Shown here: piece after piece, positions 1 through 64,000 of the stretch
Layout: each line of letters opens with the position of its first letter
Numbering within the stretch: the first letter of the stretch is position 1
From: Granulicella mallensis MP5ACTX8
GTDB lineage: Bacteria; Acidobacteriota; Terriglobia; Terriglobales; Acidobacteriaceae
Length of the DNA: 64,000 nucleotides
Direction: 5' to 3'
Assembly (NCBI RefSeq): GCF_000178955.2
Contig: NC_016631.1
Coordinates: 4,402,001 to 4,466,000 of the forward strand
Made by a program: the position numbers and the translations under genes
The notes under the pieces: model-generated
The model's database searches: none
What the model was told of the DNA's origin: nothing
The model's input: only the letters and a program-made list of their open reading frames with translations

Positions 1-2
1 CC

Positions 3-425
3 GAGTTGGAGAGGGCCAAGAACGATCCAAACGCAGGCAAGCGCAGTCGCGTGAGCGTGCTGCTGGCAAACAAGAACTTCGACCAGACGTTAACCATCAC
101 GCATACTCTGTGGTCCATGTTCGGCATTGTGCCTCCCGGGACGCGGCAGCTTCCACACCGTCATCAATCCGTTGCACTTGATTTTGCGGTAGAAGCGAAC
201 TCCGGCGTATACACCCTGATCGGACCGGAACTGAATGCAGACGGCTCTATCAAAGACGCTATCCGCGTGGACTGGGTGAAGGGGGCCGCGTTCGTAACAC
301 CAGCCGGTTACTGGCATGAACATGTTAACGAGTCCAATGCGGATGCCTATGTGATGCCCATTCAGGATGCTGGTTTGCACTCCTATCTGCGCACCCTCGA
401 CATCCAGTTCTATCTCGAAGACTAA
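3..425 (+). CDS. Cupin-domain protein, 5' end cut by window edge
   Basis: The frame is open to the left edge, so the real start is probably outside the window; the first start-like codon inside is a TTG at 6. The visible 140 residues form one cupin barrel: a PHRHQS metal-binding first motif near residue 55 and a GAAFVTPAGYWHEH second motif near residue 95. It ends with IQDAGLHSYLRTLDIQF, as in gentisate-dioxygenase-like single-domain cupins. No signal peptide is visible in the part seen. Substrate cannot be read from sequence. A strong terminator follows at 447-480, so it is transcribed independently of the minus-strand operon beyond it. Confidence 0.75.
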   Translation, partial: ELERAKNDPNAGKRSRVSVLLANKNFDQTLTITHTLWSMFGIVPPGTRQLPHRHQSVALDFAVEANSGVYTLIGPELNADGSIKDAIRVDWVKGAAFVTPAGYWHEHVNESNADAYVMPIQDAGLHSYLRTLDIQFYLED

Positions 426-446
426 TTCCGTTTCAGGTCTTCTGCT

Positions 447-480
447 GCTGTGGGCCTATATCCAGGCCCACAGCATTTTA
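447..480 (+). terminator. Rho-independent terminator after the first cupin gene
   Basis: An 11-bp perfect stem (GCTGTGGGCCT / AGGCCCACAGC, 447-457 with 464-474) with a 6-nt loop is followed by ATTTTATT. It lies 22 bp after the stop of the plus-strand cupin gene and between two convergent genes, so it may also serve the minus-strand cupin at 536. Confidence 0.85.
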
Positions 481-535
481 TTCGTTCCATGAGGATCATC
501 TGTTCCTTCGATTGTGTTCTTTCGCACCTACGGAT

Positions 536-1006
536 TCAGTATTCCGCCTTCTCCCCCTTTGCAGGAACTGAGGTCGGAACACCTGGAGTACCGGCATAGG
601 TGATGAGCAATACGGTGGGTTCGTCACCCGACTCACCGCGATGCACATCGTCTACTGACTCCCCTACCGCTTGCCCCTGATAAACGACCTGAGTCTTGCC
701 GCTGGCTTTGTCGTGCAGCGTAAGAGAGCCCGAAAGCACGTAGACGACATTTGGAGATGGATGCGTGTGCCATGGCAGGGCCGTGTGTGGTGCGATGGTC
801 AGCTTGATCGTAGTGAGTTGCGGCTGGCCGGTGGGATAGTGCTTGTAAGGCTTGCCGTTCCACGATTGGGTTGTCTGCAACAGGATTTCGCGGTGCCCGC
901 TGGCAACACTATTCCCGGGGGTTTGAGCGAGTACGGCCGTTAGAGCTGCTCCGGTGACGACAGCGGCAATTCCAATGCTGCGGTGTTTACAAATCATGTC
1001 GGTCAT
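536..1006 (-). CDS. Secreted cupin-domain protein
   Basis: 156 aa with an N-terminal hydrophobic leader (about residues 10-27, IGIAAVVTGAALTAVLA) followed by AQT, so it is probably exported. The cupin fold shows the metal motif LPWHTHPSPNVVYVLSGSLTL near residues 78-97 and a second half ending GESVDDVHRGESGDEPTVLLITYAG. These give His residues suited to binding a divalent metal. It is the last gene of a minus-strand run with the sorbosone-dehydrogenase-like gene (14 bp gap), and probably acts in the periplasm with it. Enzyme activity is unknown; a stabilising or isomerase role on an oxidised sugar is only a guess. Confidence 0.75.
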   Translation of the reverse strand: MTDMICKHRSIGIAAVVTGAALTAVLAQTPGNSVASGHREILLQTTQSWNGKPYKHYPTGQPQLTTIKLTIAPHTALPWHTHPSPNVVYVLSGSLTLHDKASGKTQVVYQGQAVGESVDDVHRGESGDEPTVLLITYAGTPGVPTSVPAKGEKAEY

Positions 1007-1020
1007 CTTCTATAGCCTCG

Positions 1021-2466
1021 CTATTTTCCGGTGTAGGTGACGTGCCAGACAGAGCGGGAGCCATCGTCGGTAACGAACAAGCTACCGTCCTGGGCGATGG
1101 CGACGCCTACGGGACGTCCCCAGACCTGACCGTCTTTGGTGACGAAGCCGGTGAGGAAGTCTTCGTAGCTACCATCGGCGTGACCATTGTGCATCGGGAC
1201 GCGGATGACCTCGTAGCCGGCGCGGTTGGCTCTGTTCCAGGAGCCGTGCTCTGCGGCAAAAGCGTCGCCGTCATATTGCTCAGGGAACTGCTCTTTCCGG
1301 TCGGGATAAAAGACCATCTCGAGCGAGGCCATGTGGGGCTGGACGAGAACATCCGGAGTAATCACCTTAGAGGTGAGATCGACGCGATTGCAGGTTTTAG
1401 CCTCATCCGCGGTAAGTGCGGCCGCCTGCGGATTGGGGCCAGTGCCATTGGCACAGGGTTCCGGGAGGCGCGGATCCTGATGATTGCCCATATAGTACCA
1501 GGGCCAGCCGTAGAAGCCGCCTTCCTTGATCGAGGTGACGTAGTCGGGGACCAGATGATTGCCCAGATTGTCGCGTTCGTTGGTAGAGCACCACAGTTGA
1601 CCTGTATTGGGATTGATGGCTTCTCCGACGCAGTTGCGAATACCGGATGCATAGACCTTGATGAACTTTCCTTCGGGCGTGTATTCGAGTACATCAGCCC
1701 GATGGAACTCTTTTGGATGCGTGTCAGGATCATCGATATTTGAGCCTGAGCCCACGGAAACTAACATAGACTTGCCGTCTTTGGTGAAGACAACATCGCG
1801 AGTCCAATGACCTCCACCCATGAGCTGGGCATACCCAGGAATATTGGGAACGATCGTTTCAGTAGCACCCGTCGCGTGCAGATCTCCTGTGTGATAGGGG
1901 ATTCGTTGAATGGTAGTGGCATTGCCGACGTAGATATACTTTGGATTCTTAGCGGGATAGAACGCAATGCCAAAGGGATGATCGAGGCCGGTAGCGAATC
2001 TTTCAATCTGCGCGGCTTTGCCGTCGGGGCCTACACCGCGAAGGATGAAGAGAGTGCCGGCGCCGGAGTCAGCGAGAAAGAGATCGCCATTGGGTGCCGT
2101 CCTGAGCAGGCGAGGCATCGTAAATGTGCCCCCACTCAACTGCATGTGCTCCTTGTTGTCTGCACGCTGCATGGGAGCGGCATCGCCTCCGGCGTAGAGC
2201 GTCACCTTGAAGCCTGGAGGAGCAATAGGCCAGGCTTCCTTTGGGCGAGGAATCAAATGCGGGGTATTGTTAATGGCCTCCTGAGGTTTGGGCACTGGCA
2301 GATCGGCGACTGTAATCTTACGACGGACGCCAGGCTGCTGTTGATTCCAGTCCGCGAAGGCGGCCTGACCAGTGATCGTCTGCTGAGCGTGGAGTCCAGA
2401 CGGAAGAAGCGCGGTAAAAACAAGAGCGGCGAATGCGTGGAACTTTTCGAAGCGTGAACGTCTCAT
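1021..2466 (-). CDS. Secreted PQQ-type sugar (sorbosone-like) dehydrogenase
   Basis: 481 aa from the preferred start. The start at 2466 gives a clean signal peptide (MRRSRFEKF then AFAALVFTALLPSGLHAQ) and has GGAG and AAGAAGG upstream. An in-frame ATG at 2547 would overlap the previous stop (ATGA) but adds 27 residues before the leader. The body is a six-bladed glucose/sorbosone-dehydrogenase propeller with the usual markers: APPGFKVTLYAGG, RLLRTAPNGDLFLADSGAG, GLDHPFGIAFYP, and a C-terminal GRPVGVAIAQDGSLFVTDDG. Such enzymes oxidise sugars or sugar aldehydes in the periplasm, using PQQ in characterised members. Two aldo/keto reductases lie upstream in the same operon, consistent with sugar oxidation and reduction. 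The substrate is not predictable. Confidence 0.85.
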   Translation of the reverse strand: MRRSRFEKFHAFAALVFTALLPSGLHAQQTITGQAAFADWNQQQPGVRRKITVADLPVPKPQEAINNTPHLIPRPKEAWPIAPPGFKVTLYAGGDAAPMQRADNKEHMQLSGGTFTMPRLLRTAPNGDLFLADSGAGTLFILRGVGPDGKAAQIERFATGLDHPFGIAFYPAKNPKYIYVGNATTIQRIPYHTGDLHATGATETIVPNIPGYAQLMGGGHWTRDVVFTKDGKSMLVSVGSGSNIDDPDTHPKEFHRADVLEYTPEGKFIKVYASGIRNCVGEAINPNTGQLWCSTNERDNLGNHLVPDYVTSIKEGGFYGWPWYYMGNHQDPRLPEPCANGTGPNPQAAALTADEAKTCNRVDLTSKVITPDVLVQPHMASLEMVFYPDRKEQFPEQYDGDAFAAEHGSWNRANRAGYEVIRVPMHNGHADGSYEDFLTGFVTKDGQVWGRPVGVAIAQDGSLFVTDDGSRSVWHVTYTGK

Positions 2467-2543
2467 CCTTCTTATCTCCAGATATGTAATTTGGCGATAG
2501 TCGATCATGCAGTGGTTTAGCAAGCGCAGGTTTGGCAGTAGCA

Positions 2544-3431
2544 TCAACCGCGTAGACTTGCGGGGGGATGGGTCACTGCGGACAACCGGGCATAAGCGCC
2601 CTGTGGCAGTTCAAGACCCGTAGCAGCAGTATTCTCCTCCAGGTGCTTGACCGAGGATGTTCCGGGAATAGGCAGGATCACTTTGGAGCGCTTGAGTAGC
2701 CAGGCCAGGGCGACCTGCAAAGGAGTCGCGTCAAGATCGTTTGCGACCTGCTTGATGGTGTCGTGTGCCTCCTTCGCTTGACCGAGTGGAGCCCAGGGAA
2801 GAAAAGCGATATTGTGCTGCTCGCAATAATCGACGATGAAGTCAGATTCCCGGTCGGCGAAGCTGTAGCGGTTCTGCACTGAGACAATCGGCACAATCCT
2901 GCGTGCCCTCTCCACGTGTTCACGAGTCACATTCGAGAGCGCGACATGGCGAATCTTACCCTGTTCGCGCAGGCCGGCGAGTGCTTCGATCGACGCCTCG
3001 AAGGACACAGCATTATCGGGAGCGTGCAGTTGATAGACGTCGATACGATCCAGCCGCAGACGTTTTAAACTTCCCTCGAGTGCTTCGGTGAGATGGCTCG
3101 GACTGGCATTGTGCGTCCATTGGCCGGGACCTGGGCGCTCCCATCCACCCTTGGTTGCGATCACCAATCCAACTGGATAAGGGTAGAGTGCTTCTGCGAT
3201 CAATTCTTCGGAGGTGCCGGGGCCGTAGGAGTCGGCCGTATCGATCAGGTTCACGCCGAGGTCAATCGCACGCCGAAGCGTTGCAAGGGATGTAGCTTTG
3301 TCTGTGGGAGGTCCCCACACGCCCGCCCCTGTAATGCGCATCGCGCCGTAGCCCAGGCGGTTAACAGTAAGATCGCCACCGATGGTAAACGTGCCAGCAG
3401 CTGCGGCTGAAAGAATCTGTTCCTTATTCAT
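2544..3431 (-). CDS. Aldo/keto reductase
   Basis: 295 aa, cytoplasmic, no leader. The catalytic tetrad typical of the family is visible: Asp64 and Tyr69 in NLIDTADSYG, Lys94 in IATKGG, His136 in VYQLHAPD. The C-terminal NADPH-binding loop reads ILPIPGTSSVKHLEENTAA. The start has AAAGGAAC upstream. It belongs to the broad AKR group of small YajO/YdbC-like oxidoreductases that reduce aldehydes or ketones with NADPH. It sits between the Tat-exported AKR and the sorbosone-dehydrogenase-like gene in one operon, suggesting shared sugar or aldehyde chemistry. Substrate unknown. Confidence 0.9.
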   Translation of the reverse strand: MNKEQILSAAAAGTFTIGGDLTVNRLGYGAMRITGAGVWGPPTDKATSLATLRRAIDLGVNLIDTADSYGPGTSEELIAEALYPYPVGLVIATKGGWERPGPGQWTHNASPSHLTEALEGSLKRLRLDRIDVYQLHAPDNAVSFEASIEALAGLREQGKIRHVALSNVTREHVERARRIVPIVSVQNRYSFADRESDFIVDYCEQHNIAFLPWAPLGQAKEAHDTIKQVANDLDATPLQVALAWLLKRSKVILPIPGTSSVKHLEENTAATGLELPQGAYARLSAVTHPPASLRG

Positions 3432-3487
3432 AAGATTGTTCCTTTCGATTCAAAGTTTGGAATGTAAGACAAGCCAAATGCCTGCGC

Positions 3488-4639
3488 TCAGGCAGGCACT
3501 GGCGCATTCTGCTCAATCAGATTCTGAGCTTTGAGTTCTGCCCAGAACGGGGTCGGGATCTTAGTTTGCATGGAGGTGTAATCCGCAAGGATCTGCTGCT
3601 CACTGCTGGCGCCTACAACAAGGGCTGCAGCGACGTCCGGCGCAGCCGAGAATTGAAGCGCCGCAGTCCGAAGCTCGACTCCATGATTACTTGCAACCTC
3701 GCGAAGCCTCTTACGTTTTTCAAGAAACGCAGGCGGAATCTGATATGACTCTTTCCCATAGTTGTAACGCGGACTTCCCGAGATAAACCCGGCATTGAGT
3801 GATGACCCGATCACGAAAGACACCCCCTTCGCCTTGGCCGCTGGAAACACTTGATCCAACGCATTTTTATGGTCGATCAGAGAATACTGAGAGGCCAGAA
3901 GGCATACATCCGGATCTGCGACTTCAAGCAGTCGCATGATTGGTTCTGGAGTATTGACGCCGATTCCCCAGCCTTTGATTAATCCCTCTTCCCGCATTCG
4001 AGTAAGTTCAGGAAATGCACCCTTGCGGGCGATTTCGAACTGCTCTTGCCAGGATGTTGGAAGATATTTGTTATCCGAGGAGATGTCGTGGACGAAGGCT
4101 ATGTCCAGGCTGTCAATTCCGAGCCTTTGCAGACTGTCTTCAATGGAACGTCGCACGCCAGACGCAGTGTAATCGTAGACCACATCATTCGGGGAGGGGG
4201 AGAAAGGAAAATACTCTCTATTCTTCGCGGTCTTCGATGCCTTGAGAAGCTTGCCGACCTTCGAGGAGAGGATGAATTCGCTTCGATTCTTGTTGTGAAG
4301 AAAGTTGCCGTATCGACGCTCGGCCAGACCTAGTCCGTACCACGGAGCCATGTCATAGTAGCGAATCCCGGCATTCCATGCGGCTTCAATGGTGGCATAC
4401 GCATCTTTGTCGGTAATGACTTCAAACTCATTTCCGAGAGGAACCCCTCCTATACCGAACCTGAACGGTGGCTTGTAGTGCTCTTTGTTGCCGTTGCTGA
4501 CAGCCTGCTCCATGCTGTTACTCCCATCATTCATATTTGGTGCACTTGCCGCGGAAGCTGCCCTGGGCAGAAGTGCTGTTGCCACTGCCATGGCTGATCC
4601 TTTGACGGTGACACTCAAGAAGTCTCTTCTCGTATTCAT
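3488..4639 (-). CDS. Tat-exported aldo/keto reductase (aldose dehydrogenase-like)
   Basis: 383 aa from the ATG at 4639, which shares one base with the upstream stop (TGATG) and has AGAGG 8 nt upstream; another ATG lies two codons earlier. The N-terminus NTRRDFLSV then a hydrophobic stretch ending PRAASAA is a twin-arginine leader, so the folded, cofactor-loaded enzyme is probably exported. The AKR barrel carries YYDMAPWYG (Asp and Tyr), LSSKVGK (Lys) and IAFVHDI (His). Overall it resembles the pyridoxal 4-dehydrogenase / D-threo-aldose 1-dehydrogenase branch, NAD(P)-dependent in known members. A periplasmic NAD(P) enzyme is unusual and implies pre-loading of cofactor or loss of nucleotide dependence. 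It is coupled to the cupin upstream. Confidence 0.85.
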   Translation of the reverse strand: MNTRRDFLSVTVKGSAMAVATALLPRAASAASAPNMNDGSNSMEQAVSNGNKEHYKPPFRFGIGGVPLGNEFEVITDKDAYATIEAAWNAGIRYYDMAPWYGLGLAERRYGNFLHNKNRSEFILSSKVGKLLKASKTAKNREYFPFSPSPNDVVYDYTASGVRRSIEDSLQRLGIDSLDIAFVHDISSDNKYLPTSWQEQFEIARKGAFPELTRMREEGLIKGWGIGVNTPEPIMRLLEVADPDVCLLASQYSLIDHKNALDQVFPAAKAKGVSFVIGSSLNAGFISGSPRYNYGKESYQIPPAFLEKRKRLREVASNHGVELRTAALQFSAAPDVAAALVVGASSEQQILADYTSMQTKIPTPFWAELKAQNLIEQNAPVPA

Positions 4640-5166
4640 CAGCATTTCCTCTCTATAGGATTTGGATCGGTTGGCAACCAGAAATCGTCAGGCAAATTGA
4701 CAACAATTGGCTCTGGCGTACTTCGCACAACCACCCATCGAAATGCATTGTTTTTCGATGGGTTAAGCTCCTGATGTGGCAACCAACTCGGCACATGCAG
4801 AAAATCGCCCGCCCTAACAGTGACCGAGTGTTCTCCAAAGTTGCCCCAGCGCACATAGGCCTCTCCTTCAAGCACGTAAACGACGGTGTCCTGTTCGCCG
4901 TGGTGGTGGATGCCGGTCTTCCCGGAAGGCTCGACCACAAATAGGCCTGCCCATATCGAGGAGACAATGCCTTGCATGGCCACAATGGCGGACATCCTCA
5001 GCGATCCTGACGTCTGCTGGGTTTCGGTGCTCAGTTCAGCGGGATGCACGACGCTGATCGTTGAATTCGATTCCGGGCCAGATCCCGTCCGAAGAGCAAC
5101 TCCTCCCGGCACAGCAAGCGGGTCAGCTATCGGGCGAGTGAGCGAATCATTAGGTTGGTGCCCCAT
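4639..5166 (-). CDS. Cupin-domain protein, first gene of TetR-controlled operon
   Basis: 175 aa from the ATG at 5166, which has GGAG 7 nt upstream; an ATG at 5199 would add 11 residues but lacks a site. No export signal. The C-terminal half is a cupin: TGIHHHGEQDTVVYVLEGEAYVRWG followed by VTVRAGDFLHVPSWLPHQELNP, both metal-binding motifs intact. Proteins of this shape often sense or transform small carboxylates or aldehydes, but nothing here fixes the substrate. It overlaps the Tat-type AKR by one base, showing tight translational coupling. The palindrome at 5202-5228 lies about 35 bp before the start, in a position to overlap the promoter. Confidence 0.8.
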   Translation of the reverse strand: MGHQPNDSLTRPIADPLAVPGGVALRTGSGPESNSTISVVHPAELSTETQQTSGSLRMSAIVAMQGIVSSIWAGLFVVEPSGKTGIHHHGEQDTVVYVLEGEAYVRWGNFGEHSVTVRAGDFLHVPSWLPHQELNPSKNNAFRWVVVRSTPEPIVVNLPDDFWLPTDPNPIERKC

Positions 5167-5201
5167 GTGATCTCCAGATGGTTCGTAATTGCTCGGCAAG
5201 C

Positions 5202-5228
5202 TACTGTACTGTACCGTACATTACAGTA
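5202..5228. promoter_or_regulatory. Palindromic operator of cupin/AKR operon (probable TetR site)
   Basis: A 27-bp inverted repeat centred on 5215: left arm TACTGTACTGTAC, right arm reading TACTGTAATGTAC on the other strand (12 of 13 match). Eighteen of 20 core bases (GTACTGTACnGTACnTTACA) recur at 6448-6467 in front of the TetR gene. It lies 36 bp upstream of the cupin start. Confidence 0.75.
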
Positions 5229-5417
5229 AGATGCATTAGACGACAAATTAGACGCACAATTAATCCGAGGCGTCTGAAGAAAAGTTCGCGCAAATGCTGC
5301 TCCACGGAGAAACCGGCGAGTTGCAAAATGGCCTCACGCATTGTCTTGCTCGGGATCGTACTGGTATGAACTCTTACGCCTCCGTCGAGACCGCCGCGCA
5401 GATGCATTCAATGCACG

Positions 5418-5448
5418 AAGAGCCCTCGTATGTAGGAGGGCTCTTTTG
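5418..5448. terminator. Hairpin terminator downstream of NIPSNAP gene
   Basis: A 10-bp perfect stem AAGAGCCCTC / GAGGGCTCTT (5418-5427 with 5436-5445) with an 8-nt loop. It lies 18 bp beyond the stop of the minus-strand NIPSNAP gene, between it and the promoter of the next minus-strand operon. The T-run is short on either strand, so efficiency is uncertain. Confidence 0.65.
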
Positions 5449-5465
5449 CGTTTACCGTAATCTCA

Positions 5466-6278
5466 CTAAACTTGCGAACAGGCCAGGGGGCGCAACACCA
5501 GGCTCGTCACATTGGATACCGTTGGTGGGTCTAAGTTAAACCTCGAATCGGCAGAGAGCTTCTTCCAATCGGGATCGGCGGAAAACTTTTCCCAATCTGT
5601 CTCAAGCGAAGTCATATCAGGAAAGCTGAGCATATAGGTAAGATTCGGCAGATTCGGTCCAACCAGTGTATCGGCGTAGAAAACTCCCGTAGCGCCGGCC
5701 TTAGCGAAGATGCCAAACTCGCCGCTATGAAACATCTCCACCTTCCGGACGTGATCCATGTTTGTCGGGGACTGATACTGGCGAAGGTGATAGATGCGTT
5801 TCCCTTTGGTTGCGGCGGAGGCTGGTGGAGTGACCTTGGGATATCCCGGGAACGCCCGCAGAAGAGAACTCTCTATCCGAATATAGGGCGGCGTGGCGGC
5901 GGGAGCATCCCAGAACTGCGCTGCCGCCTTCATAAAGACATCGTCCTTCGCCAACTCGAGATCAGCTGTAACCAAGGTTTCCAACTTCGAACTTGGCATC
6001 AGCAGGTAATAGGACGGGCTATCTGGTCCGAAATAAACAGAGAATGCACCAACTGGCCCAATGCCGAGCCGGTTCAATGCAGGAATTAAAGCATCGGCAA
6101 AAAAATCATTGGTGAGCTTTACTCCCGGTCCATTTGCTAAATGGTATCGGCGCAACTCCATGTACTCCGGCGCAGATTTGTCCGCAGCAGTGGCTGTCTG
6201 AGCCAGTAAATCACCAGCAGCAGCGAGCGAGAGGGCTGAAGCAGCAAGAGAGCTAGAAAGAAAATTGCGACGATCCAT
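5466..6278 (-). CDS. Tat-exported NIPSNAP-family protein
   Basis: 270 aa. The N-terminus MDRRNFLSSSLAASALSLAAAGDLLAQ is a twin-arginine-like leader with an AxA-type cleavage region. The body has two ferredoxin-like NIPSNAP repeats: YMELRRYHLANGPGVKLTNDF near residue 40 and RIYHLRQYQSPTNMDHVRKVEMF near residue 165, the second followed by IFAKAGATGVFYADTLVGPNLPNLTYMLSF. The family has no settled biochemical role; members occur beside degradation operons and may bind small molecules. It is alone on the minus strand, divergent from the TetR gene, with a shared operator at 6446-6467. Confidence 0.8.
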   Translation of the reverse strand: MDRRNFLSSSLAASALSLAAAGDLLAQTATAADKSAPEYMELRRYHLANGPGVKLTNDFFADALIPALNRLGIGPVGAFSVYFGPDSPSYYLLMPSSKLETLVTADLELAKDDVFMKAAAQFWDAPAATPPYIRIESSLLRAFPGYPKVTPPASAATKGKRIYHLRQYQSPTNMDHVRKVEMFHSGEFGIFAKAGATGVFYADTLVGPNLPNLTYMLSFPDMTSLETDWEKFSADPDWKKLSADSRFNLDPPTVSNVTSLVLRPLACSQV

Positions 6279-6445
6279 GAAGTCTCCTTGAGATTAGATA
6301 ACGTTAGGTCCAAACAATTTGCGGTGACCACTTGCAACGTTCTTCGCCTGGCCCTGAGCAAGGATGATCGTCAGAGAGAGAGAGAGAGTCCAGCGACAAT
6401 GGTGGTATTGCGTTCTCCATAGGCTTAGCTATTACTTTTCAGTTT

Positions 6446-6467
6446 CCGTACTGTACAGTACGTTACA
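6446..6467. promoter_or_regulatory. Second TetR-type operator between NIPSNAP and tetR genes
   Basis: Contains the perfect 14-bp palindrome GTACTGTACAGTAC (6448-6461) followed by GTTACA. It aligns without gaps to the 5202-5228 site (18 of 20 core bases). Its place in the 346-bp divergent region between the NIPSNAP gene and the TetR gene fits autoregulation plus control of NIPSNAP. Nothing else notable was seen in this gap apart from a GA dinucleotide run near 6375-6389. Confidence 0.75.
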
Positions 6468-6624
6468 ATATACAAACAAGTTACAACAACCCTATAGGGC
6501 TAACAAGCCAGAGTGGCGTGAAGCAATAGGCCGCGTAAAATGCTGCTGGTACAGGGGATTCAAGCTGGAGATTGCATTCGATATCTTTGGAAATGCATTC
6601 ACGACTTGAGATGAGGAGAGATGA

Positions 6625-7251
6625 ATGCCTAATAAGCGGTCGCGAGGAGAGGTTCGAAACAGCAAGCTCCAAAAAGTCGCAGCAGACCTGTTTCTAAAGC
6701 ACGGCTATGAGGGTGTCACCATCGACAAGATTGTCGAGTTGGCTGGCGGGTCGAAAAGTACGGTTTACACCGAATTCGGTGGGAAGTGTGGACTGTTCAT
6801 CAGCAGTATCGAAAACTTGTGCCGCGAGGCGAATGAACCGCTCACAAAGATTGACTATGCAGGATTGAACCTTGAAGCGAGTCTGAAAAAACTCTCTATT
6901 CAGATTCTGCACCTCATCACCGCGAAACGGTCCGTGGAGCTTCATCGTCTGGCTATCGGCGAGGCGGTGAACTGTCCTGAAGTAGGCGAGGCATGGTACA
7001 CACATGGTCCAGCCAGAACGGCTTCGTTTATACGCGCTCTGTTGGAAAGTCGTCGCGAAGAGCTACGAAAAACAACGATTCCAATTGACCGGATGGCGGT
7101 GCTCCTTCACGACTCATTGACGGGAGACACCCTCTACCGTCTGTTGGCAGGAGTCGGTAGTCCTAAAAGCGATGCCGAGCTCGAGCGGTTGGCCTGCACT
7201 GCAGTCGACGCCATTCTCGGGAACCTTTGCAGCGATCCATCAAGAAAATAG
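6625..7251 (+). CDS. TetR/AcrR-family transcriptional regulator (AefR-like C-terminus)
   Basis: 208 aa; start ATG has GAGGAGAG just upstream. The N-terminal TetR helix-turn-helix spans about residues 12-58 (AADLFLKHGYEGVTIDKIVELAGGSKSTVYTEFGGKCGLF). The C-terminal part, with VELHRLAIGEAVNCPEVGEAWYTHGPAR near residues 105-132, resembles the AefR-like TetR_C_7 domain. Such proteins repress adjacent operons until a small ligand binds. The two matched palindromes at 5202 and 6446 are its likely operators. Ligand unknown; the adjacent aldehyde/sugar oxidoreductases hint at a reactive carbonyl or sugar-derived compound. Confidence 0.9.
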   Translation: MPNKRSRGEVRNSKLQKVAADLFLKHGYEGVTIDKIVELAGGSKSTVYTEFGGKCGLFISSIENLCREANEPLTKIDYAGLNLEASLKKLSIQILHLITAKRSVELHRLAIGEAVNCPEVGEAWYTHGPARTASFIRALLESRREELRKTTIPIDRMAVLLHDSLTGDTLYRLLAGVGSPKSDAELERLACTAVDAILGNLCSDPSRK

Positions 7252-7323
7252 CGATTCCCGAGGTTTGACGCCATCCACTTGCAGAACCGTGTGGTTCCCC
7301 TGACGCGTAATCAGTTCTGGAGG

Positions 7324-7734
7324 TCAAGAGATGAAGTCCGTGAAGTGAGTCGTCGTCCTGGGAGGCAGGAACGTTTCTGAGGAGCGTAGCTGCTGATTCG
7401 TGAGTAGCAGATCAGCAATGATCAGTTGCAGAGCTTCGGATCTTTGCCGCCAGAATGCGGTATCCGCTTCAGGCTCTGGAATGGATGCGAACTCGTGGGA
7501 GATGACTTCCCTGCCGTGGGCTGCCAATTCAGTCGTGGCGCCCGTCGATACGGAGGCCGCTATGGAGGGGGCAGAGGTGCGCTTCAGAAGGTGATCAACT
7601 GAAACATAACCCGCACTCATCGCTACGATGAGGAGGGCGCCGATGATCGCCTGTGGGGCCAGCGAGGGCACTCCGGTCCATCTCGAAGCTGCACCGATAA
7701 CGAATGCGACAATGAACGCGATCAGGATTTTCAT
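7324..7734 (-). CDS. XapX-domain small membrane protein with C-terminal extension
   Basis: 136 aa. Residues 1-50 (MKILIAFIVAFVIGAAS, VPSLAPQAIIGALLIVAMSAGY) match the two-helix XapX/DUF1427 domain, with the conserved VPSLAPQ turn between the helices. Residues 55-136 are a hydrophilic tail not present in the usual 50-90 aa XapX proteins, with a possible amphipathic helix AFWRQRSEALQLIIADLLLTNQQLR. It is the last gene in an operon with the MetA-like outer-membrane protein and the FMN reductase. XapX proteins have no proven function; small-molecule transport assistance is often suggested. Confidence 0.7.
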   Translation of the reverse strand: MKILIAFIVAFVIGAASRWTGVPSLAPQAIIGALLIVAMSAGYVSVDHLLKRTSAPSIAASVSTGATTELAAHGREVISHEFASIPEPEADTAFWRQRSEALQLIIADLLLTNQQLRSSETFLPPRTTTHFTDFIS

Positions 7735-7763
7735 CTTCTTCTCCTTGAAACACTACGTTTCGT

Positions 7764-8672
7764 TCAGAAAGTCTTTTCTATCCTCAGTACGAGCTTGTTT
7801 CCTTCGGGACGATTCTTTACGCCAAGCTCGTGATAACCATTTGCATAGAAGAACCATTTACCCGAGTTCCAGACCATGCCTGGACCGATCGCTCCTACTT
7901 GTTCCGGAGAGTTCCGAAGCGGGACGCCATTGACACGGCCATCCGTAATCTGCCGGAGGTAATAGGCGTTTGGGCCGATCCAAAGGTGTTTGCCAAAGTT
8001 GTACGCAGTGGTGGCGTTGAAGTGGACCACCTTTCCTGCCTGTGTCGATTGAGCACCTGTTGCGATTGGCGGGCTATCGTTCGTCGAGTTCCAGAGATAG
8101 TGGACTCGCCAACTGGTCTCGATACGCTTGAGGGGGAATGCGGTAACCGCATAATACGGATGAACAGTGAATGCATTCGCGCCGATATTTACAGCAGAAG
8201 ATCGGGTGTAAGCACCCACGGGTAGATCGAAATCGAAGACGACTCGTTGGTCGATAGGGACCTTGCCGATCTTTCGCTCACTCCATTGAAGGATGAATGG
8301 AGACACCGTAAGCGCTCCCCACCCACCGGATTGTCCCGCACTGCCGGCGTTGACGTGCGCGGCAGCCGCCACTACTTCCGTGCCGTACCAACCGCCCAGA
8401 ATCCTCTTATGAGCTAGCCACGCGATGTGAGTCAGTTCGCTGATGCTATTAGTAGCGCCGGCTCCTGCAATCGGCCTCCCGTAGCCGTCTACAACCGTTC
8501 CTTCATGGGCACCATCTCCAATCTCTTCAATGACCACGCCGGGGCCTGCGATACCGTCGAGAAAACTGGTATCGCCCAGGTTCACCGCCGGCTCCGCAAC
8601 GTGCGTCTGCGCGACGAGCGAAACCGAAGAGATGAAGGCCAGGAAAAGGACGTATTGGAGCGGCTTGAGCAT
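7764..8672 (-). CDS. Outer-membrane beta-barrel protein (SphA / phenol-degradation MetA-like)
   Basis: 302 aa with a signal peptide (MLKPLQYVLFLAFISSVSLVAQ). The pattern of alternating hydrophobic/aromatic strands, ending in a typical outer-membrane C-terminal strand LVLRIEKTF with terminal Phe, indicates a beta-barrel. Segments such as VVFDFDLPVGAY, FPLKRIETSWRVHYLWNSTN and GKHLWIGPNAYYLRQITDGRVNG resemble the Phenol_MetA_deg/SphA transporter family, proposed to take up aromatic or hydrophobic compounds. It is 9 bp after the FMN reductase in the same operon, 29 bp before the XapX gene. A role in uptake of a substrate reduced by the partner enzyme is inferred. Confidence 0.75.
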   Translation of the reverse strand: MLKPLQYVLFLAFISSVSLVAQTHVAEPAVNLGDTSFLDGIAGPGVVIEEIGDGAHEGTVVDGYGRPIAGAGATNSISELTHIAWLAHKRILGGWYGTEVVAAAAHVNAGSAGQSGGWGALTVSPFILQWSERKIGKVPIDQRVVFDFDLPVGAYTRSSAVNIGANAFTVHPYYAVTAFPLKRIETSWRVHYLWNSTNDSPPIATGAQSTQAGKVVHFNATTAYNFGKHLWIGPNAYYLRQITDGRVNGVPLRNSPEQVGAIGPGMVWNSGKWFFYANGYHELGVKNRPEGNKLVLRIEKTF

Positions 8673-8681
8673 GGTCCTTTC

Positions 8682-9257
8682 CTATGCACAAACCAGGCGG
8701 CGACCCAGAATCTCTTCACGAAGTCTGTCGAGCGAGCGCAGCATAAAAGTCAGCCCCTGCTCGTCCTGATACACATCCTCAGCGAGCTTCGCGTGAACGC
8801 CACCGACGACGACCTCTGGCCCCATCACGAGGTGCGCATGCATGGAGATCAGCGTCTCCCGCAGCTGGTACTGAGCCCGGACGCCGCCCGTAAACGCCTT
8901 GGACGAACTGATGATCGAGACGGGCTTGTCCTTGAAACATGACTCGAAGACCGGCCGGGAGGCCCAGTCGAGTGCATTCTTCACAACACCTGGCATGCCG
9001 TGGTTATATTCAGGTGTTGCGATGAGGACCCCGTCGCTTGCCGCAATGATCTTCCTGAACGAGGCAACCGAAGGTACCTCAGGACTCCGATCCAGATCCT
9101 CGTTATAAAGTGGAATGTCTTCCAAAGTCACCACCTGAATGTCGATGGCAGGCGCGGCTTTTACAGCCAGTATCTTCAGCAGCGACGTGCTGAAAGACGC
9201 TCTGCGGAGGCTCCCTGAAATGCCAACGACTCGAACTGTTTCTCCCGTGCGGTCCAT
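8682..9257 (-). CDS. NAD(P)H-dependent FMN reductase (flavodoxin-like)
   Basis: 191 aa from the ATG at 9257, which has GAGGAG 8 nt upstream; an upstream in-frame ATG at 9296 adds 13 residues with no site. The flavodoxin-like fold shows the phosphate loop VVGISGSLRRASFS near residues 9-22 and the family signature TPEYNHGMPGVVKNALDWAS near residues 80-99. Members reduce FMN, quinones, azo dyes or metal ions with NADPH. It heads a minus-strand operon divergent from a LysR gene, so LysR control is expected. Real substrate unknown. Confidence 0.88.
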   Translation of the reverse strand: MDRTGETVRVVGISGSLRRASFSTSLLKILAVKAAPAIDIQVVTLEDIPLYNEDLDRSPEVPSVASFRKIIAASDGVLIATPEYNHGMPGVVKNALDWASRPVFESCFKDKPVSIISSSKAFTGGVRAQYQLRETLISMHAHLVMGPEVVVGGVHAKLAEDVYQDEQGLTFMLRSLDRLREEILGRRLVCA

Positions 9258-9384
9258 GTTTTTCTCCTCGTCTGTGGCCGCGTCTAGCGTCCACATTCAC
9301 GAGGCTAGGCCCCTCTTTTTCATGTGTCCAACGAAAGATTCGCATAATATATATCTTCAATGGTGATGAATAGAAGGAGGTCCT

Positions 9385-10320
9385 ATGGAGATACGACACC
9401 TGCAGCACTTCATCGCTTTGGCGGAAGAGGGTAAGTTTACGGCTGCCGCGCAACGCATGAACATCGTTCAATCAGGACTGTCCATGTCCATCAAAGAGCT
9501 CGAACAGGAACTTGGAAGTCAACTCGTCACGCGCACGACTCGCAAAGTCTCGTTGACTGCGGCTGGGGAACTATTCCTTGAACATGCGCGTGGTTGTCTC
9601 GCTTTGCTGAATGATGGCGTTCAGTCCGTTCGGTCTCAGGATGGTGTCGTCAGAGGCCGCCTGCATCTCGGCATCCTGCAAAGCCTGACGCCGTACGTGC
9701 AACTCGCCACCTTGCTGCAACGATTTCATTCGTCGTACCCAGAGGTCGAATTCGCAGTTCGAGCTCTTTCTACAGAGGCTGTGCCTGCTTTGGTGCGCTC
9801 AGGATATGTAGATCTGAGCTTCCAGGCAATCCTCGGCAAAGAGCGATGGCCCGGAGTTCAGGTCATCCCCTATGCACAAGACTCGCTCGTTGCGATCTGC
9901 TCCAGCAAGCATCCGTTAACCAGAAAGAGTAGTGTGCAACTCGAAGTGCTCAGCCATGAGAGCTTCGTGGATCTCACACCCGAGAGGGCTCTGCGGAAGC
10001 TGGTTGATCAGATTTTCACCCAGCACCACTTACCGCGATCGAGCGTATATCAGGTGAGCGATATTGAGACGCAACTCTATTTCGTGGCTCACGGTCTTGG
10101 CGTCGCAATCGTGCCGTCCGCTCTGGCTCGTTCCTCCACCGCATCCCATGATCTTCATACGCTGCGGATATTGAGTCAGGCTCCAAAGCTCGCTAAATGG
10201 CGAATCGCGATTTTGACACGGCCAAGGCGGAACGACATTCCTGGAAAGACAACGGTTGAACTCTTTCTGGAAACACTTGCTGAACTTTCAAGGAAGACGA
10301 AGATCACTGGCGAAACATAG
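9385..10320 (+). CDS. LysR-family transcriptional regulator
   Basis: 311 aa with a strong AAGGAGG site upstream of the ATG. The N-terminal winged helix is clear (MEIRHLQHFIALAEEGKFTAAAQRMNIVQSGLSMSIKELEQELGSQLVTRTTRKVSLTAAG, residues 1-61), followed by a periplasmic-binding-like effector domain from about residue 90 (GRLHLGILQSLTPYVQLATLL). It is divergent from the FMN reductase/MetA/XapX operon, 127 bp away, the usual layout for a LysR activator and its target. The effector cannot be deduced. Confidence 0.92.
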   Translation: MEIRHLQHFIALAEEGKFTAAAQRMNIVQSGLSMSIKELEQELGSQLVTRTTRKVSLTAAGELFLEHARGCLALLNDGVQSVRSQDGVVRGRLHLGILQSLTPYVQLATLLQRFHSSYPEVEFAVRALSTEAVPALVRSGYVDLSFQAILGKERWPGVQVIPYAQDSLVAICSSKHPLTRKSSVQLEVLSHESFVDLTPERALRKLVDQIFTQHHLPRSSVYQVSDIETQLYFVAHGLGVAIVPSALARSSTASHDLHTLRILSQAPKLAKWRIAILTRPRRNDIPGKTTVELFLETLAELSRKTKITGET

Positions 10321-10361
10321 GAGGCTGCCAGCTGGATTGGGAAAATACGAAATCGTCGTGC

Positions 10362-10387
10362 TCCTACTTTTGTAGGATTCGCATAAT
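10362..10387 (+). promoter_or_regulatory. Carbohydrate-regulon palindrome plus -10-like element
   Basis: TCCTAC-TTTT-GTAGGA (10362-10377) is a perfect 16-bp inverted repeat, followed by TTCGCATAAT whose CATAAT could be a -10 hexamer. It lies 53 bp upstream of the first Tat-type TIM-barrel gene. The same architecture recurs at 14896, 18073, 29397, 32327 and 36335. Confidence 0.7.
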
Positions 10388-10439
10388 GGCATGACTGGTG
10401 TAACGTGGACGCCGAAGGCAGGAAGGATACCAGGAGCTT

Positions 10440-11315
10440 ATGAAGCTGATCTCACGGCGTCGATTTGTGCAGGTTGGAGCTGCAGTGATGTGCACGCGTT
10501 TGACTTGGGCACAACCAGCGCAGTTACTGCCGGCAGGGTTCCCGATTGGGTTGCAGCTTTACAGTGTAGGCGACGATCTACAGAAGGACGTTCCCGGAAC
10601 ACTGCGGCAAATCAGGGCGCTCGGGTATGAGCGGGTAGAAACAGCAGGATTTGCTGGGCTGACGGCCAAGGCGTTTCGTACCCAGCTCGATCAGGCACAG
10701 CTGGTGTGTCCGAGCACTCACCTGCCGGTGGGCAGCTCCGAACTCGGTCCACTCTTCGAGGATGCACACGTCGTCGGTGCACGATATGTAGTGAGCTCGG
10801 CGCTGTTTTCTAAGAGCGGAGATCAGACATTCGATGACTACCGCACAATGGCGGACCGGCTCAATGATCTGGGACGCAAGGCAAAGGCCGCGGGGCTTCA
10901 GTATGCGTACCACAACCACAACTTTGAGTTCCGCAAGTTAGACGGCGACAGGATTGGGTACGACGTGTTGCTGAAGCATACGGACCCGGAGCTGGTAGCT
11001 TTTGAGCTGGATTGCGGCTGGATCGTGGCCGCCGGGTTCAGCCCAATCGAGTATTTCAGCCAATATTCTGGACGCTATCGGATGCTGCACATAAAGGATT
11101 TCGTTGCGACCAAGGGGCCGAGCACATCGCTCGCAAAGGAGGAGCGGCCTCAGGGTGCGGAACTGGGACGTGGACATATCCACTACAAGCCGATCCTTCT
11201 TGCGGCCGCCAACGCAGGCATCCACGACTACTATGTGGAACAGGAGCCGCCGTTCCTCGATATGCCCGCTCTTGCGGCTATAAAAGTTGATTATCAGTAT
11301 CTGCGTACCCTATAG
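10440..11315 (+). CDS. Tat-exported sugar-phosphate-isomerase/epimerase-like TIM barrel
   Basis: 291 aa; AGGAG precedes the ATG by 4 nt. The leader KLISRRRFVQVGAAVMCTRLTWAQ has a twin-arginine core. The rest is an AP-endonuclease-2/xylose-isomerase-like TIM barrel: FPIGLQLYSVGDDLQKDVPGTL at the start, metal-ligand-rich YHNHNFEF near residue 160, ELDCGW near residue 193 and a C-terminal YYVEQEP. Such barrels bind a divalent metal and isomerise or epimerise sugars, or open 3-keto-sugars. Export makes a phosphorylated substrate unlikely; an unphosphorylated sugar or keto-sugar in the periplasm is more probable. It pairs with the next gene (23-bp gap). Confidence 0.8.
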   Translation: MKLISRRRFVQVGAAVMCTRLTWAQPAQLLPAGFPIGLQLYSVGDDLQKDVPGTLRQIRALGYERVETAGFAGLTAKAFRTQLDQAQLVCPSTHLPVGSSELGPLFEDAHVVGARYVVSSALFSKSGDQTFDDYRTMADRLNDLGRKAKAAGLQYAYHNHNFEFRKLDGDRIGYDVLLKHTDPELVAFELDCGWIVAAGFSPIEYFSQYSGRYRMLHIKDFVATKGPSTSLAKEERPQGAELGRGHIHYKPILLAAANAGIHDYYVEQEPPFLDMPALAAIKVDYQYLRTL

Positions 11316-11338
11316 AATCGCAGGCTGCGGAGGGATGA

Positions 11339-12211
11339 ATGAATCGTAGAGAGTTTGGAAAGATGAGTGCGGGAGCAGCTCTGGCGTCAGCGTGGCCTAT
11401 GACTGCGCAAGGCCCTGGCGCGGCAAACAAAGTGCGATTCTCCTTCATGCTGTGGGCACTTGAGAAGCAGGCGCCCTTCGACCAATGCCTGGAATGGGTG
11501 GCCGAAGCAGGTTATCAAGGAGTGGAACTTGTGGGTGAGTTCCAGAGTTGGTCGTCCACCGAGAGAGAAACCATCATGGCGAGGATGCGCCGCCTGGGAA
11601 TGGTCTTTGACGCGATGAGCGGCGTGAAGGCAGGATTAGCGGAGCCAGAGCAGACAGAGGCGTTTCGGACGCAGTTCACCGAACAGATGAGGGCAGCGAA
11701 GGAACTGGAGTGTCCGAAGATCATTCTGCTCTCGGGCAAACGGGTAGAGGGTCTGCGCGCCGGTATGCAGCGGCAGACATCCATCGATAATCTTAAGTGG
11801 GCAGCCGAGAGAGCGGCAAAAGAGCAGATCGACATTGTGATTGAACCGATCGATCTGCTGGAAAATCCGACCATCTATCTGGCATCTGTGACGGATGGCT
11901 TCGAGATGGTGCGGGCAATCGATAGTCCGAATGTGAAGGTTTTATACGACTTCTATCATGAGCAGCGGAGCTTCGGGAACCTGATCGAAAAACTTGAAAA
12001 GAATATCGAATGGGTAGGCCTGGTGCATGTGGCAGATGTGCCGGGACGGCATGAGCCGGGCACGGGCGAGATCGACTACGAGTCGATCTATCGCAAACTG
12101 GCGGAGCTCAACTACAGCCATTGGATTGCGATGGAGTACTACCCGACCGAAGAGCCGGTAGCCTCCCTGAAGAAATCACGGATAGAGGCGCAGCGGGCTC
12201 TGAAGCAGTAG
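11339..12211 (+). CDS. Tat-exported hydroxypyruvate-isomerase-like TIM barrel
   Basis: 290 aa. The leader MNRREFGKMSAGAALASAWPMTAQ has the RR motif and a short hydrophobic core. The barrel follows the hydroxypyruvate isomerase pattern: VRFSFMLWALEKQAPFDQCLEWVAEAGYQGVELVG near residues 32-66, IEPIDLLENP near residue 166, KVLYDFYHEQ near 200, and the family's signature VADVPGRHEPGTGEIDY near 231-247. The Glu, Asp and His residues that hold the divalent metal are present. Known Hyi is cytoplasmic; the Tat leader argues for a different, periplasmic substrate. Same unit as the preceding TIM barrel; convergent with the GH2 gene, with no clear terminator in the 133-bp gap. Confidence 0.8.
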   Translation: MNRREFGKMSAGAALASAWPMTAQGPGAANKVRFSFMLWALEKQAPFDQCLEWVAEAGYQGVELVGEFQSWSSTERETIMARMRRLGMVFDAMSGVKAGLAEPEQTEAFRTQFTEQMRAAKELECPKIILLSGKRVEGLRAGMQRQTSIDNLKWAAERAAKEQIDIVIEPIDLLENPTIYLASVTDGFEMVRAIDSPNVKVLYDFYHEQRSFGNLIEKLEKNIEWVGLVHVADVPGRHEPGTGEIDYESIYRKLAELNYSHWIAMEYYPTEEPVASLKKSRIEAQRALKQ

Positions 12212-12344
12212 TCACACAGAAGGATCTTCTCGGGACGCTGGGTATGGTGAGTTGTTGATTCGTCGAAGAATGATGGCCTGTTGAGCACATTAGACTAATT
12301 TGCACAACTCAATCCTCTTCTCGAATGGCTACTGATGACACTCC

Positions 12345-14831
12345 CTAATTCGTCTCAATGCTGATCTGTGCGGAAGCAAGCGACGGCGAAGATGCAGAAA
12401 GCATAATCTGTCCAGGACGTCCGTTCGATTGGACGAGAACGAGAGCCAGGCCATTGAAGGCGCGTCGACTGCTCGCTTTATAAGGCTCATGACTGTCGGG
12501 CTGGCCATTGTCGACGCCGAGAATGCGACCAGGGCCCGTAAGCGAGAAGGTGATGGCATCATCGGCAGTAGGAACGATGCGGCCCTGTGCATCCTGCACG
12601 GCGACGGTGATATGAGCCACATCATCCGGCGTAATGCGGAGACGTTGCCGATCATTCATAAGCGCCAGCTTCGCAGGGGCTCCGGTAGTGTGAACCTCGA
12701 CAGCTTCGATAGCCTTGCCATCCTTAATGCCCTTCGCTGTGAGGGTTCCGGGCGTATAGGGCACATCCCATGTGAGGTGCAGGTCGGAGGTAGTCTGAAG
12801 AACATCGGCGCCTGGCTGGTAATTGCCATAACGTCCGACCATGCCGGGTCGAGGGAAGCTATAGCCTTTTACGCCGAGGCTTTCGCCGTTCAGAAAGAGC
12901 TCGACGGTTTCGCAGTTTGTGAAACACGTGACGGGTATCACCTTACCCTCTTTGCCAGGCCAGTTCCAGTGGGGCTGTAGGTGCAAAACCGGTTGCTTCG
13001 TCCAGAGGCTTTGATAGAAATAGAAGCTGTCTTTTAGAAAGCCACAAGTATCGAGTGCGCCGCTCACGGCGAGTTTGTTTGGCCACTTCGCCTCACCGAG
13101 ATAGTCGATACCCACCCAAAGAAAGTCGCCGCTCACGTAGTCATAGGTCTGCACGAACTTTTGCTGTTGCTCGACCTGGATGAGATTATTCGTTGGCCGT
13201 TCCAGGATGTCGTCGATCGGCTGCTCGGTAAAGTAGACGCCGCGTGCGCCGCGCAGTGCAGAACTCTCGGTGCCGATAAAACGGCGCTGCGGATAAGCCT
13301 GCCTGTCGATGCTGTAATACTTCTCGCGACGGTCGCGCCAGCGGTCCACATAGTTGTATCCGACGACATCGAGCTTATCCAAAAAGTCCGGAGGCGCGAC
13401 CTTAGGCTCGGCGGCAATCTGGTCACAACCGACGGTGATGGGCCGCGTGGAATCCTTGCTGTGGATGATCTCAATGAGACGCTGGAGGGTAGCAGGGCCG
13501 TCAGGAGCAGTCTGGTCGGGAACCTCATTGCCTGCGCTCCAAATCACGATGGAGGGATGGTTACGGTCGCGCTCCATCATGGCGGTGAGGTCGCGCTCCG
13601 ACCACTCATCGAAGTATCGATGGTATCCATAGGTCGACGTCTGCCCTTTCGCGTGCCGCCACTCGTCGAACGCCTCGGCCATCACCAGAAATCCCATGCG
13701 GTCGAGCATGTCGAGCAACTCCGGTGCGGGTGGGTTATGACTGAGCCGGATGGCGTTGCATCCCATCTGCTGAAGCAGCTCAAGGCGGCGCTCCCATAGA
13801 CGCTCGGGTACTGCTGTGCCGACCGCGCCGCCGTCACCGTGAATGCAAACGCCGTTCATCTTGACGTGCTCGCCATTGAGCAGGAAGCCGCGATCGACGT
13901 CGAAAGCAATCTGCCGGATGCCGAAGTTGGCAGAGTCCTGATCGATTTGCGCGCCGCGAGAGCGCACGGTGCAGCGGGCGCGATAGAGGTGCGGCGTCGT
14001 TGTGGACCACAGCGCGGGAGAGGCCACGGTAAGCGTCTGGGCCAGCGTTGTCTCGGCATCCTTGCCGAGGGTGTGCGGCGTTGTGGTCTGCTGGACAGTC
14101 TCGCCGGTCGGCGAAAGAATCTCGGTCGTCAGTTCGAGGTCGGCATCACGGACGCTACGGTTGCGCAGACGAGTCGCGACCTCGATCGTGGCGCTCTCCC
14201 GCGTGATGGACGGCGTGCGGACATAGATACCGTTCTCGACGATATGGATTGGATCGGTAATCCGAAGCCACGTGTGACGGTAGATACCGGACCCAGAGTA
14301 CCAGCGGCAGTTGGTCTGGGGAGAGTTGTCGACCCGCACTGCGAGATAGTTGGGCTTGTCCGGTGGCGCAAGATGGGGCGTGAGGTCGTAAGAGAAGCCG
14401 ATGAAGCCATAGGGACGCATGCCCAGTGAGATACCGTTGATCCACACTTCGCTGCGCTGATAGACCCCGTCAAACTGAAGAGCAATGCGCCTGCCGTGCA
14501 CCGAGGAAGGCACGGTAAAGTCCTTGCGGTACCAGCCGATGCCGGTAGGCAGGTAGGCTCCATTTCCCTTGGCGGGAGCGTTCTCGTCGAAGCTGCCCTC
14601 GATGCTCCAGTCATGGGGAAGATCGAGACTGCGCCAGGCCACGTCGTGAAATCCGGGTGCCTGTGCGCCTGCGGCGTCGCCGAGCAGAAAACGCCATCCG
14701 CGGTCGAAATTGGCGCGGCGTTCGGGCAGCGCTTCAGGATTCGTGCCGGAAGAGACGTCGAGCCGAAGGGCGGAAGCGGCTCCGGCCATCGCTGCATCAC
14801 TGAGAAAATCTCGGCGGGTGATAGGGGACAT
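12345..14831 (-). CDS. Tat-exported GH2 glycoside hydrolase (beta-galactosidase-like)
   Basis: 828 aa; Tat leader SPITRRDFLSDAAMAGAASALRL. Domain order: GH2 sugar-binding jelly roll (about 40-200, with FDRGWRFLLGD and DLPHDWSIEGSF), Ig-like GH2 domain (about 205-310), TIM barrel (about 315-600), then DUF4982-like and C-terminal bacterial Ig-like domains. Catalytic acid/base Glu lies in VIWSAGNEVP (about residue 432) and the nucleophile Glu in FIGTESSALRG (about residue 520). Both are intact. DUF4982-bearing GH2 enzymes are usually beta-galactosidases. It diverges from the GH5-like gene across a palindrome at 14893-14915. With GH53 and GH35 in the region, galactan side chains are the likely target. 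Confidence 0.92.
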   Translation of the reverse strand: MSPITRRDFLSDAAMAGAASALRLDVSSGTNPEALPERRANFDRGWRFLLGDAAGAQAPGFHDVAWRSLDLPHDWSIEGSFDENAPAKGNGAYLPTGIGWYRKDFTVPSSVHGRRIALQFDGVYQRSEVWINGISLGMRPYGFIGFSYDLTPHLAPPDKPNYLAVRVDNSPQTNCRWYSGSGIYRHTWLRITDPIHIVENGIYVRTPSITRESATIEVATRLRNRSVRDADLELTTEILSPTGETVQQTTTPHTLGKDAETTLAQTLTVASPALWSTTTPHLYRARCTVRSRGAQIDQDSANFGIRQIAFDVDRGFLLNGEHVKMNGVCIHGDGGAVGTAVPERLWERRLELLQQMGCNAIRLSHNPPAPELLDMLDRMGFLVMAEAFDEWRHAKGQTSTYGYHRYFDEWSERDLTAMMERDRNHPSIVIWSAGNEVPDQTAPDGPATLQRLIEIIHSKDSTRPITVGCDQIAAEPKVAPPDFLDKLDVVGYNYVDRWRDRREKYYSIDRQAYPQRRFIGTESSALRGARGVYFTEQPIDDILERPTNNLIQVEQQQKFVQTYDYVSGDFLWVGIDYLGEAKWPNKLAVSGALDTCGFLKDSFYFYQSLWTKQPVLHLQPHWNWPGKEGKVIPVTCFTNCETVELFLNGESLGVKGYSFPRPGMVGRYGNYQPGADVLQTTSDLHLTWDVPYTPGTLTAKGIKDGKAIEAVEVHTTGAPAKLALMNDRQRLRITPDDVAHITVAVQDAQGRIVPTADDAITFSLTGPGRILGVDNGQPDSHEPYKASSRRAFNGLALVLVQSNGRPGQIMLSASSPSLASAQISIETN

Positions 14832-14892
14832 CGTGGGGCCTTTCTATGGTTCTCTTATGGCAGAGAAGCTTATCGTGAAACTCAGTCGCCGC

Positions 14893-14915
14893 GAATCCGC
14901 CAAAAGGTGGATTCG
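14893..14915. promoter_or_regulatory. Carbohydrate-regulon palindrome, bidirectional GH2/GH5 promoter
   Basis: CGAATCC-GCCAAAAGGT-GGATTCG: core TCCGCC-AAAA-GGTGGA (14896-14911) flanked on both sides by the TTCG extension, so it reads as a site in either direction. It lies 62 bp upstream of the minus-strand GH2 start and 67 bp upstream of the plus-strand GH5-like start, fitting shared control of both. Confidence 0.7.
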
Positions 14916-14981
14916 TATCGATGTAGCGAGCGAGTAGGCTTGATGCGCATTCAAGAAGCATTCTTAAGACGAGGCAACAGC

Positions 14982-17132
14982 ATGACGACGTGGCGAGCGA
15001 TCTGGCTCGGATTCTTAACGGCTGCGGGACTTCAGGTCGCGGCTATCAACGCGACTCACGTTGGAGCGCAGAGTCCGCAGCAGAGTCAAGCAGGTATGTC
15101 TCCCTTTACGATGGAGCTTCGGCGCGGCGCATTGGCGCATTCACCGGTGGACGTCTCGTATCTGCTGGATGCGCCGGCGGGCAAACACGGCTTCGTGCAG
15201 GTGAAGGACGGCCACCTGGCGACCGGCGACGGAAAACGCATCCGCTTCTGGGGCGTCAACATCACCGATTGGAGCAAGGGCTCGCGGCAGATTCCGGCGA
15301 AGCAGGACGCGGCCTTTCTGGCGTCGACGCTGGCGCGATTCGGCGTGAACAGCGTGCGCTTCCAGTTCCTCGATCTCGAAGTTCCACGGGGACTCATCGC
15401 GAAGCAGGGCGACAGCACCCGCATGCTCGACGCCGATGCGCTCGACCGCGAGGATTACTTTATCGCGGAGCTCGAAAAGCGCGGTATCTATATCGATTTC
15501 AACTTGCTGGTGGGTAGACCCTTCCACGCTGGCGACGGCGTGAAGAACCCGGAGCTGCTGCGGGAGGGATCGAAGGGAACGTCGCTCTATGACGCGCGGA
15601 TGATCGAGTTGCAGAAGGAATACGCGCGGCAGCTGCTGACACATCTCAATCCCTATACAAAGCTCCGGTACACAGACGATCCGGCGGTCGCAATCGTCGA
15701 AATCAACAATGAAAATGCGATCAATGTAGGGTTCCACGCGCCAGCGCCCTTTTATCAGGATGAGCTGACCGGTCTCTACAATCAGTGGCTGGCGAAGCAC
15801 CGCACCGCGGAACAGAGCGCGAAACTCCGGGAGATCACGAATGTCGGAGCAGAGGCCCCGGTGCCTCTGCTAAGTAGCAAGACATTGGTAGCGGAGGCAC
15901 CTCCGGAACAGTTCTACGCCGAGGCCGAATTCTACAACGACCTGCAGCACGACTACTTTTTGGACATGGAGCGATACCTGAAGCAGACGTTGGGATCGCA
16001 CTCGCTGGTGATCGCGACGGCGGATCACAGCCACTCCAACAGCGGTTACCCTATCCTGCTCGCGACCCAGGACATGGACATCATCGACGGGCATACCTAC
16101 TGGCAGCATCCCGAGTATTACGTAAAGAAACTCCCGATGGTGAACGATCCATTCAACTCGACGGTAGTAGAGCTGTCGCGATCCGCGATTGCGGGAAAGC
16201 CTTATACGGTAAGCGAGGTCAACAATCCGTTCCCCAACGACTACGCGGGCGAGGGTATCCCCATTCTTGCGGCCTACGCGGGGCTGCAGGATTGGGACGC
16301 GATCTTCTGGTACAGCTTCGAACCGAAGAGCAATCCGGCATGGAAGCCTCATGTGGGCGACGCCTTTGATATCTCGCTGGACCCTGTAAAGATGCCGGAG
16401 CTGGCAGCGGGGGCACTCCTGTTTCTGCGTGGCGATGTCGAGAAAGCGCGCAGCATCAGCGAACGGACGTATTCGCAAAAGCAGGTCTTCGATAGCATGC
16501 TGATCCCTTCGACGGAACGGCCATACTATACGGAGGGCTTTCCGCTGGCTCTGCCGCTAGAGCAAGAGGTACGGATCGGCTCACTGACCGGACCTCCGAC
16601 CAAGCCATTCGAGACGTCGGAAGCAACAGACCCTATCGTCTCCGATACACGGCAGCTCGCATGGTATGTGGGACCTCAGCATACGAACGGGTTGGTGACG
16701 GTGGATACGCCGAAGAGCCAGGCACTGATCGGCTTCGTAACGGCACAGGGCAAAAGCGTGCACAACATGAGCGCCGAGGTAAGCAACAGCTTCTGCACTC
16801 TTCTGCTGAGCGCGATGGATGAGCAGCCGATTGCGACGAGCACGAAGCTGCTGCTGGTGGCAGGAGGTCCCGTAGAAAACACGGGACAACAGTGGAACAC
16901 GGCGGGGACCGATGTGACCTCCTTTGGAGGGCCACCGAGTCTTGTAGAGCCTGTAAAGGGGACGATTACTCTGAGCGGCCTCGAAGGCGCGCACGCACTA
17001 TGGGTGCAGCCGATCGACGGCGCAGGCCAGCCGCTGGGTAAGCCCACCGCGGCCGCAAACATCGGCGGGACGTGGAAGGTTCCGCTAGGGACAGTCACGA
17101 CCACATGGTATGAAATTAGGGTGGAGCGCTAG
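14982..17132 (+). CDS. Secreted GH5-like cellulase-family glycosidase
   Basis: 716 aa from the ATG at 14982, chosen because it begins a signal peptide (MTTWRAIWLGFLTAAGLQVAAINATHVGAQ); an ATG at 14943 is possible. After a short N-terminal sequence the TIM barrel begins at HLATGDGKRIRFWGVNITDWSKG, with LARFGVNSVRFQFLD. The acid/base Glu is in VAIVEINNENA (about residue 243) and the nucleophile in YTVSEVNNPFPND (about residue 411), both conserved for clan GH-A. The C-terminal 250 residues form beta-rich domains without catalytic motifs. Substrate is unclear: beta-mannan, glucan or galactan are all possible. The next gene starts directly after its stop. Confidence 0.82.
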   Translation: MTTWRAIWLGFLTAAGLQVAAINATHVGAQSPQQSQAGMSPFTMELRRGALAHSPVDVSYLLDAPAGKHGFVQVKDGHLATGDGKRIRFWGVNITDWSKGSRQIPAKQDAAFLASTLARFGVNSVRFQFLDLEVPRGLIAKQGDSTRMLDADALDREDYFIAELEKRGIYIDFNLLVGRPFHAGDGVKNPELLREGSKGTSLYDARMIELQKEYARQLLTHLNPYTKLRYTDDPAVAIVEINNENAINVGFHAPAPFYQDELTGLYNQWLAKHRTAEQSAKLREITNVGAEAPVPLLSSKTLVAEAPPEQFYAEAEFYNDLQHDYFLDMERYLKQTLGSHSLVIATADHSHSNSGYPILLATQDMDIIDGHTYWQHPEYYVKKLPMVNDPFNSTVVELSRSAIAGKPYTVSEVNNPFPNDYAGEGIPILAAYAGLQDWDAIFWYSFEPKSNPAWKPHVGDAFDISLDPVKMPELAAGALLFLRGDVEKARSISERTYSQKQVFDSMLIPSTERPYYTEGFPLALPLEQEVRIGSLTGPPTKPFETSEATDPIVSDTRQLAWYVGPQHTNGLVTVDTPKSQALIGFVTAQGKSVHNMSAEVSNSFCTLLLSAMDEQPIATSTKLLLVAGGPVENTGQQWNTAGTDVTSFGGPPSLVEPVKGTITLSGLEGAHALWVQPIDGAGQPLGKPTAAANIGGTWKVPLGTVTTTWYEIRVER

Positions 17133-18011
17133 ATGACACGATCATTCACATTGCGTCTGTTGACGAGCGTTGTAGTTGGCATGGTAAGCCTCGCCGCGTG
17201 CGCCCAATATCCCGGTGCCCATGAAGTAATTAAGTTGTGGCCCAAAGGCGCACCTGGGTTACAGGCCGACGCAAGGCCCGAGACCGTGCGGATCTCGCCG
17301 GAGGGCGACCACGTCATCACCCATGTAGCTGAGCCTTCGCTCACGCTCTATCTACCGTCGCCACAGACTGCTACAGGTGCGGCCGTAATCATAGCGCCGG
17401 GAGGCGGCCACAGCGAGCTCTGGATCGACCATGAGGGCTTCCGTGTCGCGGAATTTCTGAGCGAGCATGGGGTTGCAGCCTTTGTTCTAAAATACCGGCT
17501 GGCGCGAGAGAAGGGATCTTCCTACACCGTCGAAGGGACGGAGTTGGAAGATATGCAGCGTGCGATTCGCGTCGTACGGAGCCGCAGCGGCGATTGGAAG
17601 ATCGATCCGGCGCGCATCGGTGTGATGGGATTTTCAGCAGGCGGCGAGCTGGCGGAACTCGCCAGCACTCGCTATGATGCCGGACACCCCGACGCGGAAG
17701 ATCTCGTGGAGCATGTGAGCTCGAAGCCGGACTTTCAGGCGTTACTCTATCCCGCAATCCCGAAGGAGCCACGGCTGACGGCTCAGACGCCGAAGGCCTT
17801 CCTCGCCTGTGGAGCCATGGATCGAGTGGACATCTCGCAGGGGCTGGCGGAGTTCTATCTGGCTTTGGCGCGGCTGCACGTGTCGGCGGAGCTGCATATC
17901 TATGCGGGCATCGGGCACGGGTTCGGGATTCGCAAGACCAACACCAGGCCGGTCGCCGACTGGCCGGAGCTTTTTCTCGAATGGATGGGCGTGCAAGGTC
18001 TTTTGAAGTAA
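17133..18011 (+). CDS. Secreted alpha/beta hydrolase (BD-FAE-like esterase)
   Basis: 292 aa; the ATG abuts the TAG of the GH5-like gene, so the two are co-translated. Signal peptide MTRSFTLRLLTSVVVGMVSLAACA. Family marks are the oxyanion-hole AVIIAPGGGHSELW near residue 93, the nucleophile Ser in GVMGFSAGGEL (about residue 168) and the catalytic His in AGIGHGFG (about 260). This resembles bifunctional carbohydrate-esterase/feruloyl-esterase (BD-FAE) and acetyl-xylan-esterase proteins that strip acetyl or feruloyl groups from plant polysaccharides. It fits deacylation of the polymer cut by the GH enzymes around it. Confidence 0.85.
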   Translation: MTRSFTLRLLTSVVVGMVSLAACAQYPGAHEVIKLWPKGAPGLQADARPETVRISPEGDHVITHVAEPSLTLYLPSPQTATGAAVIIAPGGGHSELWIDHEGFRVAEFLSEHGVAAFVLKYRLAREKGSSYTVEGTELEDMQRAIRVVRSRSGDWKIDPARIGVMGFSAGGELAELASTRYDAGHPDAEDLVEHVSSKPDFQALLYPAIPKEPRLTAQTPKAFLACGAMDRVDISQGLAEFYLALARLHVSAELHIYAGIGHGFGIRKTNTRPVADWPELFLEWMGVQGLLK

Positions 18012-18072
18012 TAGGGTAATAGCAGCCGACAAATCGATGAGCGGCTCACACTCACAGGAACCAATCGCTCAC

Positions 18073-18097
18073 TCCTACTTTCGACGGATTCGCATTT
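18073..18097 (+). promoter_or_regulatory. Carbohydrate-regulon palindrome upstream of second GH2 operon
   Basis: TCCTAC-TTTC-GACGGA (18073-18088), followed by TTCGCATTT. Five of six arm positions pair. It is 150 bp upstream of the GH2 start within the 226-bp gap between the esterase and GH2 genes; no terminator was recognised there. Confidence 0.62.
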
Positions 18098-18237
18098 CCC
18101 TTTCGAGGCGTAGCGTGGCTTTTGATCAGTAGTATGGACTTCACCCTCCCTCGCGATCGAAGAGGGGCGGCTAAGGTATCTACCGCATTACTTTTGAACT
18201 TGTGTGTATCTAGATACATTTCAAGCAAATTTTTAGG

Positions 18238-20658
18238 ATGACCAACCTTATGGACAGACGAGTTTTCCTCCAACGGACGGGCACACTGCTGGCAGCCTCG
18301 ACGCTGCCAGGCATTTCAGCTTTCGCCGAAGAGAAGCCCACAGCGGGCGGGCGATTGGTTCTCCCCATCAACCGTGGCTGGCGATATCACCCCAGCAAAG
18401 TCGCTGGAGCCGATGCCCCGGAGTTCGATGACTCTGTCTTCGAAGAAGTGGTGATTCCGCACACGAACATCAGCCTTCCCTGGCACAGCTTCAACGATAA
18501 AGACTACGAGTTCATCTCAACCTATCGGCGCCGCTTCAGAACGCCGCCCGACACTCAGGGCAAACGCATCTTCGTGGACTTCGAAGGTGTCATGACCGCC
18601 TCGACGGTGTGGATCAACGGCGTCCCGCTCGGCGAATACAAAGGCGGCTTCACTCCGTTCTCCTTCGAGTTGACGCCACACCTGCGCAAGGACCGGGAAA
18701 ATGTCCTGACCGTGCAGGTGGATTCAACAGAGCGAAGCGATATCCCGCCGTTCGGCTACGAGATCGACTACATGACCTTCGGCGGCATCTACCGCGAGGT
18801 CTCCCTGCGCGTAGTTCCCGCTCTTTATCTCGACAATATCTTTGCGCACCCGAAAGATGTGCTGAGTGGCAAGCCGGCGCTCGACGTGGACTGCTTCCTC
18901 GCCGGCATCGCCCCTCACGGAGATCTCGTGCTCGAAGCAGAACTACTGGACGGAGAACGTACGCTCGCAAAGGCGAGCCGATCCTTCAGAGTGTCGTCTG
19001 CAAGCGATCCTGACGTTGCGGATGATCCGGCCACGAGCGCTCCCGTCTACTTGAGCACGGAGACCGTAAACGATCCCGGAAAGCAGACGATCTCGTTCAA
19101 GGAGATCGATGGAGTGAAGCTTTGGGATCTCGCAAGCCCGAATCTCTATACAGTCCGTGTGCGTCTCTTGCGTGCTGGAGTTGTCATCGATGAAGACACT
19201 CGCCGGATCGGCTTCCGCGAGGCGATCTTCACCGATCACGGTTTCTCACTAAACGGAAAGATCGTTAAGCTGCGCGGCCTCGACCGCCACCAGACCTTTC
19301 CCTTCGCCGGTCAGGCGATGCCCGCCCGGGTTCAGCGCCAGGATGCGATGATCCTTCGCCACAAACTACACTGCAACATCGTGCGAACCTCTCATTATCC
19401 TCAGTCGCGACACTTCCTGGATTGCTGTGATGAGATCGGCCTGCTTGTGCTCGAAGAGATTCCAGGCTGGCAGCACATCGGCCCCGAGCCGTGGAAGCTC
19501 CTCGCCATCGACAACGTCGGACGCATGGTGCGGCGCGACTGGAACCATCCGGCCATCATTCTCTGGGGCGTGCGCATCAACGAGTCTCCAGACGACCACA
19601 GCTTCTATACCCGTACCAATGCACTCGCGCACGCACTCGATACGACGCGACAGACAGGCGGCATCCGCAACTTCAAGGAGTCGGAGCTTCTGGAAGATGT
19701 CTTCACGATCAATGACTTCGGCTTTCCACTAAGAAAGCCGAACCATCCCCGCTATCTCAACACCGAATTCGTCGGCCATACATTCCCGACCAAAACAACG
19801 GACGACGATGAACGACAGCGCGAACACACGCTGCGCCATGCTCGCATCCATAATCAACTCGCCTCCGATCCGCAATACGCGGGCGGCATCGGTTGGTGCG
19901 CCTTCGACTACAACACCCACGCAAACTTCGGCGCGGGCGACCGCATCTGCTATCACGGCGTTACGGACATCTTCCGCGAGCCCAAGCCCGCCGCTGGCTT
20001 CTACAAATCACAGTGCGATCCATCAGAAGAGATCGTCCTCGAGCCCGCCTTCCACTGGGCCAACAGCGACGAATCGACCTCCTTCACCGAGGCCCTCGTC
20101 TGTTCGAACTGCGACCACCTGAAGTTTTACCAACGCAGCAACAGCCTGGCAGACAACCCATGGGAGTTGATCGCTGAACTCGATCCAGACCGTGCGAATT
20201 TTCAATATCTGAAGTACCCGCCATTCGTTCTCGACCGGACGAAATTGCAGAAGCCTCACCGGCATGTCTGGGGTGATCTAAGAATCGATGGATATCTGCA
20301 GGGCAAGCAGGTCGCCTCAAAAACCATGTCCGGTCTGGGCGTCGACCAGAAGTTCTCTCTACTCCCAGACGATATGGCGCTCCATGCCGACGGAGCCGAC
20401 ACCACGCGAGTTGTCCTGCGGGTCACGGACGAGTTCGGAGCCATACGAACCTATGCCAACGATCCCATCGTCTTCAAACTCGAAGGTCCTGCAAGCCTGA
20501 TCGGAGACAACCCCTTCGGTCTGATCGGAGGAACCGGCGCGATTTGGATTCGCGCGAAGACACAGGCAGGCAGCGTGCGACTGACCGCGACACATCCTCG
20601 GCTTGGCTCCCAAACGATTGAGTTCCATCTCACCGCTGTTCCAGCAGAACTGGTCTAG
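18238..20658 (+). CDS. Tat-exported GH2 glycoside hydrolase
   Basis: 806 aa, or 802 if the ATG at 18250 is used; that start has GGATGA at a better distance. Leader MDRRVFLQRTGTLLAASTLPGISAFAEE is Tat-like. GH2 sugar-binding domain (about 35-210: LPINRGWRYHPSK, VIPHTNISLPWHSF), Ig-like domain (to about 330, ending RRIGFREAIFTDHGFSLNGK), TIM barrel with acid/base Glu in ILWGVRINESPDD (about 444) and nucleophile Glu in RYLNTEFVGH (about 505), then a C-terminal Ig-like domain. RINESP in place of the common NE motif context marks a distinct GH2 branch. It heads a unit with VOC, HbpS-like and MFS genes. Confidence 0.9.
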   Translation: MTNLMDRRVFLQRTGTLLAASTLPGISAFAEEKPTAGGRLVLPINRGWRYHPSKVAGADAPEFDDSVFEEVVIPHTNISLPWHSFNDKDYEFISTYRRRFRTPPDTQGKRIFVDFEGVMTASTVWINGVPLGEYKGGFTPFSFELTPHLRKDRENVLTVQVDSTERSDIPPFGYEIDYMTFGGIYREVSLRVVPALYLDNIFAHPKDVLSGKPALDVDCFLAGIAPHGDLVLEAELLDGERTLAKASRSFRVSSASDPDVADDPATSAPVYLSTETVNDPGKQTISFKEIDGVKLWDLASPNLYTVRVRLLRAGVVIDEDTRRIGFREAIFTDHGFSLNGKIVKLRGLDRHQTFPFAGQAMPARVQRQDAMILRHKLHCNIVRTSHYPQSRHFLDCCDEIGLLVLEEIPGWQHIGPEPWKLLAIDNVGRMVRRDWNHPAIILWGVRINESPDDHSFYTRTNALAHALDTTRQTGGIRNFKESELLEDVFTINDFGFPLRKPNHPRYLNTEFVGHTFPTKTTDDDERQREHTLRHARIHNQLASDPQYAGGIGWCAFDYNTHANFGAGDRICYHGVTDIFREPKPAAGFYKSQCDPSEEIVLEPAFHWANSDESTSFTEALVCSNCDHLKFYQRSNSLADNPWELIAELDPDRANFQYLKYPPFVLDRTKLQKPHRHVWGDLRIDGYLQGKQVASKTMSGLGVDQKFSLLPDDMALHADGADTTRVVLRVTDEFGAIRTYANDPIVFKLEGPASLIGDNPFGLIGGTGAIWIRAKTQAGSVRLTATHPRLGSQTIEFHLTAVPAELV

Positions 20659-20667
20659 GAGACCTGC

Positions 20668-21633
20668 ATGACCAAGGTCAAGATACGTGCTGACAGAAAG
20701 ACGTATTGGCGTAACGTGGGTTCTCTGCTCGCGGTGTTCCCTCTCCTGCTCGCGGGAGCGGCATTCGCCCAGCAGGCGCCTGCCATCACGGGCATCTCGC
20801 ATGTAACGTTCTATGCCGAAGACATCCCGCATTCGCGTCAGTTCTACGCTGATCTGCTCGGCTGGCAGCCTGTGCCTGCGACTGGATCAGGGCCTGGCCT
20901 CCGCTTCTATGCGAACCACGCGCAATATGTTGAGCTGGTGCCACCCCCAGTACCGGGACAGGCGCACAGGCTTGATCTTGTAGCCTTCGCAACCAACGAC
21001 GCAGAGGGTCTGCGGCGGCTTCTTGCACGCAAAGGTGAAGAGGTCCCTCTTTCAGTGACGGTCGGGCGGGATGGGAGCCGCAGCTTCAGAGTGCATGACC
21101 CCGAAGGCAACCTTGTCGAATTCACGCAGCAGGAACGACGCGTTCTGCCGCCATCGACCGCCGCACTCGCGCGCCGCCTGAGCACACACATCATCCACGC
21201 GGGCTACGTCGTACACGACCGCGCCGCGCTCGACCGCTTCTATAAAGACGAGCTCGGATTTCACCTGTACTGGCAGGGGGGCGCCAAGGCGGGAGATGTG
21301 GACTGGGTTATGATGCAGGTGCCCAACGGCACCGATTGGATCGAGTACATGCTCAACCTGCCTGTCGATCCTCCCCACGCGCAGCTTGGCAACGCAGACC
21401 ATATCGCCCCCGGCGTGGTGAGCGTAGCGGAGTTGCAGAAGCGGCTGGAACAGCGTGGCTGGAAACCTGCCGCAGGTAAAAACCCGCAGGTGCTGGGAGT
21501 CGACGGCAAGCTGCAGCTCGACCTCATTGATCCTGATGACACGCGGATCGAGTTTATGGAGTTCGCACCCGTCAAGGCGCCCTGCTGCTCGCCTTACACA
21601 GGCAAGCAACCAGCTCCCTCGGATGCATGGTAA
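20668..21633 (+). CDS. Secreted two-domain VOC (glyoxalase/dioxygenase fold) protein
   Basis: 321 aa; GGAG 7 nt before the ATG and 9 bp after the GH2 stop. A signal peptide precedes AFAQQAPAITG. Two VOC modules follow: GISHVTFYAEDIPHSRQFYADLLGW (about 45-69) and HIIHAGYVVHDRAALDRFYKDELGFHLYW (about 175-203). The metal-ligand candidates are His and Glu residues within GISHVTF, YVELVPP, GYVVHD and IEFMEF. VOC proteins use a divalent metal for isomerisation, dioxygenation or lyase chemistry. A periplasmic VOC protein in a sugar operon could act on an oxidised glycoside, but the reaction is unknown. Confidence 0.82.
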   Translation: MTKVKIRADRKTYWRNVGSLLAVFPLLLAGAAFAQQAPAITGISHVTFYAEDIPHSRQFYADLLGWQPVPATGSGPGLRFYANHAQYVELVPPPVPGQAHRLDLVAFATNDAEGLRRLLARKGEEVPLSVTVGRDGSRSFRVHDPEGNLVEFTQQERRVLPPSTAALARRLSTHIIHAGYVVHDRAALDRFYKDELGFHLYWQGGAKAGDVDWVMMQVPNGTDWIEYMLNLPVDPPHAQLGNADHIAPGVVSVAELQKRLEQRGWKPAAGKNPQVLGVDGKLQLDLIDPDDTRIEFMEFAPVKAPCCSPYTGKQPAPSDAW

Positions 21634-21657
21634 GCGAAGTTTCAACTCGGAGGAAAG

Positions 21658-22167
21658 ATGAAGCGATACATCGTTGCACTATTGGTGGCGTCTCTGCTCT
21701 CGCCTGCACTTGTTGTCGCACAGACCAGCCCGGATGCCTCCCAGACCGCTAAAGCGTCGAGCAACTTCGACGTGATTGCCGATCAGGCGCTTGCGGCCAT
21801 GAAGGCGAAGGCGCAGACGATGGGTATCGGCGGAGTTGCCGTGGTGGCGTACTTCGAGGGTGACACGATCCAGGCATGGAGCTCGAAGATGATCGTGGTA
21901 GGCCGGTACAAGGACCTTCCGACAGCAACCGACAAAGGTACAAATCTGCTGGGCATCGCCTATGCCAAGGCCTCCGAGATGGCCGATACCCTCAAAGACA
22001 GCGGGAGCGGAATCAGGCCACCCATGACCGGAGAGTTCGGCTGGAATGGCGGTGTCATCGCACGCGGTAAAACGGGTTATGTCATCGCTGCTTTCAGCGG
22101 GGGCAAATCCGACGACGATGTGGCAATCTCGCGTGAGGGTTTGTCGAAGCTCAAAGCAAAACTTTAG
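21658..22167 (+). CDS. Small secreted GlcG/HbpS-like protein
   Basis: 169 aa with a GGAGGAAAG site and a signal peptide ending ALVVAQ. The mature part (IADQALAAMKAKAQTMGIGGVAVVAYFEGD, WSSKMIVVGRYKDLP, NLLGIAYAKASEMADTLKDSG, GEFGWNGGVIA) follows the layout of the GlcG/HbpS fold: a long helix, then strands, a helix, and a glycine-rich turn before the last strand. The family binds heme or small ligands in known cases and is common beside sugar or glycolate operons. Similarity is moderate, so the assignment is tentative. It sits between VOC and MFS genes on the same strand. Confidence 0.6.
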   Translation: MKRYIVALLVASLLSPALVVAQTSPDASQTAKASSNFDVIADQALAAMKAKAQTMGIGGVAVVAYFEGDTIQAWSSKMIVVGRYKDLPTATDKGTNLLGIAYAKASEMADTLKDSGSGIRPPMTGEFGWNGGVIARGKTGYVIAAFSGGKSDDDVAISREGLSKLKAKL

Positions 22168-22255
22168 TGGGGTTCATGAGCGTCCATACGTCTCCTGCAA
22201 CTGAAAGCCGGAACGATCTCTGACAACCCTTCCGAACTCGCATCGCCAAGATCGG

Positions 22256-23524
22256 TTGCCACGGCACCGTTGGAGCATCGCGTGTCTCCTTGGTTTTGGA
22301 GTTCTCGTCAACTACTTTGACCGGGTAAATCTTTCGGTCTCCCACGCTGCGCTTTACGCCACCTTTGGTATTTCAAACATCACCTTCGGCTATCTCTCCG
22401 GAGCCTACAACTGGACGTACGCGATGTGCCAGTTGCCAATCGGAGTTCTTCTCGATCGCTTTGGAGTGCGGCGTGTAGGACGCATCAGCACGCTGCTTTG
22501 GAGCATAGCCTCCTTCGGTGCGGCAGTGACACCGAGCATCCCAGGATTCTTCGCCGCGCGACTGCTTCTCGGTGTGGGCGAATCACCAACCTTCCCGGCG
22601 AATGCCAAGGCCATCGGCCTTTGGTTTCCCTCCAAAGAGAGAAGCTTTGCCACCTCCATCTTCGATGCCTCCGCCAAGCTCGCATCAGCTGTCGGTGTGC
22701 CTCTTATTGGTGTACTTCTGCTGAAGTTTGGCTGGCGATGGAGCTTCGCCGCCACCGGCATGGTCAGCCTGGTTTATTTCGCGCTGTTCTCAAAGGTCTA
22801 TCGCGATCCCAACGACGAACCCGCGCTGACCGAGAGAGAGCGGCGATACATCGCGGAAGACTTGCAAATCAATTCTGCGCACGAGCCAGAGCCATCGGGA
22901 GCATCGCTGGGATATCTGATTCGACAGCGCAAGGTGCTGGGGATGGCGATCGGTTTCGGAGCCTATAACTATGTTTTCTACCTCTTACTCACCTGGCTGC
23001 CCAGCTATCTCTCCGCGGCTCTGCATATCGATCTGCTGCATTCCTTTCTTTACACCAGCGTGCCCTGGCTATTCGCTACATTTACCGATCTGATGGCGGG
23101 CCTGGTGTCGGATGCACTCATCCAGCGTGGATGGGACGCGAGCCGCGTACGCAAGACAGTTCTCGTCTGCGGTACCACCTTCGGGCTTGGCATTCTCGGC
23201 GCGGCTCACGCACATACAGCCGTTCGTGCGCTGATCTGGATCAGCATCTCCATCGGCGGACTGGCCGCAGCCTCACCGATCGGCTGGTCGATCCCATCGA
23301 TGATCGCGCCGCGCGGCAGTGTTGGAACTGTAGGCGGCATCATCAATCTATCGAATCAGCTCTCCGGAATCGCCGCTCCGATCATCACAGGCTATGTTGT
23401 TGCCGAAACAAAATCTTATTCATGGGCATTTGGCATCTCTGCGATTTATCTGCTCCTGGGCATCGGCAGCTATCTCTTCTTGCTCGGCAAGATCGAACAG
23501 ATCGCGCCAGAGCCTGTTTTTTGA
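22256..23524 (+). CDS. MFS transporter, anion:cation symporter (hexuronate/sugar-acid) type
   Basis: 422 aa, 12 predicted membrane helices. RHRWSIACLLGFGVLVNYFDRVNLSVS at the N-terminus and the GVLLDRFGVRRVGR loop between helices 2 and 3 are typical of ACS-family symporters for hexuronates, phthalate or glucarate. The central loop (RDPNDEPALTERERRYIAED) also fits. The only start in this frame after a stop at 22202 is TTG at 22256, with a poor ribosome site. A better start, ATG at 22176 after TGGGGTTC, is in another frame and runs into a stop after 15 codons; one extra A in the AAA at 22204-22206 would join it to this gene. Probably imports a sugar acid or oligosaccharide product of the locus. 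Confidence 0.85.
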   Translation: MPRHRWSIACLLGFGVLVNYFDRVNLSVSHAALYATFGISNITFGYLSGAYNWTYAMCQLPIGVLLDRFGVRRVGRISTLLWSIASFGAAVTPSIPGFFAARLLLGVGESPTFPANAKAIGLWFPSKERSFATSIFDASAKLASAVGVPLIGVLLLKFGWRWSFAATGMVSLVYFALFSKVYRDPNDEPALTERERRYIAEDLQINSAHEPEPSGASLGYLIRQRKVLGMAIGFGAYNYVFYLLLTWLPSYLSAALHIDLLHSFLYTSVPWLFATFTDLMAGLVSDALIQRGWDASRVRKTVLVCGTTFGLGILGAAHAHTAVRALIWISISIGGLAAASPIGWSIPSMIAPRGSVGTVGGIINLSNQLSGIAAPIITGYVVAETKSYSWAFGISAIYLLLGIGSYLFLLGKIEQIAPEPVF

Positions 23525-23606
23525 AGCAAGGTAGAGCAATTCTCGTAAAAGGGAGAAGGTAGGTTGCCGTTGCTCCTGCCCTTTGCTCTTTGTTCTTGCC
23601 TTTCTG

Positions 23607-23777
23607 GTTGTCATTCCGAGCGCAGCGAGCGAACCTGCTGTCTCCCGTTTTTTGCTCATGCTCCCAAAAACGCAAGCAAGAGCCGAAAATCTAGCGTTCG
23701 CTGCCCCACAACATTTGCGACGACATAGACGAAGAACGGGAGACAGCAGGTTCGCTCGCTGCGCTCGGAATGACAAC
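23607..23777. repeat. 43-bp perfect inverted repeat (REP/BIME-like element)
   Basis: Arms at 23607-23649 and 23735-23777 are exact reverse complements over 43 bp; with one mismatch the pairing extends by about 7 bp on the outside. Each arm contains the imperfect short palindrome GAGCGCAGCGAGCGAAC. The 85-bp spacer has no coding sign. It fills most of the 327-bp gap between the convergent MFS and SDR genes, the typical place for REP-type elements. It could also act as a bidirectional terminator or mRNA-stabilising hairpin. No transposase is nearby. Confidence 0.85.
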
Positions 23778-23851
23778 TAGAAAGCAAAAACTGTTTCGTT
23801 GCACGATATCGCGCAATCGATGGCATGCGTTAGGTCAGCAAAATAAGCAAC

Positions 23852-24658
23852 TCAATCAACATCCGGCCTGGATGGCGGTTGCACACTGGCACGAGTCGAC
23901 CCCGTAGAAATTCCGCCATCCACAAGAAGCGTCTGTCCTGTCACGTAACGGCTCGCCTCGGAGGCGAGAAAAACAATAGCTCCATCCAGATCGTGCGGCT
24001 CTCCCGGGCGCTTCAATGGAATGCGATCGATCAGGTAATCGACCCACTCCTTGTTCTCATACAGCACCTTGTTCTGTGCGGTCTGAAACCAGCCGGGAGC
24101 CAGGCAATTTACCGTGATGCCATATCGTCCCCAGTCATCGGCCAGGCTCATCGTAAGCTGTCGAATGCCACCGCGGCTCGCCCCATAGGGCGCCAGCCCC
24201 GCATAACCGAACACGCTTGTCACCGAGCCGATATTGACGATCCGCCCATAGCCGTGCGGCACCATCTGTTTCGCAATCTGCTGCGCAACAAAAAAACTTC
24301 CGCGCAGATTGGTCTCCAGAATCAGATTCCAATCATCCCAGGTAACCTCCAACGCGGGCTTCCGCACATTGCATCCCGCATTGTTGACGAGGATATGAAC
24401 CTGTCCCAGCGCCTCCACTGAAGCAGCCATCGCCTCGATGCTGCCCTGGTCTCGCACATCGAGTTCGAGCGGAATGGCTTTTCTTCCCAGACCTTCAATC
24501 TCCGCCACAAACGGCAGCAGATCGTCCTTATGCCGGCTGGTAACAATAAGATCCGCACCTGCCTTGGCCAGGGCGCGACCGAAGTACTGTCCGAGTCCTC
24601 GGCTTGCTCCAGTAATCACTGCAACCTGTCCCGTGAGATCGAAGAGAGTGGAGGTCAT
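23852..24658 (-). CDS. SDR-family dehydrogenase (gluconate 5-dehydrogenase-like)
   Basis: 268 aa. Classical SDR marks: TGASRGLGQYFG (about 17-28) for NAD(P) binding, NNAG near 92, catalytic Ser in IGSVTSVFGY and the Tyr/Lys region (YGASRGGIRQL; the expected Lys of YxxxK is replaced by Gly, as YGASRGG). The C-terminal part LVDGGIS is standard. The YxxxK change deserves checking, as Lys is normally essential; it is the one odd feature. It overlaps the MDR dehydrogenase upstream by 4 bp, so they are coupled. The pair probably oxidises and reduces a sugar acid or polyol imported by the nearby MFS protein. Confidence 0.85.
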   Translation of the reverse strand: MTSTLFDLTGQVAVITGASRGLGQYFGRALAKAGADLIVTSRHKDDLLPFVAEIEGLGRKAIPLELDVRDQGSIEAMAASVEALGQVHILVNNAGCNVRKPALEVTWDDWNLILETNLRGSFFVAQQIAKQMVPHGYGRIVNIGSVTSVFGYAGLAPYGASRGGIRQLTMSLADDWGRYGITVNCLAPGWFQTAQNKVLYENKEWVDYLIDRIPLKRPGEPHDLDGAIVFLASEASRYVTGQTLLVDGGISTGSTRASVQPPSRPDVD

Positions 24659-25716
24659 CGCGCCCTTTCTGTCGAAGAATCGCTACGCGGGTCCAGCACG
24701 ATCTTCATCAGATTCGGCTCGCGGGCATGGAGCCGTTCGAACCACGAAGCTCCATCGCTTAGAGGTGCAACCGCCGTAATCAACGACGCAACCTTGATCT
24801 CGTTCCTTGCAATCAGCTCCATCGCTTGCGGATACTCTCCCGCCGAAGCGCACGATCCCTGAAGACGGATCTGTCGCGACACCACCTTCTGCAGCGGCAA
24901 AGTAATCTGCGGAGAGATGTTGCCAACCAGCGTTACCGTGCCACCCTTGCGGACACAGTCGATGCCTGCGGCGATCGTCTCGTCGCGGCCCACGGCTTCC
25001 AGCACCATATCCACGCCGCGGCCATCGGTCCTTCGCAGAATCTCTTCAACAAGTGCAGCGCCGGTAGCAAGCAAGGTCTCATCCGCTCCTAACTCCTCTG
25101 CCAGTTTCAGTCGCGTCTCGTCTACATCTGAGATGTACACACACGAAGCTCCGGCCGCACGCGCAGCCTGTAACAGCAGAAGACCGATCATGCCTGCACC
25201 AATGACGAGAACGACCTCTTCCCCCATTAGCTCCGACACCGCTACCCCATGCAGCGCCACCGACACCGCCTCCAGCATCGCGGCCTCCGGAAACGACAGG
25301 TTATCCGGAAGCCGGTATGCCACGCGCGCCGGCACCGTCAGAAGCTCCGCAAAGGCTCCAGCACGGCGATACTCCCCGCAGGAGACACCAATCACCTGTC
25401 TGTTATCGCAGAGGTTTACCTGGCCCTGCAGGCAGTGATCGCAGACTCCGCAAAAGACTGTCGAATCAAACGTCACACGGTCGCCCGGAGCAAATCCGCT
25501 GACCTCGGTCCCAACCGCGGCCACGATGCCCGCGGCTTCATGTCCCATCACAATCGGCGGAATTCGACGGCCCGTCGATCCGTCATAGCCATGCACATCG
25601 CTGCCGCAGATACCGCATGCCGCAACCTGAATCAGAAGCTCATCTGGCCCCGGAGTTGGGTCAGGCAAATCCTGTATCGCCAGATGGTTGTACTCGGAGA
25701 GAAGCAAAGCTTTCAT
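24655..25716 (-). CDS. Zinc-dependent medium-chain (polyol) dehydrogenase
   Basis: 353 aa. Catalytic zinc site: CGICGSDVHGYDG (Cys near 37) and GHEAAG (His-Glu near 64); structural zinc cysteines in FCGVCDHCLQGQVNLC (about 93-108). Rossmann domain with VIGAGMIGLLLLQAARAAG near 170. It resembles galactitol-1-phosphate or L-threonine/sorbitol dehydrogenases of the MDR family that oxidise secondary alcohols with NAD. The ATGA overlap with the SDR gene indicates one operon in catabolism of a polyol or sugar acid; galactose-derived substrates are plausible given GH35/GH53 nearby, but not shown. Confidence 0.9.
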   Translation of the reverse strand: MKALLLSEYNHLAIQDLPDPTPGPDELLIQVAACGICGSDVHGYDGSTGRRIPPIVMGHEAAGIVAAVGTEVSGFAPGDRVTFDSTVFCGVCDHCLQGQVNLCDNRQVIGVSCGEYRRAGAFAELLTVPARVAYRLPDNLSFPEAAMLEAVSVALHGVAVSELMGEEVVLVIGAGMIGLLLLQAARAAGASCVYISDVDETRLKLAEELGADETLLATGAALVEEILRRTDGRGVDMVLEAVGRDETIAAGIDCVRKGGTVTLVGNISPQITLPLQKVVSRQIRLQGSCASAGEYPQAMELIARNEIKVASLITAVAPLSDGASWFERLHAREPNLMKIVLDPRSDSSTERAR

Positions 25717-25785
25717 AGGAATATGATCTCAGTTCCTTCCATCTCGATGGCTGAGTGCTATGAGTTTATATACCGAAAAAGAAAG

Positions 25786-25812
25786 CAGTCCGGGCCAGTA
25801 TGGCCCGGACTG
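25786..25812 (-). terminator. Terminator of the TonB receptor gene
   Basis: A 12-bp perfect stem CAGTCCGGGCCA / TGGCCCGGACTG with a 3-nt loop, followed on the minus strand by CTTTCTTTTT. It lies 16 bp after the TonB receptor stop codon and ahead of the MDR dehydrogenase, separating the two minus-strand units. Confidence 0.85.
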
Positions 25813-25828
25813 GAAGGTAAAGCTCGAA

Positions 25829-28800
25829 TTAGAAGGTGAACTTGATGGCTCCCTGTTGTACACGAGCTGGCTCAAAACCGGTTGATGTGATCTGACCTTC
25901 CTGTCCGCCCTGGTTCACGCCTGTCGCGCTGATCTGGTTACTCGAGTTGGGAACGGCAAAAGACGGATGGTTGAAGACATTGAACATCTCCCACCGGAAC
26001 TGCAGGTTGTACCTCTGGGTGATCTTCCAGTTCTTGTCGAAGCCCGCATCGCCCCACTGTTGTGGAGGACCTAGGATGAAGTTCTTCGGGGTGTTTCCAA
26101 ACGTTCCCGGAGCGTTCACCTGGAAGGCATTGATGTTGAAGTAATTTTTTGTCCACTGGATATCGCTGCCGCGACGAACGTTCAGGTTTTGTCCCGGCGC
26201 AAAATCCGCTCGATCCTCATTCTGCAGAGAACCGGAGTTGTTATTTCCATTGAGACCGGCGCCGATACCGAAGCCGGGGCCAGACATCCAGGTATAGACG
26301 CCGCTTACCTCCCAGCTTCCCAGCAACTCCTGTATCAGCAGATTGTGGCCCCTCAACGCAGGAGAGGTATAGATAAAGTTACTTACCGACACAATCGGGA
26401 AGTTCTGCTGGGAGATACCACGGTTATACCGAAGGTTGAAGGGGTTAGGCAGTTGTGGTGTGCCGAAGCTGATATTCGACGAGCTGGCGTCGTCCATCGT
26501 CTTCGACCAGGTGAGGTTGGATTGGAACTGCAACCCGTGGGAGAACTTGCGCTCCAACGAGGCCTGCATCGAGTTATAGCTCGACGTTCCTACGCTGACC
26601 GTATCGAGGATCGCGCCGAAGGCAGGATACAGGCTACGCGTGCCGCCTGTAGCGAAGATCCCACGGTTCATGTCGATGACGGTGGACTGGTGGTAGCTTT
26701 CACTGCCGACATAAGCCAGGGTGAAGACCATGTTAGCGCCAAAGCCCTGTTGTACTGAGAGATTCCAGCTTTGCGTCGTTCCAAGCTTGAAATTGGGAGC
26801 GATCGTAGCCGGTATCTCCAGTCCCGGCGTAAAGGTCGCGCTTGCCGGCGGCTTCGTAGACACCGAGGCGAAGGGCGGAAATGGGCTTTGGCCGTTCGTT
26901 CCGGGAAAGCCCGCCCAGGGATTCTGCAGGGACAATGGCACACCAGGTGTATTTCCCTGCGTGGTCGTACCCTGATAGGTAAACGTCGGAGCGAACGGAC
27001 TGTTATCCGCCGTATGGTTATAGGCCGAGTAGATCATTGGTGAAGTGAACAGGCCGAAGCCTGCGCGAATGGAGGTCTGGGGCAGCGACTTGGGCTGCCA
27101 GGCAATGCCAAGGCGCGGCTCATAGTAACCATAGGTGGTAGCCATCAGGCCGTTGCCAATCCCAGTGTCTCCCGGAAATACGAGCCCGGTCGGAGCATTG
27201 GGATAGACGGTGCTTTGCTGACCCGGTACGAACGTTGCCGCTCGCCCATTGGCAATCTGCGGTGCGATGTTCGGGTCCCAGCGCAGCCCGGCAGTGAGCG
27301 TGATATTGGGGCGCAACTTGAATTGCTCCTGTCCATAGAAACCTGGCTGCCAACCGGCAACATCCGCGATCTCTCCGGCACCCTGGAAGATGGAATACAG
27401 ATCGCCGAGAAGAAAGTCGGCAAGCCCGTTATTCGTATATTGCCCGCTGAAGTTGATCTCCGGCTCGGTCGGGTACTGCGTAGCCTCCTCGGCGAACTGG
27501 TGCTGAATATTTACGCCGAACTGGAGAGTATGCCTTCCCAGTGTCTTGGTGAAGTTGTCGTAAAAGCCATAGGTGGTACGCACTTCCTGAGAAGGTTCGT
27601 AGTAGCCGGTTTGAAAACCGCCATCTGAGACCGTAAAGCCTTCGACAGAGCAGGAGCCAGGAATCTCCTGCACATTGATGTATTTCGACCAACAGAAGGG
27701 CTGCCCCGTGCTGGTCAGGGCTGGGGATCCGTTATGTGCGGACATCTGGGTCCAGAAGATCGAAGCCACATTGACCATGCTGGGATTGATGACCCATGTA
27801 TGACTTAAAGTCTCGTTGAAGTACTGCATCCTTTCGCCAAACGTATCCCCGTAAGGGGACAGATTGAGCAGGGACAGAATGTTGCCCGGCACATCGCCTG
27901 AGGGTTGATTCAGATTATTAACAAAGCTGCTCACCGCGATCCGCTGCGAAGGAGAGAGGTCGTAGTCGAGTCTGCCGGTACCCTCGTCGTAGTTGTTGAT
28001 CGTCGCCGCGCTTGTGTAATAGACACCGCCATCCGGCTGTTGCCCCAGGGGCAGTGCTGTTTTGGAGATCGTAATCGCTGTCGGGCTGAAGAGCGCAGGG
28101 TTGATCTGATTAGGAACCCCATTCACCATATGGAAAGGAGCGGCCAACGTCTCTTGCCCGTTCGTCGATAATCCGCTGAAGTCTCCATTGAGCATGGCGG
28201 CAGTGGGGGTTTGGGTGAAGTTGGCTGTTGCCGCAGTCGCGGATCGCGTTGCCTGGTAATTGATGAAGAAGAACAGCTTATTCTTCAAAACGGGACCGCC
28301 CACATAGCCGCCGTACTGATTGCGGTGCAGGGGATCTACAGTGTGGCTGAACCAGTTCTTGGCGTTGAAGGTCTGGTCGCGCAGAAACTCGAAGATGCCG
28401 CCATGGAACTCGTTGGTGCCGGTCTTGGTATTGATGCTAACCACCGCGCCGGGCGCAAAACCATAAGCGGCACTGAAGTTGTTGGTGATGATGCGGAACT
28501 CTTCCGTGGCATCGGCGTTAGGAAATGGCGCGGCCAGGCCGAGATAGGTATCCATATTGGGTACGCCGTTCAACAGGTAGTAAGTGCTGCCCTGCCGTCC
28601 GCCGCCTGCGGCTGCGCCTGTTTCCGTAGGGAAAGAGAAACCGCTCTGGAGATAGCTGTTACCAAAACTGGCGTTGATGACACCAGGAGCAAGGAAGACC
28701 AGGGACGAAGGGTCGCGGCCATTCAGAGGCAACTGAGAGATTGCCTGCTCGTTGACGGTCATGCCCAGCTCAGGAGTGGTGGTATTGATCAGCTCGGCAT

Positions 28801-29176
28801 CGGAGGTAACCGTAACCGTCTGGCTCTCACTCCCAATCTTGAGCACCACGTTTTGCGTGGAAGCGACATCGACAGAGAGTGTGATTCCCGTCTGGACGTA
28901 GCCGGCAAAGCCCGTCGCCTGAATGGTCAGTGAATACTTTCCAGGCGGGAGAGGGTTGATGAGATAAACGCCGCTCGCGTTGGTCATCCCGGTTTGAACC
29001 AAGTTCGTGTCCGTATTTTTGGCGGAGACCGTCGCATTCGGGACGACAGCTCCTGTGGAGTCGGTCACCTGGCCAGTGAGACTCGCGCTCGTACCCTGGC
29101 CCAGAGCCATGGTGGCAGAGATCCCAAACAGCATCAAGGTGAGCGTCCGCAACAGATAGTGAATAGAACTTTTCAT
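25829..29176 (-). CDS. TonB-dependent receptor, Oar-like, with CarboxypepD_reg domain
   Basis: 1115 aa. Signal peptide (MKSSIHYLLRTLTLMLFGISATMALGQ), then a carboxypeptidase-regulatory-like domain (about 30-115: SLTGQVTDSTGAVVPNATV, GVYLINPLPPGKYSLTIQATGF), a plug (about 120-230, QLPLNGRDPSSLVFLAPGV), and a large beta-barrel ending ARVQQGAIKFTF with terminal Phe for outer-membrane insertion. This is the receptor architecture expanded in Acidobacteria, comparable in role to SusC for oligosaccharide uptake, though no SusD-like gene follows. A regulon palindrome at 29397-29412 points towards it. It probably imports galactan or other plant oligosaccharides with TonB-ExbBD encoded elsewhere. Confidence 0.92.
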   Translation of the reverse strand: MKSSIHYLLRTLTLMLFGISATMALGQGTSASLTGQVTDSTGAVVPNATVSAKNTDTNLVQTGMTNASGVYLINPLPPGKYSLTIQATGFAGYVQTGITLSVDVASTQNVVLKIGSESQTVTVTSDAELINTTTPELGMTVNEQAISQLPLNGRDPSSLVFLAPGVINASFGNSYLQSGFSFPTETGAAAGGGRQGSTYYLLNGVPNMDTYLGLAAPFPNADATEEFRIITNNFSAAYGFAPGAVVSINTKTGTNEFHGGIFEFLRDQTFNAKNWFSHTVDPLHRNQYGGYVGGPVLKNKLFFFINYQATRSATAATANFTQTPTAAMLNGDFSGLSTNGQETLAAPFHMVNGVPNQINPALFSPTAITISKTALPLGQQPDGGVYYTSAATINNYDEGTGRLDYDLSPSQRIAVSSFVNNLNQPSGDVPGNILSLLNLSPYGDTFGERMQYFNETLSHTWVINPSMVNVASIFWTQMSAHNGSPALTSTGQPFCWSKYINVQEIPGSCSVEGFTVSDGGFQTGYYEPSQEVRTTYGFYDNFTKTLGRHTLQFGVNIQHQFAEEATQYPTEPEINFSGQYTNNGLADFLLGDLYSIFQGAGEIADVAGWQPGFYGQEQFKLRPNITLTAGLRWDPNIAPQIANGRAATFVPGQQSTVYPNAPTGLVFPGDTGIGNGLMATTYGYYEPRLGIAWQPKSLPQTSIRAGFGLFTSPMIYSAYNHTADNSPFAPTFTYQGTTTQGNTPGVPLSLQNPWAGFPGTNGQSPFPPFASVSTKPPASATFTPGLEIPATIAPNFKLGTTQSWNLSVQQGFGANMVFTLAYVGSESYHQSTVIDMNRGIFATGGTRSLYPAFGAILDTVSVGTSSYNSMQASLERKFSHGLQFQSNLTWSKTMDDASSSNISFGTPQLPNPFNLRYNRGISQQNFPIVSVSNFIYTSPALRGHNLLIQELLGSWEVSGVYTWMSGPGFGIGAGLNGNNNSGSLQNEDRADFAPGQNLNVRRGSDIQWTKNYFNINAFQVNAPGTFGNTPKNFILGPPQQWGDAGFDKNWKITQRYNLQFRWEMFNVFNHPSFAVPNSSNQISATGVNQGGQEGQITSTGFEPARVQQGAIKFTF

Positions 29177-29396
29177 TCCTAGCCTCTTCCTTCAAGCAAA
29201 ATCAAATCAAAAATTCGATCGGCTGCAAGTGGCCTGCCGTCGTAACCGTCTTCATTTCGGTGGGGAATCTCTGCGTATCCACCCATCTTTCGTGCTCTCA
29301 TCAGGCTCGCGATGTCTCAGCCAGTGCTCTAGACCGACCTGAAAACACCCTGCCCGATTGCGACCCCACTATAGGCGCGCACAACAATTACTCGAA

Positions 29397-29412
29397 TCCC
29401 CCAAAAGTTGGA
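29397..29412 (-). promoter_or_regulatory. Carbohydrate-regulon palindrome upstream of TonB receptor
   Basis: Read on the minus strand: TCCAAC-TTTT-GGGGGA followed by TTCGAGTAAT. It lies 220 bp upstream of the receptor start in the 467-bp gap between the receptor and GH35 genes, where no other gene is apparent. Arms pair at four of six positions, so it is a weaker copy, but length, spacing and TTCG tail agree. Confidence 0.6.
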
Positions 29413-29643
29413 TTGGTAACGATTTATCCATGCAAGTTATTTCCGAACGGCCTGGAACTCTTGGGCCCGGGTAGAGAGAACCCGTTTAGGGCCCAATTTC
29501 TGATAGAACGACGTACGAAATCCCGTTTTTAGCGATTGATACCGACAAGTCTTGCAGACAGCTCTATACCGACGTGCAGCATTGCCGCTCCCATCGTCAC
29601 GCGTAGGTGCGATGCCATTCGACTAGAGAACTCCGACCGGCAC

Positions 29644-32142
29644 CTATCTCTGATCCGCCACATTCAGCACCAGTTGATACTGCGGAATAAGGTTCACACG
29701 CGATAGCGTGTACGCCGCTCCCTCAGCATCGAAGTGCAGCGCATCCGCCTTCTCGAGGTACATCGGATACGTCTTGGGCAGCGGCAGTACCCGCAACTCT
29801 AACGTCCTGCCCGCGCTCCGCCAATCCGGCAGTGCCTCTTTCAATCCCACCGTCCACGTCAGCCCGTTCCAGAAATCGTCATCGATCAACCGCTTCCCTT
29901 CCGATAGCCGCGCTTCATCGCCCTGGTAGTCGATCTTCAGCCACACATCCGATACCTCCGCCCCTGCCGGCACAGGTGGCACCTCGATTCTCCACGCCGC
30001 CGCCCCCGCAAACTCCGACACCTCCGGCTTGATCGGCAGCGCATTCGGTCTCCATGAAAGCTTCGGCCCCAACGCCCAAGGCTCGTGCGGCTTCGCCTCC
30101 TGTACCTTCGTCACTGTCGCCTTCAGTTCTATCTTTGGCAGCACCGCGTCGTACTCGACGAAAACACCATCTTTCCCGTCTTTCGCAATCTTCTGCTCAG
30201 CGCTCGCCTTCACCTTTCCAAAAATCCCAAACTTCATCGTGGGATCATCCGACTGCAGCGTCCATCGCGCTCCATCGAAGAACGCATTGGACTTCGTTGC
30301 TAGCAGCATCGATGGATCGTCCCCACGCCACACCTGCTCGGCCTCAGCCTCCGACAACAACACCAGCCGCACTCCCCCGTCAAGCTTCACCTCGACCTCG
30401 GATGCGCCCGCACCGCGCACACGCAACATCACACCTGACTCCGTGCGGCTCGTCTTCACAGGTCCCGAAAGACCCGTCACCTTTGCGCCTGCACCCAGCG
30501 CAAACTCCGCACTCACACCCGGGAGCGCAAAGAAAAAATAATAGGCCTGCCCACCCGTCTCCACGCGCTTGAACAACTGTGCTGTGCTGTATCGCAGCGT
30601 CACTGGTTTCTCGATCGCCACCCCGCGCAGCGGCAGATTCACCGGCCAGATTCCATACGCTCCCGCCGGCAGATCGATCGGCTCCTCCGGAACTTTCACC
30701 ATTTCTTTCGGAAGCTTCAACTCCACCTGAAAACCTTTACGCTCGGGCATCGTCAACCCGCGTACGTAGTTGTTCACAAATACGAATCCGGCCTCGCCAT
30801 TAGTCCTCGCCGCCACGCGCGCCACACTCGTATCCTTCGGCCCACTCGGCACCTCCGCTGGGGCACGTGTCGTCATCGGTGCCAGCTCCGCTCCGAAGTC
30901 ATTCAGGAAATAATGCACCAGTTTCATCTTCCGCAGGGACTCGCGCTCCTGCCCAAACGCTCCCAGGGGAGACTGAAAGTCATACGACTTCTCCGGCACA
31001 TCCGTCGCATCGTCTGCTCGCTGCGACTCCTCCAGCGTGATCGAACCACTATCCGGGTTCACGCCACCGTGGAACATGTAGTACCCCAACAGATTTACAC
31101 CGCTACCCAGCATCACCGGCGCAATCGCCGCAATATCGTCCGCATCAAAGGCTGGCCGCCGGAAGTAGGTATCCTGACCTCCGCCGCCTACTTCCGCAGT
31201 TAAGAATGGCGTGTTCTTATAACTCGCCGCGGGATTCTGTCCGCCCCCACCCACCGCTCCCATGTTTCCTGCAACGCGATTCCTGAACCGGAACGCATAA
31301 ATCTCATTGCCATAGAGCGACTTGTTCGTACCCTGCCAGGGCGCATCCGGATACCCGCCAAACGTCGGCAACACTTCATCCAATGGAACCGCTGCGCCAT
31401 CCCATCCCGTCACCGTGTACAGCGGCACATCCAGCCCATCCGCAATCGCCATCTCCTTCAACTTCCGGATATGCTCCGTCCCCCGACCCGACCCCGCAGG
31501 CCCCTCGGGATACTCGTTCTCCAACTGGATCCCGATCACCGGCCCGCCATCCTTCCACAACTCGCCCTTCAACTGCGCCCCAATCTGCGCATAAAAACTC
31601 TGCACCTCTTTCAGGTACACGAGGTCGTTCTGCCGCACCGGGCCATTCTTCAACACCCAATCCGGAAATCCTCCATGCCGCACCTCGCCATGCACCCAGG
31701 GTCCAATGCGCGGATACACATCCATCCCATGCTTGCCGCATAGCTCTACAAATTTGCGCAGATCGCGCCGGGCCGTCCAGTCGAATTGCCCTTCGACTTC
31801 CTCATGATGGTTCCAGATGATGTACGTCTCGATCACCTGCACTCCGGCCGCCTTCATCTTCAAGATTTCCTGTTCCCACTCCGCCTCCGGATAGCGTGAG
31901 TATTCAAATTCACCCATCACCGGAAGCCACGGCTTACCATCCAGCGTCAGATACTGCGAGTTGATCCCAATCACCTGCCCCCGCGGATTACGCGAAGATC
32001 CCAACTTCGCCGCCACCGGCTGTGGCGCCACCATCGGCGCCGTCGCATCGATCGCAATCACATTCTGTGCACGCGCCCGCATCCCCACCACGACCGCCAG
32101 CCCCGCGATCACAACCGTCCTCATCCAAATCTTTCTCATCAT
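29644..32142 (-). CDS. Secreted GH35 beta-galactosidase
   Basis: 832 aa from the ATG at 32142, chosen for the AAGGAAAG site and the signal peptide (MMRKIWMRTVVIAGLAVVVGMRARAQ). The GH35 barrel opens with YLTLDGKPWLPVMGEFEYSRYPEAEWEQEILKMKAAGVQVIETYIIWNHHE. The acid/base Glu is in VIGIQLENEYP and the nucleophile Glu is probably in FLTAEVGGGGQ. C-terminal beta-rich domains continue to the end. GH35 enzymes remove terminal beta-galactose from galactan and galacto-oligosaccharides. Next to the GH53 galactanase it would finish galactan breakdown in the periplasm or outside. Promoter palindrome at 32327. Confidence 0.9.
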   Translation of the reverse strand: MMRKIWMRTVVIAGLAVVVGMRARAQNVIAIDATAPMVAPQPVAAKLGSSRNPRGQVIGINSQYLTLDGKPWLPVMGEFEYSRYPEAEWEQEILKMKAAGVQVIETYIIWNHHEEVEGQFDWTARRDLRKFVELCGKHGMDVYPRIGPWVHGEVRHGGFPDWVLKNGPVRQNDLVYLKEVQSFYAQIGAQLKGELWKDGGPVIGIQLENEYPEGPAGSGRGTEHIRKLKEMAIADGLDVPLYTVTGWDGAAVPLDEVLPTFGGYPDAPWQGTNKSLYGNEIYAFRFRNRVAGNMGAVGGGGQNPAASYKNTPFLTAEVGGGGQDTYFRRPAFDADDIAAIAPVMLGSGVNLLGYYMFHGGVNPDSGSITLEESQRADDATDVPEKSYDFQSPLGAFGQERESLRKMKLVHYFLNDFGAELAPMTTRAPAEVPSGPKDTSVARVAARTNGEAGFVFVNNYVRGLTMPERKGFQVELKLPKEMVKVPEEPIDLPAGAYGIWPVNLPLRGVAIEKPVTLRYSTAQLFKRVETGGQAYYFFFALPGVSAEFALGAGAKVTGLSGPVKTSRTESGVMLRVRGAGASEVEVKLDGGVRLVLLSEAEAEQVWRGDDPSMLLATKSNAFFDGARWTLQSDDPTMKFGIFGKVKASAEQKIAKDGKDGVFVEYDAVLPKIELKATVTKVQEAKPHEPWALGPKLSWRPNALPIKPEVSEFAGAAAWRIEVPPVPAGAEVSDVWLKIDYQGDEARLSEGKRLIDDDFWNGLTWTVGLKEALPDWRSAGRTLELRVLPLPKTYPMYLEKADALHFDAEGAAYTLSRVNLIPQYQLVLNVADQR

Positions 32143-32326
32143 TCTTTCCTTCCGAAATGGATTCGCCTTCGTAATCGCATGTACGCGTCGTGCATAGGCA
32201 GCAAGCCTCACACCTGTCATCGAACCGTCACGCTGCACAAGCATTTGTTCCGCACTTCGCTCACGCCGCCGTAAACCCAGGCAGCACAGCATCAGGAACT
32301 ATAGGGTTTCCAACCTACCTCGCGAA

Positions 32327-32342
32327 TCCAACGAAAGTCGGA
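32327..32342 (-). promoter_or_regulatory. Carbohydrate-regulon palindrome upstream of GH35
   Basis: Minus strand TCCGAC-TTTC-GTTGGA followed by TTCGCGAGG. Five of six arm positions pair. It is 185 bp upstream of the GH35 start and 35 bp beyond the stop of the response-regulator gene. Confidence 0.65.
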
Positions 32343-32376
32343 CTACGCTCATTTTGTTTTCACCTGACCGGTGTCC

Positions 32377-33015
32377 CTACAGATGCACCAACCCCCGCTT
32401 CAGGCCTTCCACGACAGCCTGCGTCCGGTCGCTCACGTTCAGCCTCATCAGGATCACGCTCACATGCGACTTTACCGTCGCCTCTTTGATCGCCAACTCC
32501 TCTGCGATCTCGCGATTGCTCTTTCCCGCAAACAGCAACTGCAGCACCTCCTGCTCGCGCTGGCTCAAGTGCGATCCCGGCACACGCGACGACAGTGCCT
32601 GGCTCACCACCTGCGGCAGAAACCGATGCCCCGCATGAACCCTGTACAGCGCCTTCACCAGCGCATCATGCGGCATGCCCTTGATCAGATACCCCTGAGC
32701 TCCGGCCTCCAGTGCCTGATGAATATCCTCATCGCCCTCATACGTCGTCAGAGCCACGATCCGTGCCTTCGGGGATATCGCCCGTATCGCTCGTATCGCC
32801 TCCACACCACTCTTGTCCGGAAGGCGCAAATCCATCAGCGTCAGATCCGGTCTCTCCGCTGCAAACAGCCGCACTGCCTCAGCGGCGGTCCCCGCCTGCG
32901 CCACGACTTGCAGGTCTGGCTGCGCAGATAAGATCGCAGCAACCCCCACACGCATGATCGGATGATCATCCACAATCAAAACCCGTATCTTTTTCAGTTC
33001 CCCATCTGCACTCAT
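32377..33015 (-). CDS. NarL/LuxR-type response regulator
   Basis: 212 aa. Receiver domain residues 10-125 with acidic pair Asp16/Asp17 (VLIVDDHP), phospho-acceptor Asp62 (LTLMDLRLP), Thr in VALTTYEG and Lys near 113 (GYLIKGMP). The C-terminal LuxR-type helix-turn-helix is LSQREQEVLQLLFAGKSNREIAEELAIKEATVKSHVSVILMRL. Its start overlaps the kinase stop by 4 bp. It is the natural partner of the propeller kinase. NarL-type regulators bind inverted repeats with short half-sites, so the TCCNNC-N4-GNNGGA sites are a fair candidate target. Confidence 0.93.
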   Translation of the reverse strand: MSADGELKKIRVLIVDDHPIMRVGVAAILSAQPDLQVVAQAGTAAEAVRLFAAERPDLTLMDLRLPDKSGVEAIRAIRAISPKARIVALTTYEGDEDIHQALEAGAQGYLIKGMPHDALVKALYRVHAGHRFLPQVVSQALSSRVPGSHLSQREQEVLQLLFAGKSNREIAEELAIKEATVKSHVSVILMRLNVSDRTQAVVEGLKRGLVHL

Positions 33016-36000
33016 CTGCTGTCCCCTCTCACTCTAAGTCGCAACTGCACCCGAGTCCCAACTCCTCGCGCACTTGTTAACTCCATCCGTCCCCCCAGCC
33101 GCTGCACACGTTCCCGCATCCCCACAATCCCGTAATGCCCCTCTGCCACAACATTCTCTCTATCCGTTGCAAATCCGCATCCTTTATCCGCGATGCTGAT
33201 CACCAGCTCTTCACCGCGCATCTTCAACTGCAGCTCCACCCTTCCGCTCCGGCTATGCTGGACCGAGTTGTAGACCGCCTCCCGCACCGTCATCAAGATC
33301 TCATGCGCTACCGATGCCCCAACTGCCATGCGCTCCACATCATGCTCAAAGACCACCACCGTCCTTGACTCTCCAGCCTCAGACTCTCTCGTTGTCTGCG
33401 CTGCCACCCCTTTCAGGGCCGCAATCAAATCCACGTCCTTCTCCGGCTCATGCCGCATATTCCAGATCGCCTGCCGAGCCTCATCGATCGTCGTCCGAGC
33501 CTGCACCCGCGCAACCTCCAGCAAGCCGTCCTTCGTTGCACCCTGCTCACTGCCTGCCTTCAGCTCCTGTGTACTCGCCATCGCTTCCAATAGCGCCGAG
33601 ATCCCCGCGCATCCCTGAATCACCGTGTCATGCATCTCCCGCGCCAGACGGCTCCGCTCCTCCAGCACCGCCGCAAACCGTGTCCGCATCCCGCGCACAC
33701 GCACCTGGTACAGGCTCCACGCAACCGCTAACACGATCACACCGCACAAGGCATAGAACCACCACGTCTCGTAAAACACCTGGGCCTTCACCAGCACCAG
33801 ATCGAACTCGCTCACACTCTCCGGATTCGCCGTGTTGAACGCCCGCACTCTAAATCTGTAACTCCCTGCGCGCAGATTTGTATAGGTCGCTTCCCGGTTC
33901 ACCCCCGCGGTATTCCAACTCGGATCGAAACCCTCCAGCTTGTAGCGAAACCGCACCCCATCCTGCGGCCGCAACGAGACCACCGTAAACGCGAAGCTCA
34001 GCCGCACCACATTTGCCGCAACCTTCAGCGGGCCATTGGGCGCAACACTCTGTCCATCCTCGATGACCCCATCCACAGAAGCTCTCGGAGCTGGTTCCGC
34101 CGCCGTCTCCACTCTCGCCAGATGGGCCGCCCCCCGGCTTGTCGGAAACCACACGCTATCATCCGGAGCCAGATACCCTGCCGGCTGCCGGCCGCCATAC
34201 ATCTGCGCTCCATCCGCTCCAAACGGCATCCTGTACGTCTGCACACTCAAGGGCTGCGCCGCGCTCGCAGCCCTTTCCATCTCTGTCTCCGCTACCGACG
34301 CGATCGTGTTCGGGCCTGTCACCCAAAACCTTCCCGTGCGGTCCTGCAGCACCTGGTACACGCTATTCGACGGCAATCCCTCCGAAGCCGTGAACTGTTG
34401 CAGACTGCCTTTACCAGTACCCGGTCCCGCGCGATACCGGAACAATCCGTGATCTCTCGTCCCAAACCACAGCGCGCCGCTGCGGTCCTCCAGGATCGAC
34501 CACACCTGGTCCTGTGCCAACGCCGCTGTCGCCGCATCCTGCTCGAACCGCCCGTTCTTCCACCGGCTCAATCCATGATCGGTCCCGATCCACAAGCTTC
34601 CTCCGCTGTCCTGCAACAGGCTTCGCGTGCTGAAGAACGCCAGCCCATTCGCTTCGGTAAATTTCTTCGCCCCCTCCGTGCCGATCCGGCTCACGCCCTC
34701 ATCCGTCGCAATCCACATCGCACCATCACGACTCTCCAGGAACCCGCGTATGAAGTTGTTCGTCAACTCTGCCGGAGCCGTATAGTGCCGCACCTCATCT
34801 CCGTCTACGCGATACGCACCACTCCCATCCGTGCCAATCCACAGAGCCCCATCCCGCGCCCGATACACATTCCGCACCTTGATATTGGTCAGCCCACCAT
34901 AGGTCACACGCCGCGCCACGTTCTTGCGAATCAGATACAGATTCTGCGCCGCCACCCAAACGTCGCCGTGCTCATCTCCCGAGATTGTTCCAAAATCCGG
35001 ATCGCCGCTCTCCGGCAGCGCAACCACACGCACGGGAGTCTTGTTCAATCTCACCAACCCTGCCTGCGTCCCAATCCATATCTGCCGCTGATCGTCTTCA
35101 AACAGATACAACACCGTTTCGCTCGGCAGCAGTCCCTGCCCACTGATTCGCCGCAGTGTGTCGCTGGATCCCGGATGTAACGTCCACACGCCATTGCCAA
35201 TCGTGCCAATCCATAGCGTCCCATCGCTTGACTCGAGCAGCGTCCGCACCGTCGCTCGAATTCCCGCTACTGTATGGAACTTCCCTTTCTCCAGATATTG
35301 CAATCCTCCCACCGTTCCCACCCACAGCCTGCCATCACGTGTCTCAAGCACACTCTTCACGCGATTCTGGCTATACACTCCGGGAAGCACAAACTCTCGT
35401 TCCGTCCCATCGGGATCGAACGCCGTAAGTCTCGATCCTCCCACCCAGATCCTGCCTGTCTTGTCCTCCGTAATCGAATGCACCGCCTGTGGCACAATCG
35501 CTCCCACATCCACTCGCCGCAACCTCTCACCTGTCGAGGCCGCATCCATCACGAACAATCCATCATCGGTTCCCACCCACAATCTTCCGCGGCTGTCTTC
35601 AAAGACCTTGCGCACAAATCCGTCCGTCAGGCCTTCAGAGAAGGAGTAGGCCTTTACCGCTCCATTCCGCAGACGCAGCAGGCCACCGCCCTCAGTTCCG
35701 GCCCATAGGCTTCCATCCCTGCCGAAGGTAAGCGTAAAGATGCTGTTCGCGAGTAACGGCTGTGCCCGCGCCGTCACCTCCATATGGGACCCATCGAAGC
35801 GCGTCAGCCCACCTGTCGTCCCAATCCACAGGACACCTTCACTGGACTCCACGATCGCCTGCACCGTGTCCTCCGGCAGTCCATCGCTGATCCGCCAAAG
35901 TGTCCGCGTGTACTCAAACTGCTGCTGCGCAGGCAGCGCCTGCGTTGACTCAGGCCTTACCTGTGGCCGCGCCGGCAGAGCACACCATGCCCCCAGACAA

Positions 36001-36044
36001 ACCACCACCAGCGCAAACCGAAACACCATCCGCATATCCCACAC
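33012..36044 (-). CDS. Histidine kinase with periplasmic two-component propeller sensor
   Basis: 1010 aa; start at 36044 or at the ATG 9 nt later (after TGTGGG). Signal peptide/anchor (residues 5-27), then many Reg_prop beta-propeller repeats (about 40-640) recurring as WIGTxGGL and DRxGxLWIGT, a Y_Y_Y Ig-like domain (about 670-740, FRYKLEGFDPSWN, YTNLRAGSYRFRVRAFN), a TM helix (about 755-775) and a HisKA_3 domain with phospho-acceptor His in LAREMHDTVIQG (about 804), then HATPase_c (VREAVYNSVQHSRS, DKGCGFAT, GHYGIVGMRERV). This is the sensor layout of Bacteroides hybrid regulators of polysaccharide loci, here with a separate regulator. Divergent from GH53. Confidence 0.93.
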   Translation of the reverse strand: MWDMRMVFRFALVVVCLGAWCALPARPQVRPESTQALPAQQQFEYTRTLWRISDGLPEDTVQAIVESSEGVLWIGTTGGLTRFDGSHMEVTARAQPLLANSIFTLTFGRDGSLWAGTEGGGLLRLRNGAVKAYSFSEGLTDGFVRKVFEDSRGRLWVGTDDGLFVMDAASTGERLRRVDVGAIVPQAVHSITEDKTGRIWVGGSRLTAFDPDGTEREFVLPGVYSQNRVKSVLETRDGRLWVGTVGGLQYLEKGKFHTVAGIRATVRTLLESSDGTLWIGTIGNGVWTLHPGSSDTLRRISGQGLLPSETVLYLFEDDQRQIWIGTQAGLVRLNKTPVRVVALPESGDPDFGTISGDEHGDVWVAAQNLYLIRKNVARRVTYGGLTNIKVRNVYRARDGALWIGTDGSGAYRVDGDEVRHYTAPAELTNNFIRGFLESRDGAMWIATDEGVSRIGTEGAKKFTEANGLAFFSTRSLLQDSGGSLWIGTDHGLSRWKNGRFEQDAATAALAQDQVWSILEDRSGALWFGTRDHGLFRYRAGPGTGKGSLQQFTASEGLPSNSVYQVLQDRTGRFWVTGPNTIASVAETEMERAASAAQPLSVQTYRMPFGADGAQMYGGRQPAGYLAPDDSVWFPTSRGAAHLARVETAAEPAPRASVDGVIEDGQSVAPNGPLKVAANVVRLSFAFTVVSLRPQDGVRFRYKLEGFDPSWNTAGVNREATYTNLRAGSYRFRVRAFNTANPESVSEFDLVLVKAQVFYETWWFYALCGVIVLAVAWSLYQVRVRGMRTRFAAVLEERSRLAREMHDTVIQGCAGISALLEAMASTQELKAGSEQGATKDGLLEVARVQARTTIDEARQAIWNMRHEPEKDVDLIAALKGVAAQTTRESEAGESRTVVVFEHDVERMAVGASVAHEILMTVREAVYNSVQHSRSGRVELQLKMRGEELVISIADKGCGFATDRENVVAEGHYGIVGMRERVQRLGGRMELTSARGVGTRVQLRLRVRGDSR

Positions 36045-36170
36045 ATACTAGAGCAAATCTTCCTCACCATAGGACAGCTTTGAAAAAGCGGCCATAAACA
36101 GTCGCAAAACGGCTTGAGGACTTACTGAGTTTTTGGAATCTGCATCCGTAGTGTTCTTCCATTTTGCGTC

Positions 36171-36224
36171 GAGTTGCGAGATAGGAGAGTCGAGATACGA
36201 GTCATCTCTCGCCTCTCGCAACTC
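36171..36224. repeat. Inverted repeat in kinase/GH53 intergenic region
   Basis: Perfect 11-bp arms GAGTTGCGAGA (36171-36181) and TCTCGCAACTC (36214-36224) around 32 nt that themselves contain CGAGATACGAG and CATCTCTCG. It lies in the 411-bp divergent gap; the purine-rich GCGAGATAGGAGAGTCGAG character differs from surrounding genes and suggests a dispersed repeat. No coding sequence is evident here. Confidence 0.6.
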
Positions 36225-36334
36225 ATATCTCGCGGCTCGGAGCATCTCTTCGCTGGAGCCTGCAATCAGCTTCATGCAACTAACTTTCAGACAGCCTCTG
36301 AGATGAAGCCCCTATTTTTAATTCTTTAGGGTTG

Positions 36335-36350
36335 TCCTACTTTAGTCGGA
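36335..36350 (+). promoter_or_regulatory. Carbohydrate-regulon palindrome upstream of GH53
   Basis: TCCTAC-TTTA-GTCGGA, five of six arm positions pairing, followed by TGCAAGAGTAA. It is 105 bp upstream of the GH53 start and about 290 bp upstream of the kinase, in the divergent gap. Confidence 0.65.
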
Positions 36351-36455
36351 TGCAAGAGTAACCATCGCGAAAATAGTATTCGTTTGCTTCTCCCAGTACC
36401 CCTCGTGAATCTCTGTGGCGTCGAGCGATCCCTACAGAAGCAGAAGGAACATTCA

Positions 36456-39400
36456 ATGCGAAATCCAGATTGCGTAATTAAGAGCAGTGACAAAATGCCG
36501 GGGTTAAACTTGCCTGGCTTCAGACGAATGATCAGACCGCGGATTGGTCTTGCGATATGCCTCCTCGGTCTTTTCTGTGCGCCTCTCGTTCGAGCCCAGA
36601 TCGTTCAACCACCGGAACCAGTTGATCCAAACCCGATCAATGGCGAAACCTATTACCTCATCAATCGAGCCTCCGGCTTGCAGATGGATCTCAACAGCAA
36701 TTCCGTGACGGCTGGCGACAAGATACTTCAGGAGACAAGAAGCTTCTCGAGCCTGAGCCAGAGGTGGGCCTTCTCCAAGATGCCCGATGGCAACTGGAAA
36801 TTCAGCAATATCGAGAACAATCTCTGCCTGGACAGCTCCTCTGCCGGCGGCTCCGTCTTAACAGTGCAGAATCCTTGCACCGTCAACACACCGTCACAGG
36901 AGTGGACCTTCACGTATGTGAACAATGGCTACAACACGATTACCAACGTCGCTACCGGCAATGTGCTGGATAGCGTCGGTGAGTCCACCTCCGTCGGAGC
37001 GCAGCTCAATCAAACTCCACTCTCCGGTACTCCCACCGTCAATCAGCAATGGCTGTTCCGCGCTGCATACTGGCGCGGAAATGACATGTCTACCGCTGAA
37101 GTGGAAGAGTACGACCGCTCCACACCGGCTGAGAATACCGGGAACCTTCCCTGGTGGCACGATGCCTATCTTCCCGGACAGGACATGCTGCAAATCTTCA
37201 AGAACGCAGGGTTGAACTCCATCCGCATCCGTCCAGCTTCGATCAGCACGACGTACCAGTACGGAAGCCTCACCTACTCGATGTCAACCGGTCCCTATAC
37301 CAAATACACCCTCGCCACCGGCACCTCGACAACCTTCCCGATTAACAAGACAAGCCAGGTATTTGCGCTAACGAATCCGGGATTTGGCGCCGTCGAGTCA
37401 GACTGGTCGGGTGTTGATCTGGCTGTGCGTGCGAAGAAACTTGGAATGTCGGTCTTCCTCACTCTCTTCTACGATGGCAACGGTGGCAACAATCCTGGCA
37501 ATTGGCTGAATCAGCCTCTCGCCTCGCTGGAAGGCTCTCCTGAGAATCCGAACGGAGGCAACGGCCAATACCTCGTCTACAACTACGTCAAGCAGTTGCT
37601 CGAGTTCTATCGCGCAGCCGGTGCTATGCCGGACATGGTTGCCCTGGGCAATGAAGCCAATCTCGGCTTGTTCACCAATCTGGACGGCAGCAACTACACG
37701 CCAAACGGGCCTACCATGTCAGCCGCAGCCACCGCTTTCCAACTGGCGGGATTGCAGGCCGTTGCCGATGCCGCAACGGACACCTCAAATCCGGTTCTTG
37801 GATCGCCCGTGGCGGTGCCCCTCCGCTGCGTCGACATTGACGGCACTCCGGCCCTGGACACATTTTTCAAAGGACCGAAGACGGCCAACCTTCCCATCGA
37901 TGTTGCTTGCCAGAGCTACTATCCCGGCTGGGACGGCGCTATGACTCAGGCACAGTTCAGCTACGCGCCTCACGGCGACACAAACAACAGCTTCAAGAAT
38001 CCCCAGAACGTTGAAGAGACAACGATGAACGCCGAAATAGCGGACCCCAACGCCGGATACCCTGTATTCACCGCAGAGGATGGCGTGGCGTACACCAATG
38101 TCGGCGGTGACACTCCGCTGGACGATTACTACGGGAGCCAGTTGAATATCACGCCTAATCCTGCGAGCCGGGGATTCGAGCGTCAATACTATATCGACCT
38201 CGAGACCGTGCAGCATAACGCTACCAATCACATGGGCATGGGCATGGACTGCTGGGCTTGCGAGTCAACGCCCATGAGCGGGGATTTCTACTCTGGTACA
38301 GGCAACGGTAACCCCGGCCAGTACTGGCTTAGCGCCCAGCTTGGTCTCTTCGATAACTCGACTTCGACGGTGGCCGGCAGTGGGCCCGGTGAAGCGGCTC
38401 TCGACAATGCCACGTTGCCGGCAATGATGGGACTGGGCGGCAAAACAGACCCCACGCTTAACTACATGCTGGTGAGTGCGGTCAACGGAAACATTCTGGA
38501 GACAGCGCTGGCATCGACGGCTCCCAAGGCATCGCTCGATGTGGCTACCTATACCGGAATCGTGAGCCAGAATCAGCAATGGCAGATTCTCGCCCAGGGC
38601 GCCGATGTCGAACAGTACGGCGGGCCTGCATACAACGGCACGAACGGGTCGAACGGCACCATCCTGATGAACAACCTGGGCGATGGTTATTTCCAGATTG
38701 TCAACGGAAACCAGGCAGGAGGAATCAACGTCCTCGACAACGGCGGTATCACTACCGCCAACAGCCCTGTGATGCAGAACTCTGAAACGGCGGACGTGAC
38801 CGCGATCACCGGCACAAATGCCAGCCAGGAGTGGGACATCATGTCGGTCGGAAACTGCGGCGACATACCGGCCAACTGCACAAATCCTCCCCTGACAGCG
38901 ACCGGGGATTACTACATGATCGTCAACAAAAACAGTGGTCTCGTCCTTGCCTTGGCAGGGTCCGCGATCCAGCAACAGACGCCCGCCTCCCCCTCCAACG
39001 GCGATTGGATGGTGCCCGCGAACCAGGGACAACTCTGGAAGATTATCCCCGTCCATATCAGCGCAACAAGCACCCCGGCAATTCTGGCGTTTGCCTCCGC
39101 ACCACCCATGTCTGTTCCTGTCGGAGGCAACCTCGGTACGATCAATGTCAACGTGCAGAATACGGCCGGGGCGCTCATTGGCTCTCCGTCGGAAACAGTG
39201 ACGCTGACTGTTACAGGCCCTTCAGGGTTCACCCAGAATGCTGCAAGCTCCGCAGGTGTAGCCAGCTTCAACCTGAGCGGTGCTCCTCTGAACGTACCCG
39301 GTGTTTATTCCCTCTCGGCCAGCAGTCCTAATCTGGTTAGCGCCATGGCCTCCTTCTCGGTGGTCGTGGCTCCCACATCGATCACTACGACCAGTCTGCC

Positions 39401-40145
39401 GAGTGGCACGGTGGGGGCAACCTACTCAGCCCCACTCGCAGCCACTGGCGGCGTTCCGCCGTACACCTGGAGTATCCCCAGCGGCCTTCCGCCCGGGCTG
39501 ACTCTCAATGCCGGTACGGGCGTCATCTCGGGTACTCCGACGCAGGCCGGCACGGACAACTTCACGGTGCAGCTCTCCGACTCTGAGAGCACACCCTCAA
39601 CCGCATCGGCAAACCTCTCTATTGTGATCGCTCCCGCTCCGACACCCACGATCACGGCAAGCTCAACCACTGTGACCATCTCTGCGCCGGGTGGCTCTGG
39701 TTCAACCATGCTGACCGTGGTGAACTTTGCCAACAGCGCTATTACTTTCACCTGCTCCGGTCTACCGGCGGGAGCCTCCTGCAACCCCGGTGCTCTAAGC
39801 AGTTCCAATACAGCGACCCTTCAGATCACCACAACCGCGGCCAGCACGGCTCTGGTGTCACCGGCAAAGAGTGGTACGGCGCAAACGATGTATGCTCTGG
39901 CGCTACCCGGCCTGTTGGCGATCGGTGGATTGTTCGCCACGAGAAAGCGGCAATGGCAACGATTATTTCTGCTATTGTTGCTGCTCTCCGCTGGCATGAT
40001 GATGACCGCATGCAATGGAAGTAACAACAGCGGCAATAGTGGAGGCGGCACCAGCGGGACTCCTGCGGGTACCAGCACCGTCACCGTAACTGCCACGGAT
40101 GGCGGCCAGACAGCAACTCTCCCGATCACTCTAGTTGTACAGTAG
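36456..40145 (+). CDS. Multidomain secreted GH53 endo-beta-1,4-galactanase
   Basis: 1229 aa from the ATG at 36456 (GAAGGAAC upstream; an ATG at 36384 has no site). Signal peptide ending PLVRAQ. Domain order: ricin-type lectin (about 45-190, [29 protein letters not shown]); GH53 barrel (about 200-640, [28 protein letters not shown]) with acid/base Glu in [10 protein letters not shown] (about 399) and probable nucleophile in [10 protein letters not shown] (about 540); second ricin domain (about 665-870); Ig-like and putative-Ig (He_PIG) domains ([22 protein letters not shown]); and a tail with one hydrophobic helix and MTACNGS followed by Gly/Ser/Asn. GH53 cuts beta-1,4-galactan of pectic arabinogalactan. 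Unusually long for the family, which is normally 350-450 aa. Confidence 0.88.
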
Positions 40146-40167
40146 CGGCATCTTACATCCGGAACAA

Positions 40168-40201
40168 CACAAAGGCGCTGCACTCGTGCAGCGCCTTTGT
40201 G
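40168..40201. terminator. Bidirectional terminator between GH53 and hydrolase genes
   Basis: A 16-bp perfect stem CACAAAGGCGCTGCAC / GTGCAGCGCCTTTGTG (40168-40183 with 40186-40201) between convergent genes, 22 bp after one stop and 14 bp from the other. The AAAGGC/GCCTTT ends give short A/T tracts on both strands. Confidence 0.85.
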
Positions 40202-40215
40202 CTTCCCGCCAAACC

Positions 40216-41316
40216 TTAGTGCTTCGGCTCCGACTCAGCCAGCAACTCCACAAGGTAGTCCTTCCAGATAGCAGCCGATGTATGTGTGCCATGGCCGCGC
40301 GTCGCATCGGAGATGGGAATCAACACGAACTTTGCGTGTGGCATCTCCTGCACCTGTTTCTGCGCGATGCCAAGCTCCGGCGGGTTGATGAAGTCATCCG
40401 CGGAGTTGATCCACATCACAGGCACCTTGATCTTTTTCAGGTTCGCACTCGGATCGTAGTTCCTCGAGGCGTTGATGTAATAGATCATGTTGTTCGCATC
40501 GGTTGAAGCGACCACGCGCGCCAGGTACTTGTCGACATAACCCTCCGCAGCCACGCGTGTTGGGTAGAGCTTCTGCATCTGCAGCGGCGCGGATCCCATG
40601 ATCAGCAACATCTCGTTTGCACTGCGCAGGCCTTCGACGGGCTCACTCGTGTACTCGCCCCCTTTCCAGTTTGGATCCCGCTCGATATTCTCAATCGCCA
40701 TATAGCGCGTCATCCGATTCCGCCCGGCAAGTGCGACCGCATTACACGCCAGCGGCATCAAGGCATCCATGAAGTCAGGATAGGTCTCGCCCCACACAAA
40801 GCTCTGCATGCAGCCCATTGACGTGCCAAGAATCAGCCGAAGGTGGTCAACGTGCAAACCTTCCAGCAGCATCTGGTGCTGTGAGCGAACCATGTCGTCG
40901 TAGTCATAGTGCGGAAACCGCATGTGCAGTCCATCGGACGGCTTGGAGGAGCCGCCTTGTCCGATGTCATCCGGAAAGATCAGGAAGTACTTCGTGATGT
41001 CCAGCGGCTGACCGGGCCCAAAGAGGACCGTGGAGAACTGCGGCGCAAAGAGCGTGTGCTCGTCGCCGCCGGTGCCGTGAAGCAGGAGGACTGCGTTGTC
41101 CACGAGTCCTGCGCTATTTCGATGCGGTGATCCCAGAGTGAGATAGTGCAGGTTGAGCTCAGGAATTGTCTCACCAGTACCAAAGTGAAAGTCCTTCGCC
41201 GTATACACGCCCTGCACGCCTTTATAGGCTGAGGCAGCAGGTGTTTGAGCAGATAGGGCCTGCGCAGCGACAAGCGAGGCGAGACTGAAGACTGTGAGTG
41301 AGAGAAGGTGGCGCAC
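40216..41316 (-). CDS. Secreted MetX-like alpha/beta hydrolase
   Basis: 366 aa from a GTG at 41316 with AGGAG 8 nt upstream; this start gives a signal peptide (MRHLLSLTVFSLASLVAAQALSAQ), whereas the longer open frame reaches into the next gene. Oxyanion region LLHGTGGDEHTLF, nucleophile Ser in LILGTSMGCMQSF (about 164), acid Asp in MWINSADDFINPPE and His in DATRGHGTHTS. The overall layout (LNLHYLTLGSPH at the start, LDITKYFLIFPDDIGQGGSSKP) matches homoserine O-acetyltransferase-like (MetX) hydrolases. Export excludes methionine synthesis; an esterase or acyltransferase on a sugar ester is more likely. Confidence 0.85.
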   Translation of the reverse strand: MRHLLSLTVFSLASLVAAQALSAQTPAASAYKGVQGVYTAKDFHFGTGETIPELNLHYLTLGSPHRNSAGLVDNAVLLLHGTGGDEHTLFAPQFSTVLFGPGQPLDITKYFLIFPDDIGQGGSSKPSDGLHMRFPHYDYDDMVRSQHQMLLEGLHVDHLRLILGTSMGCMQSFVWGETYPDFMDALMPLACNAVALAGRNRMTRYMAIENIERDPNWKGGEYTSEPVEGLRSANEMLLIMGSAPLQMQKLYPTRVAAEGYVDKYLARVVASTDANNMIYYINASRNYDPSANLKKIKVPVMWINSADDFINPPELGIAQKQVQEMPHAKFVLIPISDATRGHGTHTSAAIWKDYLVELLAESEPKH

Positions 41317-41431
41317 GCGGCAAACTCCTGTAGGCACAAAGATTCCGTATGCCAAGCATATCGCAATCCTACTAGCAGTAACTCTCCATCCAGCTACGAC
41401 CTTCCCACGACAGGATTGGGGAAACCGCGAC

Positions 41432-42286
41432 TCACACGAGCGACTTGACTTCGATCCTTCGGAACCAAATCTCGGCAAACTCAATTTCAATCGCGATCTT
41501 CCCACGCGTCAGCGGAATGAATTTGCCCGGATTTTGAGGGTCAGGCTGCTGCAATCCTGAAATCGAATTGACGGCTCTTCCATTCACAAGATGCGCGGCC
41601 TGATCTCCCTGCCAGATCACTTCCACAACGTTCCAGTCATTGAGGTTCTCGAAGTTGCCATCCTTTTTCAGTCTCCCAGTCACTGGCTCGGCGGCGGGCT
41701 GCCCCTTCGCGGCGCGCGCCCCATTCACCGTTGGGAACCCGTGTTCCCTGCTAACGCCCTGCGCGAACAGACCGGCACCGTGATCCCCTTGAATGCCACG
41801 GACTCCGCTGACGAGAAAGAAATCACCGACATCTCCTTCCTCGATCTGGCACTCAACACAGGTAGGCCAAACTTTATCGGCACCCACCAGACCGTACAGC
41901 AAACCGTTGTCGCGCTTCGAGAGGCTACGCGGCTCAAACTGCTTCATGCCCCACTTGTACTCCAAACGAATGCGAACATTTTCAAACTCCTGGTTCGTCG
42001 CCAGGTAACCGGGTTCGAAGTGCTCGTCCGTCACCTGGTTTCCCAGGATATGAAGCATCTCCTCTTCCATCGTCACCATCTTCTTCGCCTCGGCAACGCT
42101 CTTGCCGGACTTCTCGAGCATGGTGTACCAGCCCGTCAGGTCGCGGCCATTCAACAACGAGACCCATCCATCCGCACCTGCAGGCGGCAGCGGCAGAGAT
42201 TTCGTTTGAGCCAGCGACCGATGCGGTAAAACCGCACAGCCCAAGGCGAAAGAGGCACCAGTTTTCAGCAAATGACGACGGTTCAT
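41432..42286 (-). CDS. Tat-exported 3-keto-disaccharide hydrolase (DUF1080)
   Basis: 284 aa from the ATG at 42286 (CGGAG upstream). Leader MNRRHLLKTGASFALGCAVLPHRSLAQ is Tat-like. The DUF1080 jelly roll begins with DGWVSLLNGRDLTGWYTMLEKSG and continues with FENVRIRLEYKWGMKQFEPR, RDNGLLYGLVG, CVECQIEEGDVGDFFLVSG, WNVVEVIWQGDQAAHLVNGRAVN and a final IAIEIEFAEIWFRRIEVKSL. The family includes enzymes that hydrolyse 3-keto-glycosides after C3 oxidation. A second DUF1080 gene lies 96 bp upstream on the same strand. Together with secreted TIM-barrel and VOC proteins this suggests a keto-sugar route. Confidence 0.85.
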   Translation of the reverse strand: MNRRHLLKTGASFALGCAVLPHRSLAQTKSLPLPPAGADGWVSLLNGRDLTGWYTMLEKSGKSVAEAKKMVTMEEEMLHILGNQVTDEHFEPGYLATNQEFENVRIRLEYKWGMKQFEPRSLSKRDNGLLYGLVGADKVWPTCVECQIEEGDVGDFFLVSGVRGIQGDHGAGLFAQGVSREHGFPTVNGARAAKGQPAAEPVTGRLKKDGNFENLNDWNVVEVIWQGDQAAHLVNGRAVNSISGLQQPDPQNPGKFIPLTRGKIAIEIEFAEIWFRRIEVKSLV

Positions 42287-42382
42287 AAGTCTCCGGTTCT
42301 CACAACTCCACAACGTCTAAGCGATACAGGAGAACTCTACTATCTGACTGCACGAAGCGACAACACCTTAGCCATCGAAACG

Positions 42383-43213
42383 CTATTTGAGTTCTCTCAC
42401 CCAGATATTGCGAAAGCTGATCGGTTCGCTATGGTCACCGTGCGCCTGCAGTTTAATCGGAGCGGTATCGTACTTCTTGTACGTGGGCTGGCCCACATAT
42501 AGTGTCTCTCCCTTTAGCTCGAAGTGGTTCTGCACCAGCACACCATTAAAGAACACGGTGACGAAAGCCGGGCTCTTCAACGAACCATCGGAATTGAACC
42601 GCGGAGCAGTCCACACCACATCGTAACTTTGCCACTCGCCTGGCTTACGCGCCGGGTTCACCAGCGGAATACCTTGCTTATAAATGCTTCCGGCCTGGCC
42701 GTTCACATAGGTCTTGTTGATGTACGAGTCGAGTATCTGCAGCTCATATCCGCTATCGCCTGTACCGGTGGAGGCAAGAAACACACCACTGTTTCCGCGC
42801 GCCTGATCGCTACCCGTAATGTTGGATGGAATCCTCCACTCAACGTGAAGTTGATAATCTCTAAAGGTCTTCTTCGTCTCAATGTTACCGACGCCCTGCG
42901 CCTTGCTCACGGTCACGATACCGTCATGAACGATCCACTTCGCAGGCGATTTATCCGAGGTAGATACCCACTCATCAAGGTTCTTCCCATCAAACAGGAC
43001 GATGGCATCCGAGGGAGGCATACTGTTTTCATTGCCCGGTTGCACCACAGGCGGCACCGGCTCCCACACCTCGGTGTCTTCATGTTTCGGCACATGGGTC
43101 GTCGCACCAACCTGTTGTCCCACACCTTGGGACGAAGCAACTTGTTGTAGCGAAATGGAAACCGTTATCAGGATAAGAAGTTTGGAGAATCGTAGCGAAC
43201 CAGTACGCATCAT
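42383..43213 (-). CDS. Secreted 3-keto-disaccharide hydrolase (DUF1080)
   Basis: 276 aa with a conventional signal peptide (SLRFSKLLILITVSISLQQVASSQ). DUF1080 marks: AIVLFDGKNLDEWVSTSDKSPAKWIVHDGIVTVSKAQG, FRDYQLHVEWRIPSNI, RGNSGVFLASTGTGDSGYELQILDSY, and the C-terminal GDHSEPISFRNIWVREL. It is closer to the family's canonical form than the neighbour at 41432. Both are probably in one transcript; no export-independent partner such as a GMC or Gfo/Idh 3-dehydrogenase lies next to them, so the oxidising step would be encoded elsewhere. The 300 bp downstream of the propeller regulator, 43214-43514, hold nothing recognisable. Confidence 0.88.
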   Translation of the reverse strand: MMRTGSLRFSKLLILITVSISLQQVASSQGVGQQVGATTHVPKHEDTEVWEPVPPVVQPGNENSMPPSDAIVLFDGKNLDEWVSTSDKSPAKWIVHDGIVTVSKAQGVGNIETKKTFRDYQLHVEWRIPSNITGSDQARGNSGVFLASTGTGDSGYELQILDSYINKTYVNGQAGSIYKQGIPLVNPARKPGEWQSYDVVWTAPRFNSDGSLKSPAFVTVFFNGVLVQNHFELKGETLYVGQPTYKKYDTAPIKLQAHGDHSEPISFRNIWVRELK

Positions 43214-43514
43214 TTCTAAAACGATACAACGAGTGCCCGGCCCAGATCACCCAGGATCGACCAGCAGGAATAGCCATCACGGTCATATAGCTTAAATGGC
43301 TTTTCTCTCGGCCTGGTTCCCCGGATCTCTATATCCGTCAGAGCCATCCACCACCTCCTGAAGCAGGACTAGACCGTCCCCCAACTTCTGGCCGGTTGCA
43401 GGAGCACCTTCCACGGACGGCTGCGAGCGTAGTTGTCCCCCCGCGCCCGCGACTCCATCGAATCCCCACAAGCTTTTCACGGATCGATTTCGCCATCTGG
43501 AGATAAAACGAAGT

Positions 43515-45752
43515 TTACGGAAGGTCAATATCGAAACGGTAGACCTCGCTCGTGCCAGCTTGCTGTAGGACGACGGGCGCGCCGTCAGGTGTGACCGAAA
43601 GGCGCCATGGGGGGAACCCGGTTCTGCGAAGCTTTTTTGCATCGAAATATTTCTCTACCTTGCCAGTGGAAGGATAGGCAGCAAAGATGCCATTGTCAGC
43701 GCCCTGCCGCGTATCGAAAAAAACGGTCTTCGAATCAGGGCTCCAAATAAGATCATTTACTGACTGGTCCGTCAGTTTTGACCAATGGCCCGTCTGGAAA
43801 TCAAGGAGCATAAGTGCCTGGGTCCCCGCTGCCGTCGCGGCCATGTATCTTCCATCAGGGGACCAGCGAGCATTGGAGAGGCCCTCGGAGCCTGAGAGCT
43901 TTTCTTGCTGGCCGCTTTTGAGGTCCCTGATCGTTATGAAGATATCTCCCTGCGACTGAAAGCCCCGTTCGACATCTTGCCCGTATGCGACTTTATCTCC
44001 ATGGGGGGAGAAGGTCGCGATCCCGCTAGCCTGGGCAGCGGTCGTAAGGTTGCTCACCGAAAGTCCGTCCACTGATGCCTCACAGATTTGCCATGTCTCA
44101 CCTGGGATTGCGCATTGATAGACGAGGTTGGTGCTGTCCGGTGACCACTGCGGCGCCCGCGTCATCCTGCCAGGTCGACTTAGCTGGAGTTTATCCGAGC
44201 CATCGGGCCGGCTTCTCCATAGGCTTCCCCCGGGGAACAAGGTGTACGCGATCCAATGGCCGTCGCGGGAGAACGTCACCGTATCAGCTGAAAGATCTTC
44301 AGGGAGTGACTGGACAGAACCGCCTTCACCTCTCGAGAGTCGAATTAATTCTCCTCTCGCCTCATGTCCGATGGCGTACAGACGTTTATTGTCGTGACTG
44401 ATGATCGGCGCATTCCAGAAGTCGACGGGGCCAGAGACGAGTTCCTGCTCAGTTTCCTTGATCAGGAGCTTGATATTTGGTCTTTCGTCTCGAATCCATA
44501 GAGAACTTCGATACCCCTCATCGACGACATAGATGAAATATTTGCCATCGGAGCTCCACGATCCGCAACATACCGTGTGTTCATGGGGACTACCAACGAG
44601 AAGAGGTGTCAAAGAACCGTTGGCAACATTAATATCCCAGAGGCTTTGCCGATAGTCGCCTGCCCAGGTTGTGAGGCGGATGTGCTTTCCATCAGGAGAC
44701 CACTCCGGCCAATACGCAACATTCGGCAGCATAGCGAGCGTTCTTAGGCTCCCTCCCGCTTGATCGGCAAGCAAAAGCTGCCTTCCCTTAATGACAGCGA
44801 GCGTCTTCTCATCGGGAGAGACCGCGATGGTTCTCCCGCTCAAACCGTCGATATGGGACGCCCCCCCGGACGCAGACAACACGGTAAACGGCGAAGCAGA
44901 ATCCCACGGAACGCCAAATAGCAGTCTGTAGGGTTCATGCATGATGCTCAATCCTCGCCCTCCCGTCGTCGGCGACGGAATGCGCATGATGCGTTCACCA
45001 TCCGTGTTGTACAGGGCAAGATAATTAAGGTTGTCAATCGTTTCATTCACATAGAGGTAATCGCCGTTCAGTAGAAGCGGTAGATGTATGCTCTTCTGCA
45101 TCCCGTCGTTTGTAACCCCTACTGATCGAAGAATCGTCGGGTGGGGTATGGATACGTGTCCAAGATTCCATCCGGCCAGACCAAGACACACAAGGAGTCC
45201 AATAATGAGGGTGAGGAGGAGCCTTTCGCGCGTAAGGAGCACCTTTACGTCTGAATACGCGCCGGCGCCCTCCTGCTTCAATATGGTGGCGAAAGGCGAC
45301 CGAACGTCTTCTCTTCCCTCGTTGACCGCAGGCTTTGAGAGCTGGTCGGCTTCAATACTGGTGGCTTCAGTATTTGTGGCTTCACTACTTGTGGCTTCAG
45401 TCTTTGTAGCTTCACTACTTGTATAGCCCACACTATTCGGAACCAGAGCTGTCGGCGCCAGGCGGTACCCCTGACGTGAAACCGTCTCGATGAACTCTCC
45501 TCCATCCGGAAGCCTCCCCAGGGCTTTGCGCAAAAGGAAGATGGTTTGCGTTAGATTGCCATCTTCAACGATGGCATCCTTCCAAACAACCTCGAAGAAC
45601 TTCTCCTTTGGAACGATGCGACCATGGGCGTTGACGATCAACTCAAGGGTCTCAAGTTGTCTCGTAGTAAGACTAATGATCTCAAAATCTCTGCGTAATC
45701 TCAGTGGAGATCGTTCTAGCGAGAATGGTCCGAAGCGCTCTAAATTCTTCAT
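43515..45752 (-). CDS. Membrane-bound winged-helix regulator with TolB/PD40 propeller
   Basis: 745 aa from the ATG at 45752 (AAGGG 7 nt upstream; an ATG at 45785 is less likely). Residues 5-100 are an OmpR/CadC-type winged helix (FGPFSLERSPLRLRRDFEIISLTTRQLETLELIVNAHGR, GNLTQTIFLLRKALG, ETVSRQGYRL). A low-complexity linker of five 5-residue repeats (SSEAT, KTEAT, SSEAT, NTEAT, SIEAD) follows, then a TM helix (LLLTLIIGLLVCLGLAGW, about residue 190) and a periplasmic TolB-like PD40 propeller (about 220-740, WSPDGKHIRLTTW, WSPDSTNLVYQ, WSPDGRYMAA). Direct membrane-to-DNA signalling as in CadC/ToxR is inferred. The targets are unknown; the next plus-strand gene is a sigma-54 activator. Confidence 0.9.
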   Translation of the reverse strand: MKNLERFGPFSLERSPLRLRRDFEIISLTTRQLETLELIVNAHGRIVPKEKFFEVVWKDAIVEDGNLTQTIFLLRKALGRLPDGGEFIETVSRQGYRLAPTALVPNSVGYTSSEATKTEATSSEATNTEATSIEADQLSKPAVNEGREDVRSPFATILKQEGAGAYSDVKVLLTRERLLLTLIIGLLVCLGLAGWNLGHVSIPHPTILRSVGVTNDGMQKSIHLPLLLNGDYLYVNETIDNLNYLALYNTDGERIMRIPSPTTGGRGLSIMHEPYRLLFGVPWDSASPFTVLSASGGASHIDGLSGRTIAVSPDEKTLAVIKGRQLLLADQAGGSLRTLAMLPNVAYWPEWSPDGKHIRLTTWAGDYRQSLWDINVANGSLTPLLVGSPHEHTVCCGSWSSDGKYFIYVVDEGYRSSLWIRDERPNIKLLIKETEQELVSGPVDFWNAPIISHDNKRLYAIGHEARGELIRLSRGEGGSVQSLPEDLSADTVTFSRDGHWIAYTLFPGGSLWRSRPDGSDKLQLSRPGRMTRAPQWSPDSTNLVYQCAIPGETWQICEASVDGLSVSNLTTAAQASGIATFSPHGDKVAYGQDVERGFQSQGDIFITIRDLKSGQQEKLSGSEGLSNARWSPDGRYMAATAAGTQALMLLDFQTGHWSKLTDQSVNDLIWSPDSKTVFFDTRQGADNGIFAAYPSTGKVEKYFDAKKLRRTGFPPWRLSVTPDGAPVVLQQAGTSEVYRFDIDLP
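45345..45422. repeat. 15-bp tandem repeat inside the regulator linker
   Basis: Five in-frame 15-bp units (for example GTGGCTTCACTACTT) encode the SSEAT/KTEAT/NTEAT linker. Length variation in multiples of 15 bp would leave the reading frame intact. Confidence 0.8.
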
Positions 45753-45993
45753 TTTATTACCCTTAGCCATCCAAATAAGCGTCAAACCATCAATTCCTTA
45801 CCATTTGAGGACTTGCTAAGAACGTGATGCTACTTTGGGATCAATCAACGTTCGTATTAACCACAACCGTGATGCCTGGTAGCAAAAGCTATGCCATTTC
45901 AAGATTTGCAGGTATGGAAGAGTTGAAATGTGTCCTGTATTGATATCGAGATCTGGTACGTATTTGAGATTAGGTGTAACTGCCGCTCACCTA

Positions 45994-46009
45994 TGTGACA
46001 TTCGTCACA
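45994..46009. promoter_or_regulatory. CRP/FNR-type site upstream of the sigma-54 activator
   Basis: TGTGA-CATTCG-TCACA, a perfect match to the TGTGA-N6-TCACA consensus of CRP-family regulators, 113 bp upstream of the sigma-54 activator. It is in the 369-bp divergent gap between the propeller regulator and the activator, where nothing else stands out. Confidence 0.65.
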
Positions 46010-46121
46010 TGTCACGAGCGGTACGTGTGTCAAGCTCCAAGCTGGATTTTCAGGGGTCGGAGATTAGTTCCGGCCTGTATTCGGGCCCAAAGGCAAAGAA
46101 CTTTCTCGTAAAGGTGGTCCA

Positions 46122-47585
46122 ATGCACACTCACTTAGCGGTAATCACTGCTAGTTCTGACGATGTAGTAACTACGCGCTGTATGTCTGTATTTGAGGCGG
46201 AGGGTCACTCCTACCAAACGATCATCGATCCACAGAAGATCCTTCTTCTGCTTCGCGATGAGCATTCATGCGACGTCTTGCTTGTTGATATGGAACTTCC
46301 GTCTTTGCGTACCGGCAGGTTTCTAGAGGAGGTGGCCAGCAAAATGGACGTATCACGGCTATGGATCATCAGTCCGATGGGGACGACCTACTGGAGAAAT
46401 GACGCTGAACGATTGGGAATACGAAATGTTATCTGGAAGCCTGTGCAACGGCATGATTTTGAGCGAGTTTTAGAGACAGTTTCCGTTCGCAAAGCAGCGA
46501 TATTACCGGCACCTGCCGTTAGCCAAATCTCGAGCAAGCGACACGATACGCCTTGCTACATTGAAGACTTGCCCGGTGGGCGCTACTTTCTGGCAGCATG
46601 CCCAGCCATGATGAAACTCTACGAAACGGTTTGCCTGCTTGCGGCAGTGGACGTACCGGTCCTGATTCTGGGAGAAAGTGGTGTCGGAAAGGATGTTGTC
46701 GCAGCTCTCCTCCATAAGCACTCGCTACGCTCGTCCGCCTGCTACTCGTCCTTGAACTGTGCAGCTCTGCCACCGGATCTGCTGGAAAGCGAGTTGTTCG
46801 GATACGAGGCAGGAGCCTTTACCGGGGCGATCAAAGCGAAGGCCGGAAAGTTTGAATTGGCTGACCATGGGACGTTGCTTCTCGACGAGATCGGAGAAAT
46901 GAGTGCACCCATGCAGGCTAAGCTGTTGCACGTTTTGCAGGACGGTCGCTATTCACGCCTGGGAGCGCGCACGGAGTCTCATGTTGACGTCCGGGTGATC
47001 GCAGCAACCAATGTTGATATCGAGACGGCGATCGCACAAAATGCCTTTCGGGAAGACCTCTATTACAGAATTAGCGCGTTTACGATAGAAATTCCTCCAC
47101 TTCGGGAGCGGAGAGAAGAGATTCCCTTTTTGATTGAACAACTCGTGCTCCACCATGCTGGTAGTCTGCGCCGCGACCCTGTTTATATCTCTCCAGAGGT
47201 AATGACGTTGATGATGGAATACCGCTGGCCAGGCAACCTGAGAGAGCTTTCCAATTACGTCATTCGTATCCAGGTACTTGGCAACACAGACAGAGTCAAG
47301 GCAGATTTGGAGGAGCGTATCCGTGGAACGCGTGGGATCCATGCGGCACCTGTACCAGTGGCTGGAGAGGATGCGCAGGAGATAGCAGGCATGCGATTAA
47401 TTGTCCGGACACAGAGGGATCGGACAGAAAGCCGGCTTATTCAACAGGCACTAGAGGACTCTGGTTGGAATCGCCGTCATGCCGCTGTCGATCTCAACAT
47501 CAGCTACCGTTCCTTGCTGTATAAGATCCAACAGTATGGGCTAACCCAGAACCGGCATCACATGACACACGCGCGAAGCGCCTAA
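46122..47585 (+). CDS. Sigma-54-dependent response regulator (NtrC family)
   Basis: 487 aa; AAAGGTGG upstream of the ATG. Receiver domain 1-120 with acidic Asp13/Asp14, phospho-acceptor Asp56 (VLLVDMELP) and Lys106 (NVIWKPVQ). The AAA+ domain (about 150-385) has Walker A GESGVGKD (184-191), the sigma-54-contacting GAFTGA loop (231-236), Walker B TLLLDEIGE (251-259) and an arginine-finger region REDLYYRI. C-terminal Fis-type helix-turn-helix LIQQALEDSGWNRRHAAVDLNISYRSLLYKIQQYGL (about 445-480). All essential parts are present, so it should activate RpoN promoters once phosphorylated. No kinase is adjacent. Matching palindromes and GG-N10-GC promoters in the downstream polysaccharide cluster make it the likely EPS activator. 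Confidence 0.93.
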   Translation: MHTHLAVITASSDDVVTTRCMSVFEAEGHSYQTIIDPQKILLLLRDEHSCDVLLVDMELPSLRTGRFLEEVASKMDVSRLWIISPMGTTYWRNDAERLGIRNVIWKPVQRHDFERVLETVSVRKAAILPAPAVSQISSKRHDTPCYIEDLPGGRYFLAACPAMMKLYETVCLLAAVDVPVLILGESGVGKDVVAALLHKHSLRSSACYSSLNCAALPPDLLESELFGYEAGAFTGAIKAKAGKFELADHGTLLLDEIGEMSAPMQAKLLHVLQDGRYSRLGARTESHVDVRVIAATNVDIETAIAQNAFREDLYYRISAFTIEIPPLRERREEIPFLIEQLVLHHAGSLRRDPVYISPEVMTLMMEYRWPGNLRELSNYVIRIQVLGNTDRVKADLEERIRGTRGIHAAPVPVAGEDAQEIAGMRLIVRTQRDRTESRLIQQALEDSGWNRRHAAVDLNISYRSLLYKIQQYGLTQNRHHMTHARSA

Positions 47586-47664
47586 TAATAAATTAGCTCT
47601 GTATTTCAGGACATATCACCGGTAGACCTCCAGCTTTACCCCCTACAACCTCGGTTTTCCAATC

Positions 47665-47704
47665 AACCGCAACAATGTGCAAAAACTTGCACATTGTTGC
47701 GGTT
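47665..47704. promoter_or_regulatory. 40-bp perfect palindrome, candidate activator binding site
   Basis: Arms of 18 bp (47665-47682 and 47687-47704, ending TGTGCAA / TTGCACA) pair perfectly around AAAC. No T-run follows, so a terminator is less likely. The central GCAA-N4-TTGC also occurs at 53697-53708 and 60408-60419. It lies 232 bp upstream of the beta-helix gene; GG-N10-GC matches after it (47713 and 47736) are weak. The rest of the 350-bp gap shows nothing else. Confidence 0.65.
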
Positions 47705-47935
47705 TGAGCTATGGTTTTCCTAACGCCGAAAGACGTGGTGATACTACCGCCATGTGCAATCAGGGCTTAGGTCTGGATCTTCTCCCCTTCAGCTAAGCGC
47801 CCCTCCCCCTTCCCCCATAGTCTCTTTAGATCAGCGTCACTGCTCCTATACGCTCACGTCTCGTATCGTGACACATGGGCTATCCACAGTGCGTCACGCC
47901 GGCGCTGTGTCTGAAGAGTCTTCTCCGGAGTGCAA

Positions 47936-49861
47936 ATGAAGAACATCACTATATTAATTGCCTGCCTTCTGGCAGGCACACAACTCGGTTGCACGCAATC
48001 GCTGTCGCCCCAAAGCGCCGCGCAACAAAGCACATCAACGGCGCCCACAGTAATAATCACCACCTCCCCCAGTACGGTAACCGCCGGCCAGTCAATCCAA
48101 TTGAAGTGGGCAGTCACGAACGCGACATCAGTCACTATCAATGGCGAAAAAAAAGCACTCACCGGCCTCACCTTAGGTATTCCCACAAAAAGTACGAGCT
48201 TCACACTCGTAGCGTCTAACGCTACGAAGACTGTGACCGCCGTTGCGACCGTCACGGTAAAGGCAGCGACGCAAACTACTCCGCCGCCGACAACACCACC
48301 TCCAACGACACCGCCGCCAACGACAGGAAGTACCACATCCGGTGCACCGCACATCCACTACACCGACATTAATGTCGGATCAGGAACCGGTGGAGACGAT
48401 GGCAATGGCGCTTACGTACGGATCTTCGGGGATCACTTCGGAGCCTCACAAGGTAGTAGCACGGTGAAGCTTGGGGGCAACCTGGTGACAAACTGCAGCC
48501 TGTGCAGTTGGAGCGATACAACCATCATCGCCCAGCTTGGTAGTGCAGCAACCACCGGTTCGCTCCAGGTAACTGTAGACGGACTGCCATCCAATGGATA
48601 CCCATTTACCGTCACTCCGACGACGATCGTCTTCGTTTCAGCAAAGGGCCTCGACACCAATAGCGGGACCTTTACTTCTCCATTCAAGACGTGGAGAGCA
48701 GCCTTTAATTCGCTCACATCCAAGGACAACAGCTCGCCTGCACAAAACGCGATCATCTATCTCGAGCCTGGCGTGGCCGTTAACGTAGATGATGGTCGGG
48801 GTTACAACGCCACTGTCTCGACAGACCTCGGCGGTAGTTCTCCGACAAAGCAACTCGCGATCGTGGGTTACCCTGGCGGAACAGTTAATGTTGGCAGTAC
48901 ATCTGTAGCAAATGGAATTCACGGCTGGGGAAAATACCTCACCATCGCAAATCTGACAATCATTGGTGGCAACTCCGCCATCGACGATGAGGCTGGCAAT
49001 GTGCGCATCATCAACAACAGCCTCTCTTGCCCGGCGCCACCCAGTGGACTTGGCGGCACGGCCTGCGTACTTGGAGAAACGGGTGCACCAACGGATACAT
49101 GGGTTTTTCAGGGCAACAATGTCAACAATACAGGCGGCAACGTTGATAAGACCTATCACGCCGTTTACTTCTCTTCCAATGTGAATCATGCAGACGTCGG
49201 ATGGAACAATATTGGACAGAACTTCAAGGGTTACTGCCGCAGCATTATGTTCCATGCCACGACAGGAGCGAATCTATACGACCTTCACGTACATGACAAC
49301 GTCATTACGGGCGGATACTGCGACGGCATAGGCTTTGCATCGGTCGATCCGTCGAAGGGAGTGGTGGAAGCCTACAACAATGTGCTTTCTCACATCGCAC
49401 TTGCATCGAACCCGTACGGTGTTGCAAACGAAGTTGGCATTGCAGTTAACTCCGACCCCGCTGGTTCATCGAGCGGTGCGGTGCAGGTTTACAACAATAC
49501 GGTTGTGGACGCTGGGCAATACGCCACCGGGCACCAGAATGGCTGCTTTGGCGTGGTAACAGCAGGGGCAGGGTTAGTCCTCACCAACAACATCTGCTCT
49601 CAAACCAGCAGCGCAGAGCCTTACATCGAATCGGGAAGCGAGAACGTAAGTGGGACAAATAATCTCTGGTTTGGTGCAGGGACATCCCCGAGTTGGGATG
49701 CTCGGCCCGTCTCTACAAACCCGGCATTCGTCTCCACGACTAACTTCGATCTGCAATCCAACTCCCCAGCGCTTAAGGCAGGATCAACTTCGAAGCTGTC
49801 CGCAACAGACGTCTTAGGAGATGTCCGTCCTGATCCACCAGCCATTGGGGCCTACGAATAA
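47936..49861 (+). CDS. Secreted Ig / IPT / parallel beta-helix protein, possible lipoprotein
   Basis: 641 aa from the ATG at 47936 (CGGAG 6 nt upstream). MKNITILIACLLAGTQLGCTQ is a leader with a possible lipobox Cys. Then an Ig-like domain (about 35-105), a Thr/Pro linker (TTPPPTTPPP), an IPT/TIG-like domain (about 140-225, YVRIFGDHFGASQGSSTVKLGG), and a right-handed beta-helix (about 230-600, beginning FVSAKGLDTNSGTFTSPFKTW, with SLSCPAPPSGLGGTACVLG). It ends DVLGDVRPDPPAIGAYE, the ending of choice-of-anchor-Q beta-helix proteins. It may be a polysaccharide lyase, epimerase or adhesin; no catalytic residues are identified. Position and upstream palindrome link it to the EPS genes. Confidence 0.8.
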   Translation: MKNITILIACLLAGTQLGCTQSLSPQSAAQQSTSTAPTVIITTSPSTVTAGQSIQLKWAVTNATSVTINGEKKALTGLTLGIPTKSTSFTLVASNATKTVTAVATVTVKAATQTTPPPTTPPPTTPPPTTGSTTSGAPHIHYTDINVGSGTGGDDGNGAYVRIFGDHFGASQGSSTVKLGGNLVTNCSLCSWSDTTIIAQLGSAATTGSLQVTVDGLPSNGYPFTVTPTTIVFVSAKGLDTNSGTFTSPFKTWRAAFNSLTSKDNSSPAQNAIIYLEPGVAVNVDDGRGYNATVSTDLGGSSPTKQLAIVGYPGGTVNVGSTSVANGIHGWGKYLTIANLTIIGGNSAIDDEAGNVRIINNSLSCPAPPSGLGGTACVLGETGAPTDTWVFQGNNVNNTGGNVDKTYHAVYFSSNVNHADVGWNNIGQNFKGYCRSIMFHATTGANLYDLHVHDNVITGGYCDGIGFASVDPSKGVVEAYNNVLSHIALASNPYGVANEVGIAVNSDPAGSSSGAVQVYNNTVVDAGQYATGHQNGCFGVVTAGAGLVLTNNICSQTSSAEPYIESGSENVSGTNNLWFGAGTSPSWDARPVSTNPAFVSTTNFDLQSNSPALKAGSTSKLSATDVLGDVRPDPPAIGAYE

Positions 49862-49878
49862 CTCTTGCCCCTTCAGAT

Positions 49879-49913
49879 GGGGAGCGGGTTCTACCAAGCC
49901 CGTTCCCCTTTTT
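49879..49913 (+). terminator. Rho-independent terminator after beta-helix gene
   Basis: A 10-bp stem GGGGAGCGGG / CCCGTTCCCC (one G-T pair) with a 10-nt loop, followed by TTTTT, 17 bp after the stop. The remainder of the gap to 50151 has no visible gene. Confidence 0.88.
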
Positions 49914-50151
49914 CAAAAAACCTTGCATCACGTCGGCTCTGGCTATCCTAGTTTGGAACCTTCCGCGCGAAATATCATGACGTACATCGGGCACGGAATA
50001 TCAATTCCTGAGCTAACTACAGTTGCCGCTCGCACTCTATCCCTCTCGTCTCTGTGACGCGAATACCGACGAGGTCCGCCTTCATCTACGACCTATCTTT
50101 TGCTTCCCGTTGCAAGCATGAGACAGACGCACAAAAGATGGAGCAATTCAC

Positions 50152-50973
50152 CTAGGTGGATAGGATCAGAACCGGGAATCGTATGCGCATGATCAGATCT
50201 TTTATGAGATGCAGTTGCTCTTGTTGCACAAGATTCTTCTTCTGAGACAGACTGCAAATAAGAATGTCTGCATTGTGCGCCTCGATAACATCTACAACGT
50301 TCTGCAAAGCTGCCTCTCGATTCGTCGTCGACTCTGTCTCCCCCACCCCTTCCGATAAAGGCCATTCCAGGCCAAGTTGAAGAGTGTATAGAACTGCCCC
50401 AGCCTTCTCCGCAAATGCCTGGCTATACGATGAAGCTAAAACGCTAACATCGTCCAGCCCGGTTTCAACGTACAGAACACTTGCGAGACCAGCAGGAAGT
50501 CCGTATTCATTCGCCCGCACGCCGACTACAAAGAGCGGACATTGGTATGCGGGCAGAACATCTTCCAACAGAGCCTGTGCAGTGAGTTCGGCTTTCGTCG
50601 AGTCATGATTTGCAGTAACCACGAGCAGGTCTGCTTTGCGGTGTCGCGCCAACATGACGAGAATTGAGCTGACCGGGTGTCCCTCGTATAAGATCACCCG
50701 CGTTTGAATACCAACCCCGGATAGCTTTGTCTTAACTCGCAACAAGTTCTTCCTCTTCGTATTTCGTATTCGAAGAATCTCAGGCGGGCTCATTGTCGTC
50801 GCAGGCTCGGTGGGAAGAACATTATCGATGATGTGAACGATGAGAACGAGAGAATGAAACGTCCGCGCCAGGACTTTAGCGTAATCTATCGCCGCATCTG
50901 AATTAGCCGTAAGGTCGGTCGCCAGGAGTATCCTGGACAGGCTGAAATCCTTGCGGTGAGGGTCTAAGGTCAT
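50152..50973 (-). CDS. Universal stress protein (UspA) family
   Basis: 273 aa; GAGGT upstream of the ATG. The first Usp domain (about 12-150) shows FSLSRILLATDLTANSDAAIDYAKVLARTFHSLVLIVHIID, then VILYEGHPVSSILVMLARHRKADLLVVTANHD. The ATP-binding glycine-rich G-2x-G-9x-G(S/T) motif normally before the last strand is not clear (NHDSTKAELTAQALLEDVLPAYQCPLFVVG), suggesting a non-ATP-binding type. A second, degenerate domain follows (SVLYVETGLDDVSVLASSYSQAFAEKAGAVLYTLQLG). It is 40 bp downstream of the sugar transferase gene on the same strand and may be co-transcribed. Role unknown. Confidence 0.82.
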   Translation of the reverse strand: MTLDPHRKDFSLSRILLATDLTANSDAAIDYAKVLARTFHSLVLIVHIIDNVLPTEPATTMSPPEILRIRNTKRKNLLRVKTKLSGVGIQTRVILYEGHPVSSILVMLARHRKADLLVVTANHDSTKAELTAQALLEDVLPAYQCPLFVVGVRANEYGLPAGLASVLYVETGLDDVSVLASSYSQAFAEKAGAVLYTLQLGLEWPLSEGVGETESTTNREAALQNVVDVIEAHNADILICSLSQKKNLVQQEQLHLIKDLIMRIRFPVLILST

Positions 50974-51013
50974 GTACTACCTCATCCGAATGACTCAATT
51001 GGAACCCTAAGTA

Positions 51014-52354
51014 TCAGAGAGCTCCACGCCCTACGAGAACAACCTTAACTGTCTCAAGAAGAATTGCGCAGTCTATCCCGAAGGAGAGATGCTTCACGTA
51101 AAACAGATCAAATTCTGTCTTGCGGCGCGATTCTTCAATGCTCGCGCCGTACTGATAACGAACCTGCGCCCAGCCGGTCAGGCCCGGGAGTACGGCATGC
51201 CTCTGTGCATAGAAGGGAATGTGTTCTGCCAACAGGCGGCAGAACTCGGGTTGTTCCGGCCTTGGCCCAACCAGGCTCATCTCGCCCTTCAAAATATTCA
51301 CTAGCTGCGGAAGCTCGTCGAAGCGATACTTTCGCAGAAATTGACCAACAGGAGTAATGCGATCTACCTCTTCCGTTGCCCATTTCGGTGAATGATCCCC
51401 GACGGGAGATCGCATCGTCCTGAACTTATAAATCTGAAATACTTTTCCATTGAGACCAATACGATCTTGGCGAAAGATCACTGGTCCGTCACGCTGCAGA
51501 ACGATCAACAGAGCGACAAGAGCGATGATTGGCGCAAACAGCAGAAGGAGAATAACCCCAAGACATACATCGAGCATTCGCTTCAACCGGCGCGTTACGA
51601 TCCCGTGGCTATATTCGGTCGAAAAGAGGCACTGATCCAAAGTAAGATCATGCATCCTGATGCGCCCGCGCGCACGTTCGTAAAATGTCTGAATGCTCTC
51701 GACTGGTAGTCCCTTCAACTTCCACTCCAGCATGCGCTCTAACAAAGCTGTGTCTTGTCGAAAACCTTCGGCGACGATGATCCGGTCGAATCTCTCGGTT
51801 GGCTCCGTCCCGTGAGGAACAACTGTGTCCAGATTGGACGGATGAGCAATCTGCGCGATCTCGAGATTCCATTCCGGGCAATCGATCACCGTCTGCTGGA
51901 GTTCAGCTGCCTCTTCAGCGGGTGACAGGATGAGTAGCCGTTCGCGTTCTCGAGGTAAAGCCAAAACGCGAGCCACAAACGCAAGAGCAGCCAGACATAT
52001 TGCCACTAACAGGACACGCGAAAGCATAGGTGCCGTAGCTGGGAAAGCAATCGATCCGACGGCTAATATTAGAAAAATGAGAGCAAAGGCTCGGAGTAAC
52101 CCTGTGAGAGTCGCCACATGCTGGCGAACGATCTGCAGATTATAAAGCTCGTTGTAATAGAACACAGCCTGGCAGGCCAGTCCCATCGCAACAACACGTA
52201 AAGTTGAAACCACAACGGATGCGACTGACTTTCCCTCCGGATGCATAAAGCTTGCAAGCATAAATAAAAAGGGCGTTGCTACCACCAGAGCCATAAAATC
52301 GAAGATCAGCAAACCGGCGGCGCGAGGTGGAAGTGCTTTTCCGGATATTTTCAT
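51014..52354 (-). CDS. Polyprenyl-phosphate sugar-1-phosphate transferase (EPS initiation)
   Basis: 446 aa. N-terminal TM helices (about 15-140: LLIFDFMALVVATPFLFML, LLRAFALIFLILAVGSIAF), a soluble Rossmann-like middle part (LLILSPAEEAAELQQTVID), then the bacterial sugar-transferase domain (about 255-446): TM helix MLDVCLGVILLLLFAPIIALVALLIVL, the FRQDRIGLNGKVFQIYKFRTMR segment, PVGQFLRKYRFDELPQLVNILKGEMSLVGPRPEQPEF, and a final YVKHLSFGIDCAILLETVKVVLVGRGA. Such enzymes load a sugar-1-phosphate on undecaprenyl phosphate at the inner membrane to start exopolysaccharide synthesis. It begins 3 bp after the aminotransferase stop. Confidence 0.93.
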   Translation of the reverse strand: MKISGKALPPRAAGLLIFDFMALVVATPFLFMLASFMHPEGKSVASVVVSTLRVVAMGLACQAVFYYNELYNLQIVRQHVATLTGLLRAFALIFLILAVGSIAFPATAPMLSRVLLVAICLAALAFVARVLALPRERERLLILSPAEEAAELQQTVIDCPEWNLEIAQIAHPSNLDTVVPHGTEPTERFDRIIVAEGFRQDTALLERMLEWKLKGLPVESIQTFYERARGRIRMHDLTLDQCLFSTEYSHGIVTRRLKRMLDVCLGVILLLLFAPIIALVALLIVLQRDGPVIFRQDRIGLNGKVFQIYKFRTMRSPVGDHSPKWATEEVDRITPVGQFLRKYRFDELPQLVNILKGEMSLVGPRPEQPEFCRLLAEHIPFYAQRHAVLPGLTGWAQVRYQYGASIEESRRKTEFDLFYVKHLSFGIDCAILLETVKVVLVGRGAL

Positions 52355-52357
52355 TTC

Positions 52358-53515
52358 TCATGCCTCAATAGGTAACAAAACCTCTACTTGTGACTCGACG
52401 GCTGCCCGTAAAGCCAGGCTAATTCTCTCAATCTGACTATCTTCAAGTTCGGGATAGACCGGGAGAGACAATACTTCCTCGGCTGCCTTTTCAGCTACTG
52501 GCAAATCACCCCTTCGATACCCCAGCGATCTGTACATAGGCTGCAGGTGCAGGGGTATCGGATAGTGAACCGCCGTCTCGATCCCGGACTCCAGCATCAT
52601 TGCGCGAACAGCATCGCGATTCGGAACGCGTACCGTGTACTGATGGAAGACGTGGGTGCGGTCGCTCATCGTCTTTGGGATGATTAGCCCGTCAACGTCT
52701 CCGAGTATTTGGTTGTACATCGCTGCGTGCTCAGCGCGAATCAAATTCCACTGATCCAGATAGGGCAACTTGACGCGGAGTATTGCAGCCTGAATTTCAT
52801 CAAGTCGGCTGTTCCAGCCTTGGATTTCGCTACAGTACTTCACGGAACTTCCATGGCTTCGTAATTTCTTCAGCAGATCAGCCTGTTCCTTCTGCTTCAC
52901 GACGATCATTCCACCATCGCCGTAAGCGCCAAGGTTCTTGCTGGGGAAAAACGAGATGCAACCGAAATCGCCGAAAGAGCAAACGGGCGATTCGTGATAA
53001 TCAGCTCCTAGTGCTTGAGCAGTGTCTCCAATCAAGGTCAGTCCGTGCTCTTCGCAAATGGTAAGCAGCTCCGCCATGTTCGCAGGCTGGCCGTAAAGAT
53101 GGACCGGAATCACGGCTCGCGTATTCGGTGTGATCGACGCTTTTACCTGGGAGACATCGATTGTGTACGAAGCTGGATCGATATCCACAAACACTGGAAC
53201 GGCGCCCAATAGACCTACCACATCGGCAGTCGCGACAAAGCTAAACGCTGGCACAATGACCTCATCGCCTGGACCTACCCCTGCAGCTTTCAGTGCGAGA
53301 AGAAGAGCGTCGGTTCCCGAAGCTACGCCGACTCCATACGCAACGCCGCAGTACTGAGCAATTTCTTCCTCCAGGGCTGCCACATTCTCACCCAAAATAA
53401 AGCTCTGGGTAGACAGTACCTTCTGTATCGCCAGCTGAATCTCATCTTGCAACGCCTGATATTGCCCTTTTAGATTGAGGACCGGGATCACAGCGCCCTT
53501 CGGATTTTTTCCCAT
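52358..53515 (-). CDS. DegT/DnrJ/EryC1 sugar aminotransferase (WbpE-like)
   Basis: 385 aa from the ATG at 53515 (GGAG upstream); an open frame extends to 53770 but would cover the promoter region. PLP-binding Lys193 is in ISFFPSKNLGAYGDGG; other family marks are FILGENVAALEEE, VASGTDALLLALKAAGVGPGDEVIVPAFSF, IGDTAQALGADY and WNSRLDEIQAAIL. It transfers an amino group from glutamate to a 3-keto-nucleotide sugar. In P. aeruginosa WbpE acts on UDP-3-keto-GlcNAcA; the 3-dehydrogenase (60635), acetyltransferase (57154) and 2-epimerase (56039) here match that pathway. Forms an operon with the sugar transferase. Confidence 0.93.
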   Translation of the reverse strand: MGKNPKGAVIPVLNLKGQYQALQDEIQLAIQKVLSTQSFILGENVAALEEEIAQYCGVAYGVGVASGTDALLLALKAAGVGPGDEVIVPAFSFVATADVVGLLGAVPVFVDIDPASYTIDVSQVKASITPNTRAVIPVHLYGQPANMAELLTICEEHGLTLIGDTAQALGADYHESPVCSFGDFGCISFFPSKNLGAYGDGGMIVVKQKEQADLLKKLRSHGSSVKYCSEIQGWNSRLDEIQAAILRVKLPYLDQWNLIRAEHAAMYNQILGDVDGLIIPKTMSDRTHVFHQYTVRVPNRDAVRAMMLESGIETAVHYPIPLHLQPMYRSLGYRRGDLPVAEKAAEEVLSLPVYPELEDSQIERISLALRAAVESQVEVLLPIEA

Positions 53516-53599
53516 GAGATTAAGCTCCAGTATTAGATATCGATATTCGAAGGCTGCCAACCGCTTGTAGAAGCTATGCGCCCTCTTTCGGATAGATAT

Positions 53600-53614
53600 G
53601 CATTTCACCTTCCA
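53600..53614 (-). promoter_or_regulatory. Candidate sigma-54 promoter for aminotransferase operon
   Basis: Minus strand TGGAAGGTGAAATGC, a GG-N10-GC element with ATGC at the -12 part and TGGAA at the -24 part. Expected transcription start about 53589, 74 nt before the start codon. The -24 part is imperfect. Confidence 0.45.
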
Positions 53615-53694
53615 ATCTTCGGGCTCGTGTCCTGTTCGCGGAACTAGGCTATGCAGCATCTGTAACGTCCTACATTCCCCCATAACTACAAGCG

Positions 53695-53710
53695 ATGCAA
53701 CCAGTTGCAT
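53695..53710. promoter_or_regulatory. Activator-type palindrome in divergent EPS promoter region
   Basis: ATGCAA-CCAG-TTGCAT, a perfect 16-bp inverted repeat located about 90 bp upstream of the minus-strand GG-N10-GC element and 120 bp upstream of the plus-strand one, the distance expected for a sigma-54 activator site. Confidence 0.6.
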
Positions 53711-53825
53711 ATCTATGTGCAAGAGCGAGGGCGGTCTTTGCGCAAGCATTCCTTCATGCGGACCATACAAAGCACTCTAGCCTTATCACTCAGCGCATTC
53801 AGATCTACACACCTTAGAGCATGAT

Positions 53826-53840
53826 TGGCAGAGCACATGC
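53826..53840 (+). promoter_or_regulatory. Sigma-54 promoter of the plus-strand epimerase gene
   Basis: TGGCAGAGCACATGC: TGGCA at -24 and ATGC at -12, GG-N10-GC spacing exact. Expected start of transcription about 53851, leaving a 42-nt leader before the ATG at 53893. Confidence 0.65.
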
Positions 53841-53892
53841 AACTTCGTATCTTCGATCGACAATTTTTCATCGAGACGAGGCGCTGAAACTG

Positions 53893-54879
53893 ATGGCTCG
53901 CTATTTCATTACTGGGATTGCAGGATTTATTGGATCGTCGCTCGCACGAGCACTTCTAGCTTCGGGTCACGAAGTGAGAGGAGTCGACAACCTTAGCTGT
54001 TCCGACAGCTCAAACTTGTCGGACATTCTGTCGGACATTGATTTTTGCCAGATGGACATCAACGAGACAGACCGTCTTTGTGATTTCATGCGTGGTGTTG
54101 ATTTTGTGCTGCACGAAGCAGCTCTTGCATCAGTACCTCGATCGATCAATGATCCAATGAGTAGTCATACGGCTAACGCTACTGGCACTCTAAGCGTTCT
54201 AATGGCCGCGCAGACTGCCGGTGTCTCCCGTGTAGTCTATGCAGCGTCGTCTTCGGCATATGGCGATCAAGAGGCTCATCCAAAGCATGAATCCATGTGC
54301 CCGGCACCTCTGTCACCGTACGCCGTACAAAAACTAGCAGGCGAAAATTATGTCAAAAGCTTTTGGGCTGTACATGGCCTGGAAGGAGTATGCCTGCGCT
54401 ATTTCAATGTTTTTGGACCAGGGCAGGCTGCGGACTCACCTTATTCGGGAGTCATCGCCAGATTCATCACAGATATGTTGGCCGGAGAGCAGTCAACCAT
54501 CTTTGGCGACGGCTTCCAGAGTCGGGACTTCACTTATGTAGCGAACGTTGTATCTGCAAACCTGCTCGCGTGCCAAGCCCCTCGCGAAGCCGTCGCAGGA
54601 GAAGTCTTCAACGTAGGCACTGGCAGGAGCCAGACGTTGAATACGCTTTACGCTACGCTTGCACGGATCTTGGACTTTCAAGCCGCCCCGACCTACAAGA
54701 AGATGCGTGCCGGCGATGTCTTTCAGTCACAGGCAGATATCTCCAGAGCTCGATCCGCCCTCGGATACTCCCCCACTCATACCTTCGAACAGGGCCTGGA
54801 AGAGACCGTGTCGTGGTATATCCAAAAGACGCTAAAGATAGTACCAAAACACTTCGAACAGATGGCTATCAGTCGCTAA
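53893..54879 (+). CDS. NAD-dependent sugar epimerase (UDP-hexose 4-epimerase type)
   Basis: 328 aa from the ATG at 53893; this start follows the sigma-54-type promoter, and the glycine motif begins at once (FITGIAGFIGSS, GxxGxxG at 8-14). Extended SDR: catalytic Ser in YAASSSAYGD and Tyr-Lys in SPYAVQKLAGENY, then LRYFNVFGPGQ. This resembles WbpP/TviC/GalE enzymes acting on UDP-GlcNAc, UDP-GalNAc or uronates. It stands alone on the plus strand within the cluster, convergent with the next epimerase, and would supply another UDP-sugar to the polymer. Confidence 0.9.
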   Translation: MARYFITGIAGFIGSSLARALLASGHEVRGVDNLSCSDSSNLSDILSDIDFCQMDINETDRLCDFMRGVDFVLHEAALASVPRSINDPMSSHTANATGTLSVLMAAQTAGVSRVVYAASSSAYGDQEAHPKHESMCPAPLSPYAVQKLAGENYVKSFWAVHGLEGVCLRYFNVFGPGQAADSPYSGVIARFITDMLAGEQSTIFGDGFQSRDFTYVANVVSANLLACQAPREAVAGEVFNVGTGRSQTLNTLYATLARILDFQAAPTYKKMRAGDVFQSQADISRARSALGYSPTHTFEQGLEETVSWYIQKTLKIVPKHFEQMAISR

Positions 54880-54917
54880 AGCGGTTCCCTTGCAGGTGTA
54901 GAGCGAGTCACAGTTCT

Positions 54918-54947
54918 GAGTGCCGTTTCCCCCTGGAAACGGCACTC
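54918..54947 (+). terminator. Hairpin terminator after plus-strand epimerase
   Basis: A 13-bp perfect stem GAGTGCCGTTTCC / GGAAACGGCACTC with a 4-nt loop, 38 bp beyond the stop. The downstream T-tract is poor (ACTTGCTTTA). Confidence 0.75.
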
Positions 54948-55008
54948 ACTTGCTTTATCCACTTCCCGGCAACAGAGAAACAACTCTAATCAAAGCGATT
55001 ACAACAAG

Positions 55009-55035
55009 TAGCCCCCGTCCAGTGGACGGGAGCTA
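55009..55035 (-). terminator. Hairpin terminator after minus-strand epimerase
   Basis: A 12-bp stem (one non-Watson-Crick pair) TAGCCCCCGTCC / GGACGGGAGCTA with a 3-nt loop, 15 bp after the minus-strand epimerase stop and followed on that strand by CTTGTTGT. Confidence 0.7.
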
Positions 55036-55049
55036 TATCTGTTTCTCTA

Positions 55050-56042
55050 CTAGTCGGCCTGAACCAGAGGTGTAATCCACTGACGTTGCCAGGCAATCGT
55101 CTCAAGCAGGCCCTGTTCGAGAGGGATCTTCGCCTCGAAGTTCAAAAGCTCCTTCGCCTTTCGCGTGTCCGGAATCCGGCGACGAACGTCTTCGTATTTG
55201 CGGTTCGCGATCTCATCATACGGAATCAGTTTGATTGCGGGTGACCCCGACTTGCCACACATCCGATAAATACGACTAGCAAGATCCAGAATGCTAACTT
55301 CTTCGTTTGCTCCGATATTGATGATCTCCTGATTGCAATTGGACGATTCCGCAGCGGCAGCGATACCACGGACGGTGTCGCTGACAAAGGTGAATGACCT
55401 GGTTTGCTGGCCATCGCCATGGATAGGGATAACTTCATCGCGAAGAATGGCGTCAATAAAGACGGACTGAGGACCGCCCCACCAGCTCAGGTTCTGGCGA
55501 GGGCCATAAGATCCGAAGATGCGCAGAACTGTCGTGTAGATCCCGCAGTCCTCTGCCATGGCCAGCACTAGATGTTCGTCATAGCGCTTAGAAGTAGCGT
55601 ACGCCCAGCGGCCGACGGTGGGGGAACCCAGAACGGAATCCGCATCTTCAGAAAACGGCACATTTGGATTCTTGCCGTACACATCAGAAGTTGAGGTGAT
55701 GACAAATTTTGCAGACTTCTCGCAAGCTAGCTGCAGCGCGTTCATCGTCCCTTGTGAATTGACCAGAAGCGTCTTCGTAGCTGTTCCATAGCGCGGAATC
55801 TTGTAAGCCGCAAGATGGATAACGGTATCGACTTTGTCGACGCAGTGTCGCAGTGCGCTCATATCGCAGACATCTGCCTGACAAAAGTGAAACCGGCTAT
55901 CCCGCAAAGCGCCGTCAAGGTTCTGCACGTTTCCGTGCGACAAATCGTCGACACCCGTTACGTCATAGCCACGACTCAACATCAGGTCAACAAGGTGTGA
56001 TGCCAGGAAACCGGCTGCCCCAGTAATTAGTAGTTTTCTCAT
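55050..56042 (-). CDS. NAD-dependent sugar epimerase/dehydratase
   Basis: 330 aa from the ATG at 56042, which overlaps the upstream stop (ATGA) and has GGAG 8 nt upstream. Extended SDR with LLITGAAGFLASHLVD (the third Gly of GxxGxxG is Ala), catalytic Ser/Thr in ITSTSDVYGK and YATSK. C-terminal half binds the nucleotide sugar (RIFGSYGPRQNLSWWGGPQSVF). Closest in style to NDP-sugar 4-epimerases or decarboxylases such as UDP-glucuronate epimerases. It is the last gene of the five-gene minus-strand EPS operon. Exact substrate uncertain. Confidence 0.87.
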   Translation of the reverse strand: MRKLLITGAAGFLASHLVDLMLSRGYDVTGVDDLSHGNVQNLDGALRDSRFHFCQADVCDMSALRHCVDKVDTVIHLAAYKIPRYGTATKTLLVNSQGTMNALQLACEKSAKFVITSTSDVYGKNPNVPFSEDADSVLGSPTVGRWAYATSKRYDEHLVLAMAEDCGIYTTVLRIFGSYGPRQNLSWWGGPQSVFIDAILRDEVIPIHGDGQQTRSFTFVSDTVRGIAAAAESSNCNQEIINIGANEEVSILDLASRIYRMCGKSGSPAIKLIPYDEIANRKYEDVRRRIPDTRKAKELLNFEAKIPLEQGLLETIAWQRQWITPLVQAD

Positions 56043-57157
56043 TTCTTTTTCTCCATAAACTTCATAATCTCGTCGATGCAATGGGCCGCGGCTTGTCCAC
56101 CGCCGAATGCAGCGAGGTTCCTTGGCTGTTCAACAGCCCTTGACGAGCGCTCCAGTGCGTGCCTGACGGCCCTAAGAATCGTCTCTGATTCGCTGCCGGC
56201 AAGGACGTTCCAATCGTCGTGTAGCGTTTCGGTCCATTCAGTCTCGTCACGAAGCGTGACGCAGGGGGTACCAAGGAAATAAGCTTCCTTCTGCATTCCG
56301 CCCGAATCGGTGACAATGACGTCCGCACGTTGTTCGAGCACCAGCATCTCAAGGTACCCGACCGGTTCGACCAGGTGGATGTGATCGTGACTCGCCAGCA
56401 TCCTTCGCCCTTCGACTCCAAGCAAACGTGAGAGCCTCGGATGAAGAGGCAACACAATGGGTATCGGGAACTTCGCCAGTGAGGACAGAATTGCCGTAAG
56501 ACGCTTGAAGGAATCGGTGTTCTCCGCACGATGCATCGTGACCAACGCGTAGCTCTTGCCGACGAGGCCCTGTTTATCAAGCACCGCACTGGTCCGATCC
56601 GAGCTTGTGTAGTGTGCAACTGCGTCCAGCATGAGGTCACCAACCAACGCCGCGCGGCCGCTCAATCCCTCGACCCTCAGCTGCTCCATCGATGCTGCAG
56701 TCGGAGCAAGAAGAAGATCAGAGACATGATCACTGACGATGCGGTTGATCTCCTCTTGCATCTCTCGGTTGAAGCTTCTCAAACCGGCTTCAATATGAAC
56801 AAGCGGGATATGAAGTTTCGAGGCTGCAAGCGCAGCGGCAAGCGTAGAGTTTGTGTCGCCGTAGATCAGAACAAGATCGGGCGTTTCTCTCATCAGCTCA
56901 ACTTCGATGCTGGCCAGCATTGCAGCAGTCTGCACACCTGGAGTTCCTGAGGATGTACCAATGATCGGATGCGGCATCGCCAACCCCAGCTCTTCGAAGA
57001 AGATGTCCGACATCAGCGGATCGTAGTGCTGCCCCGTGTGCAAAATAGCGTGATCGATGCTGCAGTGATTGCGGGCTTTGTAGGCCTCTATCCCATGAAA
57101 CATCATGGCCATCTTTACGAACTGTGGCCGGGCTCCCCCAATCGACATGATCTTCAC
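56039..57157 (-). CDS. wecB: Non-hydrolysing UDP-GlcNAc-type 2-epimerase (WecB/WbpI-like)
   Basis: 372 aa; GTG start at 57157 overlapping the upstream stop (GTGA). Family marks: [105 protein letters not shown] and [31 protein letters not shown]. These include the His, Asp and Glu residues required for UDP elimination and re-addition. WecB makes UDP-ManNAc; WbpI uses UDP-GlcNAc3NAcA. The presence of the aminotransferase and acetyltransferase in the cluster favours the latter. Coupled by 4-bp overlaps on both sides. Confidence 0.92.
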
Positions 57158-57939
57158 TGAGAACCACCTGACCGAGGAGTAGCAGCACTCAGCAGTTGAT
57201 CGGCTGGGACCTGCCGAATTACACGAGCCGGCGACCCCATCACGATCGCACGGCTCGGAACGTCTTTGGTAACGATGGAGCCAGCGGCAACTAATGCATC
57301 CTCGCCGATCACCATTCCAGGGAGAACGGTTGCATTTGCTCCAATGCGAGAGCCGACTTGCATCGTTACTCCCTTGAAGTGTTTAAAGCGCTCCTCCGTA
57401 CGGCCAACATAATTATCATTTGTGAAAGTAACTTCCGGCGCCACAAAACAAAAGTCCCCGATCGACGACATCGCAGTAATATAGGCACCCGTCTCAATCT
57501 TGCACCTTCTCCCGATGGTTACCATATTCTCGACCGCGACACCGCGCCCAATAATCGACATTTCGCCGATCGTAACCTGCTCCCGTACCGTAGCAAGGTC
57601 TGCGATCAGTACGCTATTGCCTACCGTTGCTCCTCTATAAATCACGGCGTGGGTACCAATCAGAACTTCATCTCCAATCGAAGCAGGCTCAAGGTCGACG
57701 TCGGAAGCCATCGCACTAAGTCTTGAACGCAATGGCTCCTTGCCGATAACAACGCCATCATCGATCCGGACATTGCAGCCAATACTCGAGCCATCATGGA
57801 CAACAACATTGTTTCCCAATACGGTCCCAGGGCCGATGGTGACATCCTCACCAATCACGACATACCGACCAAAGAGCACCCCTGGATACTCTGAACGAAA
57901 AGTCATCGTCATACAGTCTTGCCTTGTCAACGCGTTCAC
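57154..57939 (-). CDS. Hexapeptide-repeat sugar N-acetyltransferase (WbpD-like)
   Basis: 261 aa from a GTG at 57939 (GGAG 7 nt upstream, GTGA overlap with the GT2 stop). Left-handed beta-helix built from hexapeptide repeats: [51 protein letters not shown] catalytic-loop-like FTNDNYVGR and C-terminal [26 protein letters not shown] complete the fold. WbpD acetylates UDP-GlcNAc3NA at the 3-amino group; this protein is about 70 residues longer because of an extra N-terminal set of coils (about 20-90). Position next to the WbpI-like epimerase supports the assignment. Confidence 0.88.
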
Positions 57940-58850
57940 AGAGTTACTCCTTTTTTTGCCTTACTCATCTCTTGAGAATGTTGGCCCACTGTTACCGGAT
58001 CCCATGCCTGCAAGGCCTTGGATCGTTGTATTTGACGCCCTTCCGCCGAAGCTCCAATTTCAACTGGAGCTTTTGGATGAACTAGCTGCTTGTCTACTTT
58101 GAGAGAAGCCGGATATCCATGGCCAAGAATGCACTGGGAAAGGAGCCCCAGATGTCCCGAAATCGTCTTGGCAATCCGCATCTTGCTACTTCCAGTACAC
58201 CGTCGGTGTAGAACAAGCGGTGCTTCTTCTATCTTGCAACCCATCGAAGACGCACTTAGCAACAGCTCGACCGCGGCTACAAAATCCCTCCTGGATGATC
58301 GCAACTCCTTGACGACAGATCCTCGGTAGGCACGGAAAATACTGGTATAGGTGTACAACTTCAAGGGTGTGAACGCGCGGTAGAGCCGAGAACATCCGCT
58401 GCTGAGGGCAAGCCTCCAGCCCTGTACCCCCTGCACATCACCCAGAGGATGGTATGGTGACGCAACAACAATATCCGCATGACCAGAAAGAACTCTCAGA
58501 ATCATTGCAAACAAATCCGCCGGCCTATAGCTGCAATCACCATCAATCGTGCAAACAATATCTGCATTTGCATGGCGGAATGCTGTGCGAAATGCTTCTC
58601 CAAGTCCGCGATTTTCAGGATGTCTGTAGGCTTCGTACTCTGCACCAGGAGGGACAGTACTGCGGATCCGGCTGAATGTTTCGTCCTGACTTCCATCGTC
58701 TACAAAGAGGTAGCAAACTTTGAAGCTTCCCGACAGGCGGCGGTGCAAGCTTAGCAGCGCCCTGCCCAGGACTTCCATAGTCTGCTCCTCGTTGTAGAGA
58801 GGGACCATGATACAAACGCTCGGAACTATTCGAAGAGGAGTTTTATTCAT
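57936..58850 (-). CDS. Family 2 glycosyltransferase (DPM1-like)
   Basis: 304 aa. GT-A fold: [20 protein letters not shown] near 13-32, [18 protein letters not shown] near 49-66, and metal-binding DGD in [17 protein letters not shown] (about 96-112). The region [23 protein letters not shown] is standard. No C-terminal membrane helices are visible; it would act at the inner membrane face, transferring a sugar to a polyprenyl carrier or a growing repeat unit. The start has GGTGG upstream, and the stop overlaps the acetyltransferase by 4 bp. Gap to the upstream dehydrogenase is 51 bp. Confidence 0.9.
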
Positions 58851-58901
58851 CGAAATCCACCCAAGGCATAATGTGCCTCCATGTTAGAGAGAGGTCTCGT
58901 T

Positions 58902-60269
58902 TTAGCAGCGAACGATCTTCGGTGAGTTGATTCCCTTAGTTGCATTTCGAGTATCGACAACGAGATTCGCACCTTCAACGATCGCTTCGTAGTCATAGTC
59001 TGAGTGGTCCGTTACGATGACGACACAGTCGTAGTCACCAATCGTATCCAGCGACGTGTTCTTCATACCCAGGTTGTAGTGACGTCCTCTGCCTACGGTT
59101 GGGAAGTAAGGATCGTTGTAATCTACCTTCGCTTGCTCCTGCTGCAGTAACTCGATGATCTGCAGAGACGGGGACTCCCGAAGATCGTCGATGTCCTTCT
59201 TATAGGCGATACCCAAAACAAGGATCTTAGACCCGCTCAAAGCCTTGCAGCGCCGATTCAGCGCCTCTGATACCGACTGCAACACGTGACGGGGCATACC
59301 TTCATTGATTTCACCCGCGAGCTCAATGAACTTCGTATGGAAATCCCACTCGCGCGCCTTCCAGCTCAGGTAAAACGGGTCGATCGGAATACAGTGACCA
59401 CCAAGACCCGGACCAGGATAGAAGGGCTGGAAACCAAACGGTTTCGTTGCAGCCGCATCAATCACTTCCCAGATATCGATCCCCATGCGGAGCGAAAGTA
59501 GTTTCAGCTCATTCACTAGAGCAATATTTACGCAGCGATAGATGTTCTCGAGCAGCTTCGTCATCTCAGCCGCTTGCGTGGTGGAAACCTTCACCACACG
59601 ACCAAAGATGTTTTCGTAGAGAGCACCCGCCAGTTGGCCCGCAATCGGCTCATGTCCGCCGACAACCTTCGGGATGTCGCGCCGGGCTACGGTATTGTTA
59701 CCCGGGTCTTCACGTTCGGGCGAGAATGCCACGTAGAACACGTTATCGCTTACATCCTTATCGGATTCCCGGGCATGGAGTCCGATGCGGCTCCCTCTGT
59801 TGAGGATCGGAATCAAGATCTCTTCAGTAGTTCCCGGATACGTCGTGCTCTCAAGGACCACTAACTGGCCGACACGGAGGTGCGGAGCAATTGCTTGCGC
59901 CGTCTTCTCAATGAAGCTCAGATCTGGCTCACGATGCTCCGTGAGGGGTGTAGGAACGCAAAGAATGATTACGTCCTGGTCAGAGATTATGGAGAAATCT
60001 TTGGTTGCGCTGAAACCGCGTTCGGCAGCAACCTGAATATCCGTGTGAGGAATGCGTTGAATATAGCTGCGCCCTTCGGACAGAGACGAGACTTTTTTGG
60101 CGTCAATATCAAAACCCTGGACGACAAAGCCAGCTTCACTGAACAGGAGCGAGAGAGGTAGACCGACGTAGCCAAGACCGATGACGCCAACTTTCGCTGT
60201 CCGGTTATTCAGTTTCAGCAGTTGGTGTTCGGCGACGGAAGGGAGTGGGACTGCGATAGTGGTTGTCAT
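58902..60269 (-). CDS. Nucleotide-sugar 6-dehydrogenase (WbpA/WecC/TviB-like)
   Basis: 455 aa. N-terminal Rossmann VGVIGLGYVGLPLSLLF (GLGYVG at 31-36), VILCVPTPL, VLESTTYPGTTEEIL, AFSPEREDPGN, and LLENIYRCVNIALVNEL. The catalytic Cys is in GPGLGGHCIPIDPFYL (about residue 292), and the C-terminal UDP-binding domain begins ILVLGIAYKKDIDDLRESPS. It performs the two-step NAD oxidation of UDP-GlcNAc (or UDP-ManNAc) to the uronic acid, the WbpA step of the pathway. First gene of the five-gene operon; a GG-N10-GC element (60283-60297) lies directly in front, so close that a transcript from it would start almost at the ATG. Confidence 0.93.
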   Translation of the reverse strand: MTTTIAVPLPSVAEHQLLKLNNRTAKVGVIGLGYVGLPLSLLFSEAGFVVQGFDIDAKKVSSLSEGRSYIQRIPHTDIQVAAERGFSATKDFSIISDQDVIILCVPTPLTEHREPDLSFIEKTAQAIAPHLRVGQLVVLESTTYPGTTEEILIPILNRGSRIGLHARESDKDVSDNVFYVAFSPEREDPGNNTVARRDIPKVVGGHEPIAGQLAGALYENIFGRVVKVSTTQAAEMTKLLENIYRCVNIALVNELKLLSLRMGIDIWEVIDAAATKPFGFQPFYPGPGLGGHCIPIDPFYLSWKAREWDFHTKFIELAGEINEGMPRHVLQSVSEALNRRCKALSGSKILVLGIAYKKDIDDLRESPSLQIIELLQQEQAKVDYNDPYFPTVGRGRHYNLGMKNTSLDTIGDYDCVVIVTDHSDYDYEAIVEGANLVVDTRNATKGINSPKIVRC

Positions 60270-60282
60270 GTCCGGTGTTAGG

Positions 60283-60297
60283 GCATGCAGCGTGCCA
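60283..60297 (-). promoter_or_regulatory. Candidate sigma-54 promoter before the 6-dehydrogenase gene
   Basis: Minus strand TGGCACGCTGCATGC: perfect TGGCACG at -24 and ATGC at -12 with exact GG-N10-GC spacing. Predicted transcription start (about 60272) is only 2-3 nt from the ATG at 60269, which implies a leaderless message or a different start. Confidence 0.5.
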
Positions 60298-60404
60298 AAT
60301 GACTACGACGCTTGAGGAAATCAGTTTTCCCTCAGCTCATTCACCATCATCCGGCAGATAGCAACCGAACCAGCAGCACTCTGCCTACCCCCGGTCAAAC
60401 GAGT

Positions 60405-60441
60405 ATGCAAAGCTTTGCGTGAGCTGCGCAATTCGAATTGC
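60405..60441. promoter_or_regulatory. Two tandem palindromes, candidate activator sites
   Basis: ATGCAA-AGCT-TTGCGT (60405-60420) holds the same GCAA-N4-TTGC core as the sites at 47679 and 53697. It is followed by the perfect palindrome GCAATTCGAATTGC (60428-60441) and, at 60459-60477, by ATGCAA-ACAGG-TTGCAAAT. They sit about 110 bp from the minus-strand and 80 bp from the plus-strand GG-N10-GC elements. Confidence 0.6.
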
Positions 60442-60496
60442 TTCGGCGATCAAGTTGTATGCAAACAGGTTGCAAATACTTGCTCTTCTTCCTATA

Positions 60497-60512
60497 TGGC
60501 AACTAAAAGGCA
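60497..60512 (+). promoter_or_regulatory. Candidate sigma-54 promoter of the 3-dehydrogenase operon
   Basis: TGGCAACTAAAAGGCA: TGGCA at -24, GG-N10-GC spacing exact, but AGGC instead of TTGC at -12. Expected start of transcription near 60523, giving a leader of about 110 nt. Confidence 0.4.
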
Positions 60513-60634
60513 AAACTAATACACCCAGGAACGGGTGACGCGGCGACTTGGCCGCCTAATTGCTATCTCCGTCATCAGGATTCTTCTGAATTACTCAACG
60601 GACTTCGGGCAAGATGCCCTTGAAGGAGGCAGGA

Positions 60635-61774
60635 ATGGCGCAAGTCAAAGTTGGAGTGGTGGGCCTGGGAGCGTGGGGTCGTAATGTTGCGCGCTGCCTA
60701 CACGAACTAAATGAGTGCGATCTGGTGGCTTGCTGCGACACGAACCCTGCGTCGCGCGCATTGGCCGAGCTGAACTGGAACGTCAAGACGTGCGAAACCC
60801 TGGACGAGATGCTGGAACGCTACCCGTCCATCCAGGCTATCGTTATAAGTTCACCCGCTATTACCCATTATCCCCTCGCAAAAAAGGCTCTTCTCGCGGA
60901 CAAAGACGTGTTTGTAGAGAAGCCTTTCACGCTCGAGGTTGCACACGCTGAAGAGCTGCTTCACCTCTCAGAGGTCCGCGATCGCGTTCTTATGGTTGGC
61001 CATTTGATGGAGTACCACCCGGCCGTGAACTATATACGTGATCTCGTTCGCTCTGGAGAACTTGGTGACATCTACTACGTGTACACCCAGCGAGTGAACC
61101 TTGGCCGCATCCGCGGTGACGAAAACGCCCTATGGAGCTTCGCACCACACGATATCTCCCAAATCCTCTATATGCTCGGCGGAACACCCACCGACGTAAG
61201 CGCTCGAGGACAGAGCTTTATCCAGAAATCAATCGAGGACGTGGTGTTCCTGAGTCTGTACTTCAGCAACCGCGTCATGGCTCACATCCATATTTCATGG
61301 CTCGATCCACACAAGGTTCGCAGCACTACCATCGTCGGAAGCAAGAAGATGGTAGTCTTCGACGACGCGGCCACCTCTGAAAAACTCCGCATCTATGACA
61401 GTCGTGCCGAAATGCACCCTACCACTTCATACGGTGAAGCGACACAGGTTCGTTTTGGCGACATTCACATCCCCCGAATCTCCAGCACAGAGCCCTTGAA
61501 GATCGAGTTCCAACACTTTCTGGACTGCGTCGTACGGCGGCTCCGTCCTCGCAGCGATGCCTACGACGGACTGCAGGTAGTTCGGATCCTTGATTCAGCC
61601 CAACGGTCTCTCGATATGGATGGCATTCCTGTGGCACTCCAACCTGAGGAAGAGAGGCTGCATGCCCCAAGCCTCCCCTCGAAAAACCGCAGCTGGAGAC
61701 CGGCCCCTGATGTACCCATCAGCTTGCCTGCCTTTGCCTATATGCCAGAGCTCTCGCAAAAGGTCCCCCAATGA
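60635..61774 (+). CDS. Gfo/Idh/MocA oxidoreductase (UDP-sugar 3-dehydrogenase, WbpB-like)
   Basis: 379 aa from the ATG at 60635 (GGAGGCAGGA upstream; an ATG at 60614 lacks this). NAD-binding VGVVGLGAWGRNVARCL (GLGAWG at 10-15), SSPAITHYPLAKKALLADKDVFVEKPF with the EKP motif, then the C-terminal alpha/beta dehydrogenase domain (LMVGHLMEYHPAVNYIRDLV, WSFAPHDISQILYML). In the WbpA-B-E-D-I route this enzyme makes the 3-keto intermediate for the aminotransferase. Similarity to WbpB itself is at family level, so another 3-dehydrogenase such as GnnA type is possible. The stop overlaps the EmrE-like gene by 4 bp. Confidence 0.87.
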   Translation: MAQVKVGVVGLGAWGRNVARCLHELNECDLVACCDTNPASRALAELNWNVKTCETLDEMLERYPSIQAIVISSPAITHYPLAKKALLADKDVFVEKPFTLEVAHAEELLHLSEVRDRVLMVGHLMEYHPAVNYIRDLVRSGELGDIYYVYTQRVNLGRIRGDENALWSFAPHDISQILYMLGGTPTDVSARGQSFIQKSIEDVVFLSLYFSNRVMAHIHISWLDPHKVRSTTIVGSKKMVVFDDAATSEKLRIYDSRAEMHPTTSYGEATQVRFGDIHIPRISSTEPLKIEFQHFLDCVVRRLRPRSDAYDGLQVVRILDSAQRSLDMDGIPVALQPEEERLHAPSLPSKNRSWRPAPDVPISLPAFAYMPELSQKVPQ

Positions 61775-62172
61775 CAGCGATAACCAGAATGCGCACAGCG
61801 CTCACCCGGCCGGAGCTCATGGTAATCGCCTCCGCTTTGTTCGCTACGGCCGGGCAGGTGATCCTCAAGTACAGCCTTCATCGCGATCCTGCATCCTTTG
61901 GCGCTCACGGCCAGGAGTTAACGGTCTTACGGGGTGTTTTGATCGGTTTGTCTGTCTATGGGATTGGAACAGTGCTGTGGCTTCTGGCTGTCTCGAAACG
62001 CGAGATCAGTTATCTTTATCCGCTTGCCTCCATCAGTTATTTACTCGTCGTACTTTCTGCACATTTCTTCCTCAATGAGCCTATCCACGCAGATCGGTGG
62101 GTCGGCATCGGATTGATGACACTCGGGATCGGATTGCTCACCTATGGAGCACCGGAGGAGCGGCCACAATGA
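61771..62172 (+). CDS. EmrE/EamA-like four-helix membrane protein, first of a pair
   Basis: 133 aa; ATGA overlap with the gene before and with the gene after. Four predicted TM helices: LMVIASALFATAGQVILKYSL, LRGVLIGLSVYGIGTVLWLLAVS, ISYLYPLASISYLLVVLSAHFFLNE and WVGIGLMTLGIGLLTYGA. The pattern YPLASISYLLV...NEPIH is that of SMR/ArnE-type proteins. The two linked genes resemble ArnE/ArnF, which together move an undecaprenyl-phosphate-linked amino sugar across the membrane. A lipid-sugar flippase in EPS synthesis is inferred. Confidence 0.8.
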   Translation: MTAITRMRTALTRPELMVIASALFATAGQVILKYSLHRDPASFGAHGQELTVLRGVLIGLSVYGIGTVLWLLAVSKREISYLYPLASISYLLVVLSAHFFLNEPIHADRWVGIGLMTLGIGLLTYGAPEERPQ

Positions 62173-62540
62173 CAACATCCAGTAAGGCAGCCCTCATTCC
62201 CTGGCTGTCATTGGTCGGCAGCATTGTGATCGGCGCCGGCGCCCAGGTTTCGCTAAAATACGGCACCAACTCGCGCAAAAACGCGACAGGCACTCTGTCG
62301 CGGTACCTATCTCCATGGGTTGGGTTGTGGGCGGCAGGTTTCGTGGCCGCGACCATACTTTGGCTGATCGCCCTCGCTCATCTCGATCTCTCCTATGCCT
62401 ATCCGATGCTAGGCCTTAGCTACGTCCTTGTGACGGGAATGGCCGCTTTCATCCTCAAAGAGCCCATATCGCGCTTGCATTGGGTTGCCGTTCTTATGAT
62501 CGGTGCCGGCGCAGCCTGCATAGCAAGGAGCGGACTTTAA
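62169..62540 (+). CDS. EmrE/EamA-like four-helix membrane protein, second of a pair
   Basis: 123 aa from the ATG at 62169, which overlaps the previous stop by 4 bp; an upstream in-frame ATG at 62097 would lie inside the other gene. Four TM helices: ALIPWLSLVGSIVIGAGAQVSLKYG, VGLWAAGFVAATILWLIALAHL, YAYPMLGLSYVLVTGMAAFILKEPI and WVAVLMIGAGAACIA. The polar loop NSRKNATGTLSRYLSP is specific to this copy. It shares YPMLGLSYVLV...KEPIS with the partner, consistent with a duplicated half forming an antiparallel heterodimer. Confidence 0.8.
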   Translation: MTTSSKAALIPWLSLVGSIVIGAGAQVSLKYGTNSRKNATGTLSRYLSPWVGLWAAGFVAATILWLIALAHLDLSYAYPMLGLSYVLVTGMAAFILKEPISRLHWVAVLMIGAGAACIARSGL

Positions 62541-63982
62541 TGAGCCATTCAGAGACCAGGGCATCGCATATCGTTATCGTTGGCTCGGGATTTACCGGGA
62601 TGGTCTGTGCCTTGGACCTGCTCAAAGCCGGCTACCGCGTTACGCTGCTTGAGGCTGGCCGTGAACCCGGGGGATTGACATCCGGCCAGAACTTCGGTGA
62701 CTTCACATGGGATCGGTTTTATCACTGCATCCTGACTTCGGATGCTTCCCTGCTATCTCTCCTTGACGAGCTTGGCTTGAGCAACAAACTTCGCTGGACT
62801 GCAACCGAAGTTGGCTTCTTTTCACACGGCAAACTGTACAAACTCACAAGTCCCCTGGACCTCCTCCACTTCCCTCTTTTGTCCCTGCTAGATAAGCTCC
62901 GGCTCGGACTTGGGACGTTGTATATCTCGCATCTGAGCAATGGGAGGAAGCTCGAGGAGATCCCGCTCGGCCCCTGGACTCAGCGAATATTCGGCAAGAA
63001 AGTCTATACAGAGATGTGGGAGCCCCTGTTCCGGTGCAAGCTGGGCGAAATGCGCCATTCCGCTTCTGCAGCCTTTCTCTGGGGAACGATCCGCAGGCTC
63101 TACTCGACTCGCGAAAACGGTCCACAGAAACAGGAAAAACTCGGCTACGTCGCCGGCGGCTACACTACAGTCTTCAAAAATCTCTACGCCAGCATCACGG
63201 CTCGCGGTGGCGAGATCATGACCTCGACCCCAGTGACATCCGTCGCGTCTCTGGCGAACGGCTCCGGCCAATCCGGCCGCGTCAGAATCACCTCTGCGAA
63301 TAAACAAATTGACTGTGACGGAGCCATCATCACAGCGCCTAACCGCGCCATTCTTGGCTTCCTCCAGACCGACGATGTCACCTACACCGAGAATCTCTCC
63401 CGTGTGCAATATCTCGGATTGATCTGTGTTGTGCTGGTACTCAAGAAGCCTCTCAGCGAGTTCTATGTAACCAATATCACCGAGGAGAGCCCTTTTACAG
63501 GCATCATCGAGATGACGAACCTTATCTCGACGGTGGACGAAACCGCTGGGCATCATCTCGTATACCTGCCTCGCTACACCCAATTTGATGACCCTCTTTT
63601 CAGCGCTGACGAGGACTCCGTATGGGCCACCTTTGAGCCTGCACTCAAACACATGCATCCCTCGCTCGAGGATGCCGACATCAGCAGGCGCTTTGTGTTC
63701 AGAGAGCGCTCCGTCCAGCCAGTACCGACCCTCGGATACTCCCGAATAGCACCACCGGCCGCAACTCCACTGGCAGGTGTTTACGTGGCAAACACGGCGC
63801 AAATCATCAATAACACCCTGAATAACAATGCCATGACGGAAATCGCTCATGCAGCATCCCGGCGCTTGATGCAGGATATCCCGCCTACTCTGCCAGCCAC
63901 CGCCAACAGTTCCCAGGCAGACTCGATTCTCGTAACCCTTTCAGAACAACAGATCGCCTTCGCAGGAGGTGGGCGCTCATGA
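62540..63982 (+). CDS. FAD-dependent oxidoreductase, protoporphyrinogen-oxidase/UDP-Gal-mutase-like
   Basis: 480 aa from the ATG at 62540, sharing one base with the previous stop (TAATG). FAD-binding ASHIVIVGSGFTGMVCALDLLKAGYRVTLLEAGREPGGLTSG near 9-49 with GSGFTG and the second Glu/Gly motif. The middle has substrate-domain features of the NAD(P)-binding_8/amine-oxidase family (FTWDRFYHCILTSDASLLSLLDELGL), and the C-terminus GVYVANTAQIINNTLNNNAMTEIAHAASRRL is a usual FAD-contact end. Members in polysaccharide clusters are related to UDP-galactopyranose mutases. A role modifying a lipid-linked or nucleotide sugar is inferred. It is coupled to the next gene. Confidence 0.85.
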   Translation: MSHSETRASHIVIVGSGFTGMVCALDLLKAGYRVTLLEAGREPGGLTSGQNFGDFTWDRFYHCILTSDASLLSLLDELGLSNKLRWTATEVGFFSHGKLYKLTSPLDLLHFPLLSLLDKLRLGLGTLYISHLSNGRKLEEIPLGPWTQRIFGKKVYTEMWEPLFRCKLGEMRHSASAAFLWGTIRRLYSTRENGPQKQEKLGYVAGGYTTVFKNLYASITARGGEIMTSTPVTSVASLANGSGQSGRVRITSANKQIDCDGAIITAPNRAILGFLQTDDVTYTENLSRVQYLGLICVVLVLKKPLSEFYVTNITEESPFTGIIEMTNLISTVDETAGHHLVYLPRYTQFDDPLFSADEDSVWATFEPALKHMHPSLEDADISRRFVFRERSVQPVPTLGYSRIAPPAATPLAGVYVANTAQIINNTLNNNAMTEIAHAASRRLMQDIPPTLPATANSSQADSILVTLSEQQIAFAGGGRS

Positions 63983-64000
63983 GCTTGATCGATGCACTTG
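63979..64000 (+). CDS. Start of a further EPS gene, cut by window edge
   Basis: An ATG at 63979 overlaps the preceding stop (ATGA) with GGAGGTGGGC upstream, and reads MSLIDAL up to the window edge. Too short to identify, but the coupling shows the plus-strand polysaccharide operon continues. Confidence 0.7.

Follow-up and report, generated by a model that had tools for sequence, protein, structure and literature searches.

The window, a stretch of 64,000 nucleotides from the genome of the soil acidobacterium Granulicella mallensis MP5ACTX8, carries a gene for a TetR regulator (6625-7251, plus strand) that combines a TetR_N domain with an AefR-like TetR_C_7 domain and has NalC as its nearest solved structure. 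Divergent from it lies a gene for a NIPSNAP-family protein (5466-6278, minus strand). Further along the minus strand is an operon that opens with a cupin gene (4639-5166) and continues with a Tat-type aldo/keto reductase (AKR; 3488-4645), a cytosolic AKR of the PRK10376 subfamily (2544-3431), a glucose/sorbosone dehydrogenase-like protein (GSDH; 1021-2547) and a small cupin at the end of the same-strand run (536-1006). The open frame of the first cupin extends to a TTG at 5199, and the ATG at 5166 is the preferred start. Judged by eye, the Tat-type AKR and the NIPSNAP protein have leaders of the twin-arginine type, and the N-terminal sequence of the GSDH protein marks it as exported. The nearest solved relatives of the cytosolic AKR are AKR13B2 and pyridoxine 4-dehydrogenase, and the GSDH domain match is weak at 33 bits. 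Searches of solved structures returned no match for the Tat-type reductase (E up to 1e-20), the GSDH protein (1e-4) or the NIPSNAP protein (0.01).

A scan with the TetR protein returned 17 loci, 12 of them close (74-98% identical, from records of Granulicella, Edaphobacter or Acidobacteriaceae); the closest TetR record is that of G. mallensis X5P3 at 98%. The cytosolic AKR, found in 11/12 close loci, is the steady member of the module. It is accompanied by the GSDH gene in 9/12, the first cupin in 8/12 (two of them partial) and the small cupin in 5/12 loci, although some of the absences among the 12 are contig ends, as at L040. The sequence-only reading of this DNA had included a Tat-exported reductase and a Tat-exported NIPSNAP protein in the regulon. 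Both do recur as members, in 6/12 and 3/12 loci respectively, but they are optional and do not belong to the core. The X5P3 locus is nearly identical to that of the window and lacks the Tat-type AKR (L031:6008-6180), while in a metagenome contig (L039:6118-7281) this gene is broken into two open frames, by assembly error or decay.

Two predicted operators, neither assigned to a strand, lie at this locus. Site 1 (5202-5228) precedes the cupin/AKR operon and is 36 bp from the ATG at 5166, and site 2 (6444-6470) occupies the interval from which NIPSNAP and tetR diverge. Both had been pointed out before, the first as a near-perfect palindrome, and both are present: site 1, TACTGTACTGTACCGTACATTACAGTA, has 12 of 13 base pairs matched in a dyad centred at 5215, and site 2, put in the register of site 1, reads TTCCGTACTGTACAGTACGTTACAATA. 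The two are identical at 22 of 27 bases overall and at 18 of 20 in the core (5206-5225 against 6448-6467), the same core identity as was first counted. In this register site 2 is a poor palindrome (8/13 pairs). Its best dyad is a perfect 16-mer at 6447-6462, centred at 6454.5 and thus 2.5 bp away from the equivalent centre of site 1. What the two sites have in common is a GTAC rung at each 5-bp step, a better description than one palindrome in duplicate. Site 1 can be written TACT.GTACT.GTACC.GTACA.TTACA.GTA and site 2 TTCC.GTACT.GTACA.GTACG.TTACA.ATA. In both, GTAC or a close variant recurs at intervals of exactly 5 bp, which creates overlapping dyads every 2.5 bp. We call this arrangement a GTAC ladder.

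Ladders are rare. With up to three mismatches allowed, the two-site pattern matched only sites 1 and 2 in the window, where 100 shuffles gave an expectation of 0; the pattern was built from these two sites, so this search tests rarity only. Across the whole genome (6.24 Mb in a single contig) sites 1 and 2 are likewise the only sequences within one mismatch of the motif. The next-best genome matches, at two mismatches, lie at G000:C1:3168073 (L007) and 4321765 (L008). The former is inside a long open frame, and neither was counted as a third target. Scans for promoters of the sigma-70 type and for terminators near both sites gave no match. A short GA-repeat tract is found at 6371-6387, between site 2 and the NIPSNAP start.

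The position of the ladder is conserved together with tetR. A lack of conserved sites alongside conserved genes had been named as one of the findings that would count against the idea, and a ladder is kept upstream of tetR in 12/12 close loci. An alignment of 14 tetR upstream regions (the window, the 12 close loci and L049) shows the ladder as its best conserved 24-base block, at 85% compared with a mean of 44%. The number of ladders follows gene order, and intervening or inverted genes go with a separate ladder for each promoter region. Where tetR directly faces the operon (L032, L034, L035, L038, L039, L040 and L042) there is one ladder; where NIPSNAP stands between them (the window, L031, L033 and L037) there are two, and L033 has four further genes besides NIPSNAP in this interval. 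At L041 the GSDH gene is inverted and comes with a separate ladder. At L036 a second ladder lies ~410 bp before a three-gene operon (L036:6417-10934) with 2Fe-2S, FAD and molybdopterin domains, a domain make-up that predicts an aldehyde oxidoreductase of the XDH family. The same 2Fe-2S/FAD/molybdopterin genes occur at L037:8990-12957 with no ladder in front. On the other side of tetR, at 7324-9296 of the window, XapX, phenol-MetA-pathway-type and FMN reductase genes lie beside a LysR gene and have no ladder; they accompany the locus in L031 and L033.

We then compared the occurrence of TetR and ladder in 62 genomes of a single genus, that of G302 (probably Edaphobacter, from the matching loci), a sample that includes in part the same species as the close loci. 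The TetR is encoded in 14/62 genomes and a ladder with at most one mismatch is present in 15/62. The ladder occurs in 14/14 genomes with TetR versus 1/48 without it (Fisher p ~5e-13, a value inflated because the counted genomes are related and relatedness was not corrected for). In the lone exception, G524, two ladders lie close to a different TetR, 26% identical, and to a sigma-like gene labelled by eye. A reversed control pattern matched 6/62 genomes. The cytosolic AKR provides a further comparison: it is found in 19/62 genomes, and the six of these that lack the TetR also lack the ladder. At the seven AKR loci outside the tetR context (those in the six genomes and a second copy in G522) the best match has at least five mismatches. 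The ladder is thus kept with the TetR and lost with it. Where a TetR genome has several ladders they share a cluster, with one exception (G236:C1:3294999), and the regulon is therefore local. Co-occurrence, conserved position and absence where the TetR is absent together support the small local regulon that the sequence-only reading had proposed, in which the cupin/AKR operon is joined to the region of tetR and NIPSNAP.

The regulator belongs to the TetR family by its N-terminal domain (PF00440, 39 bits, cut-off 24) and to the AefR-like type by its C-terminal domain (TetR_C_7, PF14246, 47.9 bits, cut-off 22). Among solved structures, NalC of Pseudomonas aeruginosa comes closest, at 75 bits in an alignment that covers only residues 2-142 of 208; the AefR structure 3cdl reaches no more than 31.5 bits. 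The region of the recognition helix is similar in the two proteins, GGSRGTLYSSFGGK in NalC compared with GGSKSTVYTEFGGK in the window TetR. An AlphaFold model of the window TetR has a mean pLDDT of 62 and a pTM of 0.52.

The comparison with NalC extends to the operator. In the available part of the NalC study (PMC3290565), binding was mapped by gel shift to an inverted repeat at the PA3720-armR operon. The oligonucleotide given there contains GAAC.T.GTAT.C.GTAC.A.GTAC, 2/16 mismatches from the ladder, and 0/20,000 dinucleotide shuffles were as good. The same excerpts report that little if any binding was left when the first half of the repeat was altered, and that a 21-bp fragment limited to the repeat was unbound; both results fit a need for more than the central pair of rungs. 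In the NalC system as in the window, the TetR gene and a target diverge from an interval that holds the operator, and the window TetR has beside its own gene an operator of the kind present in the published NalC-1 oligonucleotide, which carries a 5-bp GTAC ladder. The systems differ in what they control, as the NalC target is the antirepressor of an efflux pump whereas the predicted window targets are AKRs, GSDH and cupins. NalC controls PA3720-armR, and the flanking genes in the window are NIPSNAP, cupin, AKR and GSDH. Pentachlorophenol releases NalC according to the same partial text (PMC3290565), and in strain PA14 cinnamaldehyde raised NalC-controlled armR 43-fold (PMC9774640 Table 1, the part at hand). 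The passages at hand of PMC11705830 call the NalC-ArmR route essential for the cinnamaldehyde response, alongside AmgRS, and cinnamaldehyde may act on armR partly via AmgRS. In the literature extracts searched, no description of the NalC site as a 5-bp ladder was found, the extracts of PMC10609311 and PMC6018408 yielded no NalC operator, and none of the open-access records listed was a paper on this gene set or on TetR operators in these genera. Motif strings in the literature extracts were mostly primers, and the lugdunin TetR paper, in its retrieved part, has such a string only in the flanks of another regulator's site; these were set aside.

From their position and conservation, sites 1 and 2 are very probably operators of the window TetR. 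We propose that the TetR is a repressor of the NalC/AefR type that would bind GTAC ladders with 5-bp rungs and repress the cupin-AKR-AKR-GSDH-cupin operon, NIPSNAP and its own gene, because one ladder precedes the operon and the other lies between NIPSNAP and tetR. Negative, autoregulated control of this kind is likely. With half a helical turn between successive rungs, at least two dimers would probably be staggered on both faces of the DNA. Cooperative operators of the QacR type bind two dimers on overlapping dyads. The window operator resembles these in being long (~27 bp) with overlapping dyads, and differs from them in the strict 5-bp spacing of the ladder. Binding of a small hydrophobic compound to the TetR would free the ladders, and the cytosolic and exported reductases, the GSDH protein and the cupins might then convert that compound. 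An aldehyde or a phenol is the most likely kind of compound: the responses of the NalC system, the reductases and the molybdenum operon of L036 favour such a signal, and by this analogy we put forward the ligand class tentatively, at somewhat short of even confidence. Taken as a whole, the proposal of a NalC/AefR-type repressor, GTAC ladders, a local oxidoreductase regulon and an aldehyde or phenol signal has a good probability of being right. For an acidobacterial TetR, the operator, the target genes and a possible class of ligand can thereby be predicted. In kind, this is a local repressor regulon of the ordinary sort.

The same repressor and operators could instead serve a sugar-derived signal, with the locus acting as a periplasmic sugar-oxidation pathway. 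The cupins and the GSDH-type protein of the operon fit this, as do two nearby sugar-isomerase-like genes (10440-12211, labelled by eye), but the isomerase-like genes have no ladder and the GSDH match is the weak one described above. In addition, the steadiest enzyme is the PRK10376-type AKR, whose solved relatives are not sugar dehydrogenases, and the regulator is nearest to the phenol-responsive NalC. Neither a sugar nor a quinone signal has direct evidence in its favour, and we consider a sugar signal unlikely.

Far less probable is that the ladders are operators of another, unlinked regulator and that their proximity to tetR is incidental. Evidence for this comes from the wider family, where other TetRs adjoin ladders and more than one protein can therefore own such a site. 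In a sample of 150 family genomes, at no more than one mismatch, the TetR is present in 3, all with a ladder, and 5/147 others match. Two of the latter (G019 and G089) have the ladder beside a different TetR, ~25% identical, and a sigma-factor-like gene labelled by eye; in G089 the ladder-adjacent TetR was scanned and is a TetR_C_7 protein. The remaining matches (G058, G060 and G108) have no TetR-labelled gene in the 3 kb read and look like background, so they were rejected. Against an unlinked regulator stands the co-occurrence in the genus sample, where even the lone exception has its ladder beside another TetR, and the genome of the window encodes three further TetR_C_7 proteins, none of which has a ladder with up to three mismatches nearby. 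It is hardly credible that the sites arose by chance or are structural repeats with no regulatory role. Isolated family-sample matches do mean little, with the reversed control matching as many genomes as the pattern itself (8/150 each, at most one mismatch), but position and presence track the TetR in 12/12 loci and 14/14 genomes, and exact four-rung ladders are found in 3/396 phylum genomes while the reversed control has 0/396.

With the TetR as the very probable owner of the ladders in the window, we asked how far the ladder reaches among its homologues. Five distant chromosomal loci (L043-L047, 28-37% identity over the matched part) have no ladder within three mismatches; their best matches have 5, 5, 5, 4 and 6 mismatches, and that of L046 lies 100 bp before the TetR match. 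Among 12 plasmid homologues, drawn from 200 plasmid records with a match and 26-37% identical, 6 have a ladder with up to four mismatches. They come from Paraburkholderia, two Cupriavidus, Thioclava, Microvirga and Nonomuraea. The number of upstream shuffles that did as well, out of 2,000, was 1 for L067, 5 for L068, 0 for L069, 0 for L070, 32 for L073 and 0 for L076, and the ladder of L073 is weak. No ladder within four mismatches was found at the other six (L071, L072, L074, L075, L077 and L078). A paralogue in the window's genome with a stronger TetR_C_7 match (L132:1117-2000) has a ACCGAACGGTTCGGT-type repeat on both sides. The 6/12 distant homologues without a ladder and this paralogue with another motif indicate that the ladder code is common to part of the branch and not to all of it. 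The findings suggest that NalC-like operators may be recognisable by a simple rung rule, by which targets could be assigned to unstudied TetR proteins. A broader version is rather doubtful: the 5-bp GTAC ladder might serve a large part of the NalC/AefR branch as a common operator code, retained across Acidobacteriota, Proteobacteria and Actinomycetota between proteins 25-37% identical, with staggered dimers bound in varying number and with rung number setting the strength of repression, and in acidobacteria it might govern a periplasmic-plus-cytosolic module for aldehyde conversion.

Several further loci are of note. The L132 paralogue adjoins a frame that resembles an efflux adaptor, a label given by eye. 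On the Paraburkholderia plasmid (L067:2453-3066), two ladder-like sites stand ahead of a NIPSNAP-deacetylase-TetR gene run, which is a separate link between NIPSNAP and regulators of this type. Finally, three other family genomes have one or two GTAC ladders that are flanked by a sigma-factor-like gene and a TetR 24-27% identical to that of the window (L055:753-1524, L056:676-1524 and L094:682-2251). This is a second recurring ladder locus, distinct from that of the window.
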